In this document: piece after piece, positions 1-56,719 of the stretch
How positions within the stretch are numbered: the first letter of the stretch is position 1
Layout: each line of letters begins with the position of its first letter
Source: a virus
Direction: 5' to 3' (one strand)
Virus record (IMG/VR): IMGVR_UViG_3300028025_001269
Span: 1-56,719 of that record
DNA length: 56,719 bases
Made by a program: the position numbers and the translations under genes
The notes under the pieces: model-generated
The model's input: only the letters and a program-made list of their open reading frames with translations
What the model was told of the DNA's origin: nothing
Database searches by the model: none

Positions 1-2
1 CA

Positions 3-605
3 AATGCAGAATTAGCGAAGGATACGAAGTATCGTAACGAATTCAGCGAGATTATGTCTCGACAATTTGGCTCAACTAAGGGTTTTACCCTTGGCGATGC
101 TATTGAACATTCAGCTAGTGTTTACACTAGTTTAGTGAAACAAAAGCGTAATCAGCTTGAAAAGCTGTGTGAAATCGGCAAGGTTTTACAGGAACTTCGT
201 TCCGTAATTGGCAAGTCTGACAAAGAGTTTGGTCAAGCAGTAAAGTCTACGGCTCTTAAAAACATGAGCCGTCAAGACCGTAGTGATGCTATGTGGCTTT
301 CTGAAAATTGGGTAGCAATTCAGAGCAAAATGAAAGAGTTAGATATTAACTCTTGTTCAGCTAGTTATCTTCGTCAGTTACTACGTAAAGAAGCAAAATC
401 TACCGATAGCGAAGCTACTGTTAGCGAAGCTACTGAGTCAGATCAAGACTCTAGCGAAGCTAGTTCTAGTGTCGAATCTTCGTCAGTAAAATTGTCAGGC
501 AATGATGCTGAAAGCATAGCAGTTGCCGTGATTACATTAGCGAAGCTAAAAGGTGTGTCACTTGCTGAAATAGCTACGCTAATCCTAGCCGAATCAGCTA
601 TCTAA
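3..605 (+). CDS. hypothetical protein, 5' end outside the window
   Basis: Not recognised. The frame is open from base 3, ahead of the first ATG at 54, and the extra codons (NAELAKDTKYRNEFSEI) look like real protein, so the gene probably begins before the left edge. The ATG at 54 also lacks a good ribosome binding site. The N-terminal two thirds is mixed and helical. Residues about 115-150 (counted from the ATG) form a Ser/Glu/Ala linker built on a repeated SEAT/SSEA unit, followed by a short hydrophobic helix-rich tail. If the window ends are joined, the frame runs back in the last 49 bases to a GTG at 56671. A terminator-like hairpin follows at 637. Real coding is likely; function unknown. 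Confidence 0.7.
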   Translation, partial: NAELAKDTKYRNEFSEIMSRQFGSTKGFTLGDAIEHSASVYTSLVKQKRNQLEKLCEIGKVLQELRSVIGKSDKEFGQAVKSTALKNMSRQDRSDAMWLSENWVAIQSKMKELDINSCSASYLRQLLRKEAKSTDSEATVSEATESDQDSSEASSSVESSSVKLSGNDAESIAVAVITLAKLKGVSLAEIATLILAESAI

Positions 606-636
606 AACCTACGGTTTATCCTGCAGTACCCACCAA

Positions 637-657
637 GGGGAGCTTAGGCTCCCTTTT
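637..657 (+). terminator. intrinsic terminator after the first gene
   Basis: GGGAGC and GCTCCC (638-643 and 648-653) form a 6-bp GC-rich stem around a TTAG loop, directly followed by TTTT. It lies 32 bases after the stop of the first gene, so it probably ends that transcript. Confidence 0.7.
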
Positions 658-689
658 GGCGTTAGCAGGTCATGCATTTGCATCACCTT

Positions 690-815
690 GCTATGTAGTG
701 TGCTATGCCCTGTGCCATGTAGTGTGTGACATGTATGTGTATGTCACGCCATGATGTATGTATGTGTCTCATATCGAAGGCACAGGGTTCATGGCACAGT
801 CTTTTACCTGTAAAA
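690..815 (+). promoter_or_regulatory. structured noncoding region with competing stems
   Basis: The gap 606-939 holds no convincing gene. CCCTGTGCC (708-716) is perfectly complementary to GGCACAGGG (779-787), while the overlapping TGTGCCATG (711-719) is perfectly complementary to CATGGCACA (790-798), so only one stem can form at a time. Between them GTGACAT/ATGTCAC (726-732, 741-747) makes a 7-bp hairpin, and TTTTAC/GTAAAA (802-807, 810-815) another short one. ATGTAGTGTG is directly repeated at 693 and 717. This looks like a regulatory RNA leader or protein-binding region; the function is inferred only. Confidence 0.45.
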
Positions 816-835
816 ATAGGGTAATACAAAGTATT

Positions 836-930
836 AGGGAAAATCCCTATTTACAAGGGTATTTCTATGCCCCGAAACTGTAAGCCAAGCAACACAATTC
901 TACTGTCGAATGTTCGGCACTAACTTGGAG
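836..930 (+). promoter_or_regulatory. early leader element, copy 1
   Basis: Shares three blocks in the same order with 1448-1543: an AGGGA-TCCCT hairpin (836-848) followed by ATTTACA, then AAGCCAAGCA, then CTACTGTCGAATGTTCG and CACTAAC just before the ribosome binding site. CGAATGTTCG has CGAA/TTCG dyad symmetry, like an operator or a small hairpin. It precedes the gene starting at 940. Function inferred from position and repetition. Confidence 0.55.
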
Positions 931-939
931 GATGTAAAC

Positions 940-1203
940 ATGGAAAAAAAGATGGAGCGTTTAGCTCGTAAGTTCCCTAAGGTATGGTTCAAAGACGGTG
1001 GCGAATTCAGTCCCGATCATGTAGGTACTATCTGGACAGGTGAAGGTAGCTCAATCGGTGACGAAGGGCAATGGGAAGCCTTCGACTACTACGGATATGA
1101 CAGCACCTTCGGTGTTCACCCTAAGCTTGCTCATGTCCTCGAGAACATGGGATTGTATGCCGAGTTCTACGATGCTGGCACAGTGTTCTTTTACAAAAAA
1201 TAA
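940..1203 (+). CDS. hypothetical small protein (87 aa)
   Basis: Not recognised. The ATG at 940 is chosen because GGAGG sits at 926-930; an in-frame ATG at 910 would fall inside the repeated leader element and is unlikely. The protein begins MEKKMERLARKFPKVW and is rich in aromatic residues and glycine in its second half (FDYYGYDS region), suggesting a compact globular fold. It is the first gene behind leader copy 1, with the next gene 13 bases downstream. Confidence 0.65.
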   Translation: MEKKMERLARKFPKVWFKDGGEFSPDHVGTIWTGEGSSIGDEGQWEAFDYYGYDSTFGVHPKLAHVLENMGLYAEFYDAGTVFFYKK

Positions 1204-1216
1204 TCGGAGATTAACC

Positions 1217-1435
1217 ATGGAAAATGCACCACAATTTAACCGTAAACGGCATGGCAGTTTATTTGATCGGGGTCGTGCTGATAGCTACTATAGTAGACCC
1301 GAAGCCCCTCACTGGTATCCCGAGGGTTCGTATAACTGTGATCCCGTCACAGACCTAACCGATGCTGAGGTGAAGGAGTACCTAGATGGATATGCACACA
1401 ATGAAAAGTTCGGGGACAAGAAATCGTGGGACTAG
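1217..1435 (+). CDS. hypothetical small protein (72 aa)
   Basis: Not recognised. The ATG at 1217 follows CGGAGATTAACC, a good ribosome binding site; the same frame is open further upstream but that part overlaps the previous gene and is discounted. It is hydrophilic with many Tyr, Arg and Asp residues (RADSYYSRPEAPHWYPEG). It probably shares a transcript with the gene at 940. Leader copy 2 begins 12 bases after its stop. Confidence 0.6.
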   Translation: MENAPQFNRKRHGSLFDRGRADSYYSRPEAPHWYPEGSYNCDPVTDLTDAEVKEYLDGYAHNEKFGDKKSWD

Positions 1436-1447
1436 TACATAGTACTA

Positions 1448-1543
1448 AGGGAAAGTCCCTATTTACAGGGAAAATTGTAGCTACGACAATGGAAGCCAAG
1501 CAGTCGAATTCTACTGTCGAATGTTCGTCACTAACCATCGGAG
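1448..1543 (+). promoter_or_regulatory. early leader element, copy 2
   Basis: Second copy of the 836-930 element: AGGGA-TCCCT hairpin (1448-1460), ATTTACAGGG, GAAGCCAAGCA, and CTACTGTCGAATGTTCG with CACTAAC (1511-1535), then CGGAGG. The identical block order and position immediately before a gene support a shared control element. A shorter third version lies at 4956-4980. Confidence 0.55.
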
Positions 1544-1549
1544 GTTTAT

Positions 1550-2269
1550 ATGTCACCAATCACCTTACTATCCACTGTCGCTAATGCCAAGATCGAGAAG
1601 ACGAATGCCCTTGTAGGTGGCAATCATCTGTATGCCGAGATGAGCATGATGCCTAACAATGTCATCTGTGCTGGCAGTAAAGCTGCCCAGTGTATGACCC
1701 CATGCCTTAAGAATGCTGGTCGTGGTGTCTTCTCGAATGTTCAATTGTCCCGTCAACGGAAGACTGATTTTTGGATGTCCAATCCTACTGAATTCAAGGC
1801 TCAATTAGTTCGTGAATTGGAAGCCCTTATCAGGAAGGCTCAGAGACAGGGTAAAACGGCTCGTGTAAGGCTCAATTGCTTCTCGGATATATCTTGGGAG
1901 CTTCAAGCCTGTACTCGTAATGGCAAGCCATTTAAGGGCATTCCACAGGCTTTCCCCGAGATCGAGTTCTACGACTACACCAAGCATGCATCACGATTAG
2001 GTAAGACACCTAGCAATTACACATTGACATTCTCATACTCTGGTGTATCCACCTATGTGAATCAAGTCAAATTGGCACAGGGTTCTAGCGATACGAATAT
2101 GGCAGTCGTATTCCATGGTAAGGAATTGCCAGTCACATTCATGAATCGTAAGGTAATTGACGGTGACTTGCATGATGCTCGTATCGATGATCCTAAGGGT
2201 GTGATTGTGGGTCTCCGTGCCAAGGGTCCTGCTCGTAAGGATACAAGTGGATTCGTAGTGCATATGTAA
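1550..2269 (+). CDS. GP88-like (DUF7227-type) phage protein
   Basis: 239 residues. The layout matches, from memory, the family first named for mycobacteriophage gene product 88: an N-terminal cysteine cluster (C40, C48, C52 in a CX7CX3C array followed by KNAGRG), a run resembling LSRQRKTDFW, then RLNCFSDISWE near residue 116, a conserved-looking core. The biochemical role of this family is unknown to me; the cysteines could bind metal or an iron-sulfur cluster. A TCGGAGGTTTAT ribosome binding site precedes the ATG, and a terminator follows the stop. It therefore looks like a one-gene unit under its own leader copy 2. Confidence 0.6.
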   Translation: MSPITLLSTVANAKIEKTNALVGGNHLYAEMSMMPNNVICAGSKAAQCMTPCLKNAGRGVFSNVQLSRQRKTDFWMSNPTEFKAQLVRELEALIRKAQRQGKTARVRLNCFSDISWELQACTRNGKPFKGIPQAFPEIEFYDYTKHASRLGKTPSNYTLTFSYSGVSTYVNQVKLAQGSSDTNMAVVFHGKELPVTFMNRKVIDGDLHDARIDDPKGVIVGLRAKGPARKDTSGFVVHM

Positions 2270-2278
2270 TGTTAGTCA

Positions 2279-2301
2279 AGCCCCACTTTCGGGGCTGTTT
2301 T
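2279..2301 (+). terminator. intrinsic terminator after the GP88-like gene
   Basis: AGCCCC and GGGGCT (2279-2284, 2291-2296) pair around ACTTTC and are followed by GTTTT, 9 bases after the stop at 2269. Confidence 0.8.
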
Positions 2302-2309
2302 ACCCAATT

Positions 2310-2329
2310 TTGTGCAATATATTACACAT
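2310..2329. promoter_or_regulatory. 20-bp near-palindromic repeat, copy 1 (putative operator)
   Basis: TTGTGCAATATATTACACAT occurs here and again, base for base, at 3441-3460. Its core TGTG(C)AATATATT(A)CACA is palindromic at 16 of 18 positions. Here it lies between a terminator and the ribosome binding site of the gene at 2347, where an operator or promoter element would be expected. No binding protein can be named. Confidence 0.45.
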
Positions 2330-2346
2330 TTTTCAAGGAGAAAATC

Positions 2347-2799
2347 ATGGGTTTAGATATGTATCTAACTGCTAAGCGTTACATTTGGGAAAATTCAGAT
2401 AAGCCTGAGGAACAGGCACTGGCTGATGCACTCAATAAGATGCCTACACTAGGCAATAAGGGTAAGCGTGTCAAAGGGGTAGAGGTGGAGGGTATGTACT
2501 GGCGTAAGGCTAACGCCATTCACAAGTGGTTTGTTGACAATGTCCAAGACGGGGAGGATGAATGCCGAGAACACTATGTGTCACGAGAACAACTCACGGA
2601 ACTACGGGATGCATGCATAGAAGCAATGGCAGACCCCGACAATGCTCTGGATTATCTGCCCACTACATGCGGATTCTTTTTCGGTAGCACAGAGATAGAT
2701 GAGTGGTACTTTCAGGGCTTACGGGACACCATCGATGGGCTGAATGGCTGTCTTGAGATGGATAAGGCATGGAGTTTTTACTATTGTTCAAGCTGGTAA
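2347..2799 (+). CDS. conserved MGLDMYL-family phage protein
   Basis: 150 residues starting MGLDMYLTAKRYIW, an N-terminus I recognise from many phage and bacterial proteins of unknown function. AAGGAGAAAATC before the ATG at 2347 decides the start; the frame is open upstream but that part spans the terminator. It is acidic overall, with a C-terminal WYFQGLRDTIDGL stretch likely to be an amphipathic helix. It is first in a new transcription unit behind the terminator at 2279. I know of no established activity. Confidence 0.75.
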   Translation: MGLDMYLTAKRYIWENSDKPEEQALADALNKMPTLGNKGKRVKGVEVEGMYWRKANAIHKWFVDNVQDGEDECREHYVSREQLTELRDACIEAMADPDNALDYLPTTCGFFFGSTEIDEWYFQGLRDTIDGLNGCLEMDKAWSFYYCSSW

Positions 2800-2808
2800 G
2801 GGGGATGT

Positions 2809-3159
2809 ATGTGGAAAGCAGTCGAATTAGCGGAAGATTACTGGATCATCCAAGATGACAATGGGTATGACGAATACATGGATGCACAGGGGGATAACCT
2901 CATGTTCACCACGAAGGATGAAGCAGAAGAAAAGATTTACATGATCAACACAGGAAAGGTACAGAAAATGGACATCACTAATGCAATCGAGATCATCAAG
3001 GAATACGGAGACAACATCGGTACTACCGATATCCTACTCACACTCAAGGAGATGCAGGATGACGAAGACCTACCCAACAGGGATCGTGCCGCATTGAATG
3101 TGTTTATGCATGAGGGTAGGAAGATGTTTGCCGCAGTCAAATTTAAACTGGAGGTTTAA
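2809..3159 (+). CDS. hypothetical acidic protein (116 aa)
   Basis: Not recognised. Starts MWKAVELAEDYWIIQDDNG after GGGGGAT-like sequence. The first half, with a DEAEEKIYMIN segment, resembles short beta-rich modules that display a value to be looked up, but no family can be named. The second half is helical and acidic with a basic C-terminus. It lies 9 bases after the previous stop and 2 before the next start, so it is co-transcribed. Confidence 0.65.
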   Translation: MWKAVELAEDYWIIQDDNGYDEYMDAQGDNLMFTTKDEAEEKIYMINTGKVQKMDITNAIEIIKEYGDNIGTTDILLTLKEMQDDEDLPNRDRAALNVFMHEGRKMFAAVKFKLEV

Positions 3160-3161
3160 CC

Positions 3162-3350
3162 ATGATGACTACAGAACAGATGATTGAAAAACTAATTGCT
3201 GATGACATTTTGACTATCAAGTCGGCAATGTACCAAGGTGATACAGAATACCTGTACCACATCTTAGCTGATGGCATTGGCTACAACAATATGACATCGG
3301 TTCAAATTGAAATCGAATACGAAGAAAGAAATTGGGAGGAAGCAGTGTGA
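3162..3350 (+). CDS. hypothetical small acidic protein (62 aa)
   Basis: Not recognised. Good ribosome binding site (CTGGAGGTTTAACC) before ATGATG; translation could begin at 3162 or 3165. Strongly acidic, probably all helical, ending EYEERNWEEAV. Its TGA overlaps the GTG of the next gene, a sign of translational coupling. Confidence 0.6.
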   Translation: MMTTEQMIEKLIADDILTIKSAMYQGDTEYLYHILADGIGYNNMTSVQIEIEYEERNWEEAV

Positions 3351-3781
3351 GAGTCACACCAGTAGCACCCGTCTACCCTGTGTCCAAGTTCAATAGGCAC
3401 AGGGAACAAGCAGTCTATACACCCAAACCCAAGGAGAAAATTGTGCAATATATTACACATAATCAAGACGATCTAATCCGTAGCAGTGGCACATGTCTAC
3501 GAGGATGTATCACAGATACCAGCTACATCACTCTTGTAAGTACATTCGGTGAGCCTATGAAGGATGGCTTTGATGACTATAAGTCAGATGCAGAATGGCG
3601 TGTGCAGTTTGAAGATGGCACAGTAGCTACGATTTATAACTGGAAGAATGGTAGGAATTATTGCGGTGATGAGGGTACACCCACTAGCCTGATCCGTGAG
3701 TGGCACATCGGTGGGTACACAAGTGATGCAGTTGATCGTGTCAAACAAGCACTGCGTAGCATATGTAAGGAGGTAGCATGA
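3347..3781 (+). CDS. hypothetical protein (144 aa), GTG start
   Basis: Not recognised. GTG at 3347 overlaps the preceding TGA and has GGGAGGA seven bases upstream. An alternative GTG at 3443 has AAGGAG in front and falls inside the exact 20-bp repeat shared with 2310-2329, so a shorter protein beginning VQYITHNQDDL is possible. The region after residue 40 looks globular (LVSTFGEPMKDG, VQFEDGTVATIYNW, EWHIGG). Its fold resembles small nucleotide-pocket proteins only loosely. Stop overlaps the next ATG. Confidence 0.6.
   Translation: MRVTPVAPVYPVSKFNRHREQAVYTPKPKEKIVQYITHNQDDLIRSSGTCLRGCITDTSYITLVSTFGEPMKDGFDDYKSDAEWRVQFEDGTVATIYNWKNGRNYCGDEGTPTSLIREWHIGGYTSDAVDRVKQALRSICKEVA
3441..3460. repeat. 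20-bp near-palindromic repeat, copy 2
   Basis: Exact copy of 2310-2329. Here it lies inside the gene at 3347, directly after an AAGGAGAAAA ribosome-binding-like sequence, whereas copy 1 is followed by AAGGAGAAAATC. Such identity between a noncoding and a coding place suggests either selection as a binding site or a past duplication. Confidence 0.6.
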
Positions 3782-4008
3782 CAACCGAGTATGTAACTAC
3801 AACCCGATCAGGCATTATCGATGCATTATGTCAGTCGATGTGTGATGACATTGAGATGAACATGGAAAAGCTAGGTGTCATAGCTTATCAGGGGTTCAAA
3901 GGCTATAGTAATTACACCGATGAGGAACTAATCAAAGAGTACATGGAGTATCTCAGTGAAGATCCTGACGCAGATATTTTTGTATTACTTGAACGGGGGG
4001 TAGCATGA
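3778..4008 (+). CDS. hypothetical small acidic protein (76 aa)
   Basis: Not recognised. ATG overlaps the previous stop (ATGA) and is preceded by AAGGAGGTAGC. Acidic, helical (MCDDIEMNMEKLGVIAY), ending in a DADIFVLLERGVA segment. The 15-base junction GGAGGTAGCATGACA at its start is repeated exactly at 4297-4311. Confidence 0.6.
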   Translation: MTTEYVTTTRSGIIDALCQSMCDDIEMNMEKLGVIAYQGFKGYSNYTDEELIKEYMEYLSEDPDADIFVLLERGVA

Positions 4009-4139
4009 CTAAGCTAGAGTTACTCAAAATGATTCGGGAACTAATCGAACCCGAGACTACCCCCGATCCTGACAATATGTCAGACGGGGAATTGCTTGAC
4101 ATCATCTACGATCTTGTGAGATCAGAGGAGGGTGTATGA
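4005..4139 (+). CDS. hypothetical mini-protein (44 aa)
   Basis: Not recognised. ATGA overlaps on both sides (4005-4008 and 4136-4139) tie it into the operon. The sequence begins MTKLELLKMIRELIEPE and ends in a short acidic helix (LLDIIYDLVRSEEGV). It is probably two amphipathic helices with a proline-rich turn, the size and form of small phage regulators or inhibitors, but nothing proves that. Confidence 0.55.
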   Translation: MTKLELLKMIRELIEPETTPDPDNMSDGELLDIIYDLVRSEEGV

Positions 4140-4309
4140 AAAAGTACAGAGTTATCGCTTCATATGTTGTCGAATGCTACTGTGACATAGAAGCAGAATC
4201 GAAGGAGGAAGCGTGGGATCTTGCATATCACATAGATGGGGGAGACTATACCCCTAGAAAAACCGTTGATGGAGACTGGCAGATCGAAAGAATCGAGGAG
4301 GTAGCATGA
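4136..4309 (+). CDS. hypothetical mini-protein (57 aa)
   Basis: Not recognised. Starts MKKYRVIASYVVECYCDIEA, a beta strand pair, followed by ESKEEAWDLAYHI, a helix. This beta-beta-helix order is common in small phage proteins that describe altered sensory or regulatory inputs, but no family can be named. Overlaps both neighbours by four bases. AGAGGAGGGT precedes the ATG. Confidence 0.6.
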   Translation: MKKYRVIASYVVECYCDIEAESKEEAWDLAYHIDGGDYTPRKTVDGDWQIERIEEVA

Positions 4310-4554
4310 CAGACACACGAACTGTATTACAGAAGGCACAGGATTTTGCCATGGGTCAAGTGCTATCCGAATGGGATTGTGACTACGACTACGATGACAT
4401 CATCCGAGTACTGCGTAGTGATGAGTATGCAGATGGAGAGACGGATAGCGTTACCCCATGGGAACCATACGAGAATGACTATGGTACAGACATAGCCGAT
4501 ACCATTGAAGGTATGGTGCAAGACTTAGTTAGATTATTTGGAGGTACAAAATGA
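4306..4554 (+). CDS. hypothetical acidic protein (82 aa)
   Basis: Not recognised. Very acidic, with an aspartate/tyrosine-rich stretch (WDCDYDYDDIIRVL), followed by an ENDYGTDIADTIEGMV region and a short helix. The negative charge could mimic DNA, as several phage host-takeover proteins do, but this is speculation. Start at the ATGA overlap with GGAGGTAGC before it; the stop overlaps the next ATG. Confidence 0.6.
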   Translation: MTDTRTVLQKAQDFAMGQVLSEWDCDYDYDDIIRVLRSDEYADGETDSVTPWEPYENDYGTDIADTIEGMVQDLVRLFGGTK

Positions 4555-4940
4555 GAGTATTCGTATACTGGAATTTACACAGGGATTGCTGGTCAGTCAA
4601 GGCACTCGAGGGTGAGAACAAGGGCAGGGTCATACGCCATGCCAACAATATCAACCTCACTCACTGCACATTCAAGGTGTCCAAGGCTGGCAGGGAGCGT
4701 GTGCTTAGAGAGAAGCGTAAGAATGTACATGCTGGTGTAATAGGTAACCTGAGTTTTGTAGGTGAGATGGGTGACACAGGATTGTGGAAATGTGCCAGCA
4801 CCTATCCTGCATTCATCCCCGTTACCTACAACCCATACAAGTACAGCACATTTGTGCGTAAGAACAATGACCACATGGAAATGCACAGTTCACCCGATGT
4901 ATTTTTAAATCAGGATCGAAGTGTGTTTGCAATGGTCTAA
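4551..4940 (+). CDS. conserved phage protein of unknown function (129 aa)
   Basis: Basic protein beginning MRVFVYWNLHRDCWSVKALE and containing VSKAGRERVLREKRKNVHAG. I recall similar short proteins in many phage early regions, without known function. The KRKNVHAGVIGNL segment and the basic patch around it suggest nucleic-acid or phosphate contact, an inference. Translationally coupled to the gene before it; last gene before leader copy 3. Confidence 0.65.
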   Translation: MRVFVYWNLHRDCWSVKALEGENKGRVIRHANNINLTHCTFKVSKAGRERVLREKRKNVHAGVIGNLSFVGEMGDTGLWKCASTYPAFIPVTYNPYKYSTFVRKNNDHMEMHSSPDVFLNQDRSVFAMV

Positions 4941-4955
4941 GGGTTTGTCCTAATT

Positions 4956-4990
4956 GTAGTGTCGAATGTTCGTCACTAAACTGGAGGGAA
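4956..4990 (+). promoter_or_regulatory. early leader element, copy 3 (short)
   Basis: GTAGTGTCGAATGTTCG followed by CACTAAA and CTGGAGGG repeats the dyad part of the 836-930 and 1448-1543 elements, but the upstream hairpin is reduced to AAGGGTTTGTCCT. It again sits directly before a start codon (4992). The distance to the ribosome binding site is almost the same as in the other two copies. Confidence 0.5.
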
Positions 4991-4991
4991 T

Positions 4992-5195
4992 ATGAACGAG
5001 TACTTAACACTTGAAGTTGCAACAGAAGTAGCATGGCAGATCGGTGACATCCTTGAGAGTAAGCCAAGGGCAGAGAGCCGATGGCATGTATGTAACATCA
5101 CAAGCCGATTGCTAAAGGCAGGGGTCATCGATGAGAACACAGAGGACATTGACGAAGTCATTAGTGCGTGGTTACATGAGAATGAGGGGTACTAG
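4992..5195 (+). CDS. hypothetical small acidic protein (67 aa)
   Basis: Not recognised. First gene after leader copy 3, with ACTGGAGGGAAT before the ATG. Helical throughout (LEVATEVAWQIGDILES, CNITSRLLKAGVI), ending in an acidic DIDEVISAWLHENEG helix. A helix-turn-helix is conceivable but the spacing is not convincing. Confidence 0.6.
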   Translation: MNEYLTLEVATEVAWQIGDILESKPRAESRWHVCNITSRLLKAGVIDENTEDIDEVISAWLHENEGY

Positions 5196-5196
5196 T

Positions 5197-5292
5197 ATGA
5201 GTAACTTTGAAATGTTATGCAGCCTAGTGCTAACAGGTATGGCATTGGCTGCTTGTATAGGGGCTGTATACATGATGGTGTTTGTATTATGA
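5197..5292 (+). CDS. predicted one-segment membrane peptide (31 aa)
   Basis: Very short ORF in an otherwise gene-free frame, starting one base after the previous TAG and ending with an ATGA overlap with the next gene. Almost the entire sequence from LCSLVLTG to AVYMMVFVL is hydrophobic, so it would span the membrane once. The tight fit in the operon supports it; the ribosome binding site (GAGGGGTACTAGT) is acceptable. Function unknown. Confidence 0.5.
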   Translation: MSNFEMLCSLVLTGMALAACIGAVYMMVFVL

Positions 5293-5441
5293 AAGGGACG
5301 AATGATATGCAAGATGATCGGATACAACAAGAAAAAAACACACGGTATTTTTATATGGCACTGGCTGGGTTAGGAGTTTTGGTACTCATTGCACAGGTTT
5401 GTATGTATGTAGGTTACATGATAGGGGAGTGGTTGCTATGA
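5289..5441 (+). CDS. predicted one-segment membrane protein (50 aa)
   Basis: The ATG at 5289 overlaps the preceding TGA. The N-terminus is charged (MKGTNDMQDDRIQQEKN) and is followed by a hydrophobic span of about 25 residues (residues 21-47). This indicates a single membrane anchor with a cytoplasmic N-terminal head. The neighbouring 31-residue peptide is also a membrane segment, so the two may work together. Function unknown. Confidence 0.6.
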   Translation: MKGTNDMQDDRIQQEKNTRYFYMALAGLGVLVLIAQVCMYVGYMIGEWLL

Positions 5442-5689
5442 CGATTACGAATAGTGATGTAGAGATGTTTGGATGTACCGAAGCAGAGTTAAACGACATG
5501 CTTGACAACAACTACTATGCTCGTGTACTTAACAAAGATGTAGCGGATCTAATGCTGGCAATGAGCATACTCAGTGATGCACAGGAAGTGCTATCACATG
5601 GTAGTACCAATCAGGCTAGGCAGTTCATTAACAAATCCAAGTTCATCTTGAGCAGATGCATGGATAAGATTGATATAAGGGGAGAGTGA
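5438..5689 (+). CDS. hypothetical protein (83 aa)
   Basis: Not recognised. ATG at 5438 overlaps the previous TGA; GGGGAGTGG lies upstream. Mostly helical: MFGCTEAELNDMLDNN, VADLMLAMSILSDAQEVL, and a C-terminal helix with KSKFILSRCMDKI. No motif is visible that points to an activity. Confidence 0.6.
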   Translation: MTITNSDVEMFGCTEAELNDMLDNNYYARVLNKDVADLMLAMSILSDAQEVLSHGSTNQARQFINKSKFILSRCMDKIDIRGE

Positions 5690-5690
5690 T

Positions 5691-5921
5691 ATGAGCAGAG
5701 AGATACATTTCAATGGTCGTAAGCCTAGCAAGGCACAGGTAATGAAGCATGTCCGTACCCTGATTGCCGAAGGATGGCAACACATCGAAGTATTTTGGGG
5801 TGAAAACTGGATAGAACTTGAGAAGTTCAATGGGTACTGGCATGGCAGTGGATGGATCAGGGATATTAGTGGTGCAGACATAGCATGTTTCGATCTTAAC
5901 CAACAGGGGAAGGCAGCATGA
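5691..5921 (+). CDS. hypothetical protein (76 aa)
   Basis: Not recognised. Starts MSREIHFNGRKPSKAQVMKH after GGGGAGAGTGAT. The first half has a helix (AQVMKHVRTLIAEGWQ) and the second strands rich in Trp and Gly (VFWGENWIELEKFNGYW). Ends with an ATGA overlap. Small, mixed alpha/beta. Confidence 0.6.
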   Translation: MSREIHFNGRKPSKAQVMKHVRTLIAEGWQHIEVFWGENWIELEKFNGYWHGSGWIRDISGADIACFDLNQQGKAA

Positions 5922-6136
5922 GAGCAGACCTAAGCATTACTCATGATGACAATGAAGGATCACACTACCTCAACTTTGATCGCATCCTTGACAACGATTG
6001 TGGGACAGTAGCAACAGGTGGATACATTGGTGTCAGGGAAGATGAAGACGGTACTCTGCACATCTTTGTTGTAGATCAAGGTGGTGATGTAGTAATGCAG
6101 TGTGATGTACCCGTAACCCAAATGATAGGAGGATGA
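5918..6136 (+). CDS. hypothetical acidic protein (72 aa)
   Basis: Not recognised. Acidic and strand-rich with repeated short Asp/Gly turns (THDDNEGSHYLNF, VREDEDGTLHIFVVDQGG), consistent with a small beta sheet. Start from the four-base overlap with the previous gene, with GGGGAAGGCAGC in front. Confidence 0.6.
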   Translation: MRADLSITHDDNEGSHYLNFDRILDNDCGTVATGGYIGVREDEDGTLHIFVVDQGGDVVMQCDVPVTQMIGG

Positions 6137-6138
6137 CG

Positions 6139-6363
6139 ATGAGTAAGAAAGTATTGTGGGTAATACAGACCAAGAAGACGGATCACATCTTCCCAACACT
6201 CAAGGCAGCAAGGGCTTCTACTGCTGGCTTGGATGCATGGTTTCATGGGGAGCAGTTGCGTATCATTAGTCGGATAGTACTGGATAAAATCACACGGAAA
6301 GGATCACATGTTAGAAGCACTCGAAGTGGTAGTACCCAATCATCCCAAGGCACGAGAGCGTAA
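6139..6363 (+). CDS. hypothetical basic protein (74 aa)
   Basis: Not recognised. Two in-frame ATGs lie at 6133 and 6139; the second is chosen because GGAGG (6128-6132) is then at proper distance. The first 45 residues (MSKKVLWVIQTKKTDHIF, GLDAWFHGEQLRI) look structured. The last 19 codons overlap the next gene in another frame and are low-complexity Ser/Thr/Arg, so the C-terminus may be little constrained. Confidence 0.5.
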   Translation: MSKKVLWVIQTKKTDHIFPTLKAARASTAGLDAWFHGEQLRIISRIVLDKITRKGSHVRSTRSGSTQSSQGTRA

Positions 6364-6778
6364 CAAGTTCGATGCCCCAGTGGATGTGAAGGAGCACGAC
6401 TGGGTACATACGAATGTCAAGTTTGTAGGTACACCAGTTCAGTATGGCACAGTGTACAAGGCATTCAAAGGTACGACACCATTCACTGATCTAGGATACA
6501 AGGCACAGGCTGATTGCCCTACACATACCATCAGTCGATGGTCAGTCAGGGAATGTCCTGTAGCTAAGTACGAAGGGGATAGTTTGTGGCTGGCATTTGA
6601 GTCACGGGGTGGTACACCTCACCAGTTCTTGCAGTATGTAGCAGACACACAGAATGTAACAGTTGTAGGTACACATTTACCTGTGTATTCAATTAGATGG
6701 AAGCAGACGATCTACTCTAAGGGTTTACCCCTATTGACAGGTAGTTACGGTAGGTCTGATACTAGCAGTGCAATTTAG
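6308..6778 (+). CDS. hypothetical protein (156 aa)
   Basis: Not recognised. ATG at 6308 has AAAGGA just upstream and overlaps the previous gene by 56 bases. Mixed alpha/beta with several aromatic and glycine-rich strands (VHTNVKFVGTPVQYG, LAFESRGGTPHQFLQYV). The C-terminus is Ser/Gly-rich. It closes the block of coupled tiny genes; a 44-base gap with a fresh ribosome binding site precedes the DUF932 gene. Confidence 0.6.
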   Translation: MLEALEVVVPNHPKARERNKFDAPVDVKEHDWVHTNVKFVGTPVQYGTVYKAFKGTTPFTDLGYKAQADCPTHTISRWSVRECPVAKYEGDSLWLAFESRGGTPHQFLQYVADTQNVTVVGTHLPVYSIRWKQTIYSKGLPLLTGSYGRSDTSSAI

Positions 6779-6822
6779 TTTCACAGTTCAATTTCAATCA
6801 CACATTTTATAAGGAAATAAAT

Positions 6823-7698
6823 ATGTTAGTTACATCAAACAACGGTATCCCAGCATTGCCAGCACACTTGGACTTTGACCCAGTGCGTGAGCCACAGATG
6901 CGTAATGGCATTGCAATCCCTAACAAGTTCTGGACAGTCAACCCCCTCACAGATACGGTGATCGGTGATGGCAAGTCAGTGCATAACCCAGTCAACTTCC
7001 GTACCGTATGGGACAACATGCGTACTGGCTTGAGCCTAGCTAAGCTGGACACCAGCAATGTGGATGTCAAGTTCTCATCCATGAATAACGGTGCAGCATT
7101 CTCTGCTCAGATCATCCTCAAGCAGTACAACTTCGAGAAGAAGCTAGGTGAGCCAGCGAAGATGGTGATGCATGTCCGTGACTCACACGATCAGTCAGTC
7201 AAGATGCAGATCAGTGCCATGATCTACCGCCTTGCTTGCTTGAACGGTATGATTGCACCCCGTGAGCGTGTTGGTATCTCACAGAAGCACACCACATTCT
7301 ATGACCCAGAGGTGATTGGCAAGGTAGCTTCCCAGTTCCCTGAGAAGTTAGAGCGTGATGCAGAAGTGATGTACCGTATGCAAGGTGTGAAGGTGAATCG
7401 TGATATGGCTATCGAGTTCTTCCGTAAGAACGTAGCTACATACATGACGAAGACTGGTGCCAAGATCAATAACAAATGGCTTGAGCGTATCATCGGTATC
7501 TACGATAGCTACAACACCATGAATGGTACTGCGTATCAGGTCTACAACACACTGACACACATCAGTACTCACGTTGAAGCCCAGCGTGATGGCACTGAGG
7601 TAGAGCGTAAGCGTATTCGTATCGAGCAGGACATCGAGTCTGTCATTCAAGGTGCTGACTTCCAGCACATGATTGCACCTCAAGTTGAGTATGCTTAA
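6823..7698 (+). CDS. DUF932 family protein
   Basis: 291 residues. Family hallmarks: DNMRTGLSLAKLDTSNVDVKF in the first third, QISAMIYRLACLNGMI near residues 127-142 (matches the family signature of Arg-Leu-x-Cys-x-Asn-Gly-Met), and NTLTHISTHVEA near 240-255. Proteins of this kind are common in phages and plasmids; they are thought to act on DNA or in host takeover, but the role is not settled. TATAAGGAAATAAAT gives a good ribosome binding site. A terminator-like hairpin follows, so this may be the most highly expressed early gene; the cleaner and more frequent use of CGT for arginine fits that (inference). Confidence 0.75.
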   Translation: MLVTSNNGIPALPAHLDFDPVREPQMRNGIAIPNKFWTVNPLTDTVIGDGKSVHNPVNFRTVWDNMRTGLSLAKLDTSNVDVKFSSMNNGAAFSAQIILKQYNFEKKLGEPAKMVMHVRDSHDQSVKMQISAMIYRLACLNGMIAPRERVGISQKHTTFYDPEVIGKVASQFPEKLERDAEVMYRMQGVKVNRDMAIEFFRKNVATYMTKTGAKINNKWLERIIGIYDSYNTMNGTAYQVYNTLTHISTHVEAQRDGTEVERKRIRIEQDIESVIQGADFQHMIAPQVEYA

Positions 7699-7711
7699 AT
7701 AATAGGCAACC

Positions 7712-7751
7712 TGTACTGCACTCAGATGTTTGGGTGTAGTACACTTTCTTT
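7712..7751 (+). terminator. hairpin terminator after the DUF932 gene
   Basis: TGTACTGCACTC (7712-7723) pairs with GGGTGTAGTACA (7732-7743) over 12 positions including two G-U pairs, then CTTTCTTT. The long stem and T-rich tail are typical of an intrinsic terminator. Confidence 0.7.
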
Positions 7752-7772
7752 AATTAAATCAAGGAGTTACGA

Positions 7773-8015
7773 ATGATTAATGAACATGATCTAGCAGACA
7801 TGTGTAACCTGTTTGAGTTACGTAAGGGTGACAAGTTCAAGCTTGCACCTGAGGAAGAAGCAGGTGAAGAGGTACGAGTACCGCCTGCACACGAGGACCC
7901 TAACTTTGACTTAGAGTATTTATTTGATCACATCGATGGCATGTACAGCTACTGTAAGAATCAAGCTGGGCAGGTCGTACACTTTGCAGCATGGACTAAG
8001 GTATATAAATTATGA
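7773..8015 (+). CDS. hypothetical acidic protein (80 aa)
   Basis: Not recognised. AAGGAGTTACGA precedes the ATG. Highly acidic in the middle (APEEEAGEEVRV), with a C-terminal SYCKNQAGQVVHFAAWTKVY strand region. It could be a small DNA-mimic or a beta-barrel; neither can be shown. TGA overlaps the next ATG. Confidence 0.65.
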   Translation: MINEHDLADMCNLFELRKGDKFKLAPEEEAGEEVRVPPAHEDPNFDLEYLFDHIDGMYSYCKNQAGQVVHFAAWTKVYKL

Positions 8016-8416
8016 CTAAGAAAATAAGTTCGTTACAAGAAGAATGGGATGCAATTACTGCTATAGCCAGTAAAAAATATATATCTACAAAGGATCGCAT
8101 GGATGTCGAGGATGCAATCCAACACGTAGAGAATACAGTCGAGGACATTGATGCACTCATCGAGCGATACATAGACAGACCCGATCACATCAGTGAGGAT
8201 GAGATGTGGAACTACCTTGAGGGTATCAAGTGCGTACTCAAGCTGCGAATGGATGCATTGTGGAATGCACACAGACAGCGTGAATGCATCGATGGGTACG
8301 GTACCTTTGAAGAGGTAATGGAACAACGTGCAAAAGATTCCTTACCTACACTCAAGGTATTCAAAGATGCAATCAAGCAAACCCCTAAGAAAAAGAAGGT
8401 GAGTAAAAAGAAATGA
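8012..8416 (+). CDS. hypothetical coiled-coil protein (134 aa)
   Basis: Not recognised. Long helices (VEDAIQHVENTVEDIDALIE; DEMWNYLEGIKCVLKLRMD) followed by a lysine-only tail (KQTPKKKKVSKKK). The tail could bind nucleic acid. ATGA overlap at both ends. Helical bundle with basic tail; activity unknown. Confidence 0.65.
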   Translation: MTKKISSLQEEWDAITAIASKKYISTKDRMDVEDAIQHVENTVEDIDALIERYIDRPDHISEDEMWNYLEGIKCVLKLRMDALWNAHRQRECIDGYGTFEEVMEQRAKDSLPTLKVFKDAIKQTPKKKKVSKKK

Positions 8417-8619
8417 ACATACGTATAGAGGAAGTGTCAACCAACAAGGATGGCAGTACGAATGTCAACATTGACTTTGATGACGAAGGATTGAAGTACT
8501 TAGTACAGCATGCAGTCATTGACATCCTTACCCAGTACGCTAAACAAAACCCTATCCGACAACCCGATGAGACGGCTAAAACAAAACGAGTGCGTAAGAA
8601 AAATGTTAAGGCTACTTAA
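8413..8619 (+). CDS. hypothetical small protein (68 aa)
   Basis: Not recognised. Starts MNIRIEEVSTNKDGSTNVNI, an antiparallel strand pair, then a helix (LKYLVQHAVIDILTQYA) and a basic tail (KTKRVRKKNVKAT). This layout is like a small strand-helix subunit. It overlaps the following gene by 17 bases. Confidence 0.6.
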   Translation: MNIRIEEVSTNKDGSTNVNIDFDDEGLKYLVQHAVIDILTQYAKQNPIRQPDETAKTKRVRKKNVKAT

Positions 8620-8836
8620 GCAGGTGTTTGTACTGGCTGTGTTTATCTTAGGTGTATTCCTAGGGTACATGGCTGGTCAGTCTGAGTACAAGCATGACAG
8701 TTGTTACGATGCGACAGGCAAGTATTCAGATTACACAGCGTGGTTGTCTGTACGAGACGGTATCTACAGATGCTTTTGGATTGAGAAGAACTACCCATGG
8801 AGGGTAAGACAACAAGGAGTGATCGATGTCAAGTAA
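8603..8836 (+). CDS. membrane-anchored small protein (77 aa)
   Basis: ATG at 8603 begins MLRLLKQVFVLAVFILGVFL, a signal anchor of about 22 hydrophobic residues, followed by about 50 residues predicted to lie outside the cytoplasm (two cysteines, C33 and C54, could form a disulfide). The frame is open further upstream but overlaps the previous gene heavily. No family recognised; lysis or superinfection roles are possible but unproven. Confidence 0.6.
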   Translation: MLRLLKQVFVLAVFILGVFLGYMAGQSEYKHDSCYDATGKYSDYTAWLSVRDGIYRCFWIEKNYPWRVRQQGVIDVK

Positions 8837-9191
8837 TGTTGGAGATATTAACAGTGATGCCAAGGGTACTGGTGCTAGGTACATCAGTGGCAAGGCAGAC
8901 TTAAGCCTTATCCCTCTGAGTACATTGGAGGAAGAAGCAAGGGTATGGATGTACGGTACCAAGAAGTACAAGGCATTTAACTGGATGAAGGGTATGCCTT
9001 GGTCAGTACCACTGGGCTGTGCACTAAGGCACATAGCTGCATGGCAAGAGGGGGAGGACTTGGATCAAGAGTCTGGGCACCATCACTTAGCACATGCTAT
9101 GTGTAACCTGCGTATGCTCATGCTATACAGCAAGGCATACAAAGAAGGGGATGACAGACCTCCGAAGGAATACTTTAGTGAAGGCAATTAA
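8826..9191 (+). CDS. MazG-like nucleotide pyrophosphohydrolase (DUF5664-type)
   Basis: 121 residues. Family pattern as I recall it: KADLSLIPLSTLEEEARV, then YGTKKY, then LRHIAAWQEGEDLDQESG followed by HHHLAHAMCNLRML. Related enzymes hydrolyse dGTP/dATP or other nucleotides to monophosphates with a metal held by the Glu/Asp/His residues of the helices around positions 75-90. Here it would adjust nucleotide pools ahead of replication, which fits the ribonucleotide reductase in the same arm. Some phages use related enzymes to make 2-aminoadenine DNA, but no PurZ-like synthetase is present here. AAGGAGTGATCG precedes the start, which overlaps the previous gene. Confidence 0.65.
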   Translation: MSSNVGDINSDAKGTGARYISGKADLSLIPLSTLEEEARVWMYGTKKYKAFNWMKGMPWSVPLGCALRHIAAWQEGEDLDQESGHHHLAHAMCNLRMLMLYSKAYKEGDDRPPKEYFSEGN

Positions 9192-9393
9192 ATGGGCAGG
9201 TACTATCCTGTGTTTGGCTGGCATAGCTTTAACCAGCTTCAACGTATACCCACTCAACATATTCTTAAGCCTGATTGGTAGTGGGCTATGGACATGGGCT
9301 GGGTGGGCACAAAGAGATGCACCTTTAACTTTGGTTGAGGGTGTTGCAGTTACATTATATTTTATAGGAGTAATAACATGGCTGATGAATTAA
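9178..9393 (+). CDS. two-segment membrane protein (71 aa), GTG start
   Basis: GTG at 9178, 10 bases after GAAGGA and overlapping the previous gene, begins VKAIKWAGTILCLAGIALTS. Two hydrophobic spans (about residues 4-42 with a break, and 51-69) predict a small integral membrane protein. An in-frame ATG at 9151 is an alternative start. It resembles short phage membrane proteins of unknown function. Confidence 0.55.
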   Translation: MKAIKWAGTILCLAGIALTSFNVYPLNIFLSLIGSGLWTWAGWAQRDAPLTLVEGVAVTLYFIGVITWLMN

Positions 9394-9614
9394 ATATACC
9401 CTCGTTTAGTAAGCAAAAGAAACTCAAGACTAAGTCCGTAACGATACAGGCACCACTGCCTAGTATGGATGCACCCAATGAGATTACATACACACCACCG
9501 CCTAGCTACGTAGCACTGACGGATGATCAGATTGAATCCTGCCGTAAGGGTCAGGACATCTTTGACTTTGCCCGTGACATTGAAGAACTTGTACGCATCA
9601 ACAACAAGATCTAG
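9378..9614 (+). CDS. hypothetical protein (78 aa)
   Basis: Not recognised. ATG overlaps the previous gene by 16 bases; TATAGGAGTAATAAC is a strong ribosome binding site. N-terminal half is polar and basic (SFSKQKKLKTKS) with a proline-rich centre, the C-terminal half a helix (DQIESCRKGQDIFDFARDIEEL). Probably disordered first half. Confidence 0.6.
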   Translation: MADELNIPSFSKQKKLKTKSVTIQAPLPSMDAPNEITYTPPPSYVALTDDQIESCRKGQDIFDFARDIEELVRINNKI

Positions 9615-9615
9615 T

Positions 9616-9750
9616 ATGTACGTTTTGATCGGAGCATTCCTGCTGTACCAGTTCGGTGCTGGTCCAATGTGGTGGGCTGCGTATGGCATCGTGTTAGTAC
9701 TTAACTTTTTAATTGCCTTCATTCAAGGCTACAGACAACGGAGTATTTAA
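9616..9750 (+). CDS. small membrane protein (44 aa)
   Basis: ATG two bases after the previous TAG. MYVLIGAFLLYQFGAGPMWW and YGIVLVLNFLIAFIQ are two hydrophobic stretches giving a helical hairpin in the membrane, with a basic tail (GYRQRSI). Tight spacing with both neighbours supports coding. Function unknown. Confidence 0.55.
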   Translation: MYVLIGAFLLYQFGAGPMWWAAYGIVLVLNFLIAFIQGYRQRSI

Positions 9751-9751
9751 A

Positions 9752-10039
9752 ATGGATTATAAATTTACATTAAGTTTAGATGGTGATCAGGTAGATGAAC
9801 TGGTAGTAGCCAGTCTAAAAGATACCTACGAAGAATGTGTCAAGACATTGCTGTGTCCTACCCGTCAGTGGTATGACCCCATCGAAGATGTAATCCGTAG
9901 GCAAGAGGCACTGAATGAATTGCTGCAGTATCACATGGCACCTGAAGCCTATCGTACTTACGTTAACTATTGGAATGCATACACCCTACAGGAAGGAACA
10001 GCAAATGAAAAAGATAAAGATACAGGAGTTGATGACTGA
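9752..10039 (+). CDS. hypothetical acidic protein (95 aa)
   Basis: Not recognised. ATG at 9752 directly after the previous TAA. The sequence MDYKFTLSLDGDQVDELV continues as helices (DTYEECVKTLL, DPIEDVIRRQEALNELLQYH), ending in an acidic tail. Similar short helical proteins are widespread in phages. It overlaps the recombinase gene by 35 bases. Confidence 0.6.
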   Translation: MDYKFTLSLDGDQVDELVVASLKDTYEECVKTLLCPTRQWYDPIEDVIRRQEALNELLQYHMAPEAYRTYVNYWNAYTLQEGTANEKDKDTGVDD

Positions 10040-10910
10040 GTATTACGCATCACTAGACTACCGTTCCTTATCTGATTCAGCTAAGAAGGATTACAAGTAC
10101 TGCCTTAACACATTGCTGGCTACTGTTGTACGTGACAGATCAATATCCAAGATGTATCTCCAATCTATGAATACTCCCTTAGCCCAAGTTGCTTACAACA
10201 TCTGGGCTGAGAGGGGTGTTTCATTTGCTAACCACACCCACGCTGTGGCTAGTAAACTGTACAACTTTGGAATACAGCTAGGGTACACAGATCTAAATCC
10301 CTTCAGCAAGGTATCTAAACGCTCCGCTAAGCCACGCAAAGTGGTATGGACAAGGGAGCATATCAACTTGTTCTTAGACACCGCCTACAGCCGTTTTAAG
10401 TGGCGTAGCGTAGGGCTTATAGTTCAGATGGCATACGAGTGGTGTCAGAGACTAGGTGACATGGCTAACCTAACATGGGATATGTATGACCCTGAGACTA
10501 GGGTTCTGTACCTAGAACAGTCTAAGCGTAGGGCTAAGGTAGAGTTACCTACTACAGATGAACTGCATGAGATGTTGATGCAGCAGAAGACAGACGTAGA
10601 CTTCCAGTCTTATGTGGCACCTAGGTGTATGGAACGTAGGATCATTAGCAGACCTTACGATAAGTACGCATTGTCGTATGTAGCTAGGGAAATCATCAAG
10701 GCTGCTGGGTTACCTGATGAGTTACAGATTATGGACATGCGTAGGACTGGCACCATGGAGATGGTTGAAGCAGGGGTCTCCCTCCCTCAGATCATGAGTA
10801 TCACAGGTCATGCCAATCCACAGTCAGTAAAACCCTACATGAAAAATACATTGACAAGTGCAAGGAAAGCTGCTACGCTTCGCTTTAACACCGCCAGTGA
10901 TACAGTATAA
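10005..10910 (+). CDS. tyrosine recombinase (phage integrase family)
   Basis: 301 residues. An N-terminal core-binding region (residues 1-105) with YASLDYRSLSDSAKKDYKY is followed by the catalytic domain: R149 in CQRLGD, K174 in EQSKRRAKV, R246 in MDMRRTGT, H269 in SITGHA and Y278 as the nucleophile in KPYMKN. The first residue of the HxxR box is Met243 rather than His. Such enzymes cut and rejoin DNA strands at specific sites, for integration or dimer resolution. No repressor, excisionase or attachment site is visible next to it, so a role in lysogeny is doubtful; similar genes occur in otherwise lytic marine podoviruses. AGGAAGGAACA precedes the ATG at 10005. Confidence 0.85.
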   Translation: MKKIKIQELMTEYYASLDYRSLSDSAKKDYKYCLNTLLATVVRDRSISKMYLQSMNTPLAQVAYNIWAERGVSFANHTHAVASKLYNFGIQLGYTDLNPFSKVSKRSAKPRKVVWTREHINLFLDTAYSRFKWRSVGLIVQMAYEWCQRLGDMANLTWDMYDPETRVLYLEQSKRRAKVELPTTDELHEMLMQQKTDVDFQSYVAPRCMERRIISRPYDKYALSYVAREIIKAAGLPDELQIMDMRRTGTMEMVEAGVSLPQIMSITGHANPQSVKPYMKNTLTSARKAATLRFNTASDTV

Positions 10911-10919
10911 GGATACACA

Positions 10920-11114
10920 ATGCAAGTAGCAGGGTTTAAATCAGATGAGTATGAGATGAGCTTGCCCGAGATAGGTAAAGCACTTGGAATGTCTACGAGT
11001 AGGGTGTATGAACTACAGGTTAGTGCCATGTCTAAAGTGCGTATGTATTGTGAGATACATGGCATTGAGTTTGAGGATCTCATAGATTCGTTAAGTAAAA
11101 AGGATAAGCAATGA
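10920..11114 (+). CDS. sigma factor region 4-like helix-turn-helix protein
   Basis: 64 residues. Residues 11-42 (MSLPEIGKALGMSTSRVYEL then QVSAMSKVRMY) follow the pattern of sigma-70 region 4, with the EIGKxLGxSxxRVxxL core and the trailing helix with AxxKVR. There is no region 2, so alone it could not melt a promoter. It may replace or modulate region 4 of the host sigma factor, or act as a simple DNA-binding protein. It starts 9 bases after the recombinase and its TGA overlaps the next ATG. Confidence 0.65.
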   Translation: MQVAGFKSDEYEMSLPEIGKALGMSTSRVYELQVSAMSKVRMYCEIHGIEFEDLIDSLSKKDKQ

Positions 11115-11242
11115 AAGTAAAACTACACATAACCCACTGGCACAAGGGTGGTGTATTCCACTGGGGTGAATGGAAGTTTAATGGAGGAGACAGCTACCTA
11201 AGCTATCGCCTCGGTCCTCTACTAGTACAGATAAGGAAATAG
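11111..11242 (+). CDS. hypothetical mini-protein (43 aa)
   Basis: ATGA overlap with the sigma-like gene. Rich in Trp, His and Gly (MKVKLHITHWHKGGVFHWGE), then SYLSYRLGPLLVQIRK; likely a few beta strands. The tight coupling on both sides is the main support. Not recognised. Confidence 0.5.
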   Translation: MKVKLHITHWHKGGVFHWGEWKFNGGDSYLSYRLGPLLVQIRK

Positions 11243-11244
11243 AA

Positions 11245-11442
11245 ATGAGTGAGCACGAAGAACTTAAAGCTGCAGTGCGTAGTTTCTTTCAAGACTTCCT
11301 TGACATACGGGAAGAGTCTGATAGTGGCAGAGTGTTTGCACCTATAACAATCAGTAGCTGCAGGTGCATGATGATAGAACCCTTAGCTGAGGTGTTAGCT
11401 AAGATGCGTAAGTTATCGGGTGCACAGAAAGGGAGTAAGTAA
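11245..11442 (+). CDS. hypothetical protein (65 aa)
   Basis: Not recognised. ATAAGGAAATAGAA precedes the ATG. Helical (EELKAAVRSFFQDFLDI; LAEVLAKMRKLSG) around a short cysteine-containing segment (SSCRCMM). The TAA overlaps the ATG of the primase gene by one base, so it is coupled to replication genes. Confidence 0.6.
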   Translation: MSEHEELKAAVRSFFQDFLDIREESDSGRVFAPITISSCRCMMIEPLAEVLAKMRKLSGAQKGSK

Positions 11443-12218
11443 TGAACATCCGTGCATACGTAGAAGGATTAGAACTATCCCTAGGTCGAGTACACAGGGG
11501 GAACTGCCCAGTATGCCAGCGTAAGAACACCTTCACTGCCATCAATGATATGGGTACCGTGATGTGGAACTGTTACTCCAATGGTTGCAATGTGGCAGGG
11601 GCTATCAAAACATTTATACCTGCTGCAGATTTAATGAGGTTAATGCATGTGAGTTATGTACATACAGATTTACCTATCGACTTTGAGTTTCCTGACTGGA
11701 TCATTGTTGACTATGAACGCAAGGGATTGAAAGACTTGTGCCATCGCTGGCAGTTAGATCCGCACTGGCTTGACTTACGATACGACATCCGAGAAGAGCG
11801 TGTGGTATTTCCTGTACGTGAGGGTGGCAAGTTAGTAGACGGAGTAGGTAGAGGCATACACCATGGCATCACACCTAAGTGGAAACGCTACGGTGTAGCA
11901 CGTACAGCGTATGTGGTAGGTGACATGGATGTAGCTGTCGTAGTAGAGGATTGCATTAGTGCTGCAGTTGTAGATACTTTAGGTGGCACAGGCTTTGCCC
12001 TACTGGGTACAGCGTTACTCGAGGAACACAAACGATTGCTTGCCAAGTATAAGAAGGTTGTGGTAGCATTAGATCCAGACGCAATGAGTAAGACACTTGT
12101 ATATACCCGTGAACTAAAGGCTATTGGAATCGAAGCAGTAGCCATGAATTTGCTGGATGATTTAAAGTACCGTGTCCCAGAGGATATAGCCCAGTTGAAA
12201 AATAGAATGAGGAGTTAG
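11442..12218 (+). CDS. DNA primase with zinc ribbon and TOPRIM domain
   Basis: 258 residues. Zinc-binding cysteines C22, C25, C44 and C49 (CPVC, then C-x4-C) match the CHC2-type ribbon that recognises the template; the TOPRIM core has E169 in VVVEDC and D211/D213 in ALDPDA for metal-dependent RNA primer synthesis. It is short compared with bacterial DnaG and similar to the primase half of T7 gp4, but the helicase is a separate gene directly downstream (1 base apart). The pair would act together at the fork. Confidence 0.85.
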   Translation: MNIRAYVEGLELSLGRVHRGNCPVCQRKNTFTAINDMGTVMWNCYSNGCNVAGAIKTFIPAADLMRLMHVSYVHTDLPIDFEFPDWIIVDYERKGLKDLCHRWQLDPHWLDLRYDIREERVVFPVREGGKLVDGVGRGIHHGITPKWKRYGVARTAYVVGDMDVAVVVEDCISAAVVDTLGGTGFALLGTALLEEHKRLLAKYKKVVVALDPDAMSKTLVYTRELKAIGIEAVAMNLLDDLKYRVPEDIAQLKNRMRS

Positions 12219-12219
12219 T

Positions 12220-13443
12220 ATGGAATTAACCTTGATTAGAAGTTTGATGGACAAAGACTTCTACGATGAGACCAGAGGTAACCGTTGTCCAGATAAGTTG
12301 TTCAGTAAAGATACACGTAAGATCAAATCAACCATCGATACAGCGATGGAACAGTACCAAAGAAATTTAACAGTAGACGAAGTACAAGCACTATTCTTTG
12401 CAGCAAATCCCACACTTACTACAGCACAAAAACAATCATACGAATTGCAGTTCAATAAGATTCGTAAGGAAGACATCATGGGTGCTGATGTTGCAACAGA
12501 AGTATTGAGCAACATGTTCCGGCAGGTAGTGGGTGAGGAGGTAGCTAACCTTGGATTCCAGTATGTCAATGGTGACCAGACTACGATGGAGCCACTGAGA
12601 CATATCCTTGATATGTACCAAGATGATTTCACACCAAGCATTCGTATCAAGTATGTAGACAATAGCATTGAGAACTTGATTGAGAGTGCAGCAAACAATA
12701 CCAAGTGGCAGTTTAATATTCCATCACTACATCACTCAGTCAATGGCTTAGACAATGGAATGTTATTTGTTATCGGTGCACGTAGTAACGTAGGTAAGTC
12801 AAGCTTCCACTCCACCTTATGTGCAGGTCCTAATGGCTGGGCATACCAAGGTGCAAAGATACTTGTGCTGTGTAATGAAGAGAAGCCGGAGCGTGTAGCA
12901 TCTCGCTACATGACTGCTTGTACGGGCATGACGATACAGCAGATCGTGTCTGACAAGATCACTGCACACAGATCCTATGATCCTATCAAGGATAACTTAA
13001 AGTTTGTAGATGCAACAGGCAAGACAATGAAGTGGGCTGAGTCAGTCATCAAGAAACATAAGCCTGACATTGTTGTGCTTGACATCGGCAGTAAGTTCTC
13101 AGAGGAAGGTGCTTCAACTAATAACCATGAGACACTGAAAGCTAATGCAGTCTATGCCCGTAACATCGGTAAGATCTATGGCTGCTTAGTTGTGTATTGC
13201 ACACAGTTGAGTGCTGAAGCAGAAGGCAAGATCGTATTGTCTCAGGCTATGATTGAAGGCAGTAAGACTGGCTTGGCAGGTGAGTCAGACTTGATGATCT
13301 TAGTTGCACGTAACCCACCCATGAATGATCAGACTGAGGATGATGGTATGCGTTACTTAAACATTGTGAAGAACAAGATCAGTGGTATCCATCGTATTAT
13401 AAATTGTGAGTTTGACTATCACACTGGTGCATACTCATCATGA
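12220..13443 (+). CDS. DnaB-like replicative DNA helicase
   Basis: 407 residues. RecA-like motor domain with Walker A GARSNVGKS (186-194), Walker B PDIVVLDIG with D288, and a later glutamine sensor region (VVYCTQLSAEAEGK, about 312-325). The first 170 residues are a distinct helical domain, perhaps the primase-binding part. It forms a hexamer that unwinds DNA ahead of the polymerase. It ends with ATGA overlapping the polymerase start, so the primase-helicase-polymerase set is translationally linked. Confidence 0.88.
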   Translation: MELTLIRSLMDKDFYDETRGNRCPDKLFSKDTRKIKSTIDTAMEQYQRNLTVDEVQALFFAANPTLTTAQKQSYELQFNKIRKEDIMGADVATEVLSNMFRQVVGEEVANLGFQYVNGDQTTMEPLRHILDMYQDDFTPSIRIKYVDNSIENLIESAANNTKWQFNIPSLHHSVNGLDNGMLFVIGARSNVGKSSFHSTLCAGPNGWAYQGAKILVLCNEEKPERVASRYMTACTGMTIQQIVSDKITAHRSYDPIKDNLKFVDATGKTMKWAESVIKKHKPDIVVLDIGSKFSEEGASTNNHETLKANAVYARNIGKIYGCLVVYCTQLSAEAEGKIVLSQAMIEGSKTGLAGESDLMILVARNPPMNDQTEDDGMRYLNIVKNKISGIHRIINCEFDYHTGAYSS

Positions 13444-15491
13444 TTATCACACTTGACGTGGAGAACACAGTCAGTAACAGAGGGGGTAAGAAACACCTAG
13501 ATCCCTTTGAGACTGGCAATACACTGGTGATGGTTGGCTATAAGTTACTAGGCGGTACACACCGTGTGTATACCTTTGACCATTCACAGGTGCAAGAAGA
13601 TTGTGCTAAGAACAGGCAGGAGCTACAGTCTGTACTGGATCAGACTACCCTTATGATTGGACACAATCTAAACCATGACTTAGTGTGGCTATGGGAGTCT
13701 GGCTTTAAGTATGATGGTCTTATCTTCGATACCATGATCAGTGACTACGTCTTACAGCGTGGAGTCAAGTTGCCATCCGACTTGGGTTCAGTTGCTATGC
13801 GTCATGGCTGTGAGATCCTTAAGCAAGACACACTCAAGACTTACTTTAAGAATGGATACAGTACTCGTGACATTCCCCATGCTGAGCTAGTCGAGTACCT
13901 TGAGCATGACTTAGGTTCCACTGAGGGTATCTACAAATCAATACAGGCTAAGCTGTTGACACCTCAGGATGCAGGTCTACGTGAGACGATTGAGATGTCC
14001 AACGAAGTTGCTATGGTCCTGTCAAGGATCTATCACACGGGTATCAAGGTAGACTTGTCAGCACTGGATGCAGTACGGCTACAGTTCGAGACAGAGCGTG
14101 ATGACATTGTGAAGTTACTACAGTCTCATGTACGTACACTGATGGGTGATACACCAATCAATCTCAATAGTCCTGAGCAGTTGTCATGGATTGTGTACAG
14201 TCGTAAGCCCCACAATAAGGGTGCATGGATGACTGCTATTACTCCGTACATGAAAGACACAGAGTTCAAGGAAGCAGTCAAGCGACACTTCAGTAATGTG
14301 TACAAGACCAAGGCAGTTAAGTGTGCTGGCTGTGATGGCAAGGGCTTTAACTACAAGCTGAAGAAGGATGGTTCCCCATTCAAGAAGTCCACCAAGTGTG
14401 TTACATGTAACGGTGTGGGGTTTGAGTTCAAGCCCACTAAAGAACTGGCAGGGTTAAAGTTCACAGCACCTAACGCTAAGTGGGCTAGTGCCAATGGCTT
14501 TGGTACAGGCAAGGATAACCTTGAGACCCTTGAGCGAGTGGCTGTATCCAAGGGTATGACTGATGCTGTTGAGTTCCTAGGTAAGTTACGTAGGCTGTCA
14601 GCATTGGATAGTTACCTAAGTAACTTCGTAGAGGGCATTGCTTCCTACCTCAAGCCGGACGGTCTATTGCATGTACGATTAAACCAACATGTCACTTCGA
14701 CTGGTAGGTTCAGTGGGTCTAACCCCAACATGCAGAACATGCCTAGGGGTGGTACCTTCCCAGTGAAGCGGGTATTTGTATCTCGCTTTGAGGGTGGCAA
14801 GATTATGGAAGCAGACTTTGCCCAGCTAGAGTTTCGTGTAGCTGCATTCTTATCCCAAGATCAACGAGCTATGCAGGAAGTCAGTGAAGGGTTTGATGTG
14901 CACTCGTATACTGCCAAGGTTATTACGGATGCAGGTCAGCCTACCAGTAGACAGGATGCCAAGGCACATACCTTTGCCCCACTCTATGGTGCTACTGGGT
15001 ATGGGCGTACCCCGTCTGAGGCTGCATACTACAAGCACTTCCTAGAGAAGTACACAGGCATTGCCAAGTGGCACAGTGTTCTAGCCAAGCAAGCCCTGAA
15101 TTATAAGTACATAAAGATACCTAGCAATAGGGAGTTTGCATTCCCCGATGTGCAGCGTAAGCGGGATGGGACAGTGACACACTTTACTGCCATCAAGAAC
15201 TACCCAGTTCAAGCCTTCGCTACAGCAGACATAGTGCCTTTAGCCCTAGTAGAAATCTACAATAGGCTTAAGCCGTACAAGAGCAGAGTAGTAAATTCTG
15301 TCCATGATTCTATCGTGATTGATGTTCACCCCGATGAGATAGAAGAAGCGGTCAGAGTAATTGATGGAGTACAGCGGGATCTAGTAGGTTTGATTAATAA
15401 AAAATGGTCAATAGATTTCAATGTACCCCTTGCATTAGATAGTAAAATGGGTGATAATTGGTTAGAGCAAAAAGATGTACACGTTAATTAA
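13440..15491 (+). CDS. family A DNA polymerase with proofreading exonuclease
   Basis: 683 residues. Exonuclease: D6 and E8 (LDVEN), D80 in GHNLNHD, Y153/D157 in YLEHD. Polymerase: TGRFSGSNPNMQN (421-433), motif A D459 in EADFAQLE, O-helix R504, K508, F512 and Y516 in FAPLYG, motif C H622/D623 in VHDS. The O-helix aromatic at the position of E. coli F762 is Phe. Between the two halves is an insertion with C295/C298 and C320/C323 (CAGC and CVTC), absent from T7 polymerase and probably a zinc knuckle. Chain elongation with proofreading is the clear role. Confidence 0.92.
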   Translation: MIITLDVENTVSNRGGKKHLDPFETGNTLVMVGYKLLGGTHRVYTFDHSQVQEDCAKNRQELQSVLDQTTLMIGHNLNHDLVWLWESGFKYDGLIFDTMISDYVLQRGVKLPSDLGSVAMRHGCEILKQDTLKTYFKNGYSTRDIPHAELVEYLEHDLGSTEGIYKSIQAKLLTPQDAGLRETIEMSNEVAMVLSRIYHTGIKVDLSALDAVRLQFETERDDIVKLLQSHVRTLMGDTPINLNSPEQLSWIVYSRKPHNKGAWMTAITPYMKDTEFKEAVKRHFSNVYKTKAVKCAGCDGKGFNYKLKKDGSPFKKSTKCVTCNGVGFEFKPTKELAGLKFTAPNAKWASANGFGTGKDNLETLERVAVSKGMTDAVEFLGKLRRLSALDSYLSNFVEGIASYLKPDGLLHVRLNQHVTSTGRFSGSNPNMQNMPRGGTFPVKRVFVSRFEGGKIMEADFAQLEFRVAAFLSQDQRAMQEVSEGFDVHSYTAKVITDAGQPTSRQDAKAHTFAPLYGATGYGRTPSEAAYYKHFLEKYTGIAKWHSVLAKQALNYKYIKIPSNREFAFPDVQRKRDGTVTHFTAIKNYPVQAFATADIVPLALVEIYNRLKPYKSRVVNSVHDSIVIDVHPDEIEEAVRVIDGVQRDLVGLINKKWSIDFNVPLALDSKMGDNWLEQKDVHVN

Positions 15492-15512
15492 CAACAGAAA
15501 AGGAATAGACAC

Positions 15513-16406
15513 ATGTCTAATATAACTCTCGCAGCAGGTGGTAACTTTGCACAGATGGCTGAAGCCATGGGCATGGCAGTTGATATTGCTAAGCCTAAGA
15601 AGCAAAGCAATCTAGCCCGATTAAAGTTGGATCACAAGGGCATCATGGGTGAAGAGGTTGTCGGTGGTAAGAAGAAGAAGGTAGAAGTAGTGTCAGCAGG
15701 TAGCTACGTACTTGATCGTCCTAACCTAGACCCAGTTTATGGTAATGATGTAACCATTCGTTTGTTTAACCAACGCTTTATGTATAAGAAATATATCCAA
15801 GGTTCAGGTGATGTTAAGTCTAAGTACGTAAAGACCATCATGGACAAAGACTTGAATGGTGACTTGCGGGATAACGATGGTGGCTTTAACTGTGGCAAAC
15901 CCTCCGGCTGGATCGAAGACTACAGTGCATTGCCAGCAGAGACAAAGGCTTTACTCAAGTCTATCAAGCGGGTACGTGTATTGTTTGGTGAGATTACAAT
16001 GAAGGACCCAGTCAACGCTAAAGGCGAAGCACTCGGTTTGATTGAGTCTATTCCTTTTATTTGGGAGATTGATAACCGTGATGCATTTAAAACTTTGGGT
16101 GCACCTATTGCACAGATGGCTAAGCAAAACCGCATCCTTCCACAACACCGCATCATCTTGGGTGCAGAAGAGCAGTCTCTCCCAACAGGGGCAACTTACT
16201 TCTTGCCTACAGCAGTACTCGATCTATCTAGCACCCTTGAGTTGACAGATGCAGACAGTACTTTGTTCGGTGACTTTAATGCTTGGGTTGATAACTACAA
16301 CGAGTACATCGTTAAGGAGTTCAACAAGTTAAGTCAACCAGCAGAAGCTAGTGCAGATGAACTTGCGATTGCCGAAGAGTTTGTTGACGTAGAAGTAGAA
16401 GCGTAA
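15513..16406 (+). CDS. putative single-stranded DNA-binding protein
   Basis: 297 residues. Not firmly recognised, but size, position between polymerase and exonuclease, strand-rich core (VTIRLFNQRFMYKKYI) and a strongly acidic C-terminal tail (ELAIAEEFVDVEVEA) fit a phage ssDNA-binding protein, whose acidic tail recruits partners. A basic patch lies near residues 50-60 (GGKKKKVEV). AAAGGAATAGACAC precedes the ATG. It could also be another recombination accessory protein. Confidence 0.45.
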   Translation: MSNITLAAGGNFAQMAEAMGMAVDIAKPKKQSNLARLKLDHKGIMGEEVVGGKKKKVEVVSAGSYVLDRPNLDPVYGNDVTIRLFNQRFMYKKYIQGSGDVKSKYVKTIMDKDLNGDLRDNDGGFNCGKPSGWIEDYSALPAETKALLKSIKRVRVLFGEITMKDPVNAKGEALGLIESIPFIWEIDNRDAFKTLGAPIAQMAKQNRILPQHRIILGAEEQSLPTGATYFLPTAVLDLSSTLELTDADSTLFGDFNAWVDNYNEYIVKEFNKLSQPAEASADELAIAEEFVDVEVEA

Positions 16407-17263
16407 TGAATCATCCTGCCGAGTTAAAGATACACCAGTATCTAAGTAAGGTAAGACACGGGGACAGTACCCTGAGCGATGAAGTAGTAGAACAGATCGT
16501 CTCAGATGTTCGTGCTGCCCTTACTCGGCAGTTTGTAGACAAGCGGGATAACAAGTTCTCACTGAGAATGTCAAACGTAGGGCGTGACTACTGTCAGCTT
16601 TGGTTTGATAAGAACAGTCCTGAGGATGCAGTGCCCCACTCTACAAACTTCATTATCAATATGATGATGGGTGACATTGCTGAGGCAGTGTTCAAAGGTT
16701 TACTGACACAGTCTGGTGTGGCTTATGCTAACGGAGATAAGGTAACACTGGTGGCAGGTGAGCACACTATCCATGGCACACCCGACTTAAGCACTGAGGG
16801 TGCAGTAGATGACGTTAAGTCTGCTAGTCCTTGGTCATACACCAATAAGTTTGTTGACTATCAAACCCTACACGACAATGATTCCTTTGGCTATGTGGGT
16901 CAGCTTGCTGGCTACGCTAAGGCTATGGGTATCAAGCCGGGTGGTTGGTGGGTAATCAACAAGGCTAACGGTGAGTTTAAGTATGTAGCTGCTGAGGGTA
17001 TTGATCTTGATGCAGAAGTAAAGAAGATCGAACAGAAGGCAGACAAGCTAAAGGAGAATACCTTTGAACGATGTTACGAAGCAATCCCTGAAACCTATCG
17101 CAAGAAAGAAACAGGGAACCTTGTACTGGGGCGGGAGTGTGGCTGGTGCTCTTACCGATACAAATGTTGGCAAGGACTACAAGAGAAACCATCACTTGTA
17201 TCTAAGGCAGCAAACCCTCCAATGGTTTCCTACGTTAAGATAATGCCGAAGGAAATAGAGTAA
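16406..17263 (+). CDS. PD-(D/E)XK exonuclease with iron-sulfur cysteines
   Basis: 285 residues. Nuclease core: E93 in MGDIAEA, D127 in HGTPD, D136-x-K138 in DDVK, and Q166/Y170 in GQLAGY, the RecB/Cas4/AddB arrangement. C63 together with C245, C248 and C254 (CGWC then C) is placed as in the 4Fe-4S staple of AddB and Cas4. It would degrade or resect DNA ends for recombination, nucleotide salvage or packaging. Starts on a one-base overlap with the previous stop. Confidence 0.82.
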   Translation: MNHPAELKIHQYLSKVRHGDSTLSDEVVEQIVSDVRAALTRQFVDKRDNKFSLRMSNVGRDYCQLWFDKNSPEDAVPHSTNFIINMMMGDIAEAVFKGLLTQSGVAYANGDKVTLVAGEHTIHGTPDLSTEGAVDDVKSASPWSYTNKFVDYQTLHDNDSFGYVGQLAGYAKAMGIKPGGWWVINKANGEFKYVAAEGIDLDAEVKKIEQKADKLKENTFERCYEAIPETYRKKETGNLVLGRECGWCSYRYKCWQGLQEKPSLVSKAANPPMVSYVKIMPKEIE

Positions 17264-17264
17264 C

Positions 17265-17723
17265 GTGCCTAAGTTTAATGCCAAGCATTACGCTGCTTCT
17301 AAGGCAAATGGATACCGCAGTGGGTTAGAAGAACTTGTCCAGTCGGATTTGATACAAGCGAATGTTGATGCATCGTATGAATCAATTAAGATTGAATGGG
17401 AAGATCTAACCTACCGTAGGTACACACCAGACTTTCTATTACCCAATGGTATTATCGTTGAGACTAAAGGATTGTTTACTACAGAAGATAGACGTAAGCA
17501 TACATTAGTTAAGAAGCAACACCCTATGCTAGACATTCGGTTTGTATTTCAAAGTAGTAAACGCAGAATCAGTAAGACATCTAAGACTACGTATGCAGGT
17601 TGGTGTGAGAAGCAAGGCTTCTTGTATGCAGATAAGACAGTACCAGAGTCATGGATTAAAGAGCCAAAGAAAAAAGATATGCCCCTAGAATTCAATCCAT
17701 TTAAAGGAACTAAACATGAGTAA
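17265..17723 (+). CDS. endonuclease I (T7 gp3-like Holliday junction resolvase)
   Basis: 152 residues, about the length of T7 gp3 (149). Catalytic residues align well: E22, D56 in YTPDF, E66 and K68 in VETKG. The enzyme cuts branched DNA and helps debranch replication intermediates before packaging and digest host DNA. GTG start at 17265, one base after the exonuclease stop, with AAGGAAATAGAG upstream. Confidence 0.88.
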   Translation: MPKFNAKHYAASKANGYRSGLEELVQSDLIQANVDASYESIKIEWEDLTYRRYTPDFLLPNGIIVETKGLFTTEDRRKHTLVKKQHPMLDIRFVFQSSKRRISKTSKTTYAGWCEKQGFLYADKTVPESWIKEPKKKDMPLEFNPFKGTKHE

Positions 17724-18048
17724 TGCAATTAAGAAAGATGACATCGTACTAATCATTCGACCTAACTTCAATGAAGCTAAGTGGTCAGGTACTGTAGATC
17801 TTAATGTGATGTACATGCCATCAGATAAGTTAGACGAAGAGTCATACGAAGAACTTATGGGATTGATGCATGGGGTTATTACTTGTTTCCACTTACTCAA
17901 TACAGATGCTGAGTTTGGTGAGAAGGTATCTGAAGAGATGGACAAGATGATTGAATCAGGTAAGTTGACAGTAAGTCAGCTAGATGAGAACACCTTAGGT
18001 GAAGTCATTGACTTAACCGAGTGGACACAGACACGGGGGAATGCATAA
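17716..18048 (+). CDS. conserved hypothetical protein (110 aa)
   Basis: Starts MSNAIKKDDIVLIIRPNF, 8 bases inside the previous gene, behind AAAGGAACTAAAC. Strand-rich N-terminus (VDLNVMYMPSDKLDEESYE) followed by helices and an acidic C-terminus. I have seen similar short proteins near replication genes of podoviruses, without known function. Confidence 0.65.
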   Translation: MSNAIKKDDIVLIIRPNFNEAKWSGTVDLNVMYMPSDKLDEESYEELMGLMHGVITCFHLLNTDAEFGEKVSEEMDKMIESGKLTVSQLDENTLGEVIDLTEWTQTRGNA

Positions 18049-18467
18049 TGGGAACTTTGGATGATCGTAATCAACCGCTTAACACCCGCAAGTCTATTGA
18101 TGATTGTTCAGGGGAAGAGTGGAGTGCTGCCAATCGTGCATTCTGGAAACAGATGGAGGAAGATCCACAGTATCAAAAGCAAGAGAGTCTCTTTGAGGGT
18201 GACTCCTTGTTTGACGATACACTAAGACAAGATGAAGACGAGCATGCAATGGAAACTCAATTCATGCTTGACGATGAGAGACAGTTTGAACAGATAGTAC
18301 AGGTGCTAGGTCCTTACGATGCCATTAGCTATTGTCATGGTGCAGCACTAGAGATCCTACTTAACTTGGATAACTGCTTAAACAATTCTGCAGCTATCCG
18401 TAAGGCTAGTCGTGCATTAGATCGTATGGCTAGATTGACAGACGAAACACGAGGAGTTAACTGGTGA
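18048..18467 (+). CDS. hypothetical acidic protein (139 aa)
   Basis: Not recognised. ATG at 18048 overlaps the previous stop by one base (TAATG). Residues 25-80 are strongly acidic (KQMEEDPQYQKQESLFEGD, DEDEHAMETQFMLDDE) and probably disordered. The last 55 residues are helical with QVLGPYDAISYCHGAALEIL. Possibly a partner of one of the nearby nucleases. Confidence 0.62.
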   Translation: MGTLDDRNQPLNTRKSIDDCSGEEWSAANRAFWKQMEEDPQYQKQESLFEGDSLFDDTLRQDEDEHAMETQFMLDDERQFEQIVQVLGPYDAISYCHGAALEILLNLDNCLNNSAAIRKASRALDRMARLTDETRGVNW

Positions 18468-18655
18468 GCACAGAACCTACTATCTTTGTAGAGGTACGCT
18501 TTGAATTAGTATTAGATCCAGAGTCTGCCCCTCCGACATATAAAGATCCAGACTACCTACAAGAAGTATTGCAAGAAGCAATCAAGGATGCAGTCTACGA
18601 CATTGGTGCTGAAGAAGTTAATGAATTCTTTATTGAACTGGAAACAGACCTATGA
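18464..18655 (+). CDS. hypothetical small acidic protein (63 aa), GTG start
   Basis: Not recognised. GTGA overlap with the previous stop; GAGGAGTTAACTG ahead of it. Strand (IFVEVRFELVLDPESA) then helix (YLQEVLQEAIKDAVYDI) and an acidic end (EEVNEFFIELETDL), a simple two-layer layout. Overlaps the following nuclease start. Confidence 0.6.
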   Translation: MSTEPTIFVEVRFELVLDPESAPPTYKDPDYLQEVLQEAIKDAVYDIGAEEVNEFFIELETDL

Positions 18656-19101
18656 ATGCACCAGTCCGTAAGCGATTCGATAGAGAACTATTTAATGAAA
18701 CAGATGGTACTGCTAGAGATTCCGCTAGGGTATACTGGACATCTTTGGGTCATACCGTTGAGGATCACCCCGATAGGTATGCTGTAGATCTTATTGTAGA
18801 CACAGGATCAGAGACATTCTATTGTGAGGTAGAGATTAAGAAGGTATGGACAGGTGCTGCGTTTAAGTACGATACCCTGCAGATACCTGAGCGTAAGGCT
18901 AAGTTTGCTAAGCTAGATAAGCCAGCATACTTTATGATCTTTAATAAAGAACGTAGTCATGCATTCATCTGCAGTCACACAGACCTGTTAGATTCCCCCA
19001 TAGTTGAGGTGCCTAACAAGTATGTGTATAAGGGAGAGATGTTCTTTCAAGTACCGATTACGAAGTTACAGCTAGTGGAGATTCCAAGTGGCAACCCGTA
19101 A
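18652..19101 (+). CDS. putative PD-(D/E)XK endonuclease-like protein
   Basis: 149 residues. The sequence DRYAVDLIVD followed by TFYCEVEIKKVW has D46 and E61-x-K63 in the order and spacing of a restriction-type PD-(D/E)XK core; upstream ARVYWTSLGHTV is the usual helix. The remainder (YFMIFNKERSHAFICS) resembles the closing strand. It may cut DNA or act as a nicking partner of endonuclease I. Substrate unknown. Overlaps neighbours on both sides. Confidence 0.55.
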   Translation: MNAPVRKRFDRELFNETDGTARDSARVYWTSLGHTVEDHPDRYAVDLIVDTGSETFYCEVEIKKVWTGAAFKYDTLQIPERKAKFAKLDKPAYFMIFNKERSHAFICSHTDLLDSPIVEVPNKYVYKGEMFFQVPITKLQLVEIPSGNP

Positions 19102-19675
19102 ACATGAACAATCCCCTCAAGATAGGATGGACAATCTACTCCTAGATAATAATATGTTCTTCTTAAATGGGGACATTGATATCGAGAACGTAGATCGATG
19201 CATCAAGTGGATTGAGTATGAGAACATTGACAGTACTAAGTCTAAGCTGCTAACACTGTATGTGAATACACCGGGTGGGGATCTGTATCAGACCTTTGCC
19301 TTGATTGATATCATGCGTAGCAGTAAGCATCCTATCCGTACCATTGGGCTAGGCAACATCATGAGTGGTGGCTTCTTGATCTTTGTATGTGGTACCAAGG
19401 GTGAGAGATACATTGCACCTAATGCTGGCATCATGTGTCACCAACTGTCGGATGACATTACAGATAAGTATCATGACATTAAGTCAGCAGTAAAAGAAGT
19501 AGAGAACTGTAATGCTAAGATGATTAAGATACTTCGTGATGCAACAGGCTTAAGTGCATTAAAGATTTCAGCTAAACTATTACCAGCAAGTGATGTATAC
19601 TTGACTGCAAAGGAATTGATACAGTTAAATGCAGCAGACTATATACTAGGAGAAGATGATGGCACACCTGTCTGA
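19088..19675 (+). CDS. clpP: ClpP-like serine protease
   Basis: 195 residues, same length class as bacterial ClpP. Catalytic triad residues in expected places: S93 in GNIMSGGF, H118 in IMCHQ, D169 in SDVYLT; NTPGGD at 60-65 is the oxyanion-side loop. ClpP degrades proteins delivered by a Clp ATPase. Phages carrying it may process virion proteins or host targets; the ATPase would come from the host. GTG start at 19088, overlapping the previous gene by 14 bases, with GGAGATTCCAA upstream. Confidence 0.82.
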   Translation: MATRKHEQSPQDRMDNLLLDNNMFFLNGDIDIENVDRCIKWIEYENIDSTKSKLLTLYVNTPGGDLYQTFALIDIMRSSKHPIRTIGLGNIMSGGFLIFVCGTKGERYIAPNAGIMCHQLSDDITDKYHDIKSAVKEVENCNAKMIKILRDATGLSALKISAKLLPASDVYLTAKELIQLNAADYILGEDDGTPV

Positions 19676-20045
19676 TGACTTGTTTGATGAGAGTATGGTA
19701 AAGTTAAAGAGGGCACTAGGTGTTGCTACTTGTGCTATGTCTGCAACTGCCAACTCAGAATGGCTTGACCATAAACCTGCTATTGAGTATGCTTTATGGC
19801 AGGTGCAAGAGAATCTATGTGATGTTATTATAGATGTAGAAGAAGCAGTAGAGTTTAATACAGGGTTTTCAAAGTTAGCACGAGTGAAAGCCTTGTTTGA
19901 AGCAGCACGTTTAGTGGAACGATTCCATGATTCACCCGTAGTGATTCCACCTAACGAAAGTTTTGCAACGGTCATAGCTAGAGCAATCAAGCAACTAGCT
20001 ACCACAGAGGAGAGTGATGATGACATCGAAGATTATGAAGGGTAG
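19659..20045 (+). CDS. hypothetical protein (128 aa)
   Basis: Not recognised. ATGs at 19656 and 19659 are both possible; the second has the better spacing to AGGAG. Almost entirely helical (KLKRALGVATCAMSATA, ALWQVQENLCDVIIDVEE), ending in an acidic tail (EESDDDIEDYEG). Overlaps the ClpP gene by 17 bases and the lipoprotein gene by 26, so it is coupled to both. Confidence 0.6.
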   Translation: MAHLSDDLFDESMVKLKRALGVATCAMSATANSEWLDHKPAIEYALWQVQENLCDVIIDVEEAVEFNTGFSKLARVKALFEAARLVERFHDSPVVIPPNESFATVIARAIKQLATTEESDDDIEDYEG

Positions 20046-20304
20046 TATTGCAGTAGGCATTGCAGCAGCAGTCTTAGGAATTACAGGGTGTGCATCTTCA
20101 CCTTATGGTTCCGAGTCTAAGCTGGTAGTACAGAAGAGAGCACAAGCTATGAGTAGACAAGAGGTTATTCAAGCGATACAGGATTGTGAAGTATCTAGAA
20201 TGAGACCTGTTCTCATTATGGCTAAGCGTAGGGTGAATGATTGGGATACGGACATCATCATTGATGTAACTTGTGCCCCACGCAATCCAGCCTACTACTT
20301 TTAA
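20020..20304 (+). CDS. predicted small lipoprotein (94 aa)
   Basis: Three in-frame starts (GTG 20014, ATG 20017, ATG 20020) follow AGAGGAG; the last is spaced best. The sequence begins MTSKIMKGSIAVG, a hydrophobic span follows, then LGITGC, a typical lipobox, so a lipidated Cys at the outer membrane is expected. The mature part has two further cysteines (C54 and C86 by this start), which may pair. It might be an outer-membrane lysis or exclusion protein. Confidence 0.6.
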   Translation: MTSKIMKGSIAVGIAAAVLGITGCASSPYGSESKLVVQKRAQAMSRQEVIQAIQDCEVSRMRPVLIMAKRRVNDWDTDIIIDVTCAPRNPAYYF

Positions 20305-20377
20305 TATAATAAAAACAAGTACATACGAAGGCAGTTGCTTTAAAGGGAATTTTAAGTATAACTAAAGTCCCCCCATG

Positions 20378-20410
20378 GGAGTACAGATTTTACTGTGCTC
20401 CTATTTTTTT
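20378..20410 (+). terminator. intrinsic terminator before the ribonucleotide reductase gene
   Basis: GGAGTACAG (20378-20386) pairs with CTGTGCTCC (20393-20401; one G-U pair) and is followed by TATTTTTTT. It ends the replication operon and separates it from the reductase gene, which starts 30 bases later. Confidence 0.85.
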
Positions 20411-20439
20411 CAATAAAATCAACAACATAGGTATACTTC

Positions 20440-22347
20440 ATGACGAAATACACAATGACTCCCTACAATGACTTCATTGCCAAGAGCAGATACTCTCGTT
20501 ACATAGACGAGCTTGGCAGACGTGAGCATTGGAGTGAGACAGTAACACGATACTTTGACTTTATGACAGAGCATCTAAAGGATAAAAAGAATTACACCCT
20601 GACTCCTGAGCTACGTGCCGAGTTAGAACAAGCAGTAAAGGATCTAGATGTAGTGCCATCCATGAGAGCCGTCATGACCTCGGGACCAGCACTAGAGAGA
20701 CAGAACGTAGCAGCATTCAATTGTTCCTACCTACCTATCGATGACCCTAAAGCATTCGATGAAGCTATGTACATCCTCCTGTGTGGTACAGGTGTAGGAT
20801 TTAGTGTGGAGAAGAAGTATGTATCTAGATTACCTGAAGTCCCTGATCGTATGTTCAGTAGTCAAACTACTATTGTTGTTTCGGATTCTAAAGAAGGATG
20901 GGCTAAATCACTTCGACAACTCATTGCTCTTCTGTACTCTGGCGAAGTTCCACAGTACGACATACATAAAGTCCGTGAGGCAGGTGCAAGACTCAAGACC
21001 TTTGGAGGCAGGGCATCTGGACCAAAACCCTTGGAAGACTTATTTAAGTTTGTCATTAGCAAATTCAAAGGTGCAGCTGGTAGACGTTTATCTTCCCTCG
21101 AATGCCATGACATTCTGTGCAAGATCGGGGAAGTTGTTGTTGTGGGTGGAGTACGTAGGTCAGCAATGATCTCACTGTCAGACTTAACAGATGACAACAT
21201 GGCTCATGCTAAAGCAGGTGCATGGTGGGATGGTCAAGGACAACGTGCCTTGGCTAACAACTCTGCTGTGTACGAAGAGAAGCCAAGCATTGGACACTTC
21301 ATGCGTGAGTGGACATCTATTTATGAATCACATTCAGGTGAGAGAGGAATCTTCAGTCGTGATGCATCCCAAAGACAAGCAGCAAAAAACGGAAGGCGTG
21401 ATAGTACTTATGAGTTTGGTACTAATCCTTGTAGCGAAATTATTTTACGCCCTTATCAATTCTGTAATCTGTCTAGCTGTATTGTGCGTAGCACTGATAG
21501 CTTTGATTCTCTATCCACTAAGATTCGCTTGGCAACTATTCTCGGAACATTTCAAGCGACCTTAACAGACTTCCCGTACCTACGTAAGATCTGGCAGAAG
21601 AATACAGAAGAAGAAGCATTGCTTGGTGTGTCAATGACTGGTATCCTTGACAATGCTTTATTAAATAATCCAGATGATCTGGACCTACCTAAACGCTTGG
21701 AGGCTTTACGTGATATTGCTGTCGCTACTAACGCTGAATACGCTGCTGCTATTGGCATTAATCAATCTGTCGCTGTTACTGCCATTAAACCAGAAGGCAC
21801 AGTCAGTCAGCTTTGTTCTACTGCTAGTGGCATTCATCCTCAGCACAGCAAGTATTATATTAGAAGGGTTAGGGCTGATAACAAGGACCCACTTACTCAA
21901 TTTATGATTCAGGCTGGGTTCGTAGCAGAGCCATGCTTCATGAAACCTGATAGCACTACTGTGTTTAGTTTCCCTGTGAAGGTTGCAGATGGTGCACTGT
22001 TACGTGAAGACTTGTCTGCTATCCAGCATCTGAAACTGTGGCTACTATTCCAACGTCATTACTGTGAACACAAGCCATCTGTCACAATCTCTGTGAAGGA
22101 AGACGAGTGGATGCAGGTAGGTGCTTGGGTATATGAACACTTCGATGAGGTTACAGGGGTATCTTTCCTGCCTATGGATGGTGGCACATACAAGCAAGCA
22201 CCGTATGAAGAGTGTACAGAAGAAGAGTACAACAAGTTGAAGCTGTTAGTACCTGAGTCAGTAGACTGGAGTAACTTCAAAGAGTATGATGATAATGTGG
22301 AAGGTGCTCAGATGTTATCTTGTACTGCGGGTGGTTGTAGTATATAA
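20440..22347 (+). CDS. nrdJ: adenosylcobalamin-dependent (class II) ribonucleotide reductase
   Basis: 635 residues. Active-site layout of the monomeric B12-dependent enzyme: the redox pair C95 (AFNCSY) and C342 (PYQFCNLSS), the radical-bearing C331 and E333 in NPCSEI, CGTGVGFSVE at 115-124, and a C-terminal CX4C (C628, C633) that passes electrons. It converts ribonucleotides to deoxyribonucleotides, anaerobic or aerobic, needing host cobalamin. It follows its own terminator and so may be expressed separately. It is shorter than the Lactobacillus enzyme (about 739). The tRNA gene starts 10 bases after its stop. Confidence 0.9.
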   Translation: MTKYTMTPYNDFIAKSRYSRYIDELGRREHWSETVTRYFDFMTEHLKDKKNYTLTPELRAELEQAVKDLDVVPSMRAVMTSGPALERQNVAAFNCSYLPIDDPKAFDEAMYILLCGTGVGFSVEKKYVSRLPEVPDRMFSSQTTIVVSDSKEGWAKSLRQLIALLYSGEVPQYDIHKVREAGARLKTFGGRASGPKPLEDLFKFVISKFKGAAGRRLSSLECHDILCKIGEVVVVGGVRRSAMISLSDLTDDNMAHAKAGAWWDGQGQRALANNSAVYEEKPSIGHFMREWTSIYESHSGERGIFSRDASQRQAAKNGRRDSTYEFGTNPCSEIILRPYQFCNLSSCIVRSTDSFDSLSTKIRLATILGTFQATLTDFPYLRKIWQKNTEEEALLGVSMTGILDNALLNNPDDLDLPKRLEALRDIAVATNAEYAAAIGINQSVAVTAIKPEGTVSQLCSTASGIHPQHSKYYIRRVRADNKDPLTQFMIQAGFVAEPCFMKPDSTTVFSFPVKVADGALLREDLSAIQHLKLWLLFQRHYCEHKPSVTISVKEDEWMQVGAWVYEHFDEVTGVSFLPMDGGTYKQAPYEECTEEEYNKLKLLVPESVDWSNFKEYDDNVEGAQMLSCTAGGCSI

Positions 22348-22357
22348 TCTAAGTAGT

Positions 22358-22431
22358 GCCCCTTTAGTTAAATGGTATAACACTTGATTTGTAATCATGG
22401 ATTGGCAGTTCGATTCTGTCAAGGGGCACCA
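22358..22431 (+). tRNA. tRNA-Thr (anticodon UGU)
   Basis: Folds as a complete cloverleaf: acceptor GCCCCTT/AAGGGGC, D-arm GTT/AAC around AAATGGTAT, anticodon stem CTTGA/TCATG (one U-U mismatch) with loop TTTGTAA, variable GATT, T-arm GGCAG/CTGTC with TTCGATT, discriminator A and encoded CCA. Anticodon UGU (22390-22392) reads ACA and related threonine codons. It is the only tRNA I find and would supplement the host for ACA-rich late genes. Confidence 0.9.
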
Positions 22432-22439
22432 CTAAGTAT

Positions 22440-22600
22440 TACATGAGAGTGTGGTAAATAGTAAGCAAGCCTAACTGTCAAGGTTAATCAGTACCCCAAC
22501 GGCATGATCCCTAGTGGAGACGGTCCGTATGCTGAAGCGGAAGGAAGCTGTAAGTTGGGGAAGAGGGTACAATCTTCTTTTAAACACACGACAGTACTCT
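22440..22600 (+). ncRNA. putative structured RNA downstream of the tRNA
   Basis: Gap between tRNA and the last plus-strand gene. CCCCAAC (22494-22500) pairs perfectly with GTTGGGG (22554-22560), enclosing 53 bases with an inner GCAT/ATGC (22502-22505, 22529-22532) and ACGG/CCGT (22520-22523, 22525-22528). TAAC/GTTA form a small hairpin before it. It lacks a T-loop, so it is not a second tRNA. Could be a processed RNA or leader for the gene at 22624. Weakly supported. Confidence 0.3.
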
Positions 22601-22623
22601 CATTTAATACTAAAGGAGCTAAC

Positions 22624-22881
22624 ATGAATCGCTATAGAATTGCAGAAGAATACCCAGATGTCCAGCTTATGATGCTAGAACCTCACTACTTTGATAAAGC
22701 TATTGTGGGTGTAGTACAGAAGTGTAATCAAGTACAAGCCATCTGCTATGATGCAGTTAAATGCATTAAGCTATTAGCTAAGTATGAGGGTATGTCGGAG
22801 GATGAGGCAGCTGAGTACTTCGAGTACAACACACAGGGTGCATACGTAGGTGAACACACACCTGTGTTTCTTTATAAGTGA
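22624..22881 (+). CDS. hypothetical protein (85 aa), last gene of the plus arm
   Basis: Not recognised. ATG at 22624 has AAAGGAGCTAAC in front; an earlier in-frame ATG at 22504 lies within the structured region and is discounted. Helical (IVGVVQKCNQVQAICYDAVK, SEDEAAEYFEYNTQGA) and acidic at the end. Its TGA ends at 22881, exactly where the stop codon of the opposing arm begins. Confidence 0.65.
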   Translation: MNRYRIAEEYPDVQLMMLEPHYFDKAIVGVVQKCNQVQAICYDAVKCIKLLAKYEGMSEDEAAEYFEYNTQGAYVGEHTPVFLYK

Positions 22882-25800
22882 TTATCTAAACCGCTGGATC
22901 AGTGCTTCGTATTTGTAGACTTGGCTGTACTCTTTAGTCTGATCCATTGTCCTGCCATCATTCTCTTCAGCATACAGTTCATTGATAGCCCTACGTGCAA
23001 CAGCAGGCAGCTTATCAAACCGCATCTTATTAACACGATCCCTATCTTCAACCGTCATCTTAGCTTGAGTAATCTCACGAGCCATGCTTAATGTCTCTTG
23101 CAGATTAGTAGCCATAGCAATGCGTTGTTGATCCCGAGTAAAGCCTTTGTATCTCTCACTGTTAATCAAACCAGTGATACGATTCTCTACATAAGGGATA
23201 GATGCCTTAATGAAGGCACGATCATAGACCTTATCTCCAGTAGCACCAAAGAATGTATACGGGTCTAGCTTCAGCTTAACAAACTCACGTTCAATAAGAT
23301 TCTTCTCTGGGGTTAAACGTACACCAGATAAGCTGTTAAAGAATTCACCAGCACGAACAGGTGCCTTGTCAGAGAAGTAAGGTTGGAATCCCGGTAACTC
23401 TTCTTTGAGTTCAGGTATCTTAGCCATCACCCTTTGAACAGCAGCTTGACCAATAGTAGGCAGAGCAGTAACAGTCTTCTCTATGTCGGATACTTCGCCT
23501 GCTTCAGTGCGTCTCTTTAGTTCTTTGGCAGAAGAGTATGGTCCTATTATGTTAGGGTCTCTAGCAATCTGACCACCTTCATCAAACAAATCTAAGTACT
23601 CAAAGACAGCTTTTCCGGGGGTAGTAAAGCGACCAGCAAAGTCACCTAATAATCTACCGATTGCTTTGTTAACACGCTCTACTCCCTTGCCTTCTGAACC
23701 TGCAATAAGATTAGGCAGTTCATCAATCAAAGAAGCCTGTGATCCAGCTGGCATCTTCATACCAATAATAGCTGTGAGCAATTCAGATACCTTGGCATCT
23801 TCTGTTCTGCCTAGCTTTTGCTTAGCAAGGAAATCCCCTACTGCCATGTACGGACCAATAGGAAATACACCACGGATATCTACGGTACTGCCATCTTCAT
23901 TGGTGACATTGAACCACTCACCGTCTTGGTTTTCTAGACGATACTTGTAGGCAGCATAGATAGCTGCTGTACCTACAACACCTTTACTCATATTCTCTAA
24001 GCCCTTATTAAGCTGAGCTTGACCCCCAGCTTCACCCTTAGCTACCCGCATTGCACCATTAGCAATATCCCCTACACCAGCAGCACCACCCAATGGACTG
24101 TTACGATATTGGAATGCAATAGCATTAGACATAAACCGAGGGAAGGTAACCATTAAAGATCCACCCGGTAACTTCTCAAAGAAACTAACGAAGTTACTAG
24201 CTAACCCCTCTGCGGCTGCTTCTACGCCCTTCTGAGACGCTTTCTGTTGTTTAGGGGTGTAGGCAAAGGTAGCCTTCAAAGTCTCGTCTGCAGCGTTTTT
24301 AAGCACGTCTGTGGGGATTGCTTTATTGTTGGCTAACATATCTGTCATATCCAAACCAACACGCCTTAGCTGACGCTCTACACTCGAGGCAAAGATAGCC
24401 CGTCTAAAGAAGGCATCCTGTGCTACGTTTAATGTGTTTACTACACGGGCAACTTTACTTAAGTCACCCGTCTGATTCTCTTGCAGTGCACTAAAGATCT
24501 GATTCTGGATACGTGGGTTATCCTTTAATAGCAGATCAACTGTCTCAGCAGTCAAGCCTGTATCAGCTAAGTTACCTAAAGTATTAAAGGTATCTTTAAT
24601 GGTGTCACTTAAGCCACGAGTAATGTCACCCTGCTTGTAGTTACCTGTGACTACACCCGTTACTGCCTTACCTGTAGTGTAGATAGCACCTTCGATTAGT
24701 TTAGATGCAGCATCAAATGTGATAGCCGTACCTGTACCAAGGATGTTACGTACCGTAGTACCAATACCAGAAACCACAAAGGCTTTAGACTCACGCTCTA
24801 ACCTATTGATTACTCTCATGAAATTACCAGTCATTGAAACCATCTCATGGTCTCTGCCGTACATATCATCTACTAGTTTCTGTGCTTCAGGATCTAAGCT
24901 AGACACTTTCTTCAGAGTACGAGCCAGTGCAGAGTATCCCTGTAGAATGGTACCTGCATCAGCTACAGTGGTACGAGTAGCCTGAGCAAATTCTGCTGGA
25001 GTTAGATTGGCTTTATTTAAAGCAGCTTGAATGACATCATCATCTACTGTGTCAATAGTTTGGAAGATATTCTTAACTGCATCACTGACCTTCTGTCCAT
25101 TCGCAGGACGGAACTCAGGTGCTAATAGCATCACATACTTAGCTACATCAATAGCTCGTCTGTTAATGTCGGTACGGATTTGTGATTGGGTTAAATCTGT
25201 AGGGCTATCGATTGCATCAAGAGTACGTCTACCTTCAAAGATATCAAACTCATTAAGCAAGTCCTCTTGTGACTTATCAAAGGCTTTATTCAAAGCATCT
25301 GTAGCTGGGTCTTCAGCTGCTTTACCTGCTCTCTTACCAGCTAACTTATCTTCTAACTGCTTCTTGGTAGTGATAGCACCCTTACCCACAACAGCAGTAC
25401 CAGCTTCTAAGGCACCACCAAAAGCACTTAAGCCGGAGGCAATACCTAACTCAATTAGATTTAATTCATCAGTCTGAACACCCGTCTTACGTCTTACATC
25501 CTGATCAATCACATTCTGACCAGCACCGATAACTGTTTCAGCACCTGCTGCTACACCCATAGCTTTAACTTTAGAGCTAAGGACATTCTTAATTGCTTCA
25601 CGAGCAAATGCATACCTAGCACCAGCACCAATGCCAGCACTTAAAATGTTAGTAGGCTCACTGATTGCAGATAGAACTGCCTCACCGAAAGGTCTAACAC
25701 CCGGCTGTCCACCTGCAGAGTACCATGAGGGTACAGCATCGTATAGATTGTGAGCACGAGCAGCCTTGAGTACAGCATCAGGCTTAGCATTGTTAATCCA

Positions 25801-26223
25801 GTTTAATTCAGGGATAGCATTCAGAGAAGTGTTCCACTCTACCTGACGCATAGCTGTCATGAAACGCTTAGCGTAGTCCTCGTCAGACTCATCCTTCTGT
25901 TGCTTACCTGCTTCACCGTAACGGGCTTCAGCATAGTCACGAATAACCTTTAGATTCTCTGGACTCTTATAGAGGGATTCAAAGGGTACTTCTTTAGCCT
26001 TACCTGCAGCACGTTCTTCTGGGGTACCCTTGATGCGCTGGATAGTAGGATCCTGCTGGTATTTAAACTCAGCCTTAGGTTGTTCTATAGGTAAGTCAAA
26101 CTCTGAATCAGGAACAGCTGCTGATGCAGCTTTCTGCTCGGGAGTTGCTGTAGGTTCAATATCAAGAGGAGCACCTTCAACAGATACTACCCCTGCTACT
26201 GGCAAATCAAATTCACTAGCCAT
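22882..26223 (-). CDS. large internal virion protein (1113 aa)
   Basis: Not matched to a named family, but size, position at the end of the virion arm and composition match the long ejection-type proteins of podoviruses. N-terminus is proline/glutamate-rich linker (EFDLPIEQPKAEFKYQ). The middle (about 190-300 and 480-560) has Ala/Gly-rich possibly membrane-active helices (GIGAGARYAFAREAIKN; AGAETVIGAGQNVI). Then follow long helices. Residues 690-760 hold a hydrophobic run around PGGSLMVTFPRFMSN and GTAAIYAAYKYR. It would be packaged and enter the cell with the DNA. Start has AAGGACATCTAA. Confidence 0.6.
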   Translation of the reverse strand: MASEFDLPVAGVVSVEGAPLDIEPTATPEQKAASAAVPDSEFDLPIEQPKAEFKYQQDPTIQRIKGTPEERAAGKAKEVPFESLYKSPENLKVIRDYAEARYGEAGKQQKDESDEDYAKRFMTAMRQVEWNTSLNAIPELNWINNAKPDAVLKAARAHNLYDAVPSWYSAGGQPGVRPFGEAVLSAISEPTNILSAGIGAGARYAFAREAIKNVLSSKVKAMGVAAGAETVIGAGQNVIDQDVRRKTGVQTDELNLIELGIASGLSAFGGALEAGTAVVGKGAITTKKQLEDKLAGKRAGKAAEDPATDALNKAFDKSQEDLLNEFDIFEGRRTLDAIDSPTDLTQSQIRTDINRRAIDVAKYVMLLAPEFRPANGQKVSDAVKNIFQTIDTVDDDVIQAALNKANLTPAEFAQATRTTVADAGTILQGYSALARTLKKVSSLDPEAQKLVDDMYGRDHEMVSMTGNFMRVINRLERESKAFVVSGIGTTVRNILGTGTAITFDAASKLIEGAIYTTGKAVTGVVTGNYKQGDITRGLSDTIKDTFNTLGNLADTGLTAETVDLLLKDNPRIQNQIFSALQENQTGDLSKVARVVNTLNVAQDAFFRRAIFASSVERQLRRVGLDMTDMLANNKAIPTDVLKNAADETLKATFAYTPKQQKASQKGVEAAAEGLASNFVSFFEKLPGGSLMVTFPRFMSNAIAFQYRNSPLGGAAGVGDIANGAMRVAKGEAGGQAQLNKGLENMSKGVVGTAAIYAAYKYRLENQDGEWFNVTNEDGSTVDIRGVFPIGPYMAVGDFLAKQKLGRTEDAKVSELLTAIIGMKMPAGSQASLIDELPNLIAGSEGKGVERVNKAIGRLLGDFAGRFTTPGKAVFEYLDLFDEGGQIARDPNIIGPYSSAKELKRRTEAGEVSDIEKTVTALPTIGQAAVQRVMAKIPELKEELPGFQPYFSDKAPVRAGEFFNSLSGVRLTPEKNLIEREFVKLKLDPYTFFGATGDKVYDRAFIKASIPYVENRITGLINSERYKGFTRDQQRIAMATNLQETLSMAREITQAKMTVEDRDRVNKMRFDKLPAVARRAINELYAEENDGRTMDQTKEYSQVYKYEALIQRFR

Positions 26224-26248
26224 TTAGATGTCCTTGTTATTATTCTTA

Positions 26249-27496
26249 TTACTGCCAGCTTTTGCCATTCCAAGTTTTAACAGTGCCATCAGCTGCATTG
26301 TACTTTTGACCGCTTACTAATTTGGTACCATCAATCTTACCGTCTGCAGTTTTAGGAATAGGAATAGCCTTTTCAGATACAGGGGGTGTTTCAGAAGTTT
26401 TATCTTTAGGTTCTTTAGGTTTCTCAGGAGCAGTGACAGACTTCCATGAGACTACTTTGCCATCTTTAATATTTGCATACGGCAATAGGGCATCACTAGC
26501 ATTGCGTCCACCTACAATATTGTTATCTTTGTCTAAGATACCTAGTTCTCTAGCTTGATCTTGAATCAACTTGTTCTTGTGCTCCATAAAGTTCTTAATG
26601 GCATCAGCATCACCCGTGATAGGAACATAATCATTAACACTAGGATCAAAGCGAACAACACCTTTAATCACAAATGGATCTAAGCCAGCACGTAAAGACT
26701 TATCCATGACAGAATTAATAGCAGCTGTAGTACGGGGTTTGCCATCTTCACCTTTCTCTTTAAACATGTCTTTAATAACAGCATCAGCACGGAGTTGAGC
26801 CAACAAGGGTTTAGCTTTATCTGAATTAAGATCTTCCCCTTTAGCCACTATATCTCGTAGCTTGTTCTGTATGTTAGTTAAGGATTCTGGATTACCAAAC
26901 TGCGACAGATCAAGTGTCCCAACCGTAGGTTTAAATTCAGCACCCATATCCACACGACCTCGAGCAATGCCCCTAACTTCAGCAGCAGTTCTACCTGAGA
27001 TAGATTCAAACTCTCTTTCAGCCTGTGCTACACCGGGAGATGCAAAGCCAAATGCCCCACGTACAACTGGAGTAGGCTTACCAGCATCTTGATCAACAGC
27101 GATACTAGTTTTCTTACGAACAAATTCTTCGGGTTCCATCTCAGTACCGGGCTTAGTAACTTTAAAGATACTTGCAAAGTCTACATCCCGTAAATCTTTT
27201 TTATTGTTTAGATCTTCAATAAGTTTCTTAGCTACAGGAGGTTGTTGAATAAGACCAAGGATCTGACTCTTAGTAAATCCAACACCTTGTGCATTCACAT
27301 ACGTAGATAATTGCTTAGCCTGTTCAGATAAAGTATCACGTTCTGTCTTCAGCCCTTTCTCTTTAGCTGAAGCCTCTTGAACTAGCTGATCTAATTCTTT
27401 AGTAGCCCCATTACGAATCTGCTTATTACGAGATTCAATAGACTCTGCTGCTCCTGTCGAGAAGCCAGCAACTAATGCTCCGAAGTCAAATGCCAT
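26249..27496 (-). CDS. probable internal virion protein (415 aa)
   Basis: Not recognised. MAFDFGALVAGFSTGAAESI at the N-terminus may be a short membrane-interacting helix; residues 25-90 are strongly helical coiled coil (KELDQLVQEASAKEKGLKTE). The middle is mixed, and the C-terminus ends in a GTW-type strand pair (YNAADGTVKTWNGKSW) seen at ends of other virion proteins. Transcribed after the 172-residue gene and before the 1113-residue gene, so it likely belongs to the same internal complex. Confidence 0.6.
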   Translation of the reverse strand: MAFDFGALVAGFSTGAAESIESRNKQIRNGATKELDQLVQEASAKEKGLKTERDTLSEQAKQLSTYVNAQGVGFTKSQILGLIQQPPVAKKLIEDLNNKKDLRDVDFASIFKVTKPGTEMEPEEFVRKKTSIAVDQDAGKPTPVVRGAFGFASPGVAQAEREFESISGRTAAEVRGIARGRVDMGAEFKPTVGTLDLSQFGNPESLTNIQNKLRDIVAKGEDLNSDKAKPLLAQLRADAVIKDMFKEKGEDGKPRTTAAINSVMDKSLRAGLDPFVIKGVVRFDPSVNDYVPITGDADAIKNFMEHKNKLIQDQARELGILDKDNNIVGGRNASDALLPYANIKDGKVVSWKSVTAPEKPKEPKDKTSETPPVSEKAIPIPKTADGKIDGTKLVSGQKYNAADGTVKTWNGKSWQ

Positions 27497-27497
27497 A

Positions 27498-28016
27498 TTA
27501 TTCTACCATCCCTTTCTGTGGTCTAGACATCAACCCCATTGGTTCCGTCATAGGAGGTTCTTCTGGTAGTGCTGTAGGTATTTCTTCTTCTGGTTCAGCC
27601 ATTGATTTCTCAAGGTCTTTCATAGCCATTCTTACAGCACGAGGATTAGCAACAAAGCCTTCCATGATCTGATCCATAGATTCTGCATAGCGAACACCAT
27701 ACATATCTGCTACAGCCATAATCATTTCTTCTACTGCTGGGGCAACAAGGATTCCTACATCAATAGTGTGTAGTCCTTCCATGACACTAGTCTTCTGGAG
27801 AATGTTAGCTACGTTCTGTACAGGAACTTGTAGCTCTAGCATTTCAAGAATAGCATCATGGCTCTCTGTGTCAGAGATTAATCTATTAGCATAGAACTCA
27901 AGAGCATCCTCAACTGTTACAAGCATAGGAGGATTTTCCCATGGGCGATTGCCCGGCTCTGTCGTTAAAGACATTCCGGGAATTGGGGCATTTACAAATC
28001 CAGCATCAGCAGCCAT
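27498..28016 (-). CDS. conserved virion-arm protein (172 aa)
   Basis: Opens MAADAGFVNAPIPGMSLTTE and continues PGNRPWENPPMLVTVEDALE, a beginning I recall from several marine podovirus genomes next to large internal proteins; function not known. Central part helical with LEMLELQVPVQNVANILQ; C-terminus proline/glutamate-rich and disordered. Starts one base inside the preceding stop (TAATG). Confidence 0.6.
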   Translation of the reverse strand: MAADAGFVNAPIPGMSLTTEPGNRPWENPPMLVTVEDALEFYANRLISDTESHDAILEMLELQVPVQNVANILQKTSVMEGLHTIDVGILVAPAVEEMIMAVADMYGVRYAESMDQIMEGFVANPRAVRMAMKDLEKSMAEPEEEIPTALPEEPPMTEPMGLMSRPQKGMVE

Positions 28017-28243
28017 TACTTTGATCCCTTCTTATTGTTATTCTGTTGGAACTCTAATCTCTTTTGACGAAGGGCATATACAAATTCACCAATGGTAGCT
28101 ATGGCATCTTTCTGTTCTGGAGTACCTCTAGCCATAGAATTCTTAGGTGATAGCAGTCCTTTGGAATCATTACCTTTGGAAGAAGCACTACCCTTCTGCT
28201 TGATGTATGCTTCAATCTTTTTCTTGTATGTCTTAACGCTCAT
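28016..28243 (-). CDS. hypothetical small basic protein (75 aa)
   Basis: Not recognised. Lysine-rich throughout (MSVKTYKKKIEAYIKQKGS, KGNDSKGLLSPKNSMARG) with a helix near 40-62 and an Asn/Lys tail (NNNKKGSK). Positive charge and position between two virion proteins suggest DNA or capsid contact. Start and spacing normal. Confidence 0.6.
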   Translation of the reverse strand: MSVKTYKKKIEAYIKQKGSASSKGNDSKGLLSPKNSMARGTPEQKDAIATIGEFVYALRQKRLEFQQNNNKKGSK

Positions 28244-28253
28244 TGTTTATTCC

Positions 28254-30218
28254 TCACAGTTCCACAGGACCAGACTCAAAGAAGCTACCTACCCACTTAG
28301 CACCCTCATCCCATATTTTACCTCCAATTGAGGTGAGTGCTTTCAGAGCATCTGCAGGTAAGCTAGTTCCAGATATAATGCTTGCAGCAGACTTACCAAT
28401 AGCCATGGTGATCTCAGCATCTTTAGCCATAGTAGCAGCTAAGATAGTAGCGTTAGCAGCAATCTCTTGTTTAGCAATTGCATTGACACGCTCTTTGGCA
28501 CTCTCAGAAGACTTCCATGAATACTCAATCTCATCACGGAACTGCTGCCACATATTGTTATATTCTACCATGGTAATTTCCATAGCTTTGGTAGCATTAA
28601 ACTCATTAGCCCTGTTGATAGCTGCAGTGTTAGCAGTAGAAATCTCTCTACGCCACTGGGCATTTGACTGGTCAATCACAAGTCTATTCTGAGCATTGAA
28701 CTGATCACGCTGGTTCTGTACTTCTGAATTAAACTTAGCTACAGTATTTGCTTGGTCAGTATTAAACTGGGACATAGCATTGGTTTGTGTAGTATTAAAC
28801 TGTCCTACTTGGGTAGTCAGATTAGCAAAGAACTGGTCTGTCTGATTCTGACTGGAGGCATTGAACTGCTTAGCAGCATTAACAGCAGCTGTGTCTGTTA
28901 GGATAGACTGCACATTAGACTGGGCTTTAAAGATCTCAGTCTGCTGTTCATTAGCTAAGTTAGCCATATCCATCTGTAAGAAAGACTGAGCATTAACTAC
29001 AGCAGCTTGCTGACGGTTGTTAAGGTTAGCAGATTCTAAGTTAGCTATCTGTGCAGCATTAGCCATGACTAAAGCTTGACTGTTAGACAGATTAGCTAGA
29101 TCCATAGTCTGTGCCATACGAGCATTCTCTAATGCAATCTGTTGCTGTGCAGTAAAGTTTATGTTTGCTATATCCGATACCTTAGCTGCATTCATAACTC
29201 GAGTCTGGAAAGCCTGATCAAACTCTTGACCTAAGAACTGGGCACGTTGCTGAGCATTGAGGACAGCAACCTGCTGTCTGTTAGACAAGTTCTGTAATCC
29301 CATCTGTTGAAATACAGCAGCATCCTGAGCAGCGATAGGTGTAGCAGCTTCGAGGGTAGCTTGGATAATAGCTTGACCTGCTAAGCTAGAAGCACCTAAA
29401 CCACGAGCAGCCATCTGTGCAGTAGCGTTACGTAGTGAAGCAGCTGCCCATGGTGGAGGATTGCCTGTTTCAAAGTTAGCCATTAACTTCCCTAGCTGAC
29501 CTTGAACTGTCATGTCCTCTGTTACAACACCTTGAGCAGCTTCATTCTTAGCTAGTGTTTGTTCTACCTGTGTCATATCAACTGCAGGACCAGAGACTAT
29601 TTCACCTGCACCCAACTCACGGGTAGGTGCACCAGTTACTTGTGTAGCAGTTCCCTGTGCAGCTTTTAAGCTACTAACAGCAGTAGAGGTAGGCTCCATC
29701 TGTGCTGCTTGTACCTGTGCCTGAGGTGCTACTGTACCTTGTGCAGCCTCTACATTTTGAAGTGCAGCACTTACATCTGGGGCAGCAGTAGTTGCAGTCA
29801 TTGTAGCTGCGGGAGTAATAGTGGGGGCTGCAGCTGTAGCAGCTGTAACTGGAGCAGCACCTGTGACAGTAGCTGCCTGTGTAGGAGCTAACTCAGTAGC
29901 AAGTGTTTCATCTGCACTTGCAGTTTGAATTGCTGGGGCTACCTGTGCAGCCTTAGGTTGAATAGGGAAACCTGTGACAGGATCAACGGTGGCAGTACCC
30001 GCTTTTTGTGCAGTAGGTATTACATCTCCACCAACAGCATAGTTAGTAGCTCTAACCATACCACCCTTAGCCATGAACTTCTCCGTAATCAAACCATACT
30101 TCTGAGCATCAGCCGGAGTAGACTTGAGGTACTTATCAAACATATTCATAGGTCCTTCATAGCCCATCTTACGAGCTACAATCTCCCGTTGCTTTTCTGT
30201 GAATGTTTTATCTGCCAT
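28254..30218 (-). CDS. long Ala/Gln-rich internal virion protein (654 aa)
   Basis: First 60 residues: MADKTFTEKQREIVARKMGY, then FMAKGGMVRATNYAVGG carrying the KGG motif shared with other virion genes. Residues about 80-220 are Ala/Thr/Pro-rich low complexity; about 265-560 form a long helix with a repeated unit NLxNxQQ...NAQ (NLSNRQQVAVLNAQ, NLNNRQQAAVVNAQ). The end is helical and possibly membrane-active (ATMAKDAEITMAIGKSAASI). Looks like an elongated ejection or core protein. GGAGAAG before an internal ATG (residue 49, MAKGG) is noted. Confidence 0.6.
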   Translation of the reverse strand: MADKTFTEKQREIVARKMGYEGPMNMFDKYLKSTPADAQKYGLITEKFMAKGGMVRATNYAVGGDVIPTAQKAGTATVDPVTGFPIQPKAAQVAPAIQTASADETLATELAPTQAATVTGAAPVTAATAAAPTITPAATMTATTAAPDVSAALQNVEAAQGTVAPQAQVQAAQMEPTSTAVSSLKAAQGTATQVTGAPTRELGAGEIVSGPAVDMTQVEQTLAKNEAAQGVVTEDMTVQGQLGKLMANFETGNPPPWAAASLRNATAQMAARGLGASSLAGQAIIQATLEAATPIAAQDAAVFQQMGLQNLSNRQQVAVLNAQQRAQFLGQEFDQAFQTRVMNAAKVSDIANINFTAQQQIALENARMAQTMDLANLSNSQALVMANAAQIANLESANLNNRQQAAVVNAQSFLQMDMANLANEQQTEIFKAQSNVQSILTDTAAVNAAKQFNASSQNQTDQFFANLTTQVGQFNTTQTNAMSQFNTDQANTVAKFNSEVQNQRDQFNAQNRLVIDQSNAQWRREISTANTAAINRANEFNATKAMEITMVEYNNMWQQFRDEIEYSWKSSESAKERVNAIAKQEIAANATILAATMAKDAEITMAIGKSAASIISGTSLPADALKALTSIGGKIWDEGAKWVGSFFESGPVEL

Positions 30219-30230
30219 AATGTGAAAACC

Positions 30231-30665
30231 TTAAGAGAATATTCTAGTGCCAGCTTTGTCTATAATTAATGCTTGTTTACGTGGTGGTCTTGCAGCAGTG
30301 TCAGGAACGCTTATATGGGTCCATGAGCCGAATTCTTCTATGATCTGATCATACCCTATGTTCGATGCAATGACAGCCTCTACGACCTGTTTAGGGGTCA
30401 TGCCGGGGACACGGATGTCAGCAGCACACCCGATACGATGTTGGCTGGTGTCTTTCGATCCAACCGAATCATTCACAGCTTTAGACCTGAAACCTGAGTT
30501 TAACAGAATAGGCTTGTTAAGTAAAGATCTTACTTCTTCCAGTAGTGCAGCTAAACGAACTAGATTAGAAACCTCTAAAGCATTAGGGGTATTGTCTAAG
30601 TTCTTACGCTCAGCTACTTCCGAGTGGGTTAGTTCTTCAAGGGTAAAGTGTTCACTTAGCTGCAT
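30231..30665 (-). CDS. endolysin, peptidase M15 family
   Basis: 144 residues. Zinc ligands H76 (SQHRIGCAADI), D83 and H117 (SWTHISV) with a preceding glutamate (E110/E111) match the M15 D-Ala-D-Ala peptidase fold; the usual SGFRSKAVN segment is at 57-65. It cleaves cross-bridges of peptidoglycan at lysis. No signal peptide, so it depends on a holin, whose likely gene lies directly upstream in transcription with 14 bases overlap. Confidence 0.85.
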   Translation of the reverse strand: MQLSEHFTLEELTHSEVAERKNLDNTPNALEVSNLVRLAALLEEVRSLLNKPILLNSGFRSKAVNDSVGSKDTSQHRIGCAADIRVPGMTPKQVVEAVIASNIGYDQIIEEFGSWTHISVPDTAARPPRKQALIIDKAGTRIFS

Positions 30666-31065
30666 CTTTTTCCTTCGCTTTCATATCCATGATCTTCTCC
30701 AGAGTACGACCCCCGAAATAGAAGGACATAATTAACATGCCCCACTGACCTAGTAGTTCTACATAGGCTTTGTTTGTGTCTAAGTCAAATGCTGACATCA
30801 TGGCAAAGATGAAGTAGCCACCTAGGATAAACAATAAAGTCATAGGTCTAATGTTCTTAGATAACCAAGAATCACTAGACATGTCAGCTTGTAGTCTTGC
30901 AGTTAACTCATGCTGTTCTGCAGCATCTGCATTGATCTTAGCTAACTCACCATTCTGTTGCATCTCTAATAGTTTTAGCTTAGCCTGTTCTGCTTGAGCA
31001 GGATCAGGGAATACCTTGTCTAAGATTTTACCACCAATGTCTAGTAACGCACCTAATGGAAACAT
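30652..31065 (-). CDS. holin, 3TM/gene-transfer-agent type
   Basis: 137 residues. N-terminal helix MFPLGALLDIGGKILDKVF, a coiled-coil stretch (LLEMQQNGELAKINADAAEQ), then the family block DSWLSKNIRPMTLLFILGG with membrane spans at about 77-95 and 104-122 and YFGGRTLEKIMDMK. It opens holes in the inner membrane for the adjoining endolysin. Lysine-rich C-terminal tail. Confidence 0.8.
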   Translation of the reverse strand: MFPLGALLDIGGKILDKVFPDPAQAEQAKLKLLEMQQNGELAKINADAAEQHELTARLQADMSSDSWLSKNIRPMTLLFILGGYFIFAMMSAFDLDTNKAYVELLGQWGMLIMSFYFGGRTLEKIMDMKAKEKDAAK

Positions 31066-31521
31066 TTAAAAAGCTCCTAAAATAAATTTAAGCCACAGGG
31101 TTACAATCAATGCGGCAACAAAACAATAGAACTGCACCCGCCTCACTGCTGTTAAATCGTGTTGGAACTCTTCGTTGTTCTTGCGTTCCATGTTTTCTAT
31201 ATCCAACTTAATCTTAAGCAATGCATCCCACTCTTTGGCACCGTACTGCTTAACAAACTTAATCTTTAAATCAGCCTCTTCATCAGAGATTTGCTTCTTT
31301 CTTTTCCACTCGTTTAAAGCCTTGACTAAAGCTCGTTCTTTCCTGAGTTCTGCTTCACGGGCTGCTCGTACTCTTTCTTGTGCCCTTTGTTTGGCTACGT
31401 CTGTTGCATCTTGTTGTATGCTTTCAATCTGTTTAGAGACAGACTTACCTGCCTCACGAGCAGAGTCCAGCCCAGAACTAAGCCCCTTTACCCCTTCGGT
31501 TAAACCCAGTAAATCGGACAT
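31066..31521 (-). CDS. coiled-coil protein with C-terminal membrane anchor (151 aa)
   Basis: Long charged coiled coil (residues 20-120, DVAKQRAQERVRAAREAELR) and a final hydrophobic span (FYCFVAALIVTLWLKFIL). This tail-anchored layout is unusual among known lysis proteins (Rz is N-terminal anchored), but location between two membrane proteins of the lysis block makes a lysis-timing or spanin-substitute role plausible. Not recognised by family. Confidence 0.5.
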   Translation of the reverse strand: MSDLLGLTEGVKGLSSGLDSAREAGKSVSKQIESIQQDATDVAKQRAQERVRAAREAELRKERALVKALNEWKRKKQISDEEADLKIKFVKQYGAKEWDALLKIKLDIENMERKNNEEFQHDLTAVRRVQFYCFVAALIVTLWLKFILGAF

Positions 31522-31527
31522 AGGTTA

Positions 31528-31734
31528 TCATTTTCTAAATACCATCTCTGAAACATAGCTGATAAAAGCACCAGCAACAGAAGCAACACCCATCAGTGCC
31601 CACAGAGAACCTTTACTACGCTCTGCCATAGCCACTAACTTCTTGATGTCTACTTCCATAGCATCTACCTTACGCTCTAAGTTCTCAACGGAGTTAACTA
31701 ACTTGCCGTACTCGATTGGGTCTATGTCTGTCAT
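31528..31734 (-). CDS. holin-like or hemolysin XhlA-type membrane protein (68 aa)
   Basis: Short coiled coil (VNSVENLERKVDAMEVDIKK) followed by a membrane span (LWALMGVASVAGAFISYVSE) and a basic end, the layout of XhlA-like holin partners. Its ATG overlaps the TGA of the S74 gene. It probably assists the 3TM holin. Family assignment by layout only. Confidence 0.5.
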   Translation of the reverse strand: MTDIDPIEYGKLVNSVENLERKVDAMEVDIKKLVAMAERSKGSLWALMGVASVAGAFISYVSEMVFRK

Positions 31735-32636
31735 ACCGCTGCCCCTTCTAACGCTGTAATTCGTACTGCTTGTGCATCTACGGTTGCTTTAAGTTCTTGA
31801 ATGGCGGCAGTAAGGGTAGCTACTAAGAAGCTAGTATCAATGCCTTGATATTGCGGATTACCATTAGCATCAACAGCGTCTTTATCACCGCTTACGCAAT
31901 CAGGCACAATGGCTTGTAATTCATGGGCAATAAAACCTTGACCGTCAGAATTATCTATATTCCACTTATAGGTAACTGGTCTAAGCGCAGATACTTTTTC
32001 TAAAGCGCCTGTCATTGGTGCAATAGAGTTTTTTAAACGGTAATCTGAGGATGTGTTGTAAGAAGTTGATGATGTTGTTGATTCAATAGAGCCAATGCGT
32101 GATGTGTTTGACCCAGTAAAAAAGTCAATTTGACGCATTGTTCCAGAACCAGTAGAATTAATACAGCTTATGGATGGCTGTGTTGTTGTTCCATTATTCT
32201 GAACAACATTTCTAGCGCCATAAGATGCGCTTGTAGTCCCAACCAACAAATTACCACTAGAGTCAATACGCATCCGTTCTGAACCGCCTGTTTGAAATGT
32301 CATTGGCAGGTATGTGCCTGACCCACGAACAGCAGAACGAATAGAATATTCGGTTGAGTTAATTATAAGTTGACCCATTGATGGGCTATTAGAACCGTTT
32401 GGGTCGCTTTTATTGTAGACCTCTAAATTTGCTTGTGTTGCAGTACCACTTGGTATAACACCAACTACTGTTACATTATCGGTTGTGCTGTTTTGAAAAA
32501 AAACACGATTAGAAATCGTAGCATTACTAAAATCACCAGTAATGCGCTGTGCCGTACCAGTAAAATTTAAGTTCCCTGAACTGTCCACTGTAATAGCACC
32601 ATCGAGCATTTGCCCATTTACTTTAGTTAACGCCAT
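31731..32636 (-). CDS. tail appendage protein with S74 intramolecular chaperone
   Basis: 301 residues. The N-terminal two thirds is fibre-like beta (DSSGNLNFTGTAQ, IDSSGNLLVGTTSASYG repeats). Residues 195-300 are the endosialidase-type chaperone: S197 and K202 in SDYRLKN, VSALRPVTYKWN, GFIAHELQAIVPD and a final coiled coil. The chaperone trimerises the fibre and then cuts itself off before S197. TAATG overlap with the 64-residue gene. It is the last tail gene before lysis genes. Confidence 0.82.
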   Translation of the reverse strand: MALTKVNGQMLDGAITVDSSGNLNFTGTAQRITGDFSNATISNRVFFQNSTTDNVTVVGVIPSGTATQANLEVYNKSDPNGSNSPSMGQLIINSTEYSIRSAVRGSGTYLPMTFQTGGSERMRIDSSGNLLVGTTSASYGARNVVQNNGTTTQPSISCINSTGSGTMRQIDFFTGSNTSRIGSIESTTSSTSYNTSSDYRLKNSIAPMTGALEKVSALRPVTYKWNIDNSDGQGFIAHELQAIVPDCVSGDKDAVDANGNPQYQGIDTSFLVATLTAAIQELKATVDAQAVRITALEGAAV

Positions 32637-32830
32637 TATTCTGCTCCCTCTGTATTCTCGCCTGTCGGCTGCGATTCTGCTGGTTCTGGGGTGTTACCCT
32701 CTGCTACCCATGCAAGATAGGCTTGGTAGTCTGTATTGGCTGGGTCGAAAGGTATAAATGTATTTGTGCCAGTTAAACGAACCGCATTATCACAAACTGA
32801 ACCATCTCTGTTTTTAAATAATTGATACAT
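32636..32830 (-). CDS. small tail-assembly-like protein (64 aa)
   Basis: Begins MYQLFKNRDGSVCDNAVRL and ends with DPANTDYQAYLAWVAEGNTP, a phrase found at ends of many phage tail appendage or assembly proteins. Paralogue of the 53-residue gene at 35767. It may cap or chaperone the appendage encoded beside it. ATG lies behind GGAGTTATAACT. Confidence 0.62.
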   Translation of the reverse strand: MYQLFKNRDGSVCDNAVRLTGTNTFIPFDPANTDYQAYLAWVAEGNTPEPAESQPTGENTEGAE

Positions 32831-32832
32831 AG

Positions 32833-33816
32833 TTATAACTCCGCATTAGAAAATATTGCATCAACATTTCGATTGTTAGTAACACCTGAACTATATAGCC
32901 CATAACCATCAACTTGAGCACCACTACCAGCAATAGTAAAATTTACTGTATATGTATTTGTAGGTGTTGCTCTTTTGGGTACATAAGTTCCATTAAAAAT
33001 GGTGTTTGAACCATCACTAGTGCCAAAAGTTGTTACTGATTGTTTTTGATAATACCGTTTACATAAATAATCTTCAGTACCATAAGGTCTGTAATCAAAA
33101 CTCGTGGCTGACGAGCCTACCTCTAGCTGGACTCCAGTAATGTACCAAGTAGCACCGTTTGTGCCGACTACTGAAACAGAGCCAGTTGGCTGAACCAAAT
33201 TACCCGCTTGCCATGAATTAGCTGTGCCAGTAAAGTTTGAACCGCAGCCTAATCCAAATCGAATTGCAATACCAAGACCATTAGTTGCCCCAATCCAAGT
33301 GCCAGTAGTATCGCCAGCAATAGTTACGCTAATTTTTGTCCAAGTATTTGCTACAGGAATTGAGTAACTAAATATATAACTTCTATCAAAAGCGGAATTA
33401 TTTAAAACACCACCAAATGTACCTGTTAATGAACTGCGAACCCAAAAACTAATGGTAACTGTTTTAGCTGTGCTTTTACCAAAATCTAAGTCTGCCGTGT
33501 TAAATCCCTCAATATATTGGGCTAATAAAAAAGCATCGCCAGCAGCAACTGAATATGCGGAAGTTGAAGTTATTCCAATGTAATTGCTAAACCCTTCAGG
33601 CGGGGTTACTGCACCAGCATTTTGTTGAATTGAAAATTTAGATGCTTGAGTTAAAACTGCTGACCATCTATCCAAAGTATATGTAGAAGCAGTAGGAGTA
33701 ACACTAGCACCGTTGTTCCTCTGATCCAAAACCATCGCACCGTTTATGATTCTATTCTTGAATGCTTCAGATACACCTGCTGAGGCTACCTGTGCAAGTT
33801 CGACTGCTCTAGTCAT
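32833..33816 (-). CDS. tail appendage protein with carbohydrate-binding-like domain
   Basis: 327 residues. Short N-terminal helix (MTRAVELAQVASAGVSEAFK) then KNRIINGAMVLDQRNNGA and a jellyroll-like beta domain (SLTGTFGG, ISVTIAGDTTGTW, WYITGVQLEVGSSATSFDYR). The same domain, with high similarity, makes up the C-terminal two thirds of the 448-residue gene at 35930, so one was copied from the other. It likely binds a surface glycan. Starts by ATGA overlap. Confidence 0.65.
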   Translation of the reverse strand: MTRAVELAQVASAGVSEAFKNRIINGAMVLDQRNNGASVTPTASTYTLDRWSAVLTQASKFSIQQNAGAVTPPEGFSNYIGITSTSAYSVAAGDAFLLAQYIEGFNTADLDFGKSTAKTVTISFWVRSSLTGTFGGVLNNSAFDRSYIFSYSIPVANTWTKISVTIAGDTTGTWIGATNGLGIAIRFGLGCGSNFTGTANSWQAGNLVQPTGSVSVVGTNGATWYITGVQLEVGSSATSFDYRPYGTEDYLCKRYYQKQSVTTFGTSDGSNTIFNGTYVPKRATPTNTYTVNFTIAGSGAQVDGYGLYSSGVTNNRNVDAIFSNAEL

Positions 33817-34034
33817 AATGAAATACCTTTCAATTCATCTAGCGTAGTTGCCTCATCAGCCAACCGAGTAATATCACGAAGTCTTTGCTTCTCAGCCACG
33901 ATAGTAGCAGTGTCTGCATTATTCTCTAAAGCTCTCTGAAACAATACATCTTGTGCTTCTAAGAGTGCAGTACGCTCTGTGCGTAAGCGGTCTTTGGTAA
34001 TTGCTTTAGCCTTATCAAAGTTAATCGTAATCAT
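33813..34034 (-). CDS. small tail-associated helical protein (73 aa)
   Basis: ATG at 34034 is in ATGA overlap with the previous stop; a start 15 bases upstream is less likely. MITINFDKAKAITKDRLRTE and ALLEAQDVLFQRALEN form two helices. I recall such proteins next to tail fibre genes in many phages, perhaps assembly chaperones. Confidence 0.65.
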   Translation of the reverse strand: MITINFDKAKAITKDRLRTERTALLEAQDVLFQRALENNADTATIVAEKQRLRDITRLADEATTLDELKGISL

Positions 34035-34216
34035 TCTTGGTACTCCCATGCGTTACGGAATGTGCGGTCTGTAGGAATGTCAGTAACATCAACAATCTTA
34101 AATGGTTTGCCTTCAGGCACATCTTTAGCGGCAATTTCTTCAATTGTTAATCCGCAATCGGCTGGAACAATAATGGCTACACCATCATCAGTAGGGTAAA
34201 TAATTCGTTGGTTCAT
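34031..34216 (-). CDS. small tail-associated protein (61 aa)
   Basis: Starts MNQRIIYPTDDGVAIIVPAD and has IPTDRTFRNAWEYQE at its end, a pattern seen next to tail fibre genes in many phages, function unknown. GGAAAACAAA before the ATG. Coupled to the following helical protein by ATGA, as in other genomes where the pair occurs together. Confidence 0.68.
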   Translation of the reverse strand: MNQRIIYPTDDGVAIIVPADCGLTIEEIAAKDVPEGKPFKIVDVTDIPTDRTFRNAWEYQE

Positions 34217-34228
34217 TTTGTTTTCCTT

Positions 34229-35209
34229 TTAACGAAATACTGAAGCAGTAACAATAGCTGAATCTGCGTTTGATGTAGCTGTATTATAGTTTGCTGTCCA
34301 AAACCTAAAACTAGAAGTAGTTGGGCTTACTAAAGAAGGCGCATTTGTTCCAAACATAAATACTTGTAAATAACTAGCTGCTGTTATTTGAGCAGATACT
34401 TGTGCTGAATAATTAATATCAGGCATAGCAGTTGTAAAGTTAATTGTGTAATCACCTACACCATTATCAGTAATAGAAGTTACATTGCCACTTGCGTTAA
34501 TAGCTACAGTACCAGTACCGTTAAAGTTCACCCATGCACGACAGCCGTATGCCGTAGCGACTGAGCCGTATCCTGAGTTAAATGATAAGTTGCCTGCACT
34601 ATTCCACGATGGAGCACCTGTACTTAAGTCTGCTGGTACGACTGCACCGTTGGCAATCTTATCGGTAGTAATAGCACCATCATTAATATACGAAGTTGTT
34701 ACAGCGTTTGCCACTGCTGGGATAGCATTGAGTACTGAACTTACATAAAACGATATAGTCTCTACTAAGTCACCCTCAGATGCAGCATTAGTCAGTACTA
34801 CAGTCGTACCGCTAGTAGCCGTAAAGTCAGCAGAGCCTAGTAACGCACCGTTACGGTAGACATCAATGTATCCCACTGTGTAAGAGGGTACTGAGAAAGT
34901 AGTCTGACCAGCAGTAGCTGTGAACTCGGTCTGGGTACGGTAGGCTGTAGTAGTTACACCAGAGGCAGGTATGCCCAAGTAACGTACCGATATATTACCT
35001 GTAGCACTTGGGGGTGCTGCACTGAATGTAAGGGTTAAACCTGAAACAGAATAAGTGGTAGGGTCCTGTAAGACACCTGAAACTGCCACAAGGATAGATG
35101 CAGTATTGGCAGGTGCAGCACTTAATGTGAAGGCTGTCTGACTTCCTGTACCATTAAACTGGTCGGTTAAGAAGGCTACCGAGGTTGGTTGATTTCCTAT
35201 GTATGACAT
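34229..35209 (-). CDS. tail appendage protein, shared N-terminal module
   Basis: 326 residues. Residues 1-85 (MSYIGNQPTSVAFLTDQFNG, then TAFTLSAAP and VSGLTLTFSAAPP, ISVRYLGIP) are a virion-attachment module nearly shared with the 448-residue protein at 35930. Then follow a beta repeat segment and a C-terminal domain (WVNFNGTGTVAINASGNV, NYSAQVSAQIT) resembling tail fibre tips. A receptor-binding role is likely. Confidence 0.65.
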   Translation of the reverse strand: MSYIGNQPTSVAFLTDQFNGTGSQTAFTLSAAPANTASILVAVSGVLQDPTTYSVSGLTLTFSAAPPSATGNISVRYLGIPASGVTTTAYRTQTEFTATAGQTTFSVPSYTVGYIDVYRNGALLGSADFTATSGTTVVLTNAASEGDLVETISFYVSSVLNAIPAVANAVTTSYINDGAITTDKIANGAVVPADLSTGAPSWNSAGNLSFNSGYGSVATAYGCRAWVNFNGTGTVAINASGNVTSITDNGVGDYTINFTTAMPDINYSAQVSAQITAASYLQVFMFGTNAPSLVSPTTSSFRFWTANYNTATSNADSAIVTASVFR

Positions 35210-35218
35210 TGCCTGTCC

Positions 35219-35767
35219 TTATTCGTACAAGATGTTGATTGTGCCAGCGTCAAATGTGTCTGTGTTATTGACTGCGGTGATGCGAACTTGAGTTAGTGTG
35301 TCGGATAAAGGCTTAGCACCAGAACTTTGATACACGTTAGTTCCGTTTGTCCCTGACAAAATTGCTTGTTGAGTCCATAAAAAGCTATTTGCATTAAGCA
35401 ATGTTAAAACACAAGTTCCACTTGCTGTAGTAGCTGCAATAACTGAGTTAAGAATCATAAACCCTGTCGTTGAACTTGTACCTGATGCACCTACTTGGCA
35501 ATTACTTTTATAACCTGTAATTTCAAAGCCACCTGCATCGCCAATTTGAACTAAATAATTGCTCGACCCGTTAGTGCTAACCTCGTTAAACATTACAGTA
35601 ATACGTTTTACCCAACTAGGGATACTTTCAAAATCAATAAATGTATTCGTAGTCAAACTATTCCAGTTATGGGCTTTAGCTGTTCCGCTAGTTAATGGCT
35701 GTGCTAGATCAGTCGGTGTAACTGAGGCGTTTTCAATACTTGCGCTGTTAATTTGACTTACTGGCAT
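35219..35767 (-). CDS. tail appendage protein (182 aa)
   Basis: ATG at 35767 is used (MPVSQINSASIENASVTPTD); a longer frame upstream lacks a good start and overlaps the small gene before it. After a short N-terminal repeat-like region, TSGTAKAHNWNSLT leads into a beta-rich domain (FIDFESIPSWVKRITVMFN, LVQIGDAGGFEITG), typical of small tip proteins. It overlaps the TAA of the 53-residue gene by one base. Confidence 0.62.
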   Translation of the reverse strand: MPVSQINSASIENASVTPTDLAQPLTSGTAKAHNWNSLTTNTFIDFESIPSWVKRITVMFNEVSTNGSSNYLVQIGDAGGFEITGYKSNCQVGASGTSSTTGFMILNSVIAATTASGTCVLTLLNANSFLWTQQAILSGTNGTNVYQSSGAKPLSDTLTQVRITAVNNTDTFDAGTINILYE

Positions 35768-35928
35768 TATGTATTCTCCGCTGGTAATGGTGTGTTGCCT
35801 TCTGCAAGCCATTCAAGGTATTCTTGGTAGTCTGTGTTGTCAATTGAAAAAGGTATAAAAACACCGTCACTTGTACGATATACGCAATTTATTTTTTCAC
35901 TAATATTATCTTTAATTAATTTATACAT
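35767..35928 (-). CDS. small tail-assembly-like protein (53 aa)
   Basis: Too short for common ORF cut-offs but clearly coding: MYKLIKDNISEKINCVYRTS, then IDNTDYQEYLEWLAEGNTP, a paralogue of the 64-residue gene at 32636. It begins one base after the 448-residue gene ends and overlaps the next start by one base (TAATG). Probably assists the neighbouring appendage. Confidence 0.65.
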   Translation of the reverse strand: MYKLIKDNISEKINCVYRTSDGVFIPFSIDNTDYQEYLEWLAEGNTPLPAENT

Positions 35929-35929
35929 T

Positions 35930-37276
35930 TTATAACTCCGCTGAACTTGTAATTGTTGCTGTTCCTGAGTTCCATCTTAAAATACCAGCCCTGCCGCCCG
36001 TTGTACCGCTAGCAGTAGCGTTTGTTGTAAATTGATTTGGGGATGCACTTTTTAATGCCAATACGGTGCAAGTATATCCAGCAGTTCCGTCTGCAATAGA
36101 AAGGGTATTTGCTGCTGTATAAGTTACAGAAGGTGCAGTACGCATTGTTGTTGGGTATTGATACATTGCTTGAACACCGCCTGAAGTACAAGCCCCTACA
36201 CCAAAATCAGCTTCAGCAGTAGCAGACAAAACAAAACAATATCTTTGACACAAAGCCAACTCTTGCTGATACTGTCTGTATTCAAATGAAGTAGCTTGTG
36301 TGCCTACCTCTAGCTGAACTCCAGTAACATACCAAGTAGCACCGTTTGTGCCTACTACTGAGGTTGCGCCTGTGACTGAAGAAAGCGCAGTACCAGCCGA
36401 CCATGCACCAGCAGTTCCGCTTCTATCTGCGCCAGCACCTAAACCAAAAATTAAAGTAATCCCAACACCATTTGTTGTTAGCCAAGTTCCTGTGGTTTCG
36501 CCAGCAATTGTTACGGATTTTTGTTCCCAAGTGTTAGCGGCAGAAATTGTGTAACTAAATGGATAACTTCTGTCTGCGGCAGAATTTCTTAACGCCCCAC
36601 CAAATGTACCAGTTAAACTAGAACGAACCCAAAATGATAAAGTAACCGTTTTAGCGTTGGCTGTTCCCCAACCTAAATCTGCAATGTTATATCCTTCAAT
36701 AAGTTGCCTGACACCAAATGTTTCAGTTGCGCCAACTGTGTAAGCAGATAATGAAGTTACCCCAAGATAATCATTAAATCCTACTGGGGGTGTTACTGCA
36801 CCAGCATCTTGTTGTATGCTAAATTTTGATGCTTGAGATAAAGTAGTTGTCCACCTATCTAATGTATAGGTAGCTGCGGTAGGAGTAACACTAGCACCAG
36901 CGTTCCTTTGGTCAATAACCATTGCACCGTTTATAATGCGATTACGACCAACAACAACAGATTGCAAGTTACTGTCTAATTGATTACGAGTAATACTATT
37001 AGCAGGAACAGTAAAGCTCTGCATAGTAGTAGAAAGATAACGAACGTAAATATTGCTAGTCCCTGAACTAGGTGCAGAAGTAAAGGTAATAGTTGTACCA
37101 CTAAGGGTATAAGCAGAGTTAGGTTGTTGTACTACATTGTTGACTACTGCCTCAATGTCGTTAACCGAGTTAACAGTACGAGTTAAAGTAAACGCAGTCT
37201 GTGATCCTGTACCATTAAAGTAATCAGTACCAGAGATAAAGCTCTGAGTAGTTGGTGTTGAGCCGATGTAAGCCAT
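35930..37276 (-). CDS. chimeric tail appendage protein (448 aa)
   Basis: Residues 1-90 (MAYIGSTPTTQSFISGTDYF, FNGTGSQTAFTLT, IYVRYLST) match the N-terminal module of the 34229 protein; residues about 110-350 (RNRIINGAMVIDQRNAGASV, RSSLTGTFGGALRNS, WYVTGVQLEVGTQ) match the body of the 32833 protein. The last 100 residues differ. Gene built by module shuffling. Likely glycan binding at the tail. Overlaps the next gene by one base. Confidence 0.68.
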   Translation of the reverse strand: MAYIGSTPTTQSFISGTDYFNGTGSQTAFTLTRTVNSVNDIEAVVNNVVQQPNSAYTLSGTTITFTSAPSSGTSNIYVRYLSTTMQSFTVPANSITRNQLDSNLQSVVVGRNRIINGAMVIDQRNAGASVTPTAATYTLDRWTTTLSQASKFSIQQDAGAVTPPVGFNDYLGVTSLSAYTVGATETFGVRQLIEGYNIADLGWGTANAKTVTLSFWVRSSLTGTFGGALRNSAADRSYPFSYTISAANTWEQKSVTIAGETTGTWLTTNGVGITLIFGLGAGADRSGTAGAWSAGTALSSVTGATSVVGTNGATWYVTGVQLEVGTQATSFEYRQYQQELALCQRYCFVLSATAEADFGVGACTSGGVQAMYQYPTTMRTAPSVTYTAANTLSIADGTAGYTCTVLALKSASPNQFTTNATASGTTGGRAGILRWNSGTATITSSAEL

Positions 37277-37602
37277 TAACTAATCTCCAAGAGACTCGCA
37301 ATAACGTCAGCAGAACTAGCAGCTGAACTAACTACTTTAAGAACATCAGCAGCTTCTAACACAAGCTTCTGATCACCACCAATAGGCACAAGAGAACCAC
37401 CCACTGGAACTACAGCACCTTTAACGATGTAGTAATCTGTTGCACTAGAGGTCACATAAATGTCCACAGTGATGGGACTAGATAGAATGTTACCTACTGT
37501 CATACCAATGATGGTAGTCTGTGTAGCAGATGGACAGGTATAAACTGTCGCAGCTGAAGTGCCTACAGCTTTACTGAATTGATTTTTGAATGTGTTAGCC
37601 AT
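37276..37602 (-). CDS. small beta-rich virion protein (108 aa)
   Basis: Strand-rich: VGTSAATVYTCPSATQTTI, VGNILSSPITVDIYVTSS, VVPVGGSLVPIGGDQ, and DVLKVVSSAASSADVIAS. This pattern is repeated in the 118-residue protein at 53319. Such small sandwich proteins decorate capsids or sit at tail fibre joints. Located between the repeat fibre and the appendage genes. Confidence 0.62.
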   Translation of the reverse strand: MANTFKNQFSKAVGTSAATVYTCPSATQTTIIGMTVGNILSSPITVDIYVTSSATDYYIVKGAVVPVGGSLVPIGGDQKLVLEAADVLKVVSSAASSADVIASLLEIS

Positions 37603-37611
37603 TTGTTTTCC

Positions 37612-39060
37612 TTATCCCAATGCGATTGCTAAACTGACTGCAGTACCTGCTGGATCAAAGTCTGTTGTATTTGCAGTAGCTGCTGTTCCTAAACCTAAAC
37701 TTGTTCGGGCTGTTGAACCAGACTCCAATACGAAGTTAGTACCGTTACCTACAATGAAACCATTGTCACTAGGTGTTAGTCCTGCAATGTCAGCTAACTG
37801 TGCATCGTAAGCCTGCACATCAGTACCGACAGTAAGACCTAAAGAAGTCTTTAAAGTAGCACCAGACTCCACTACGAAGTTAGTACCATTGCCGATGATA
37901 ACACCATTATCTGTAGGTGTCAATCCTGCAACATCAGCTAACTGGGCATCATAGGCTTGTACATCTGTGCCAATAGCTAGACCTAGGAAGGAACGAGCAG
38001 CGGATCCACCTGCACCTAAAGTAGTTAAGTCAGCATCATATGCCTGTACATCGGTACCGATTGCTAGACCTAAACTTGTTCTAGCTGTAGTTCCTGTCTC
38101 AACTACAAAGTTGCTGCCGTTACCAATAACGATACCATTGTCAGTAGGTGTCAAACCAGCAATGTCAGCTAACTGTGCATCATAAGCTTGTACGTCTGTG
38201 CCGATAACTAAACCTAAAGAAGTCCTAGCTGTAGCACCTGACTCGGTTACAAAGGTACTTCCGTTACCTACAATGATTGCATTGTCTGTTGGGGTAAGAC
38301 CAGATAGGGCAGCAAGTTCAGCATCATAAGCCTGTACGTCAGTGCCAATCACTAAACCTAAAGTTGTACGTGCTGTAGCTGCATCAGCATCATCTATTAA
38401 ACTACGACCAAAAGAAGTTAGGTCTGCTACTGCAGCAGTACCCGATCCAGTAAAGTAGGGGAGTTTATTAGCTGCAGAAGTTAAACCAGCTAAAGCTGCT
38501 AACTCAGCATCGTAGGCTTGAACATCAGTACCAATGGCTAAGCCAAGTGAAGTACGGGCAGTAGCCCCAGACTCAGCTACGAAGTTAGTACCATTACCAA
38601 TAATAACTGCATTGTCAGTGGGAGTTAAACCAGCAATGTCAGTGAGTTGTGCATCTAAAGGCTGCTTACCATCTAGCTGAGTTTGAATGGCAGAGGTAAC
38701 ACCATCAACAAAGTTTAGCTCAGTAGCTGTTGGAGTGAGGAGAGTACCATTTAAATCTAGGGCATCAATGTATGCAGTACCATCAATGTACAAATCTTTA
38801 TACTGAAATGTAGCAGAACCTAAGTCTACGGTATTCGTAGTCTTTGGGGTAGCACCGCCAGTTGTTACTACGATGTCTTGTGCAGGACCAATCTTAGTAA
38901 TTGGTGCACCTTCAGAATCAGTGCCGTCATGCGTATGCCCTGAAGCTTCATCAAATGCAACAGCAAGAGCATCAAACTCTAAATCTAAATCCGATGCATT
39001 GATAATATTACCGTCAGCAATATTGTTAACGGTATCAGCACGACTATAACCTGTAGACAT
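37612..39060 (-). CDS. tail fibre with repeats (482 aa)
   Basis: Residues 1-125 form an N-terminal domain ([20 protein letters not shown], then [15 protein letters not shown]) of the kind that attaches fibres to the virion. Residues 130-470 hold imperfect repeats of about 37 residues with GTDVQAYDA six times and GLTPTDNxxIxGNG units, a widespread trimeric fibre motif. Fibre shaft or sensor. Starts after AAGGTAAAGAT. Confidence 0.72.
37620..38620. repeat. imperfect DNA repeats coding fibre shaft units
   Basis: The six GTDVQAYDA units and flanking GLTPTDN segments show as related stretches of about 110-150 bases within the fibre gene. They are imperfect, so this is a coding repeat and not a CRISPR array or simple tandem repeat. 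Recombination between units could change fibre length. Confidence 0.6.
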
Positions 39061-39069
39061 ATCTTTACC

Positions 39070-41049
39070 TTATCGTCTGTCGAATGTTGCGTATTCTAAA
39101 GTTGCAGCATCAAGTGAAAATGCAGGATCAGTACTCTCTGAAACAAACTGAAGTGACACAGTAAAACCAGATCCTACAACTTGTGTTTGAAATAGTTTCT
39201 TTAACTTAGTTCCGTACCTAGCAGATCCGTATGTAGCTGTTGGTGATCCATAAAAACCTACAGCACCTGTGTCGTTTGATAATGTTATGGTATCTGGTTG
39301 TATCACACCTTCATCATCAAAGTCAAGCTTTAAGTTAGCAGATGTGGTAACACTACCCAATGGATCTGTATACAAGAACAACTTATAGAATGTCTTGCGT
39401 AGTCTAGGATCCGTCATAGGCACAAATGGAGTAGAGAATGTAGCTATAATATTAGCCCCATCAAAGCTACTTCCAGATTCCATCTTATATACATAGCCAT
39501 CTGTCTGAGCAAATACTATAGTCTCAAGTCTTGAGAAGTAATCACTGTCTGCTACAAACGCTCTAATGCCACGCATCTCAGCCCAAGAGATTTCACCTGT
39601 CTCATTACCGATGATCTGTGTACCTAAAATACCAACAGCATTCTGTGTAGTTACAGCAGAACTAAATCCAAATAAACGATACTGGGACTTCTCTCGAATA
39701 ACAACACTGCAGAATGAGGTAGAAGAAGCAATGAAGCTAGTCATCTCACTCTGGATAGGCTTTGATACTACTGCTAAACTAAAGTCACCGAACTTATCCG
39801 TACCAGTCAAAAGTCTCAGACCGTCAGGACCTAAGAACATAATGTCAGATCCAATTTCTTGGATGGTATCAGTGTCAATACACCCGATGTTTAATGTGAT
39901 TGGCTGTAATACAAAGTCAGCTAAACTGTTACCAGTTAAACGTGAGATTCTCTGTTGACTAAAGATAATCAATTGCTCACGGAATACAATCATACCAGTG
40001 ACGGCACTGCCTACACTTAATACACCTGCACCATTAGCAGGATTAAAATCATTGTCTGTATAAGGAGAAGTAAAAGTTACCGTATCTCCTTTAGCGTAGA
40101 ACATCTGGTTCTTAAACCAGCAAATATGTTCTGCAGCTTGTACGTCACTTGGTGCAGAGTTTAATGCAGTGAAAGTAGTATTGTCATAAATGAATGGGGC
40201 ATTGACACTGTCAACACCTGCAATCTTTTCTGTAGTACCAATACGATACTTCTCAAATCTATTCTTTGAACTACCTGATCTGTTAGCAGTCAGGAAAGTA
40301 ATAGCTGCATTATCTGCAGGACTAGATGCTAGATTTGGATTAATACTTAAAGTAGCACCACCTGAAGTTACTGTTGCATCTGCTAGTACTGTGTATACTA
40401 AATTCACACCAGCTATGGTAAATGTGTCACCTTCTTGTGGAGCAGAGGTAAGACCATCTACAGTTAAACTAGCACCCGTCTGTGAACCACCATTAACAAG
40501 TACAGTGCCGTAGCTAGGTATGTTAATCTGACTCCAACCAAAGCTAGAGCTTTTAAATACAGAGTTATTCCGTACTGCAAGAACTCTACTACGCCATGCA
40601 GCTACGCCAATAATTGTTCCTGTATTGCTTGTTACCGTAATGACAGCAGCATTAGCTGGGCTGGATGCAAGGCTAGTGGTTAGTGTTAATGTAGCACGTT
40701 TGTAAGTAGAGTTGTATGCAACACCACCTGCTGCTATAGTATATGTTCCTGCTACACCTGCAATAGTAAAGACAGTTCCCTCTGCAGGTGAGGTATATAG
40801 ATTTGCTACTATTAAAGTTGTTCCTGTTTGACCACTACCATGAACTCGGATACTGGCGTAGGAGGGAACAGCAGCAGTGTCGTACTTTTCAAAGCCTTCA
40901 ATTCTACGATAGCCACCCTCAATGGAGGGTTCAAAGTTACGTAGTACCCTAGCACTGCCCGGTAAAGATATACCATGCTGTAGTGGGGACAAGTTTGTTA
41001 CTAGACCACCCCTAAACTCAAACGGGTACGTCTGCCATTTATCTGCCAT
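39070..41049 (-). CDS. tail tubular protein B-like (nozzle) protein
   Basis: 659 residues. Opens MADKWQTYPFEFRGGLVTNL with PGSARVLRNFEPSIEGGYRR, typical of proteins in the T7 gp12 place, then strand-rich propeller-like blocks (repeats of GxGQTGTTLIVANLYTSP and GGSQTGASLTVDGLTSAP), QLIIFSQQRISRL and FLGPDGLRLLTG. It would form the tail end and contact the tube above. ATGG overlaps the tubular A-like stop by one base. Confidence 0.72.
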   Translation of the reverse strand: MADKWQTYPFEFRGGLVTNLSPLQHGISLPGSARVLRNFEPSIEGGYRRIEGFEKYDTAAVPSYASIRVHGSGQTGTTLIVANLYTSPAEGTVFTIAGVAGTYTIAAGGVAYNSTYKRATLTLTTSLASSPANAAVITVTSNTGTIIGVAAWRSRVLAVRNNSVFKSSSFGWSQINIPSYGTVLVNGGSQTGASLTVDGLTSAPQEGDTFTIAGVNLVYTVLADATVTSGGATLSINPNLASSPADNAAITFLTANRSGSSKNRFEKYRIGTTEKIAGVDSVNAPFIYDNTTFTALNSAPSDVQAAEHICWFKNQMFYAKGDTVTFTSPYTDNDFNPANGAGVLSVGSAVTGMIVFREQLIIFSQQRISRLTGNSLADFVLQPITLNIGCIDTDTIQEIGSDIMFLGPDGLRLLTGTDKFGDFSLAVVSKPIQSEMTSFIASSTSFCSVVIREKSQYRLFGFSSAVTTQNAVGILGTQIIGNETGEISWAEMRGIRAFVADSDYFSRLETIVFAQTDGYVYKMESGSSFDGANIIATFSTPFVPMTDPRLRKTFYKLFLYTDPLGSVTTSANLKLDFDDEGVIQPDTITLSNDTGAVGFYGSPTATYGSARYGTKLKKLFQTQVVGSGFTVSLQFVSESTDPAFSLDAATLEYATFDRR

Positions 41050-41771
41050 TAGGAAACCCTAGAGCCAGCAATAGTACGTTTGTTATTTGCTAGTGCAGTT
41101 CCTCTTACATAGTCATACCTATTGATCAGTATGATACGCATATGCTTAATGCCCTCGTCAAACTTAGCTTTAGCAATAGCTGCTGCTTGTTCGTTACTAC
41201 GGAACATATAAGCATAGTACATAGCACCTTCGTCAATGATGTGACGATACATCTCAGGAATGATAGGTGTATCTGTAGCATTCTCTAGAGGAGTAGTACT
41301 AGCGTAGTATTCGTACACTAAAGTAAAAGCTTCTTTAGGTGAAGGCACAACCCCGAATTCACGATCAGGAGTTTGAAATACATATTGGGGGATGTTACGA
41401 ACACTAGTGTCAGATGTATACTCTTGATCAGCAAACTTCTCTAAGTACTCTTCATAAGAGATAATACGAAGTTTAACTGTGTCATTATTAAATGTAGAAT
41501 TCTTCTTAATGCGGAAAGTATCGAAGTCAATAGTTTTCGCATTAGCAGGATAAGCATAGCGAGTAGTACCCGCAGTGAGTGTAGTTTCCTGTGTAACATG
41601 ATTCCAGTGCCATTGAAACTGCAACTGGTTGATATCTTGTATTGCTGAGTTTACTGCATCTTTAGCATGCGAGTAGAATCCTTTAGCACTAGCAAAGTTA
41701 GCACTTGTCAACTCTACTTCATTAAGACGTTTGTTAACGTCATTAACTAAACCTAAGAAGTTATAAGCCAC
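41049..41771 (-). CDS. tail tubular protein A-like (adaptor) protein
   Basis: 240 residues. Helical N-terminus (MAYNFLGLVNDVNKRLNEVE, AVNSAIQDINQLQFQWHWNH) and a strand-rich middle (VVPSPKEAFTLVYEYYASTT) match the T7 gp11-like gatekeeper/adaptor that joins portal and nozzle. The position right before the gp12-like gene is the usual order. A strong terminator lies ahead of it, so it may start a new transcript or depend on read-through. Confidence 0.7.
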   Translation of the reverse strand: MAYNFLGLVNDVNKRLNEVELTSANFASAKGFYSHAKDAVNSAIQDINQLQFQWHWNHVTQETTLTAGTTRYAYPANAKTIDFDTFRIKKNSTFNNDTVKLRIISYEEYLEKFADQEYTSDTSVRNIPQYVFQTPDREFGVVPSPKEAFTLVYEYYASTTPLENATDTPIIPEMYRHIIDEGAMYYAYMFRSNEQAAAIAKAKFDEGIKHMRIILINRYDYVRGTALANNKRTIAGSRVS

Positions 41772-41788
41772 GCTATTGCCTTTATTCT

Positions 41789-41820
41789 AAAGAAAGAAAG
41801 TGGGGGCTTGTGACCCCCAC
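41789..41820 (-). terminator. strong intrinsic terminator after the capsid genes
   Basis: On the minus strand GTGGGGG and CCCCCAC pair around TCACAAG, followed by TTTCTTTCTTT. It sits after the capsid gene pair (42245 down to 41838) and before the tail tube genes, and would partly uncouple abundant capsid messenger from tail genes. Confidence 0.9.
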
Positions 41821-41837
41821 CCCACTACATTAACCGA

Positions 41838-42245
41838 TTAGGCTAATAAATCACGATCTACAGAAGTTGCTTCTGCTGCATTCTCGTTAACATCAACGAT
41901 AACTGCAAACAAGCGACCTGTTACAATACCGGGCGAACCAGTAATGGTAGTTACAACGTCAATGGTATCAGCAGCTGAAATCAAACCAGCTGTAGTACCT
42001 ACACGAATAGTACCAGCTGCGGTATTATCCAATGACAGGTCATTACCAAATACAGTTGTACCATCAGTGATATCGAAAGTGTAAACTGAAATATCAGGTA
42101 CAGTTACGCTTGGCTCGAAACCCGCTGCCAACACCAAGGTACCAGCAGGTACGGAGATACCTACAGTAGTACCAGCAGTAGCTGGAAGCGAGATATACTT
42201 CTCAACCATAATAGGTTGATTTTTTACGGATTGGACTAAAGACAT
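41838..42245 (-). CDS. head-associated structural protein (135 aa)
   Basis: Directly follows the major capsid gene (17 bases apart) with AAGGAGAAATAGAA ribosome binding. All-beta composition: KYISLPATAGTTVGISVPAG, TFDITDGTTVFGNDLSL, TIDVVTTITGSPGIVTGR. Placement and composition suggest a capsid decoration or cement protein, a guess from context. Confidence 0.6.
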   Translation of the reverse strand: MSLVQSVKNQPIMVEKYISLPATAGTTVGISVPAGTLVLAAGFEPSVTVPDISVYTFDITDGTTVFGNDLSLDNTAAGTIRVGTTAGLISAADTIDVVTTITGSPGIVTGRLFAVIVDVNENAAEATSVDRDLLA

Positions 42246-42262
42246 TTCTATTTCTCCTTAAA

Positions 42263-43333
42263 TTAAGCTGCGTTGTAACGGGCAACAACAATACCTTCTG
42301 GACGAAGAATCTTGCGACCATACAAGTGCATACCACGTACAATGTCAGCAAAGCTGTCAGGATCACGATAGCTCTCGGTCTTGGTGATTTGCTGAGCAGA
42401 AGCAACAGCAGAATCGTGACCAGCAACAACTACACCAAAGTTGGTGGACTGAGCAGAAGCACCAGAAGTGCCAGCACCAGTACCTACTTTAGGCAGATTG
42501 CTAGAAACGAATACACGGAAACCATGGAGGTTGTTGAGGATCAAACCGTTTTGCAAGCCAGAACCACCGAAGTCACCGTTCAAAAGTCGGCTGTCTTCGT
42601 CTTTGAGAATCTCAACGAATACTGGATCGACAACTAACCAACGACCTTGTGTGTCAACTTGTTGCTGATCTAACAGACGAGCCATACGAGCGATAACTTG
42701 CAATGGGGATACGACTGTTGATGGCAGGGCTGTTGCACCGGGCAGACGAGCAGCTAAAGGAATTGAATCGCCAGTAGAACCAGCGGTTGTCAATTGACCA
42801 AAGCTTGGACGGCTCAACTTCATCGAAGCTAACAACTCATCGCTGCCAGCAGAAGTTACAGCTTTAGTACCGGGGAATGTGGTACGAACTGTATTTGGAT
42901 CACCATGCTTAGCGGACTGTTGGAAGCCTGAGAGATAACCTAAAACGTCTTGGTCATACTGGTCACGCAAGCGATAAGCTGCACGATCAGAAGCCATGCT
43001 CATGAAGTTAACGTGGCTGTGTGCTGCTTCGATATCGTCAATCTTGAATGCGAAGTAGTTAGCTTGGTCAACAACGAGTGTGAAGTCTTCGTCATTCAGA
43101 TCTTGTGCAGTGATTTGTGTACCACGAGCATACGACTGAACCGAAACTTCTGGCTCTTTGATGATCTTTACAGAGTCACCCATGTTAGCGATTTCACCGA
43201 AGTAATCGCTGTTAGTGATAGCTTCTACAGTTGAAGCTTTACGGAATGCAAGTTGTACTTGCTTGGAATAGATTACTGGGCTAAAATTACCATTAGGTAA
43301 ATTGCCGTAACCAGCTGCGGATGGGAATGCCAT
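42263..43333 (-). CDS. major capsid protein
   Basis: 356 residues. N-terminus NFSPVIYSKQVQLAFRKAST, then IKEPEVSVQSYARGTQITAQ and VVDQANYFAFKIDDIEAAHS, a segment that I recognise from HK97-fold capsid proteins of podoviruses; C-terminal SYRDPDSFADIVRGMHLYGR is typical of this coat group. TAGGAGAAATACAAA is a strong binding site. It lies next to the scaffold gene and has a 300-base structured leader, consistent with heavy expression. Confidence 0.82.
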   Translation of the reverse strand: MAFPSAAGYGNLPNGNFSPVIYSKQVQLAFRKASTVEAITNSDYFGEIANMGDSVKIIKEPEVSVQSYARGTQITAQDLNDEDFTLVVDQANYFAFKIDDIEAAHSHVNFMSMASDRAAYRLRDQYDQDVLGYLSGFQQSAKHGDPNTVRTTFPGTKAVTSAGSDELLASMKLSRPSFGQLTTAGSTGDSIPLAARLPGATALPSTVVSPLQVIARMARLLDQQQVDTQGRWLVVDPVFVEILKDEDSRLLNGDFGGSGLQNGLILNNLHGFRVFVSSNLPKVGTGAGTSGASAQSTNFGVVVAGHDSAVASAQQITKTESYRDPDSFADIVRGMHLYGRKILRPEGIVVARYNAA

Positions 43334-43369
43334 TTTGTATTTCTCCTAAATTGAATGGAAGTTACTACT

Positions 43370-43630
43370 ACGCTTAACTCAGTAGCAGAGCCTCTTCGAT
43401 TAGGTGCGTATAGCTTAGACTTCTAGATTATCTAAGATATACGGGCTAACTCTGTAGGGTAGTCTGGTGCCGTATTGTCTTTGCGTTTACTTAGTACTAC
43501 ATGGTTTTTGTCTATGGTAGATGGTTGGCTTAGCTAAAGCGGCATCTTAAGACGGATTAAGAAGGGTAAGTAAGCCGAAGCTTACCTATCCCTTTGTACT
43601 ACAGTTATAAACTTATTTCTACGTTTGTCA
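43370..43630 (-). promoter_or_regulatory. structured leader of the capsid gene
   Basis: Gene-free 301-base gap between scaffold and capsid genes. On the minus strand GTAAGC-UUCG-GCTTAC, extended by AAGGG/CCCTT (43562-43594), forms a C(UUCG)G tetraloop hairpin. GTATAGCTTAGA and TCTAAGATATAC (43408-43419, 43431-43442) pair at 11 of 12 positions around 11 bases. The region may hold a promoter, attenuator, or RNA processing/stabilising site that lets the capsid messenger exceed the scaffold messenger. Confidence 0.5.
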
Positions 43631-43634
43631 AGCT

Positions 43635-44507
43635 TTATCGTGCTGAACCTGATTTATCGTAGATAAACTTACCAGATTGAATAGCAGCAATAATTGCCTC
43701 TTGGTTACGCTCATAGTCAATAGAACTCATGCGCTCTACTTCTGACTCACGGAAAGTACCCTGTTCAGACGAGGCATCAAAGCCCGTTTTACGGGAAGAA
43801 CCTACGGCTGAAGCTGCTGCCTTGTCATCCGACTTACGGGTACGCTTAGAGGTAGTAATACCCTTATCTGCCTTATACAAATCAATAGCACGAGCAGCAG
43901 ATATTGCATCATTCTCATTCTCATACAGGGCACTTTGGACCCACTTAGGCTGTGCTTCTACCCAGTCATGGAACTCATCTTGCTCACGGATCTGATCAAA
44001 GTCAGGGTGTAAGCGGAGTAAGTCTGCCTCAGCCTTTTCCTTGGCAGTCTGTGCTTCACGCTGATCTAAAGCTTTGAATCGCTCCTCCAGTACAGCACTT
44101 TGTTCCTTTGCCTTCTTGAGGGCTATGGTTTCAACAATCTTAGCTACCTCGGGGAACTCCCGTGACCACTGCTCTAGCTCCTCTTCAGACTTTGGCAGTT
44201 TAATCTGCTGACTAGCTGTCTGTTCTAGGGAAGCCTTTAAATCATCAATTTGTTTCTGCATCTCAACTTGTTGCTTTTGAGTATGCCTACGTAGATCACC
44301 ATAACGCTTCTTAAAGCTTTTCTCTTCTGCACTTAACCCTTCATCACTACCATTGTCCTCATCTTCAGGATCTTTAGGGGGTGCTGAGTTTTTTTCAGTC
44401 AGCGTCTTAAGTTCTTCTTCTTCTTGTTTAATTCTGGCTTCGTTTGCATTACGTGTTGCAAAACCAGCCACGACTTTTTTAGGTACTTCTACTTGTGTGA
44501 GTTCCAT
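43635..44507 (-). CDS. scaffolding protein
   Basis: 290 residues. Very charged, coiled coil-rich (residues 20-190; VEMQKQIDDLKASLEQTASQ, ALKKAKEQSAVLEERFKAL) with a Gly/Pro/Asp-rich N-terminal linker and a basic C-terminal part, the usual layout of podovirus scaffold proteins; located directly before the capsid gene. It guides capsid assembly and leaves afterwards. GAGGAAAAG ribosome binding site. Confidence 0.72.
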   Translation of the reverse strand: MELTQVEVPKKVVAGFATRNANEARIKQEEEELKTLTEKNSAPPKDPEDEDNGSDEGLSAEEKSFKKRYGDLRRHTQKQQVEMQKQIDDLKASLEQTASQQIKLPKSEEELEQWSREFPEVAKIVETIALKKAKEQSAVLEERFKALDQREAQTAKEKAEADLLRLHPDFDQIREQDEFHDWVEAQPKWVQSALYENENDAISAARAIDLYKADKGITTSKRTRKSDDKAAASAVGSSRKTGFDASSEQGTFRESEVERMSSIDYERNQEAIIAAIQSGKFIYDKSGSAR

Positions 44508-44584
44508 CTTTTCCTCTTTTGTTGGGGCTAACAGTTGCCAGTGTTTAACTGGGGTATTAGGTAGCCATGAATAAGGGGGTAATG

Positions 44585-45823
44585 TTAAGACTTCTTACCT
44601 GCCAGCCCCTTTCTGGTAGTTACTTTCTTTTCTACGTCTGGCTTACGTTTTGCCAGTAATGGTTGTTTGCTGTATTTTACCATGTTTGTACTGATTAGTC
44701 CACCCTCAGCTGCACCAATAGTTTCTACGGGTTCATAGCCGGAGGGGATAGGCTGTTGTGGTTTATCATCTTTGAAAGAGATTAAAGTACTTTGCCCCTC
44801 TGGGTTAGCATACTTACGAAGTTCAAACTTATCTGGCTGTACTTGAGTCAAGTTTAAACTGGTATCCGCTTCACCTTCAATTGTCTGATCCCCAAAACTT
44901 TTTCCCCGTCTACGGAAGGTTAAGAATCCCATTGGATCGCCTTCAGAAGTATTGCCACCATAAATGCTATTTAGAATACTGCCGCCAATAGCTTCTGTGA
45001 CTAGCTTCTTGCCTGTCTTTTCTATTATATTATCTCTAATAGGAGGAGGTGTATATATCTCTCCGGGTTGATAAGAGCCAGCAATGTTCTGTGCTACTGC
45101 CTTTTCTCCAATGCCTTGATTCGTCAAAGTAGAAATGTCTTGGGCTACGAAAGGATCCATACCCTCTTGAGTTAATACCTTTGCCATGTACTCATCACTA
45201 ACTCCACCGGGCTGTGCACGTAAGCTTTCTGCCTGTGCAGCAGCAAAGTCTGCATCTGCCTGAATAGAGGGGGGTGTGGCTTGCCCATAGCCCAATTCAC
45301 TGCGGACAGTGTTATACCCCTGATTTACGCCATACCCAACACCGCCCATGACACCACCAACAACACTGCCCTTTAAGACGGCTTCACCAATATCGTCTCC
45401 TCGAACAGCAGCTGTAGCACCAGAACTTCCACCACCCAAAACTGCACCCGTAGTAACTGCCCCAGTTATACCACCACCTGCCCACTCGTTAATGCCGGGT
45501 GCAAACTGAGAACCTGCATATGCAACACCAAAGGATAAAGCAATATCTTCGAGCTTTCCACCTTTAATAGCAGTGTTAGCTGCTGCAATATAGGGAAGTA
45601 AATAATACTGTTGAGTAGCAATAGCAGCAATAGTAGCAACACTACCAACAGGGTCTTTAGCCATAGGCTGAATTACATTCTTATCAATGGCTTCTCCTAC
45701 GTCTCCAATAGCAGGACCGGGGTCAATTTCAGCTAGTTGCTCACCTGCTGCTTCTGTCCAGTTGTCTGCTTTATCAATTGCATCATCAACAAAGCCAATA
45801 CCTGTTGGTCCACCACCACACAT
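44585..45823 (-). CDS. glycine/alanine-rich virion protein (412 aa)
   Basis: Not recognised. N-terminus MCGGGPTGIGFVDDAIDKAD. Residues about 60-200 are glycine/alanine-rich helices with hydrophobic runs (VATIAAIATQQYYLLPYIAA, GGVMGGVGYGVNQGYN), likely membrane-penetrating. The C-terminal part is polar and has AAEGGLISTNMVKYS, related to the KGG motif. It may be an ejected or injected protein made before assembly. AAGGATACGAT before the ATG. Confidence 0.55.
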   Translation of the reverse strand: MCGGGPTGIGFVDDAIDKADNWTEAAGEQLAEIDPGPAIGDVGEAIDKNVIQPMAKDPVGSVATIAAIATQQYYLLPYIAAANTAIKGGKLEDIALSFGVAYAGSQFAPGINEWAGGGITGAVTTGAVLGGGSSGATAAVRGDDIGEAVLKGSVVGGVMGGVGYGVNQGYNTVRSELGYGQATPPSIQADADFAAAQAESLRAQPGGVSDEYMAKVLTQEGMDPFVAQDISTLTNQGIGEKAVAQNIAGSYQPGEIYTPPPIRDNIIEKTGKKLVTEAIGGSILNSIYGGNTSEGDPMGFLTFRRRGKSFGDQTIEGEADTSLNLTQVQPDKFELRKYANPEGQSTLISFKDDKPQQPIPSGYEPVETIGAAEGGLISTNMVKYSKQPLLAKRKPDVEKKVTTRKGLAGKKS

Positions 45824-45832
45824 ATCGTATCC

Positions 45833-46273
45833 TTAGAGTTTTTTCATGCTGTTAAATCCACCGATTTTATAGCCTTGGTGAATATAGAATTTCTTCATTT
45901 CTTCAATTTTGCCACCCACACTGTGACCCATAAAGATCTCAGATACGCCCTGCTCTTTAGCCCACTGCTCTACAGCTTGTAGTAACCTAAAAGCTTCTCT
46001 ACCTCCACGATACTCTGGAAGTATGTAGAATCCCACATCCGTTGCTCTTTCATAGTCAGAAAAAAAGAAAGAATCAATTACTGCACCAATAAAGCCAATA
46101 CAAACATCATCTCGATACGCTAAGAATGCTGCACCCCTAGGGTAGTTAAAGAGTTTCTGAATCTTAGCTTTACTGGGTTTAGCATAAGAGAAGACACTTT
46201 CTTCTACCATGCTTTCAATTAAACTAAAGAGCGTATCAAAGTGCTCTTGCTTAGCTCTAAGTATCTGTGTCAT
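45833..46273 (-). CDS. GNAT-family N-acetyltransferase
   Basis: 146 residues. Acetyl-CoA-binding segment DVGFYILPEYRGGREAFRLL (motif A) and a C-terminal KKFYIHQGYKIGGF. Transfers acetyl groups to a small molecule or protein; target unknown. It is inserted in the virion arm between the cupin gene (17-base overlap) and a virion gene, an unusual place for an enzyme. Confidence 0.72.
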   Translation of the reverse strand: MTQILRAKQEHFDTLFSLIESMVEESVFSYAKPSKAKIQKLFNYPRGAAFLAYRDDVCIGFIGAVIDSFFFSDYERATDVGFYILPEYRGGREAFRLLQAVEQWAKEQGVSEIFMGHSVGGKIEEMKKFYIHQGYKIGGFNSMKKL

Positions 46274-46814
46274 TTAAGAAGGCTGCATCTTTTATTGTTA
46301 ATGAATCTTTTTTTATTGCATCCCCAAACTTTACTGTGGACAGATGATGATCTCCCATAACAATTCCAGAGTAATCAGCAGCTACGCAATGCGGCTCTAC
46401 CCCATTCAGCCAATGCTGAACGGACATGAATACACCACCTTCGGGTCCTGTCATAGCACCATGTACATCTGATGGTTTCACTCTCCATGAAACCCCACGC
46501 CTAATAGAAGTACCTATGTCTGTTGGAGTTGTTAGATCTTCTTCGCTTATAAGCCATTTACCTTGATGGCTAAACCTAACTTGACCACCAATGTATACTT
46601 CAAAAGAATCTACATTTGGGTGTGTATGTTCTGGAATAATCACGTTACCCGGAACTACAAACAGCTGTACTTGAAACTCTTTATCTCTGTACCATATAAC
46701 AGAAGTTATATCTTCAACCTTGTGTACAGACTTAAACAGAGGTACTGCACCAATGCCAGAAACATTTTTAAAAAACCAATTATAGAATTCTAAAAGTTTA
46801 TCTTTTTCTTCCAT
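46257..46814 (-). CDS. cupin-fold protein
   Basis: 185 residues. The metal-binding strand IPEHTHPNVDSFEVYIGGQ has the H-x-H...E arrangement, and PSDVHGAMTG supplies the second-motif histidine, as in single-domain cupins (isomerases, dioxygenases, or sugar binding). The preceding domain is helical. It is coupled to the acetyltransferase, so the two may modify a common molecule, perhaps a virion glycan or peptide. Neither is a usual structural gene. Confidence 0.62.
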   Translation of the reverse strand: MEEKDKLLEFYNWFFKNVSGIGAVPLFKSVHKVEDITSVIWYRDKEFQVQLFVVPGNVIIPEHTHPNVDSFEVYIGGQVRFSHQGKWLISEEDLTTPTDIGTSIRRGVSWRVKPSDVHGAMTGPEGGVFMSVQHWLNGVEPHCVAADYSGIVMGDHHLSTVKFGDAIKKDSLTIKDAAFLNDTDT

Positions 46815-46817
46815 ACA

Positions 46818-48269
46818 TTATTCTAGGGTCAATGACCATCCTTGATTACCATTATCTTTAACGGGATATCCGCTTTTTATTAAGGCATCTACAAGTAGAG
46901 GATTACTTTTATCGGATTCAAACTTAGAAATACCTGCAGACTTAGCCGTATTCATATTAGCAACCACTGCACTTAATAGTTTCTCAGGGGCATCATTACT
47001 AAACACTATAGGATCTACAACACCCGGCTGTTTTACAAATCCAATTACAACGGTATCGTTATGACGAGTAATAATAGCACGATTAGCTTTAACTAATCTA
47101 TTGATCTTTGAAAGATACTGCTGTGTTTTTTCTGGATCTTCCGGCTGAAAGTTATTTTTAATAATGGCAGCAGAAGTCAATCCTTCTGTAGGCATACTCT
47201 GCTGTTCGGGAGAAACTTGCATTTGCTGTGCCTTCATTCCCGATGCAGTCTGTTGAATAAAAGCTAACTGTTCTTCAGTTAAAGTTGGCACTTGAGCTTG
47301 TTGTGGCTGCTGATCTTGTGCAAGAGCTTCTTGTGTCTGTGCCATAGCTGCAGGGTCTGTTGCCATACCACCTACAGCCATCTCTACATCTTCGTCCTTC
47401 TCTTCACCCATCTCACCCATGATCTCATCGATCTGAGATTCAAACTCACCTGTGTCTTCTTCCGTAGCTTCGTCAGCATTAGACATCTGACCCATGTCTT
47501 CCATCTTGCCAAGACCTTCCTTAGCAGCTTGACGCATCATCATTAAACGCTCAAGCCCAATAAAGCGTACTACGTCAGCTGGGAATACAAACTCACCTTC
47601 ACTTAACTGTGCAGGGATATCATCTCGTACTTCTTCTTGCATTGCACCGACAGGTACGTCATTCCCACTAACGGGATCAACTGTACCGCCCTCCTGCATC
47701 ATGCCGCCTTCTTTAAGCATACGTTGTGTTTGTGATATCACTTGTCCACCTTTAGCCATGTTTGTTGGCTCTTCTTTTGAAAAGCTTTGACGTAGTTTTT
47801 CTACGAACTGAGTTTGCTCTTCTGTTGGAGTGCCAGCACTAGGATCTCCAGATAAAATTCTAGCAGCTATAGTTGCTTTTCTATCTGCCTCTGAAGCTTG
47901 TTTATATGTGTTACTATTTAAAAACTCTGCCTGTGACGGGGTCAATTCAAAATTAGGTGCTAAACTTTTATCTGTTCTCATTTTAATTCTAGCAGCTTCA
48001 TTTAGAGCAACAGCTTGTTTTTCTTGGTCTGTTAATTTAGAATAGGGATTTAAGATGACTCGATTGTCCTCCGTTGCCATCCCTGTTACATTAGGATTAT
48101 TTTTAAAATACTCTAACTCACTGTCTTCTGGCTTACGCATAAGACCCTTAACAACATCACCACCTGCCCGAAAAGTAGGCAGCTTAATCACGGGAGAAGT
48201 AGACTGTTGATGTCCAATAGGCTCAGAGCTATCCAGTGTTACTTGCTGTGGTTCTATCTTATTCAACAT
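46818..48269 (-). CDS. KGG-containing virion protein (483 aa)
   Basis: Contains RAGGDVVKGLMRKP, NMAKGGQVISQTQ, LKEGGMMQEGG and AVGGMATD, plus a block VPVGAMQEEVRDDIPAQLSE followed by GEFVFPADVVRFIGLE that I recall from long proteins of marine phages. Middle acidic (about 250-300), then Gln-rich, with a folded C-terminal domain (KINRLVKANRAIITRHND). Placed directly after the portal pair, which suggests a connector or internal protein. Confidence 0.6.
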   Translation of the reverse strand: MLNKIEPQQVTLDSSEPIGHQQSTSPVIKLPTFRAGGDVVKGLMRKPEDSELEYFKNNPNVTGMATEDNRVILNPYSKLTDQEKQAVALNEAARIKMRTDKSLAPNFELTPSQAEFLNSNTYKQASEADRKATIAARILSGDPSAGTPTEEQTQFVEKLRQSFSKEEPTNMAKGGQVISQTQRMLKEGGMMQEGGTVDPVSGNDVPVGAMQEEVRDDIPAQLSEGEFVFPADVVRFIGLERLMMMRQAAKEGLGKMEDMGQMSNADEATEEDTGEFESQIDEIMGEMGEEKDEDVEMAVGGMATDPAAMAQTQEALAQDQQPQQAQVPTLTEEQLAFIQQTASGMKAQQMQVSPEQQSMPTEGLTSAAIIKNNFQPEDPEKTQQYLSKINRLVKANRAIITRHNDTVVIGFVKQPGVVDPIVFSNDAPEKLLSAVVANMNTAKSAGISKFESDKSNPLLVDALIKSGYPVKDNGNQGWSLTLE

Positions 48270-48498
48270 TGACTTGATCCCTTAGGTACTTTAATTTTCT
48301 AAGAGCATGAATGGCACCCTGAGCTTGATACATCTCAATTGGATCCACCGACTGCTCTAGCTTTGTACGTTGCATTTCAATCTCATAATCAATAGCTTCA
48401 ACAAAACCTTGCCACTGATTGTTATTAGATACAAAACCTTTTAACTTAGATAAGAAGGCTTTAGCTGGTTTAGTGTCTGTACTCTTTGCTTGTGTCAT
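48259..48498 (-). CDS. small portal-adjacent helical protein (79 aa)
   Basis: Starts MTQAKSTDTKPAKAFLSKLK and is otherwise a long helix pair (ALRKLKYLRDQVNVE at the end). It sits between the portal and the next virion protein, overlapping the latter by 11 bases, and may be a portal accessory or assembly factor. Not recognised. Confidence 0.58.
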   Translation of the reverse strand: MTQAKSTDTKPAKAFLSKLKGFVSNNNQWQGFVEAIDYEIEMQRTKLEQSVDPIEMYQAQGAIHALRKLKYLRDQVNVE

Positions 48499-48501
48499 AG
48501 T

Positions 48502-50616
48502 TTACTGTGGCATTCCGGGTGGAGGGGCAGCTGGAGGTGTACCCTGTGGTGTTATGTTACCACTAAAGCCTTGCTCTCCGGGTACTGGTGCTGCACCCAC
48601 TCCGATATTGCCACCGCCACCACCTGTCATATCCTGAACACCGGGTACTCCGGGAACTCCACCTGCTGGTGCTGGAGGTGCAGGAGGTTGATTCTGTTGC
48701 AATAGAACCATCTGACGTGTAGCCTCATCTATATTGTTGGTTACCTTGTCTGGATCTAAATCCATTGACTTAGCAATCTCACGAATAATGTACGGGAACT
48801 TAGCGTAAGGAGCAAGAGCAGGATTACTTGCTACTTGCAAGAATTGCATTAGACGTTGACTGCGTACTTCATTTGCCATGAGGCTTTCTGTACCACGGGC
48901 TTTAACTTCTAAGTCACCCTTGATTTCTGCATCAAAGTCAAACTGCATATTAAAGCTAAAGAATGCCTCACCTAGTGGACGTAACAAGTAGTCATCTAAG
49001 TTCTTGATAACAGTCTTAACGCTACCAGAAGCAGCATTCATCAGCATGCTAATACCACTAGCAGTACGACCTACGCCTGATACGCCAGTCTGTCCATGCG
49101 AGAACGAAGGTAAGCCTGTAGACTCATCAGCTAAAATACGAGCTTTATCAAATAGCTGCAGGTTCTCATTGGATACGTTAGGGAACTTGGTACCGAAGAT
49201 AGCTTGACCGGGAGCACCACCCTGTCTACGGAATACTTTACCGGGATAGACTGACAGATCTTGACCGGGAGTCAAGTTAGTCTCATCGACCTCGAATACA
49301 AGGTTGCCAGATAGGACGGCATTATCTACCGCCATACGCATAAACCCGTTCATTAAAGTTTGTGTATCGTCCATGTTTTCTGCGATACCGATGCCAAATA
49401 GCGAGTATGGGTTTAATTCGTAGGGGACAGCGTAATACGGAATCCTAGCTGGCTTGAAAGGATTTAATACCATGCGGAGAATACGACCATTACAGTACCA
49501 GATGTTGGCTTGTAATTCATCGGCATTCTCTAACTCTTTAGGAATCGTAACTTCGTTTTGTTCTAACAGTTCACGCTCAACTGCACCCCAGAACTCAAGG
49601 ACCTCAAAGCGATCAATGCCTTGGTCAGTACGATAATCCATCAAGTCATCTTCCCAATACTTCTTGGTATACGACTCACCCTGTGCTACTACATCATCAA
49701 TAACTGTCTTGCGGAAGAAGGGACGCTTCTTGAGAGCACGAATCTGAGTACGGCTCATCTTGTGACGCTCGATTACATACTGTGCTTCATCCATGTTAAT
49801 TGCATCGGGATCAGCATAGAAGTTCCATACGCTAACATGAGATGTAGAAGGTACTGTCTTAATCAAGGGGCTGTACTCACCCTCGTTTGACCAGTTAGGA
49901 TATTCTTTATCAATAGCAAAAGGACCCTTCATGATACCTGTACCAAAAAGTGCCATCTCAAATGCTGTTGATCTTAGCTGCTTACTTGCATTCGATTCAT
50001 CTAGCTGATCATGGATCTTCTTCTCCATCTTCTTAGCAGCTACCATCGCTGGGCTAAAGGTAGCAGATCCGGGTGTTACACCGGGACCTTCATTTAGATT
50101 CTGAATACCAGAGAGTTCATCGGCTAGAGGACCTAGACGTTCTTGGAGTGTTGCAAAGGTAGCACCGGGAGGTAAGTCATTACCGTCACCTTTGTAACCA
50201 TAGGGAGAAAAATCAGGAATAGCTTCCTGTAACTTAGCTTCATTTGGATCAAAGCTAACATCTGCTGCTACGCCATCGGGTAATACGGTTGGGTCTACGC
50301 TGATAGGGAAACTGTTGTTTGAAAACAATACATCAACGATCTGACCATAAGCGGCTAGAGTCTTAGTCTTAGTAACTTTGATAAAGACACGGCTCTTCTC
50401 CGTTTCAGTGAACTGAACGTCAGGACCATAGATACCCCGATAGTTGCGATAGGCACGGAGCCATCTCTCTTCATCTATCCTGCGGGTTGTCTCTGCCTTG
50501 GTGTACTTTTCCATAAGCAACTGGACAATAGGACCAGTTACTTTATCTTCTGCATTGATGTTATCGACATCCCCTAAATTAATAGAGTCTGTTTCAATAA
50601 AATTTTTATCTATCAT
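48502..50616 (-). CDS. portal protein (head-to-tail connector)
   Basis: 704 residues, near P22 gp1 in size (725). Opens with an N-terminal helical part (KYTKAETTRRIDEERWLRAY), then the core with KVTKTKTLAAYGQIVDVLFS, MALFGTGIMKGPFAI, FYADPDAINMDEAQYVIERH and SHGQTGVSGVGRTASGISML near 515-535. The last 80 residues are proline/glycine-rich and likely flexible. It forms the dodecameric DNA channel and anchors the packaging motor. Follows the terminase gene in normal order. Confidence 0.82.
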   Translation of the reverse strand: MIDKNFIETDSINLGDVDNINAEDKVTGPIVQLLMEKYTKAETTRRIDEERWLRAYRNYRGIYGPDVQFTETEKSRVFIKVTKTKTLAAYGQIVDVLFSNNSFPISVDPTVLPDGVAADVSFDPNEAKLQEAIPDFSPYGYKGDGNDLPPGATFATLQERLGPLADELSGIQNLNEGPGVTPGSATFSPAMVAAKKMEKKIHDQLDESNASKQLRSTAFEMALFGTGIMKGPFAIDKEYPNWSNEGEYSPLIKTVPSTSHVSVWNFYADPDAINMDEAQYVIERHKMSRTQIRALKKRPFFRKTVIDDVVAQGESYTKKYWEDDLMDYRTDQGIDRFEVLEFWGAVERELLEQNEVTIPKELENADELQANIWYCNGRILRMVLNPFKPARIPYYAVPYELNPYSLFGIGIAENMDDTQTLMNGFMRMAVDNAVLSGNLVFEVDETNLTPGQDLSVYPGKVFRRQGGAPGQAIFGTKFPNVSNENLQLFDKARILADESTGLPSFSHGQTGVSGVGRTASGISMLMNAASGSVKTVIKNLDDYLLRPLGEAFFSFNMQFDFDAEIKGDLEVKARGTESLMANEVRSQRLMQFLQVASNPALAPYAKFPYIIREIAKSMDLDPDKVTNNIDEATRQMVLLQQNQPPAPPAPAGGVPGVPGVQDMTGGGGGNIGVGAAPVPGEQGFSGNITPQGTPPAAPPPGMPQ

Positions 50617-50625
50617 TCGTTACCT

Positions 50626-52221
50626 TTAGTATCCGAAAACATTGTCTGCAATTGCAGGACCACTACGTTGGCTCAGAGGATTATAATCGAATAGACTACT
50701 TCTAGGTCTACTCATTACTCCATATCGCAAAGAATCATATAAGTGATCCTCTGACTTGGTATCTATATCCTCTGGGTTATTTTTATCCAAAGGCAAGATG
50801 GGCAATTGTGCAATCAGGTTTGTGCAGTTACTAGTTATAACAAGTCTTGGCTCTTCTGTAAAGGGGTCAACCTGTAATCGTCTATGTATTTCATTCTTTC
50901 CTGCAATACGGCTACCTGCACTTCTATCTGCTGGTCTCCATCTGCAGCCAGATTGAATCATCTGCTCTGCTAATGAAGGACCTGTGTCTCCCCGCTTGTG
51001 CCAACATGAACTATCCAGTACACCGTAGCGAATAGTACCGTCATTCTTCTCTGCTTCTAGTACCATACCCGCTAAATCCTTGGCTAATACCTTACTTACG
51101 TACAGTTCACGGTACACAATTAGCTGTTCACTGGGGCTAACTGCGAACCAAACAACAGCAGAATAAGACCCATATCCGTAGTCACAAGCCCTGAATCTAG
51201 CCCAATCTCGGGGTATTTCAATAGGGTCAATGACGTGAATCTGCCTGTTAAACTCTGAAAATGCAGCACCTTCTGCTACATCCCAGTTACCTTCTAGCAA
51301 TTGCTTGCGTTGATGCTCGGGTAATGACAGCAACATGGTCTCATAGTCACCTTGTTGTGCCAAATAAGGGTTATCTATCAGCATAGCTGGGATAAACCTA
51401 CGCTTAAACAGGGGTTGTCCTGCCTTACTGTGCCCTGCAGGATACTCCAACCGCTTACCTGTCTCTACATCCGTAGCCCAATAGGACTTTCCCGGGGGTG
51501 ATGGGTCAATAAACATCTTTTTAACCCATGCATGACCCGGTCCACCGGGGTTAGTTGTAGCTCTCATGTAGATTGGCAGGTCTGGTGCTGTACTACGCAG
51601 ACGAGAACGCATGTAATTCCACGCAAATGGGGTAGACCACTGCGTTAACTCGTCAAAACCCACCCAACTAAAGGCTAAACCCTGATACCTGAGTACATCT
51701 TCGTCTCTATCGAGGTAAGAGAACCACAATCTAGCACCACTAGGGGCTACCCACTGCATCTTTCGCTCTGACCACTTGATACCCGGGTAGATCTTCGGGT
51801 ACATTTCCTGTGATTTCCAGATTAACTCTCTAAGTTCCTCAGTAGTATGACGCAAAAGAAGACCGCTAAAGGAAGGATGACCCATATATCTGAGAGGGTC
51901 AGCAAGCATGGCATAAGATTTACCTCCTCCGGCTGCTCCACCGTACAATACTTCCCGTTCTGGTGCTGCTAAGAAGTATGTCTGGGGTCCAGCATTGGGT
52001 TTAAAGATAATATTCTGTCCCTCAATGTTAGGAACATGCATCTCTTCATCGTCAATCTGTGATTCCGTGTTCGAGGTCAACATCTGCGATGATGTCTTTG
52101 GCTCGTTTGATTCCTTTGTTGCCAATTCTTTTTTCGTACTTCTCCGCTTCTTCAATGGCTTTTTTGTATTTGGTAGCCCAGCTTCGGAGAGTAGAAGCTT
52201 TTGTCTTGTTTCGCTGCTCAT
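50626..52221 (-). CDS. terL: terminase large subunit
   Basis: 531 residues. ATPase: Walker A GGAAGGGKS (94-102), Walker B WVGFDE (D190/E191), coupling motif TTNPGG (222-227). Nuclease: D347 in RACDYGYG, D403 in GVLDSS, and D-x5-D in the EDHLYDSLRYG region. It packs DNA into the head. The first 60 residues overlap the preceding gene by 170 bases in another frame; ATGs at 52083 or 52041 are possible shorter starts, the last beginning just after the upstream stop. Confidence 0.9.
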   Translation of the reverse strand: MSSETRQKLLLSEAGLPNTKKPLKKRRSTKKELATKESNEPKTSSQMLTSNTESQIDDEEMHVPNIEGQNIIFKPNAGPQTYFLAAPEREVLYGGAAGGGKSYAMLADPLRYMGHPSFSGLLLRHTTEELRELIWKSQEMYPKIYPGIKWSERKMQWVAPSGARLWFSYLDRDEDVLRYQGLAFSWVGFDELTQWSTPFAWNYMRSRLRSTAPDLPIYMRATTNPGGPGHAWVKKMFIDPSPPGKSYWATDVETGKRLEYPAGHSKAGQPLFKRRFIPAMLIDNPYLAQQGDYETMLLSLPEHQRKQLLEGNWDVAEGAAFSEFNRQIHVIDPIEIPRDWARFRACDYGYGSYSAVVWFAVSPSEQLIVYRELYVSKVLAKDLAGMVLEAEKNDGTIRYGVLDSSCWHKRGDTGPSLAEQMIQSGCRWRPADRSAGSRIAGKNEIHRRLQVDPFTEEPRLVITSNCTNLIAQLPILPLDKNNPEDIDTKSEDHLYDSLRYGVMSRPRSSLFDYNPLSQRSGPAIADNVFGY

Positions 52222-52507
52222 GTTTTATTCTTTTCAGTAACCCTGCATGCGATATCGATCTGCCTGTAACCTTAGTAAGCCAAGCTGCGACATACCGAGA
52301 CGGGTACTGCTTCAGATACTTCTTAGCTTTTTCTAAAGCCTCAAGTTCATGAGGTATAGGATCTAAGACTTGATCATCAGTCTCACAAATCTTATACCCA
52401 AATGGAACCTGTATCTTTGCAATACGGGGTATCGGTACGTATTCCCCAGTCTCTGGTGCATCTAGCGGTTGGGGTAGAATCCACTTGCCAGCCGTAGCAC
52501 GTACCAT
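52052..52507 (-). CDS. terminase-associated conserved protein (151 aa)
   Basis: Contains GYKICETDDQVLDPIPHELE and YVAAWLTKVTGRSISHAGLL, a helix-turn-helix-like segment that I recall from proteins between small and large terminase genes of podoviruses. Followed by a basic coiled coil. It could assist packaging-site recognition. It overlaps the TerL start by 170 bases. Confidence 0.65.
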   Translation of the reverse strand: MVRATAGKWILPQPLDAPETGEYVPIPRIAKIQVPFGYKICETDDQVLDPIPHELEALEKAKKYLKQYPSRYVAAWLTKVTGRSISHAGLLKRIKHEQRNKTKASTLRSWATKYKKAIEEAEKYEKRIGNKGIKRAKDIIADVDLEHGITD

Positions 52508-52509
52508 AG

Positions 52510-52887
52510 TTACTCGTCTTCTTCGTTATCTCGTTCTTTAGGTGGAAGAATCATTAAACCATTCGTAGCTTCAACTTGTAACTTCTCAGTCTTAACTAAA
52601 CCAACACGGTCTAAGAGATCCTTAGCTGCATTGATTTTATCACGTAATCCTAATTCTGTGGGGTCTACCATACCAGATACAATTGACATGGCTGCACGAG
52701 GGGCATTACGTGCCATGTACAACTGGGTACGCTCCATGATCTCTTCCTTGATACCCTTAACTAAATCAGTCGTAGAGTAGTCACGGGAGTAGCCAGCTAG
52801 TTCCTTAGCACGAATAGGATCTCCACCTGCTTCTTCAAACAGGACTTCTAGAAACTTAGCTTGCTTTTCATTTAACTCTTTTGCCAT
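52510..52887 (-). CDS. terS: terminase small subunit-like protein
   Basis: 125 residues. N-terminal helices with LNEKQAKFLEVLFEEAGGDP and KELAGYS form the small-subunit DNA-recognition fold; central MERTQLYMARNAPRAAMSIV and DLLDRVGLVK are typical of this family. It binds the packaging site and starts DNA cleavage. It overlaps the gene before it by one base. Confidence 0.75.
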   Translation of the reverse strand: MAKELNEKQAKFLEVLFEEAGGDPIRAKELAGYSRDYSTTDLVKGIKEEIMERTQLYMARNAPRAAMSIVSGMVDPTELGLRDKINAAKDLLDRVGLVKTEKLQVEATNGLMILPPKERDNEEDE

Positions 52888-53135
52888 TATGTTTTCCTAA
52901 ATGGTTTTACCTTCTTGGCTATTGCTTTTGGCTGGGCTACAAACTGCTTACCCGATTTAGTGCCTTCTCGTTTAGCCTTTGACGTAGCTGCGTATTCTGC
53001 AGAGCTTAACGCCTTAATTGCTTTCTCAGGTAAGTAACGCTCTCCTGTCTCAGAAGACTTCTTACCAGACTTTGTAGTCCACTTCTGTTTACCCCAAGCC
53101 TTTAAGGACTCTTGGGGTTTCTTTAGTGCACTCAC
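52887..53135 (-). CDS. small basic conserved protein (82 aa), GTG start
   Basis: GTG at 53135 overlaps the previous TGA (GTGA). Basic, containing SLKAWGKQKWTTKSGKKSSE, TGERYLPEKAIKALSS and KREGTKSGKQFVAQPKAIAK; I recall this W-x-TKSGK...RYLP...Q-P pattern from phages and large DNA viruses, function unknown. DNA contact is likely from charge. Confidence 0.62.
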   Translation of the reverse strand: MSALKKPQESLKAWGKQKWTTKSGKKSSETGERYLPEKAIKALSSAEYAATSKAKREGTKSGKQFVAQPKAIAKKVKPFRKT

Positions 53136-53317
53136 TTATATCCTCCACCAGCAGCCTTATACTTCTTAGCCACTAGCTGTGCTTTTCTAGCTGACCACTC
53201 ACCAGCACCTGTTCCCTGTGTAGCTGCAGACTTTACCTGCGATACTATCTTCTTACGTAACTCAGGCTTTGTGTAGTTACCTGCAGCATTAACCGTGGAT
53301 TTCTTTTTAGTTGCCAT
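53132..53317 (-). CDS. small basic conserved protein (61 aa)
   Basis: ATG at 53317 (MATKKKSTVNAAGNYTKPEL); an earlier in-frame codon lacks support. Contains GEWSARKAQLVAKKYKAAGG. The GNYTKP...WSARKAQ...YKxxGGGY signature is one I have seen in many phages and giant-virus proteins, function unknown. Basic, helical; GTGA overlap with the following gene. Likely packaged or DNA-binding. Confidence 0.68.
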   Translation of the reverse strand: MATKKKSTVNAAGNYTKPELRKKIVSQVKSAATQGTGAGEWSARKAQLVAKKYKAAGGGYK

Positions 53318-53318
53318 G

Positions 53319-53675
53319 TTATTCTCGGTTAGCTGGATCAAAGAACTCTTCTACTGTGACTGTGGCATCCATAGTACTTGCAGCTTCTGGAGTAACTTTA
53401 AAACTATCACCTGCATTTAACACGAGATAACTTTGATCAAAGGTCAAATAGTTGTAAGCTGAAATTGTGTATCCTCCTACAATAGCATAGGTCGCATTAG
53501 CAGAAGCATCATACCAGTCTAACTGAACAGTCTTATTGCCAGACCCTTTGTTAGCTATAAATAGTAAAACTATCTTACAGGTATGATTTGCAGGACATGT
53601 GTAGATGGTATTCGTAGTACCTGCTACCAGATTAGTACCAAGACTACGTAACTTAGGTGGGATTGCAGTTGTCAT
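53319..53675 (-). CDS. small beta-rich virion protein (118 aa)
   Basis: Strands LVAGTTNTIYTCPANHTCKI, VLLFIANKGSGNKTVQLDW and QSYLVLNAGDSFKVTPEAAS follow the same order as in the 108-residue gene at 37276, so the two are distant paralogues. A capsid or tail decoration role is likely. One-base spacing to both neighbours. Confidence 0.62.
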   Translation of the reverse strand: MTTAIPPKLRSLGTNLVAGTTNTIYTCPANHTCKIVLLFIANKGSGNKTVQLDWYDASANATYAIVGGYTISAYNYLTFDQSYLVLNAGDSFKVTPEAASTMDATVTVEEFFDPANRE

Positions 53676-54088
53676 TACTTCTTTTTCACTTTACGTGCTT
53701 CAGATAAGGCAATAGCAATAGCTTGCTTAGGATTCTTAACTACAGGACCACCCTTACCCGAGTGTAATCCCTTGTCCTTGAACTCACCCATAACCTTGCC
53801 TACCTTAGCTGTTTGCTTTTTAGTTAAACCACCTTCAGCTAACTTCTTAGTTTTTACTGGGGAGAATTTAGTTACACCTGCCTTAGCAGCTTTAGAACCT
53901 GACTTCTTAATCACAGAACCTCCTTTAGCCATAGCAGTCATAGCACCTGTACGCTTACGACTCATCTGACCTTCTATCTCTGCAATACGCCTAGCAATCC
54001 GAGGATCTTGTACAGATCTCCCGGACTGGGCATTACGTAAGGAAACTAATTCAGCCTTAAGTTGATTAATTTCAAGGTCTTCTGCCAT
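53675..54088 (-). CDS. DUF6496-like protein with KGG motif (137 aa)
   Basis: Coiled-coil start (MAEDLEINQLKAELVSLRNA), then AMAKGGSVIKKSG and LAEGGLTKKQ, and a C-terminal KVMGEFKDKGLHSGKGGPVV followed by NPKQAIAIALSEARK, which I recognise as the domain named DUF6496 (unknown function). Very basic. Probably binds DNA or the capsid interior. Confidence 0.65.
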   Translation of the reverse strand: MAEDLEINQLKAELVSLRNAQSGRSVQDPRIARRIAEIEGQMSRKRTGAMTAMAKGGSVIKKSGSKAAKAGVTKFSPVKTKKLAEGGLTKKQTAKVGKVMGEFKDKGLHSGKGGPVVKNPKQAIAIALSEARKVKKK

Positions 54089-54393
54089 TACTTCTTCTTA
54101 GCCTTAGGTACACCAATCATGATAGCCAGTATAGGTTTTTTAGAAGCAGAGCCACCTTTAGCCATCTTCTTAGCTAAACACTTACCTGCAGCCTTACACT
54201 TAGCTGGGGAAGGGCAAGCATCACAGGGTTTAAACTTCTTTACATCTCCACCCTTAGCCATCTTCTTTTCCTTCTCTTTTTCTTTCTCAGCTTTGGCTTT
54301 ATCCATACGCTCTTGAGCAGCCTTGTTCTGTTCTGGGGTACCTAAGATATTTTCTTTAAGGCGGGTAAGGGGGTTAGTCGCTTTAGATGCCAT
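54088..54393 (-). CDS. small basic protein with cysteine knuckle and KGG motifs (101 aa)
   Basis: Highly charged helix (ERMDKAKAEKEKEKEKK) flanked by two MAKGG motifs (MAKGGDVKKFKPC and MAKGGSASKKP) around a knuckle CDACPSPAKCKAAGKC that could bind zinc. Ends with a hydrophobic ILAIMIGV patch before a basic tail. Unknown function; one of a series of related small basic genes. Confidence 0.6.
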   Translation of the reverse strand: MASKATNPLTRLKENILGTPEQNKAAQERMDKAKAEKEKEKEKKMAKGGDVKKFKPCDACPSPAKCKAAGKCLAKKMAKGGSASKKPILAIMIGVPKAKKK

Positions 54394-54395
54394 GA

Positions 54396-54575
54396 TTATT
54401 TTCCTAATTTTTTTAATGTCTTAGCTAAACGGGCACGTTGCCCAAGTTTACCGGGAGCTTTAGAAGCTTTAGCTAGTTCTTTAGCAGGGATTGTTTCACC
54501 CTCTTTAACCTTTAATGACCTACGTAAAGCACCGGGTTTCTTAATTGCTTCTTGAATCCAGTTCTTAGTAGCCAT
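54396..54575 (-). CDS. small basic conserved protein (59 aa)
   Basis: Missed by common length cut-offs. MATKNWIQEAIKKPGALRRS then KVKEGETIPAKELAKAS and KLGQRARLAKTLKKL; this KKPGALRxSLxVKxGExIPxxKL pattern is widespread among small phage proteins, function unknown. It fits tightly between its neighbours (2 bases on each side), with an ATG behind AGAAGTAATC. Confidence 0.7.
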   Translation of the reverse strand: MATKNWIQEAIKKPGALRRSLKVKEGETIPAKELAKASKAPGKLGQRARLAKTLKKLGK

Positions 54576-54577
54576 GA

Positions 54578-54976
54578 TTACTTCTTAGCCTTTTGAGCAG
54601 GTTTCATAGAAGCACCACAGTTAGCTTTAACCATGCCACCTTTAGCATATGCCATTGGCTTTTTAGCCATGCCACCTTTTTTTAATTCTAAAGACTTCTG
54701 TAATTCTTTCTTCTCTTTCTCAGTCAAAGGACCCTTCTTACCAGCTGGCTTCTCTTTACCCATAGCAGAAGCATAAGCCTCTTTATCAGCAGCAGCTTCT
54801 TCCTTCTTGGTCAGCTTCTTAGACTTCTCTACTTCCTTTTCTTTCATGAACTCTTTCTGAGCAGCCATAGTATCTTCATCGTAACCGGGACTACCTGCAG
54901 CTTTTTTAGCAGCTTCATCCATCTTCTTTACTTCTGCTTTAGAAAACATCTTACCTAAACGTGAGGAGAGTGACAT
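54578..54976 (-). CDS. small basic protein with KGG motifs (132 aa)
   Basis: Charged coiled-coil body (AAQKEFMKEKEVEKSKKLTK) followed by ELKKGGMAKKPMAYAKGGMV, which holds two KGG motifs, and a basic end with one cysteine. Probably unfolded and DNA- or capsid-binding. Part of the series of small basic genes before the terminase. Not recognised. Confidence 0.6.
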   Translation of the reverse strand: MSLSSRLGKMFSKAEVKKMDEAAKKAAGSPGYDEDTMAAQKEFMKEKEVEKSKKLTKKEEAAADKEAYASAMGKEKPAGKKGPLTEKEKKELQKSLELKKGGMAKKPMAYAKGGMVKANCGASMKPAQKAKK

Positions 54977-54999
54977 GATTTGATTCCTTTAGTTAAAAA

Positions 55000-55455
55000 T
55001 TATTTACCGTAAAACTTATTGAGTGGGTGACTACGTGAGGCAGTAGCAGGTGCCTTTGCTTTAGCTGGGGCTTTCTTCTTAGTTACCATACCGCCTTTAT
55101 TAAACTTAGGGGACTCTTCAGCAGCTTTCTCTTGCTTCTTAGTAGGAGTATTTGCGCTTACTTGTTTTTTCCACTGTCTATGATCTTCAGGAGTGATTGG
55201 CGGTTCTTTAACTGCATAGGGTCCACTTTCACGACCTGATTTAACATCTCTATTCATCTGTCTACGATCTAACTCGTCTGCTGCAGCCATAGCCCTTTTG
55301 CTTCTGCCTTTTGAAATATCACTAAGTTCTGCTTTAGATAACTTAGTCATTTCAATGGCATCCATCTCTTCTTTTACGTCAGCCTTAGTAAAGCCTTCAG
55401 GTATATCCTTCATCTGCTTTTTCATCCATGCTGCCATTTTGGTACTCACGCCCAT
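55000..55455 (-). CDS. small basic protein with KGG motif (151 aa)
   Basis: ATG at 55455, behind GAGGAGTAATAAG; a TTG in frame upstream is disregarded. Helical N-terminus (MGVSTKMAAWMKKQMKDIPE), a central SKGRSKRAMAAADELDRRQM, and a Lys/Ala/Pro-rich C-terminus after KFNKGGMVTKKK. Unknown function; likely packaged or DNA-binding. Confidence 0.6.
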   Translation of the reverse strand: MGVSTKMAAWMKKQMKDIPEGFTKADVKEEMDAIEMTKLSKAELSDISKGRSKRAMAAADELDRRQMNRDVKSGRESGPYAVKEPPITPEDHRQWKKQVSANTPTKKQEKAAEESPKFNKGGMVTKKKAPAKAKAPATASRSHPLNKFYGK

Positions 55456-55487
55456 CTTATTACTCCTCAATTACGTTAGTTTGTGTA

Positions 55488-55757
55488 TTACCACTTGACC
55501 TTGTCAGCCCAATACGCAGCTGATAACTTACCCTTTGAAATATTCTTAGCGTGTCTTGCCTTGAATGACTTCTGCCTTGCTTTCTCTGCTGGAGTCTTAG
55601 GGGCTGAACCAGCACCAGATACACCTTGCTGACCAAAGCGTATTAGCTTCTCTGTACTACCTTCTTTTGCTAACACAGCATGTGACTTAGTTGGATGACC
55701 GGGAGTCTTCTTTGGCTTATTGTAGCCACTGAACTCTTCTTTACCCTTCTTAATCAT
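55488..55757 (-). CDS. small basic conserved protein (89 aa)
   Basis: Contains PGHPTKSHAVLAKEGSTEKL then RFGQQGVSGAG, and FKARHAKNISKGKLSAAYWA; this pattern I recall in small virion-arm proteins of podoviruses. Basic throughout. It overlaps the first gene of the arm by 8 bases. A virion or DNA-binding role is likely. Confidence 0.66.
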   Translation of the reverse strand: MIKKGKEEFSGYNKPKKTPGHPTKSHAVLAKEGSTEKLIRFGQQGVSGAGSAPKTPAEKARQKSFKARHAKNISKGKLSAAYWADKVKW

Positions 55758-56067
55758 TTGCTAAGACTTTCTGTTTGTAAGGTACAAGTACTCTGGATTC
55801 ATTCCAGCCTTCTGCTCTCATAGCAGCTTCTACATCCTTGAGTTTGAACTTCATCCCTAAGTGATGCTCCATCGCTGCCTTCACAAAGAATACATCACTG
55901 TGGGGTACATGTATAGAATCTAGTCTGTTATTCCTAACTGCGGAATAGAAATCTTCCAGTACGTAGTCATCACGTAACTGGATCTTCTTTTTAATCCGTT
56001 TCGGTACAGCAAGAGGCTTAGTCCTCGAGCTATGCTCTGCGGATAGTTTTACTTGTTTTTCAGACAT
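55750..56067 (-). CDS. first gene of the virion arm (105 aa)
   Basis: ATG at 56067 is used (MSEKQVKLSAEHSSRTKPLA); a TTG two codons before is weaker. Basic first third (VPKRIKKKIQLRDDYVL), then helices (LEDFYSAVRNNRLDSI; FFVKAAMEHHLGMKFKLKD). Not recognised, but from the position it is the first product of the virion arm, so it could be a regulator or DNA-binding factor. Weak ribosome binding sequence (AAAGATTGAC). Confidence 0.62.
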   Translation of the reverse strand: MSEKQVKLSAEHSSRTKPLAVPKRIKKKIQLRDDYVLEDFYSAVRNNRLDSIHVPHSDVFFVKAAMEHHLGMKFKLKDVEAAMRAEGWNESRVLVPYKQKVLAND

Positions 56068-56106
56068 TGTCAATCTTTATTATTGTTCTTGTTTGACTGC
56101 ACCCTC

Positions 56107-56149
56107 GTCTTAGAAGACTCGGACTTTCAGTAGGATACAGATTTGTATC
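56107..56149 (-). promoter_or_regulatory. hairpins in the leader of the virion-arm transcript
   Basis: GTCTT-AG-AAGAC (56107-56118) and GATACA-GATT-TGTATC (56134-56149) are two small perfect inverted repeats between the promoter-like site and the first gene. They would form hairpins near the 5' end of the virion-arm RNA. Confidence 0.4.
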
Positions 56150-56151
56150 TC

Positions 56152-56181
56152 ATTGTATACAAAACTTAGTACAAGTGTCTA
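56152..56181 (-). promoter_or_regulatory. sigma-70-like promoter facing the virion arm
   Basis: On the minus strand TAGACA (56181-56176) and TACAAT (56157-56152), each 5 of 6 to consensus, are 18 bases apart. It is the best candidate for starting transcription leftward to 22882. It lies directly next to the TTAACTGTA box cluster. Confidence 0.4.
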
Positions 56182-56189
56182 TCTTACGA

Positions 56190-56326
56190 TACAGTTAAAT
56201 GTAGTTCAAAGGTTACTCACTTAACTGTAACACTCTAAGTGTCTTTTAGTTTAACTATCTTTTACATTTAACTGTATTTACACTTAACTATGTTTTTATA
56301 GTTTAACTATATACAGTTAACTGTAT
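56190..56326. repeat. cluster of TTAACTGTA-like boxes with a 16-bp palindrome
   Basis: TTAACTGTA or its complement at 56190, 56221, 56268, 56312 and 56317, and the variant TTAACTAT at 56251, 56284 and 56303. The last two full boxes fuse into the perfect palindrome ATACAGTTAACTGTAT (56311-56326). Iteron-like density in the gene-free divergent region suggests a replication origin or a regulator-binding array. Confidence 0.7.
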
Positions 56327-56620
56327 CACTTTAAGTGAGTCTGTTAGACGTAGTTTTGCATTAATCTAAATACTTGTCAAGTACTATTTTTAATTGTGTA
56401 GTTAAACTGCCACACTCTTAACTACCACTCGTTATCTGCTAACACACTAGAACCTTCTCTAAGCTGTTACAGTTATCTGGTGCACCCTAGGTATCACCTT
56501 ATGTGAGATCACGTCTTGTAGGCACCTCTAATGCCCTGCAATTCAATTGTACCACATAACCTAAGTACTTTAAGTGATATGTTTTATGTGGAGTGGTTTA
56601 CGTGTAGCATTTAAAGTGAT
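56327..56620. repeat. second repeat set (TTTAA-GTGA) in the divergent region
   Basis: CACTTTAAGTG (56327-56337, a perfect 11-base palindrome), ACTTTAAGTGA (56567-56577) and ATTTAAAGTGAT (56609-56620) share a core. GTTCAAAGGT is repeated at 56204 and 56621. The rest of 56068-56719 holds no gene in either direction. Confidence 0.5.
56374..56402 (+). promoter_or_regulatory. possible sigma-70-like promoter facing the plus arm
   Basis: TTGTCA (56374-56379; 5 of 6) and TGTAGT (56397-56402; 4 of 6) with 17-base spacing point toward the right edge, that is toward the plus arm if the ends are joined. The weak second box makes this only a candidate. Confidence 0.25.
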
Positions 56621-56719
56621 GTTCAAAGGTGAGGTAGGGAATGTGTGAGGGGACATGTGTGTATATGTAAGTGTACACTAACCCTTTTAAATACCTGATC
56701 TGTGGGTATAGCCATATAC

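Follow-up and report, generated by a model that had tools for sequence, protein, structure and literature searches.

A dense cluster of short boxes lies between the two divergent gene arms of a phage genome, and the question it raises is whether it serves as an origin of replication or as a switch that controls transcription. Both possibilities had been put forward in a first-pass annotation, which described the cluster as iteron-like. The stretch of DNA analyzed here (the window) comprises positions 1 to 56,719 of the IMG/VR record IMGVR_UViG_3300028025_001269, which is classed as linear. A tblastn search with the virion-arm protein encoded at 46818-48269, together with the gene order (primase, DnaB, PolA, exonuclease, endonuclease and ribonucleotide reductase), placed the window with HMO-2011 and the CRP roseophages. 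Identity to HMO-2011 is 62% for PolA, 54% for the helicase and 62% for the ribonucleotide reductase, and the HMO-2011-type core set of primase, DnaB helicase, DNA polymerase A, terminase and portal is present in the HMO-2011 order; judged from these sequences, the phage belongs to the HMO-2011 type. According to a published study, phages of this type dominate and are widely distributed in the ocean, and their DNA polymerase is reported to contain a partial DnaJ domain with two CXXCXGXG motifs (PMC9038755). Members of the group that carry an integrase may be temperate, and the integration site of CRP-3 is a tRNA-Met gene (PMC9038755, PMC6918029). A prophage look-up for a host in the genome collection returned just five matches, all MAG contigs, which are probably binned phage contigs.

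The early arm starts at the left end and runs rightward as far as about 22.9 kb, and the virion arm runs leftward from 56073. A tRNA-Thr gene (TGT) at 22358-22431 adjoins the point at which the two arms converge, and it alone was matched in an Rfam search of the window. The contig is cut within the divergent region: the closest relative, the 58378-bp contig L003, has about 0.85 kb extra there, and this junction, absent from the window, is in L003 either non-coding or part of the first early gene.

A scan for 12- or 13-bp palindromes with the half-site (A/T)(C/T)A(G/C)TT revealed nine palindromes centered on TTAA or TTWAA at 56191-56338; 500 shuffles of this 160-bp stretch gave 0.66 +/- 0.78 and never more than 4, and the second-densest 160-bp bin of the window holds two. 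The density seen by the first reading, and its absence from the rest of the window, were thus borne out. Listed from the virion side upward, the boxes, to which no strand is assigned, are box 9 (56191-56202, ACAGTTAAATGT), box 8 (56217-56228, TCACTTAACTGT), box 7 (56230-56242, ACACTCTAAGTGT), box 6 (56246-56258, TTAGTTTAACTAT), box 5 (56264-56275, ACATTTAACTGT), box 4 (56280-56291, ACACTTAACTAT), box 3 (56298-56310, ATAGTTTAACTAT), box 2 (56313-56324, ACAGTTAACTGT) and box 1 (56326-56338, TCACTTTAAGTGA). Box 2 forms the core of the perfect 16-bp palindrome ATACAGTTAACTGTAT, found at 56311-56326 as had been claimed, and box 1, which lies closest to the promoter-like site P2 described below and reads TCACTTAAAGTGA on the minus strand, is the box most conserved among relatives. 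Centers of neighboring boxes lie 13.5-18.5 bp apart, with a single gap of 26 bp. The cluster had originally been described as repeats of a 9-mer ending at 56326. The 9-mer TTAACTGTA is indeed enriched, with seven copies in the window against 0.89 expected, five of them at 56190-56325, and three of the four copies of TTAACTAT fall inside the array. Since the palindrome scan gives nine boxes, well above the shuffles, the unit is a palindrome, of which these 9-mers are halves, rather than a 9-bp direct repeat, and the array reaches 12 bp further than proposed, to 56338.

The promoter-like site noted next to the array turned out to be one of two that bracket it. P2 (minus strand, 56351-56380) consists of TTGACA (56380-56375), 15 nt and GCAAAACTA; P3 (minus strand, 56044-56073) consists of TTGACA (56073-56068), which abuts the ATG of the first virion-arm gene (gene 1), 15 nt and GTAAAACTA, which lies inside the codons of gene 1. 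The two share the element TTGACA-N15-G(C/T)AAAACTA, and they alone in the window match the pattern TTGAC-N(14-18)-[GT][TCA][AT]AAACTA. Because their second hexamers are poor -10 boxes, neither site was recovered when the window was scanned for the plain sigma-70 consensus. The counterpart of P2 is TTGACA-N16-GTTAAACTA in close relatives and TTGACA-N17-TATAAT, with a perfect TATAAT, in HMO-2011. Directly after P2, at about the expected transcription start, lies a short inverted repeat, GTCT-AAC-AGAC (minus strand, 56339-56349); relative L013 carries CCGT-ACA-ACGG at the same place, with both arms altered together; the repeat may be a start-site operator or form a hairpin at the RNA 5' end. The order on the minus strand is therefore P2, inverted repeat, nine boxes, a leader of about 120 bp, and P3 overlapping the start of gene 1. 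Another promoter-like site, TTGACA-N16-TATAAC, occurs on the minus strand at 43603-43631, between virion-arm genes.

Codon usage in gene 1 points to a constraint on the DNA sequence of P3 itself, in its second half. The Val-Lys-Leu codons beneath it are GTA in 95%, AAA in 100% and CTA in 85% of cases, compared with expected values of 59, 58 and 29%. As other codons of gene 1 are biased too (for example AGT for Ser), this test is supportive but not decisive. In addition, three relatives (L169, L178 and L183) have the ATG moved by 3 nt, and their TTGACA still lies 15 nt from GTAAAACTA. We infer that P2 and P3 are both active as promoters.

This arrangement is kept across related phages. A gene-1 profile search supplied the best 80 of at least 560 confirmed candidates, and boxes were counted as CA[CG]TT-N0/1-AA[CG]TG with at most one mismatch in 48 dereplicated regions upstream of gene 1. 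Among these matches listed, we found 164 boxes versus 8.4 +/- 2.7 after shuffling, a density of 7.6/kb upstream of gene 1 versus 0.41/kb downstream. Most boxes lay 50-200 nt before the gene 1 start, and 39 of the 48 relatives listed had at least two; in seven of the 48, gene 1 was present with zero countable boxes, and some of these seven carry related palindromes. Where enough upstream sequence was available, a P2-like site was present in 34 of 43 relatives (0.38 in shuffles), with 98 boxes downstream of P2 and 15 upstream. To avoid conditioning on gene 1, all viral contigs were also scanned for P2 plus one box independently of the gene; a gene-1 homologue follows in 74 of the 75 contigs recovered, and P3 is present in 65 of these 74. 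The commonest center-to-center spacing was 13-14 bp, followed by 27-29 and 46-48 bp. Among close relatives, P2, gene 1 and most boxes are retained in L001-L012 and a diverged version is found in L013, and HMO-2011, CRP-1 and CRP-345 have a layout identical in plan to that of the window. CRP-2, CRP-207, CRP-603, CRP-9 and CRP-13 have different palindromes or none. Loci reached via the second virion-arm gene belong mostly to other phages, with no array there. These data provide strong evidence for a promoter-array-promoter architecture before gene 1, and the earlier suggestion of a switch region next to a promoter gains from both the position of the array and its conservation.

Repeated palindromes conserved in place next to a promoter-like site are what is seen at phage operators, and we consider it likely that the array serves as a set of operators controlling transcription, irrespective of which protein binds it. 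In the mechanism that we propose, the array would be a multi-copy operator for a phage-coded regulator of virion-arm transcription. Transcription from P2 would cross the array, enter gene 1 and thereby supply the regulator, which would load cooperatively on neighboring boxes. Since the boxes begin shortly after the P2 start, protein bound to them would shut P2 off, possibly favoring P3 or leaving it free for the virion genes. A transcript from P3 would begin inside gene 1, so that the downstream virion genes would be made and the complete gene-1 protein would not. This would perhaps amount to a handover from P2, with gene 1 made, to P3, with gene 1 bypassed. Protein binding to the boxes, the identity of the binder and the sign of control are what we infer here, and the mixture of 12- and 13-bp palindromes, unusual for a rigid dimer, counts against the operator reading, as do the poor second hexamers of P2 and P3, the seven relatives that have gene 1 with zero countable boxes, and the excess of TTAAA over TTTAA centers on the sense strand.

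Gene 1 (minus strand, 55750-56067) encodes 105 aa from the ATG or 107 aa from an upstream TTG; the ATG is preferred because the TTG of TTGACA is out of frame with gene 1 in L011. Its product gave at most weak matches in PHROGs and Pfam and so represents a conserved family without a home in either, and AlphaFold models from two alignments (pLDDT 67 and 63) yielded no PDB match and no usable fold. Gene 1 had been named as a possible source of the binder, and the array does stand upstream of it family-wide. As the first gene behind the array, with a small product of no confident fold, it ranks first among the candidates without a claim being made; that its product binds the array and regulates its own gene is conceivable, at somewhat less than even chances. 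More tentatively still, gene 1 might be the founding member of a novel family of small regulators that bind TTAA-centered arrays as adjacent units and pass transcription from P2 to the near-identical P3; with P3 housed in the regulator's own first codons, turning the virion genes on would turn the regulator off.

The other named candidate, the 64-aa protein encoded at 10920-11114, matches sigma-70 region 4 just over the Pfam cut-off. It has a weak relative in G003 only and none in the closest relative G001, whose array is nearly identical, and it was therefore rejected as the binder. A binder other than the gene-1 product, either another early protein of the phage or a host regulator, still accounts for an appreciable minority of our expectation for the operator. 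Examples would be the conserved 297-aa protein encoded at 15513, which, like the integrase and PolA, is present in 12 of 12 array-bearing genomes tested, or the protein encoded by the first early gene; the fact that gene 1 has no recognized DNA-binding fold points the same way. The coupling of array and gene 1 in 74 of 75 contigs, in a scan that was not conditioned on the gene, speaks against such a binder, as does the composition of the early arm: the early-arm genes with counterparts in both HMO-2011 and CRP-345 comprise those for replication and recombination, an L5 gp82-like protein and the 297-aa protein, with none of the small helix-turn-helix proteins among them. As for the host, a pattern scan of the window found no CtrA site (TTAA-N7-TTAA), and a CtrA-regulated promoter was discarded. 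The occurrence of the integrase in all 12 array-bearing genomes tested would also fit arm-type sites of a tyrosine integrase (attP), a reading to which we give very little credence: the integrase gene lies about 10 kb from the array, 74 of 75 arrays precede gene 1, and CRP-2, CRP-207 and CRP-603 have the integrase without typical boxes, on which ground the integrase was also dropped as a binder.

Two further readings dispense with a transcriptional operator. The boxes could act in RNA: folded into small hairpins with UUAA or UUAAA loops within the 5' leader, they would be targets for a factor acting in antitermination or translation. The array does lie on the downstream side of P2, the arms vary in concert around an invariant TTAA core, and one orientation, CACTTAAATG, prevails by 29 to 7. 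Yet boxes are found in both orientations (37 sense-strand centers TTAAA versus 13 TTTAA), a central AT step replaces TTAA in some boxes, and sense transcripts do not exceed their antisense counterparts in stability (mean z -1.50 versus -2.14 in 45 leaders). The presence of both orientations and the lack of special structure in the transcript favor recognition of double-stranded DNA, with caution owing to the TTAAA/TTTAA orientation bias, and we regard the RNA reading as unlikely. Slightly lower still we place the iterons of a replication origin. The repeats do occupy an AT-rich intergenic region, and the skew analysis suggested earlier placed the GC-skew minimum there, although the extremes coincide with changes in gene direction. 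The label of iterons does not suit boxes that are palindromic and irregularly spaced (centers 13.5-18.5 and 26 bp) rather than constant direct repeats. No Rep gene was identified among the genes searched, and the sole DnaA-box match in the window (TTWTNCACA) is at 19023, with none in the divergent region. Since, moreover, the array lies inside the presumed P2 transcript, between two promoter-like sites, an origin at the array is unlikely, and another conserved element nearby is a better candidate. This second family-wide element (56650-56719, with CCTGATCTGTG at 56694-56704) has the form of a G-rich stretch followed by TATATACACANAAATACACAGATYAGG..GTTAACCACA, and the window contig ends inside it. 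Among the matches listed, this single-copy element (ACACAGATYAGG with its flanks) was present in 41 of 48 relatives, usually 250-650 nt ahead of gene 1; one of the 41 is a weak match next to the start codon, and L142 and L173 have TTATCCACA at this place. The ACACAGATYAGG element is a better candidate than the array for an origin or for packaging.

An operator between promoters has parallels in known systems. In the early/late switch of phage phi29, the protein p4 binds between promoters, repressing one of them while permitting another. The likeness lies in a proposed regulator bound between promoters, whereas in the window the two promoter-like sites point in the same direction, the boxes number up to nine, and for the binder there are only candidates. 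Lambda-type operators are CACC...GGTG palindromes that serve as repressor sites in a divergent control region; the boxes of the window share the palindromic form and the location but are TTAA-cored and number up to nine, and no CI/Cro-like gene was identified in the window. Plasmid iterons are likewise short repeats clustered in an AT-rich intergenic region, in contrast to which the boxes here are palindromic, irregularly spaced and without a Rep gene. The heptad arrays (WATCACW) of the pSM19035 omega repressor/ParB system consist of contiguous half-sites of mixed orientation over promoters, bound cooperatively by small dimers (PMC9499535). The sequence TATCACTTAAAGTGATA of some relatives contains two such heptads, but most boxes of the window (ACAGTTAACTGT, ATAGTTTAACTAT) do not fit WATCACW and do not form contiguous heptads, and the likeness is one of DNA sites.

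The promoter-array-promoter module thus looks like an undescribed control switch for late genes and not a replication origin. It offers a compact, directly testable candidate for late-gene control in HMO-2011-type phages and, if the handover governed by gene 1 is right, an entire group of abundant aquatic phages would use it as their late switch; in integrase-bearing members, the module is also a candidate for lysogeny control. We found no account of transcription control in the HMO-2011 group in the open-access literature, an absence that is not proof of novelty, and the word promoter does not appear in the open-access literature examined on this group and its neighbors.

Two elements were observed on the early side of the divergent region, outside the window. 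At 3968-4097 of L003, four AAACACCRAAGGTGAAA palindromes with a spacing of about 30, 53 and 30 form an array that is kept in several close relatives and that we take to resemble lambda-type operators. At 3663-3760 of L003, and also in L004 and L012, a long stem-loop adjoins the start of the first early gene. As the alignment of the early leaders is badly framed, covariation there was read by eye, and compensatory changes are apparent in the stem (GTGAA/TTCAC, GGGAA/TTCCC and GAGAA/TTCTC).
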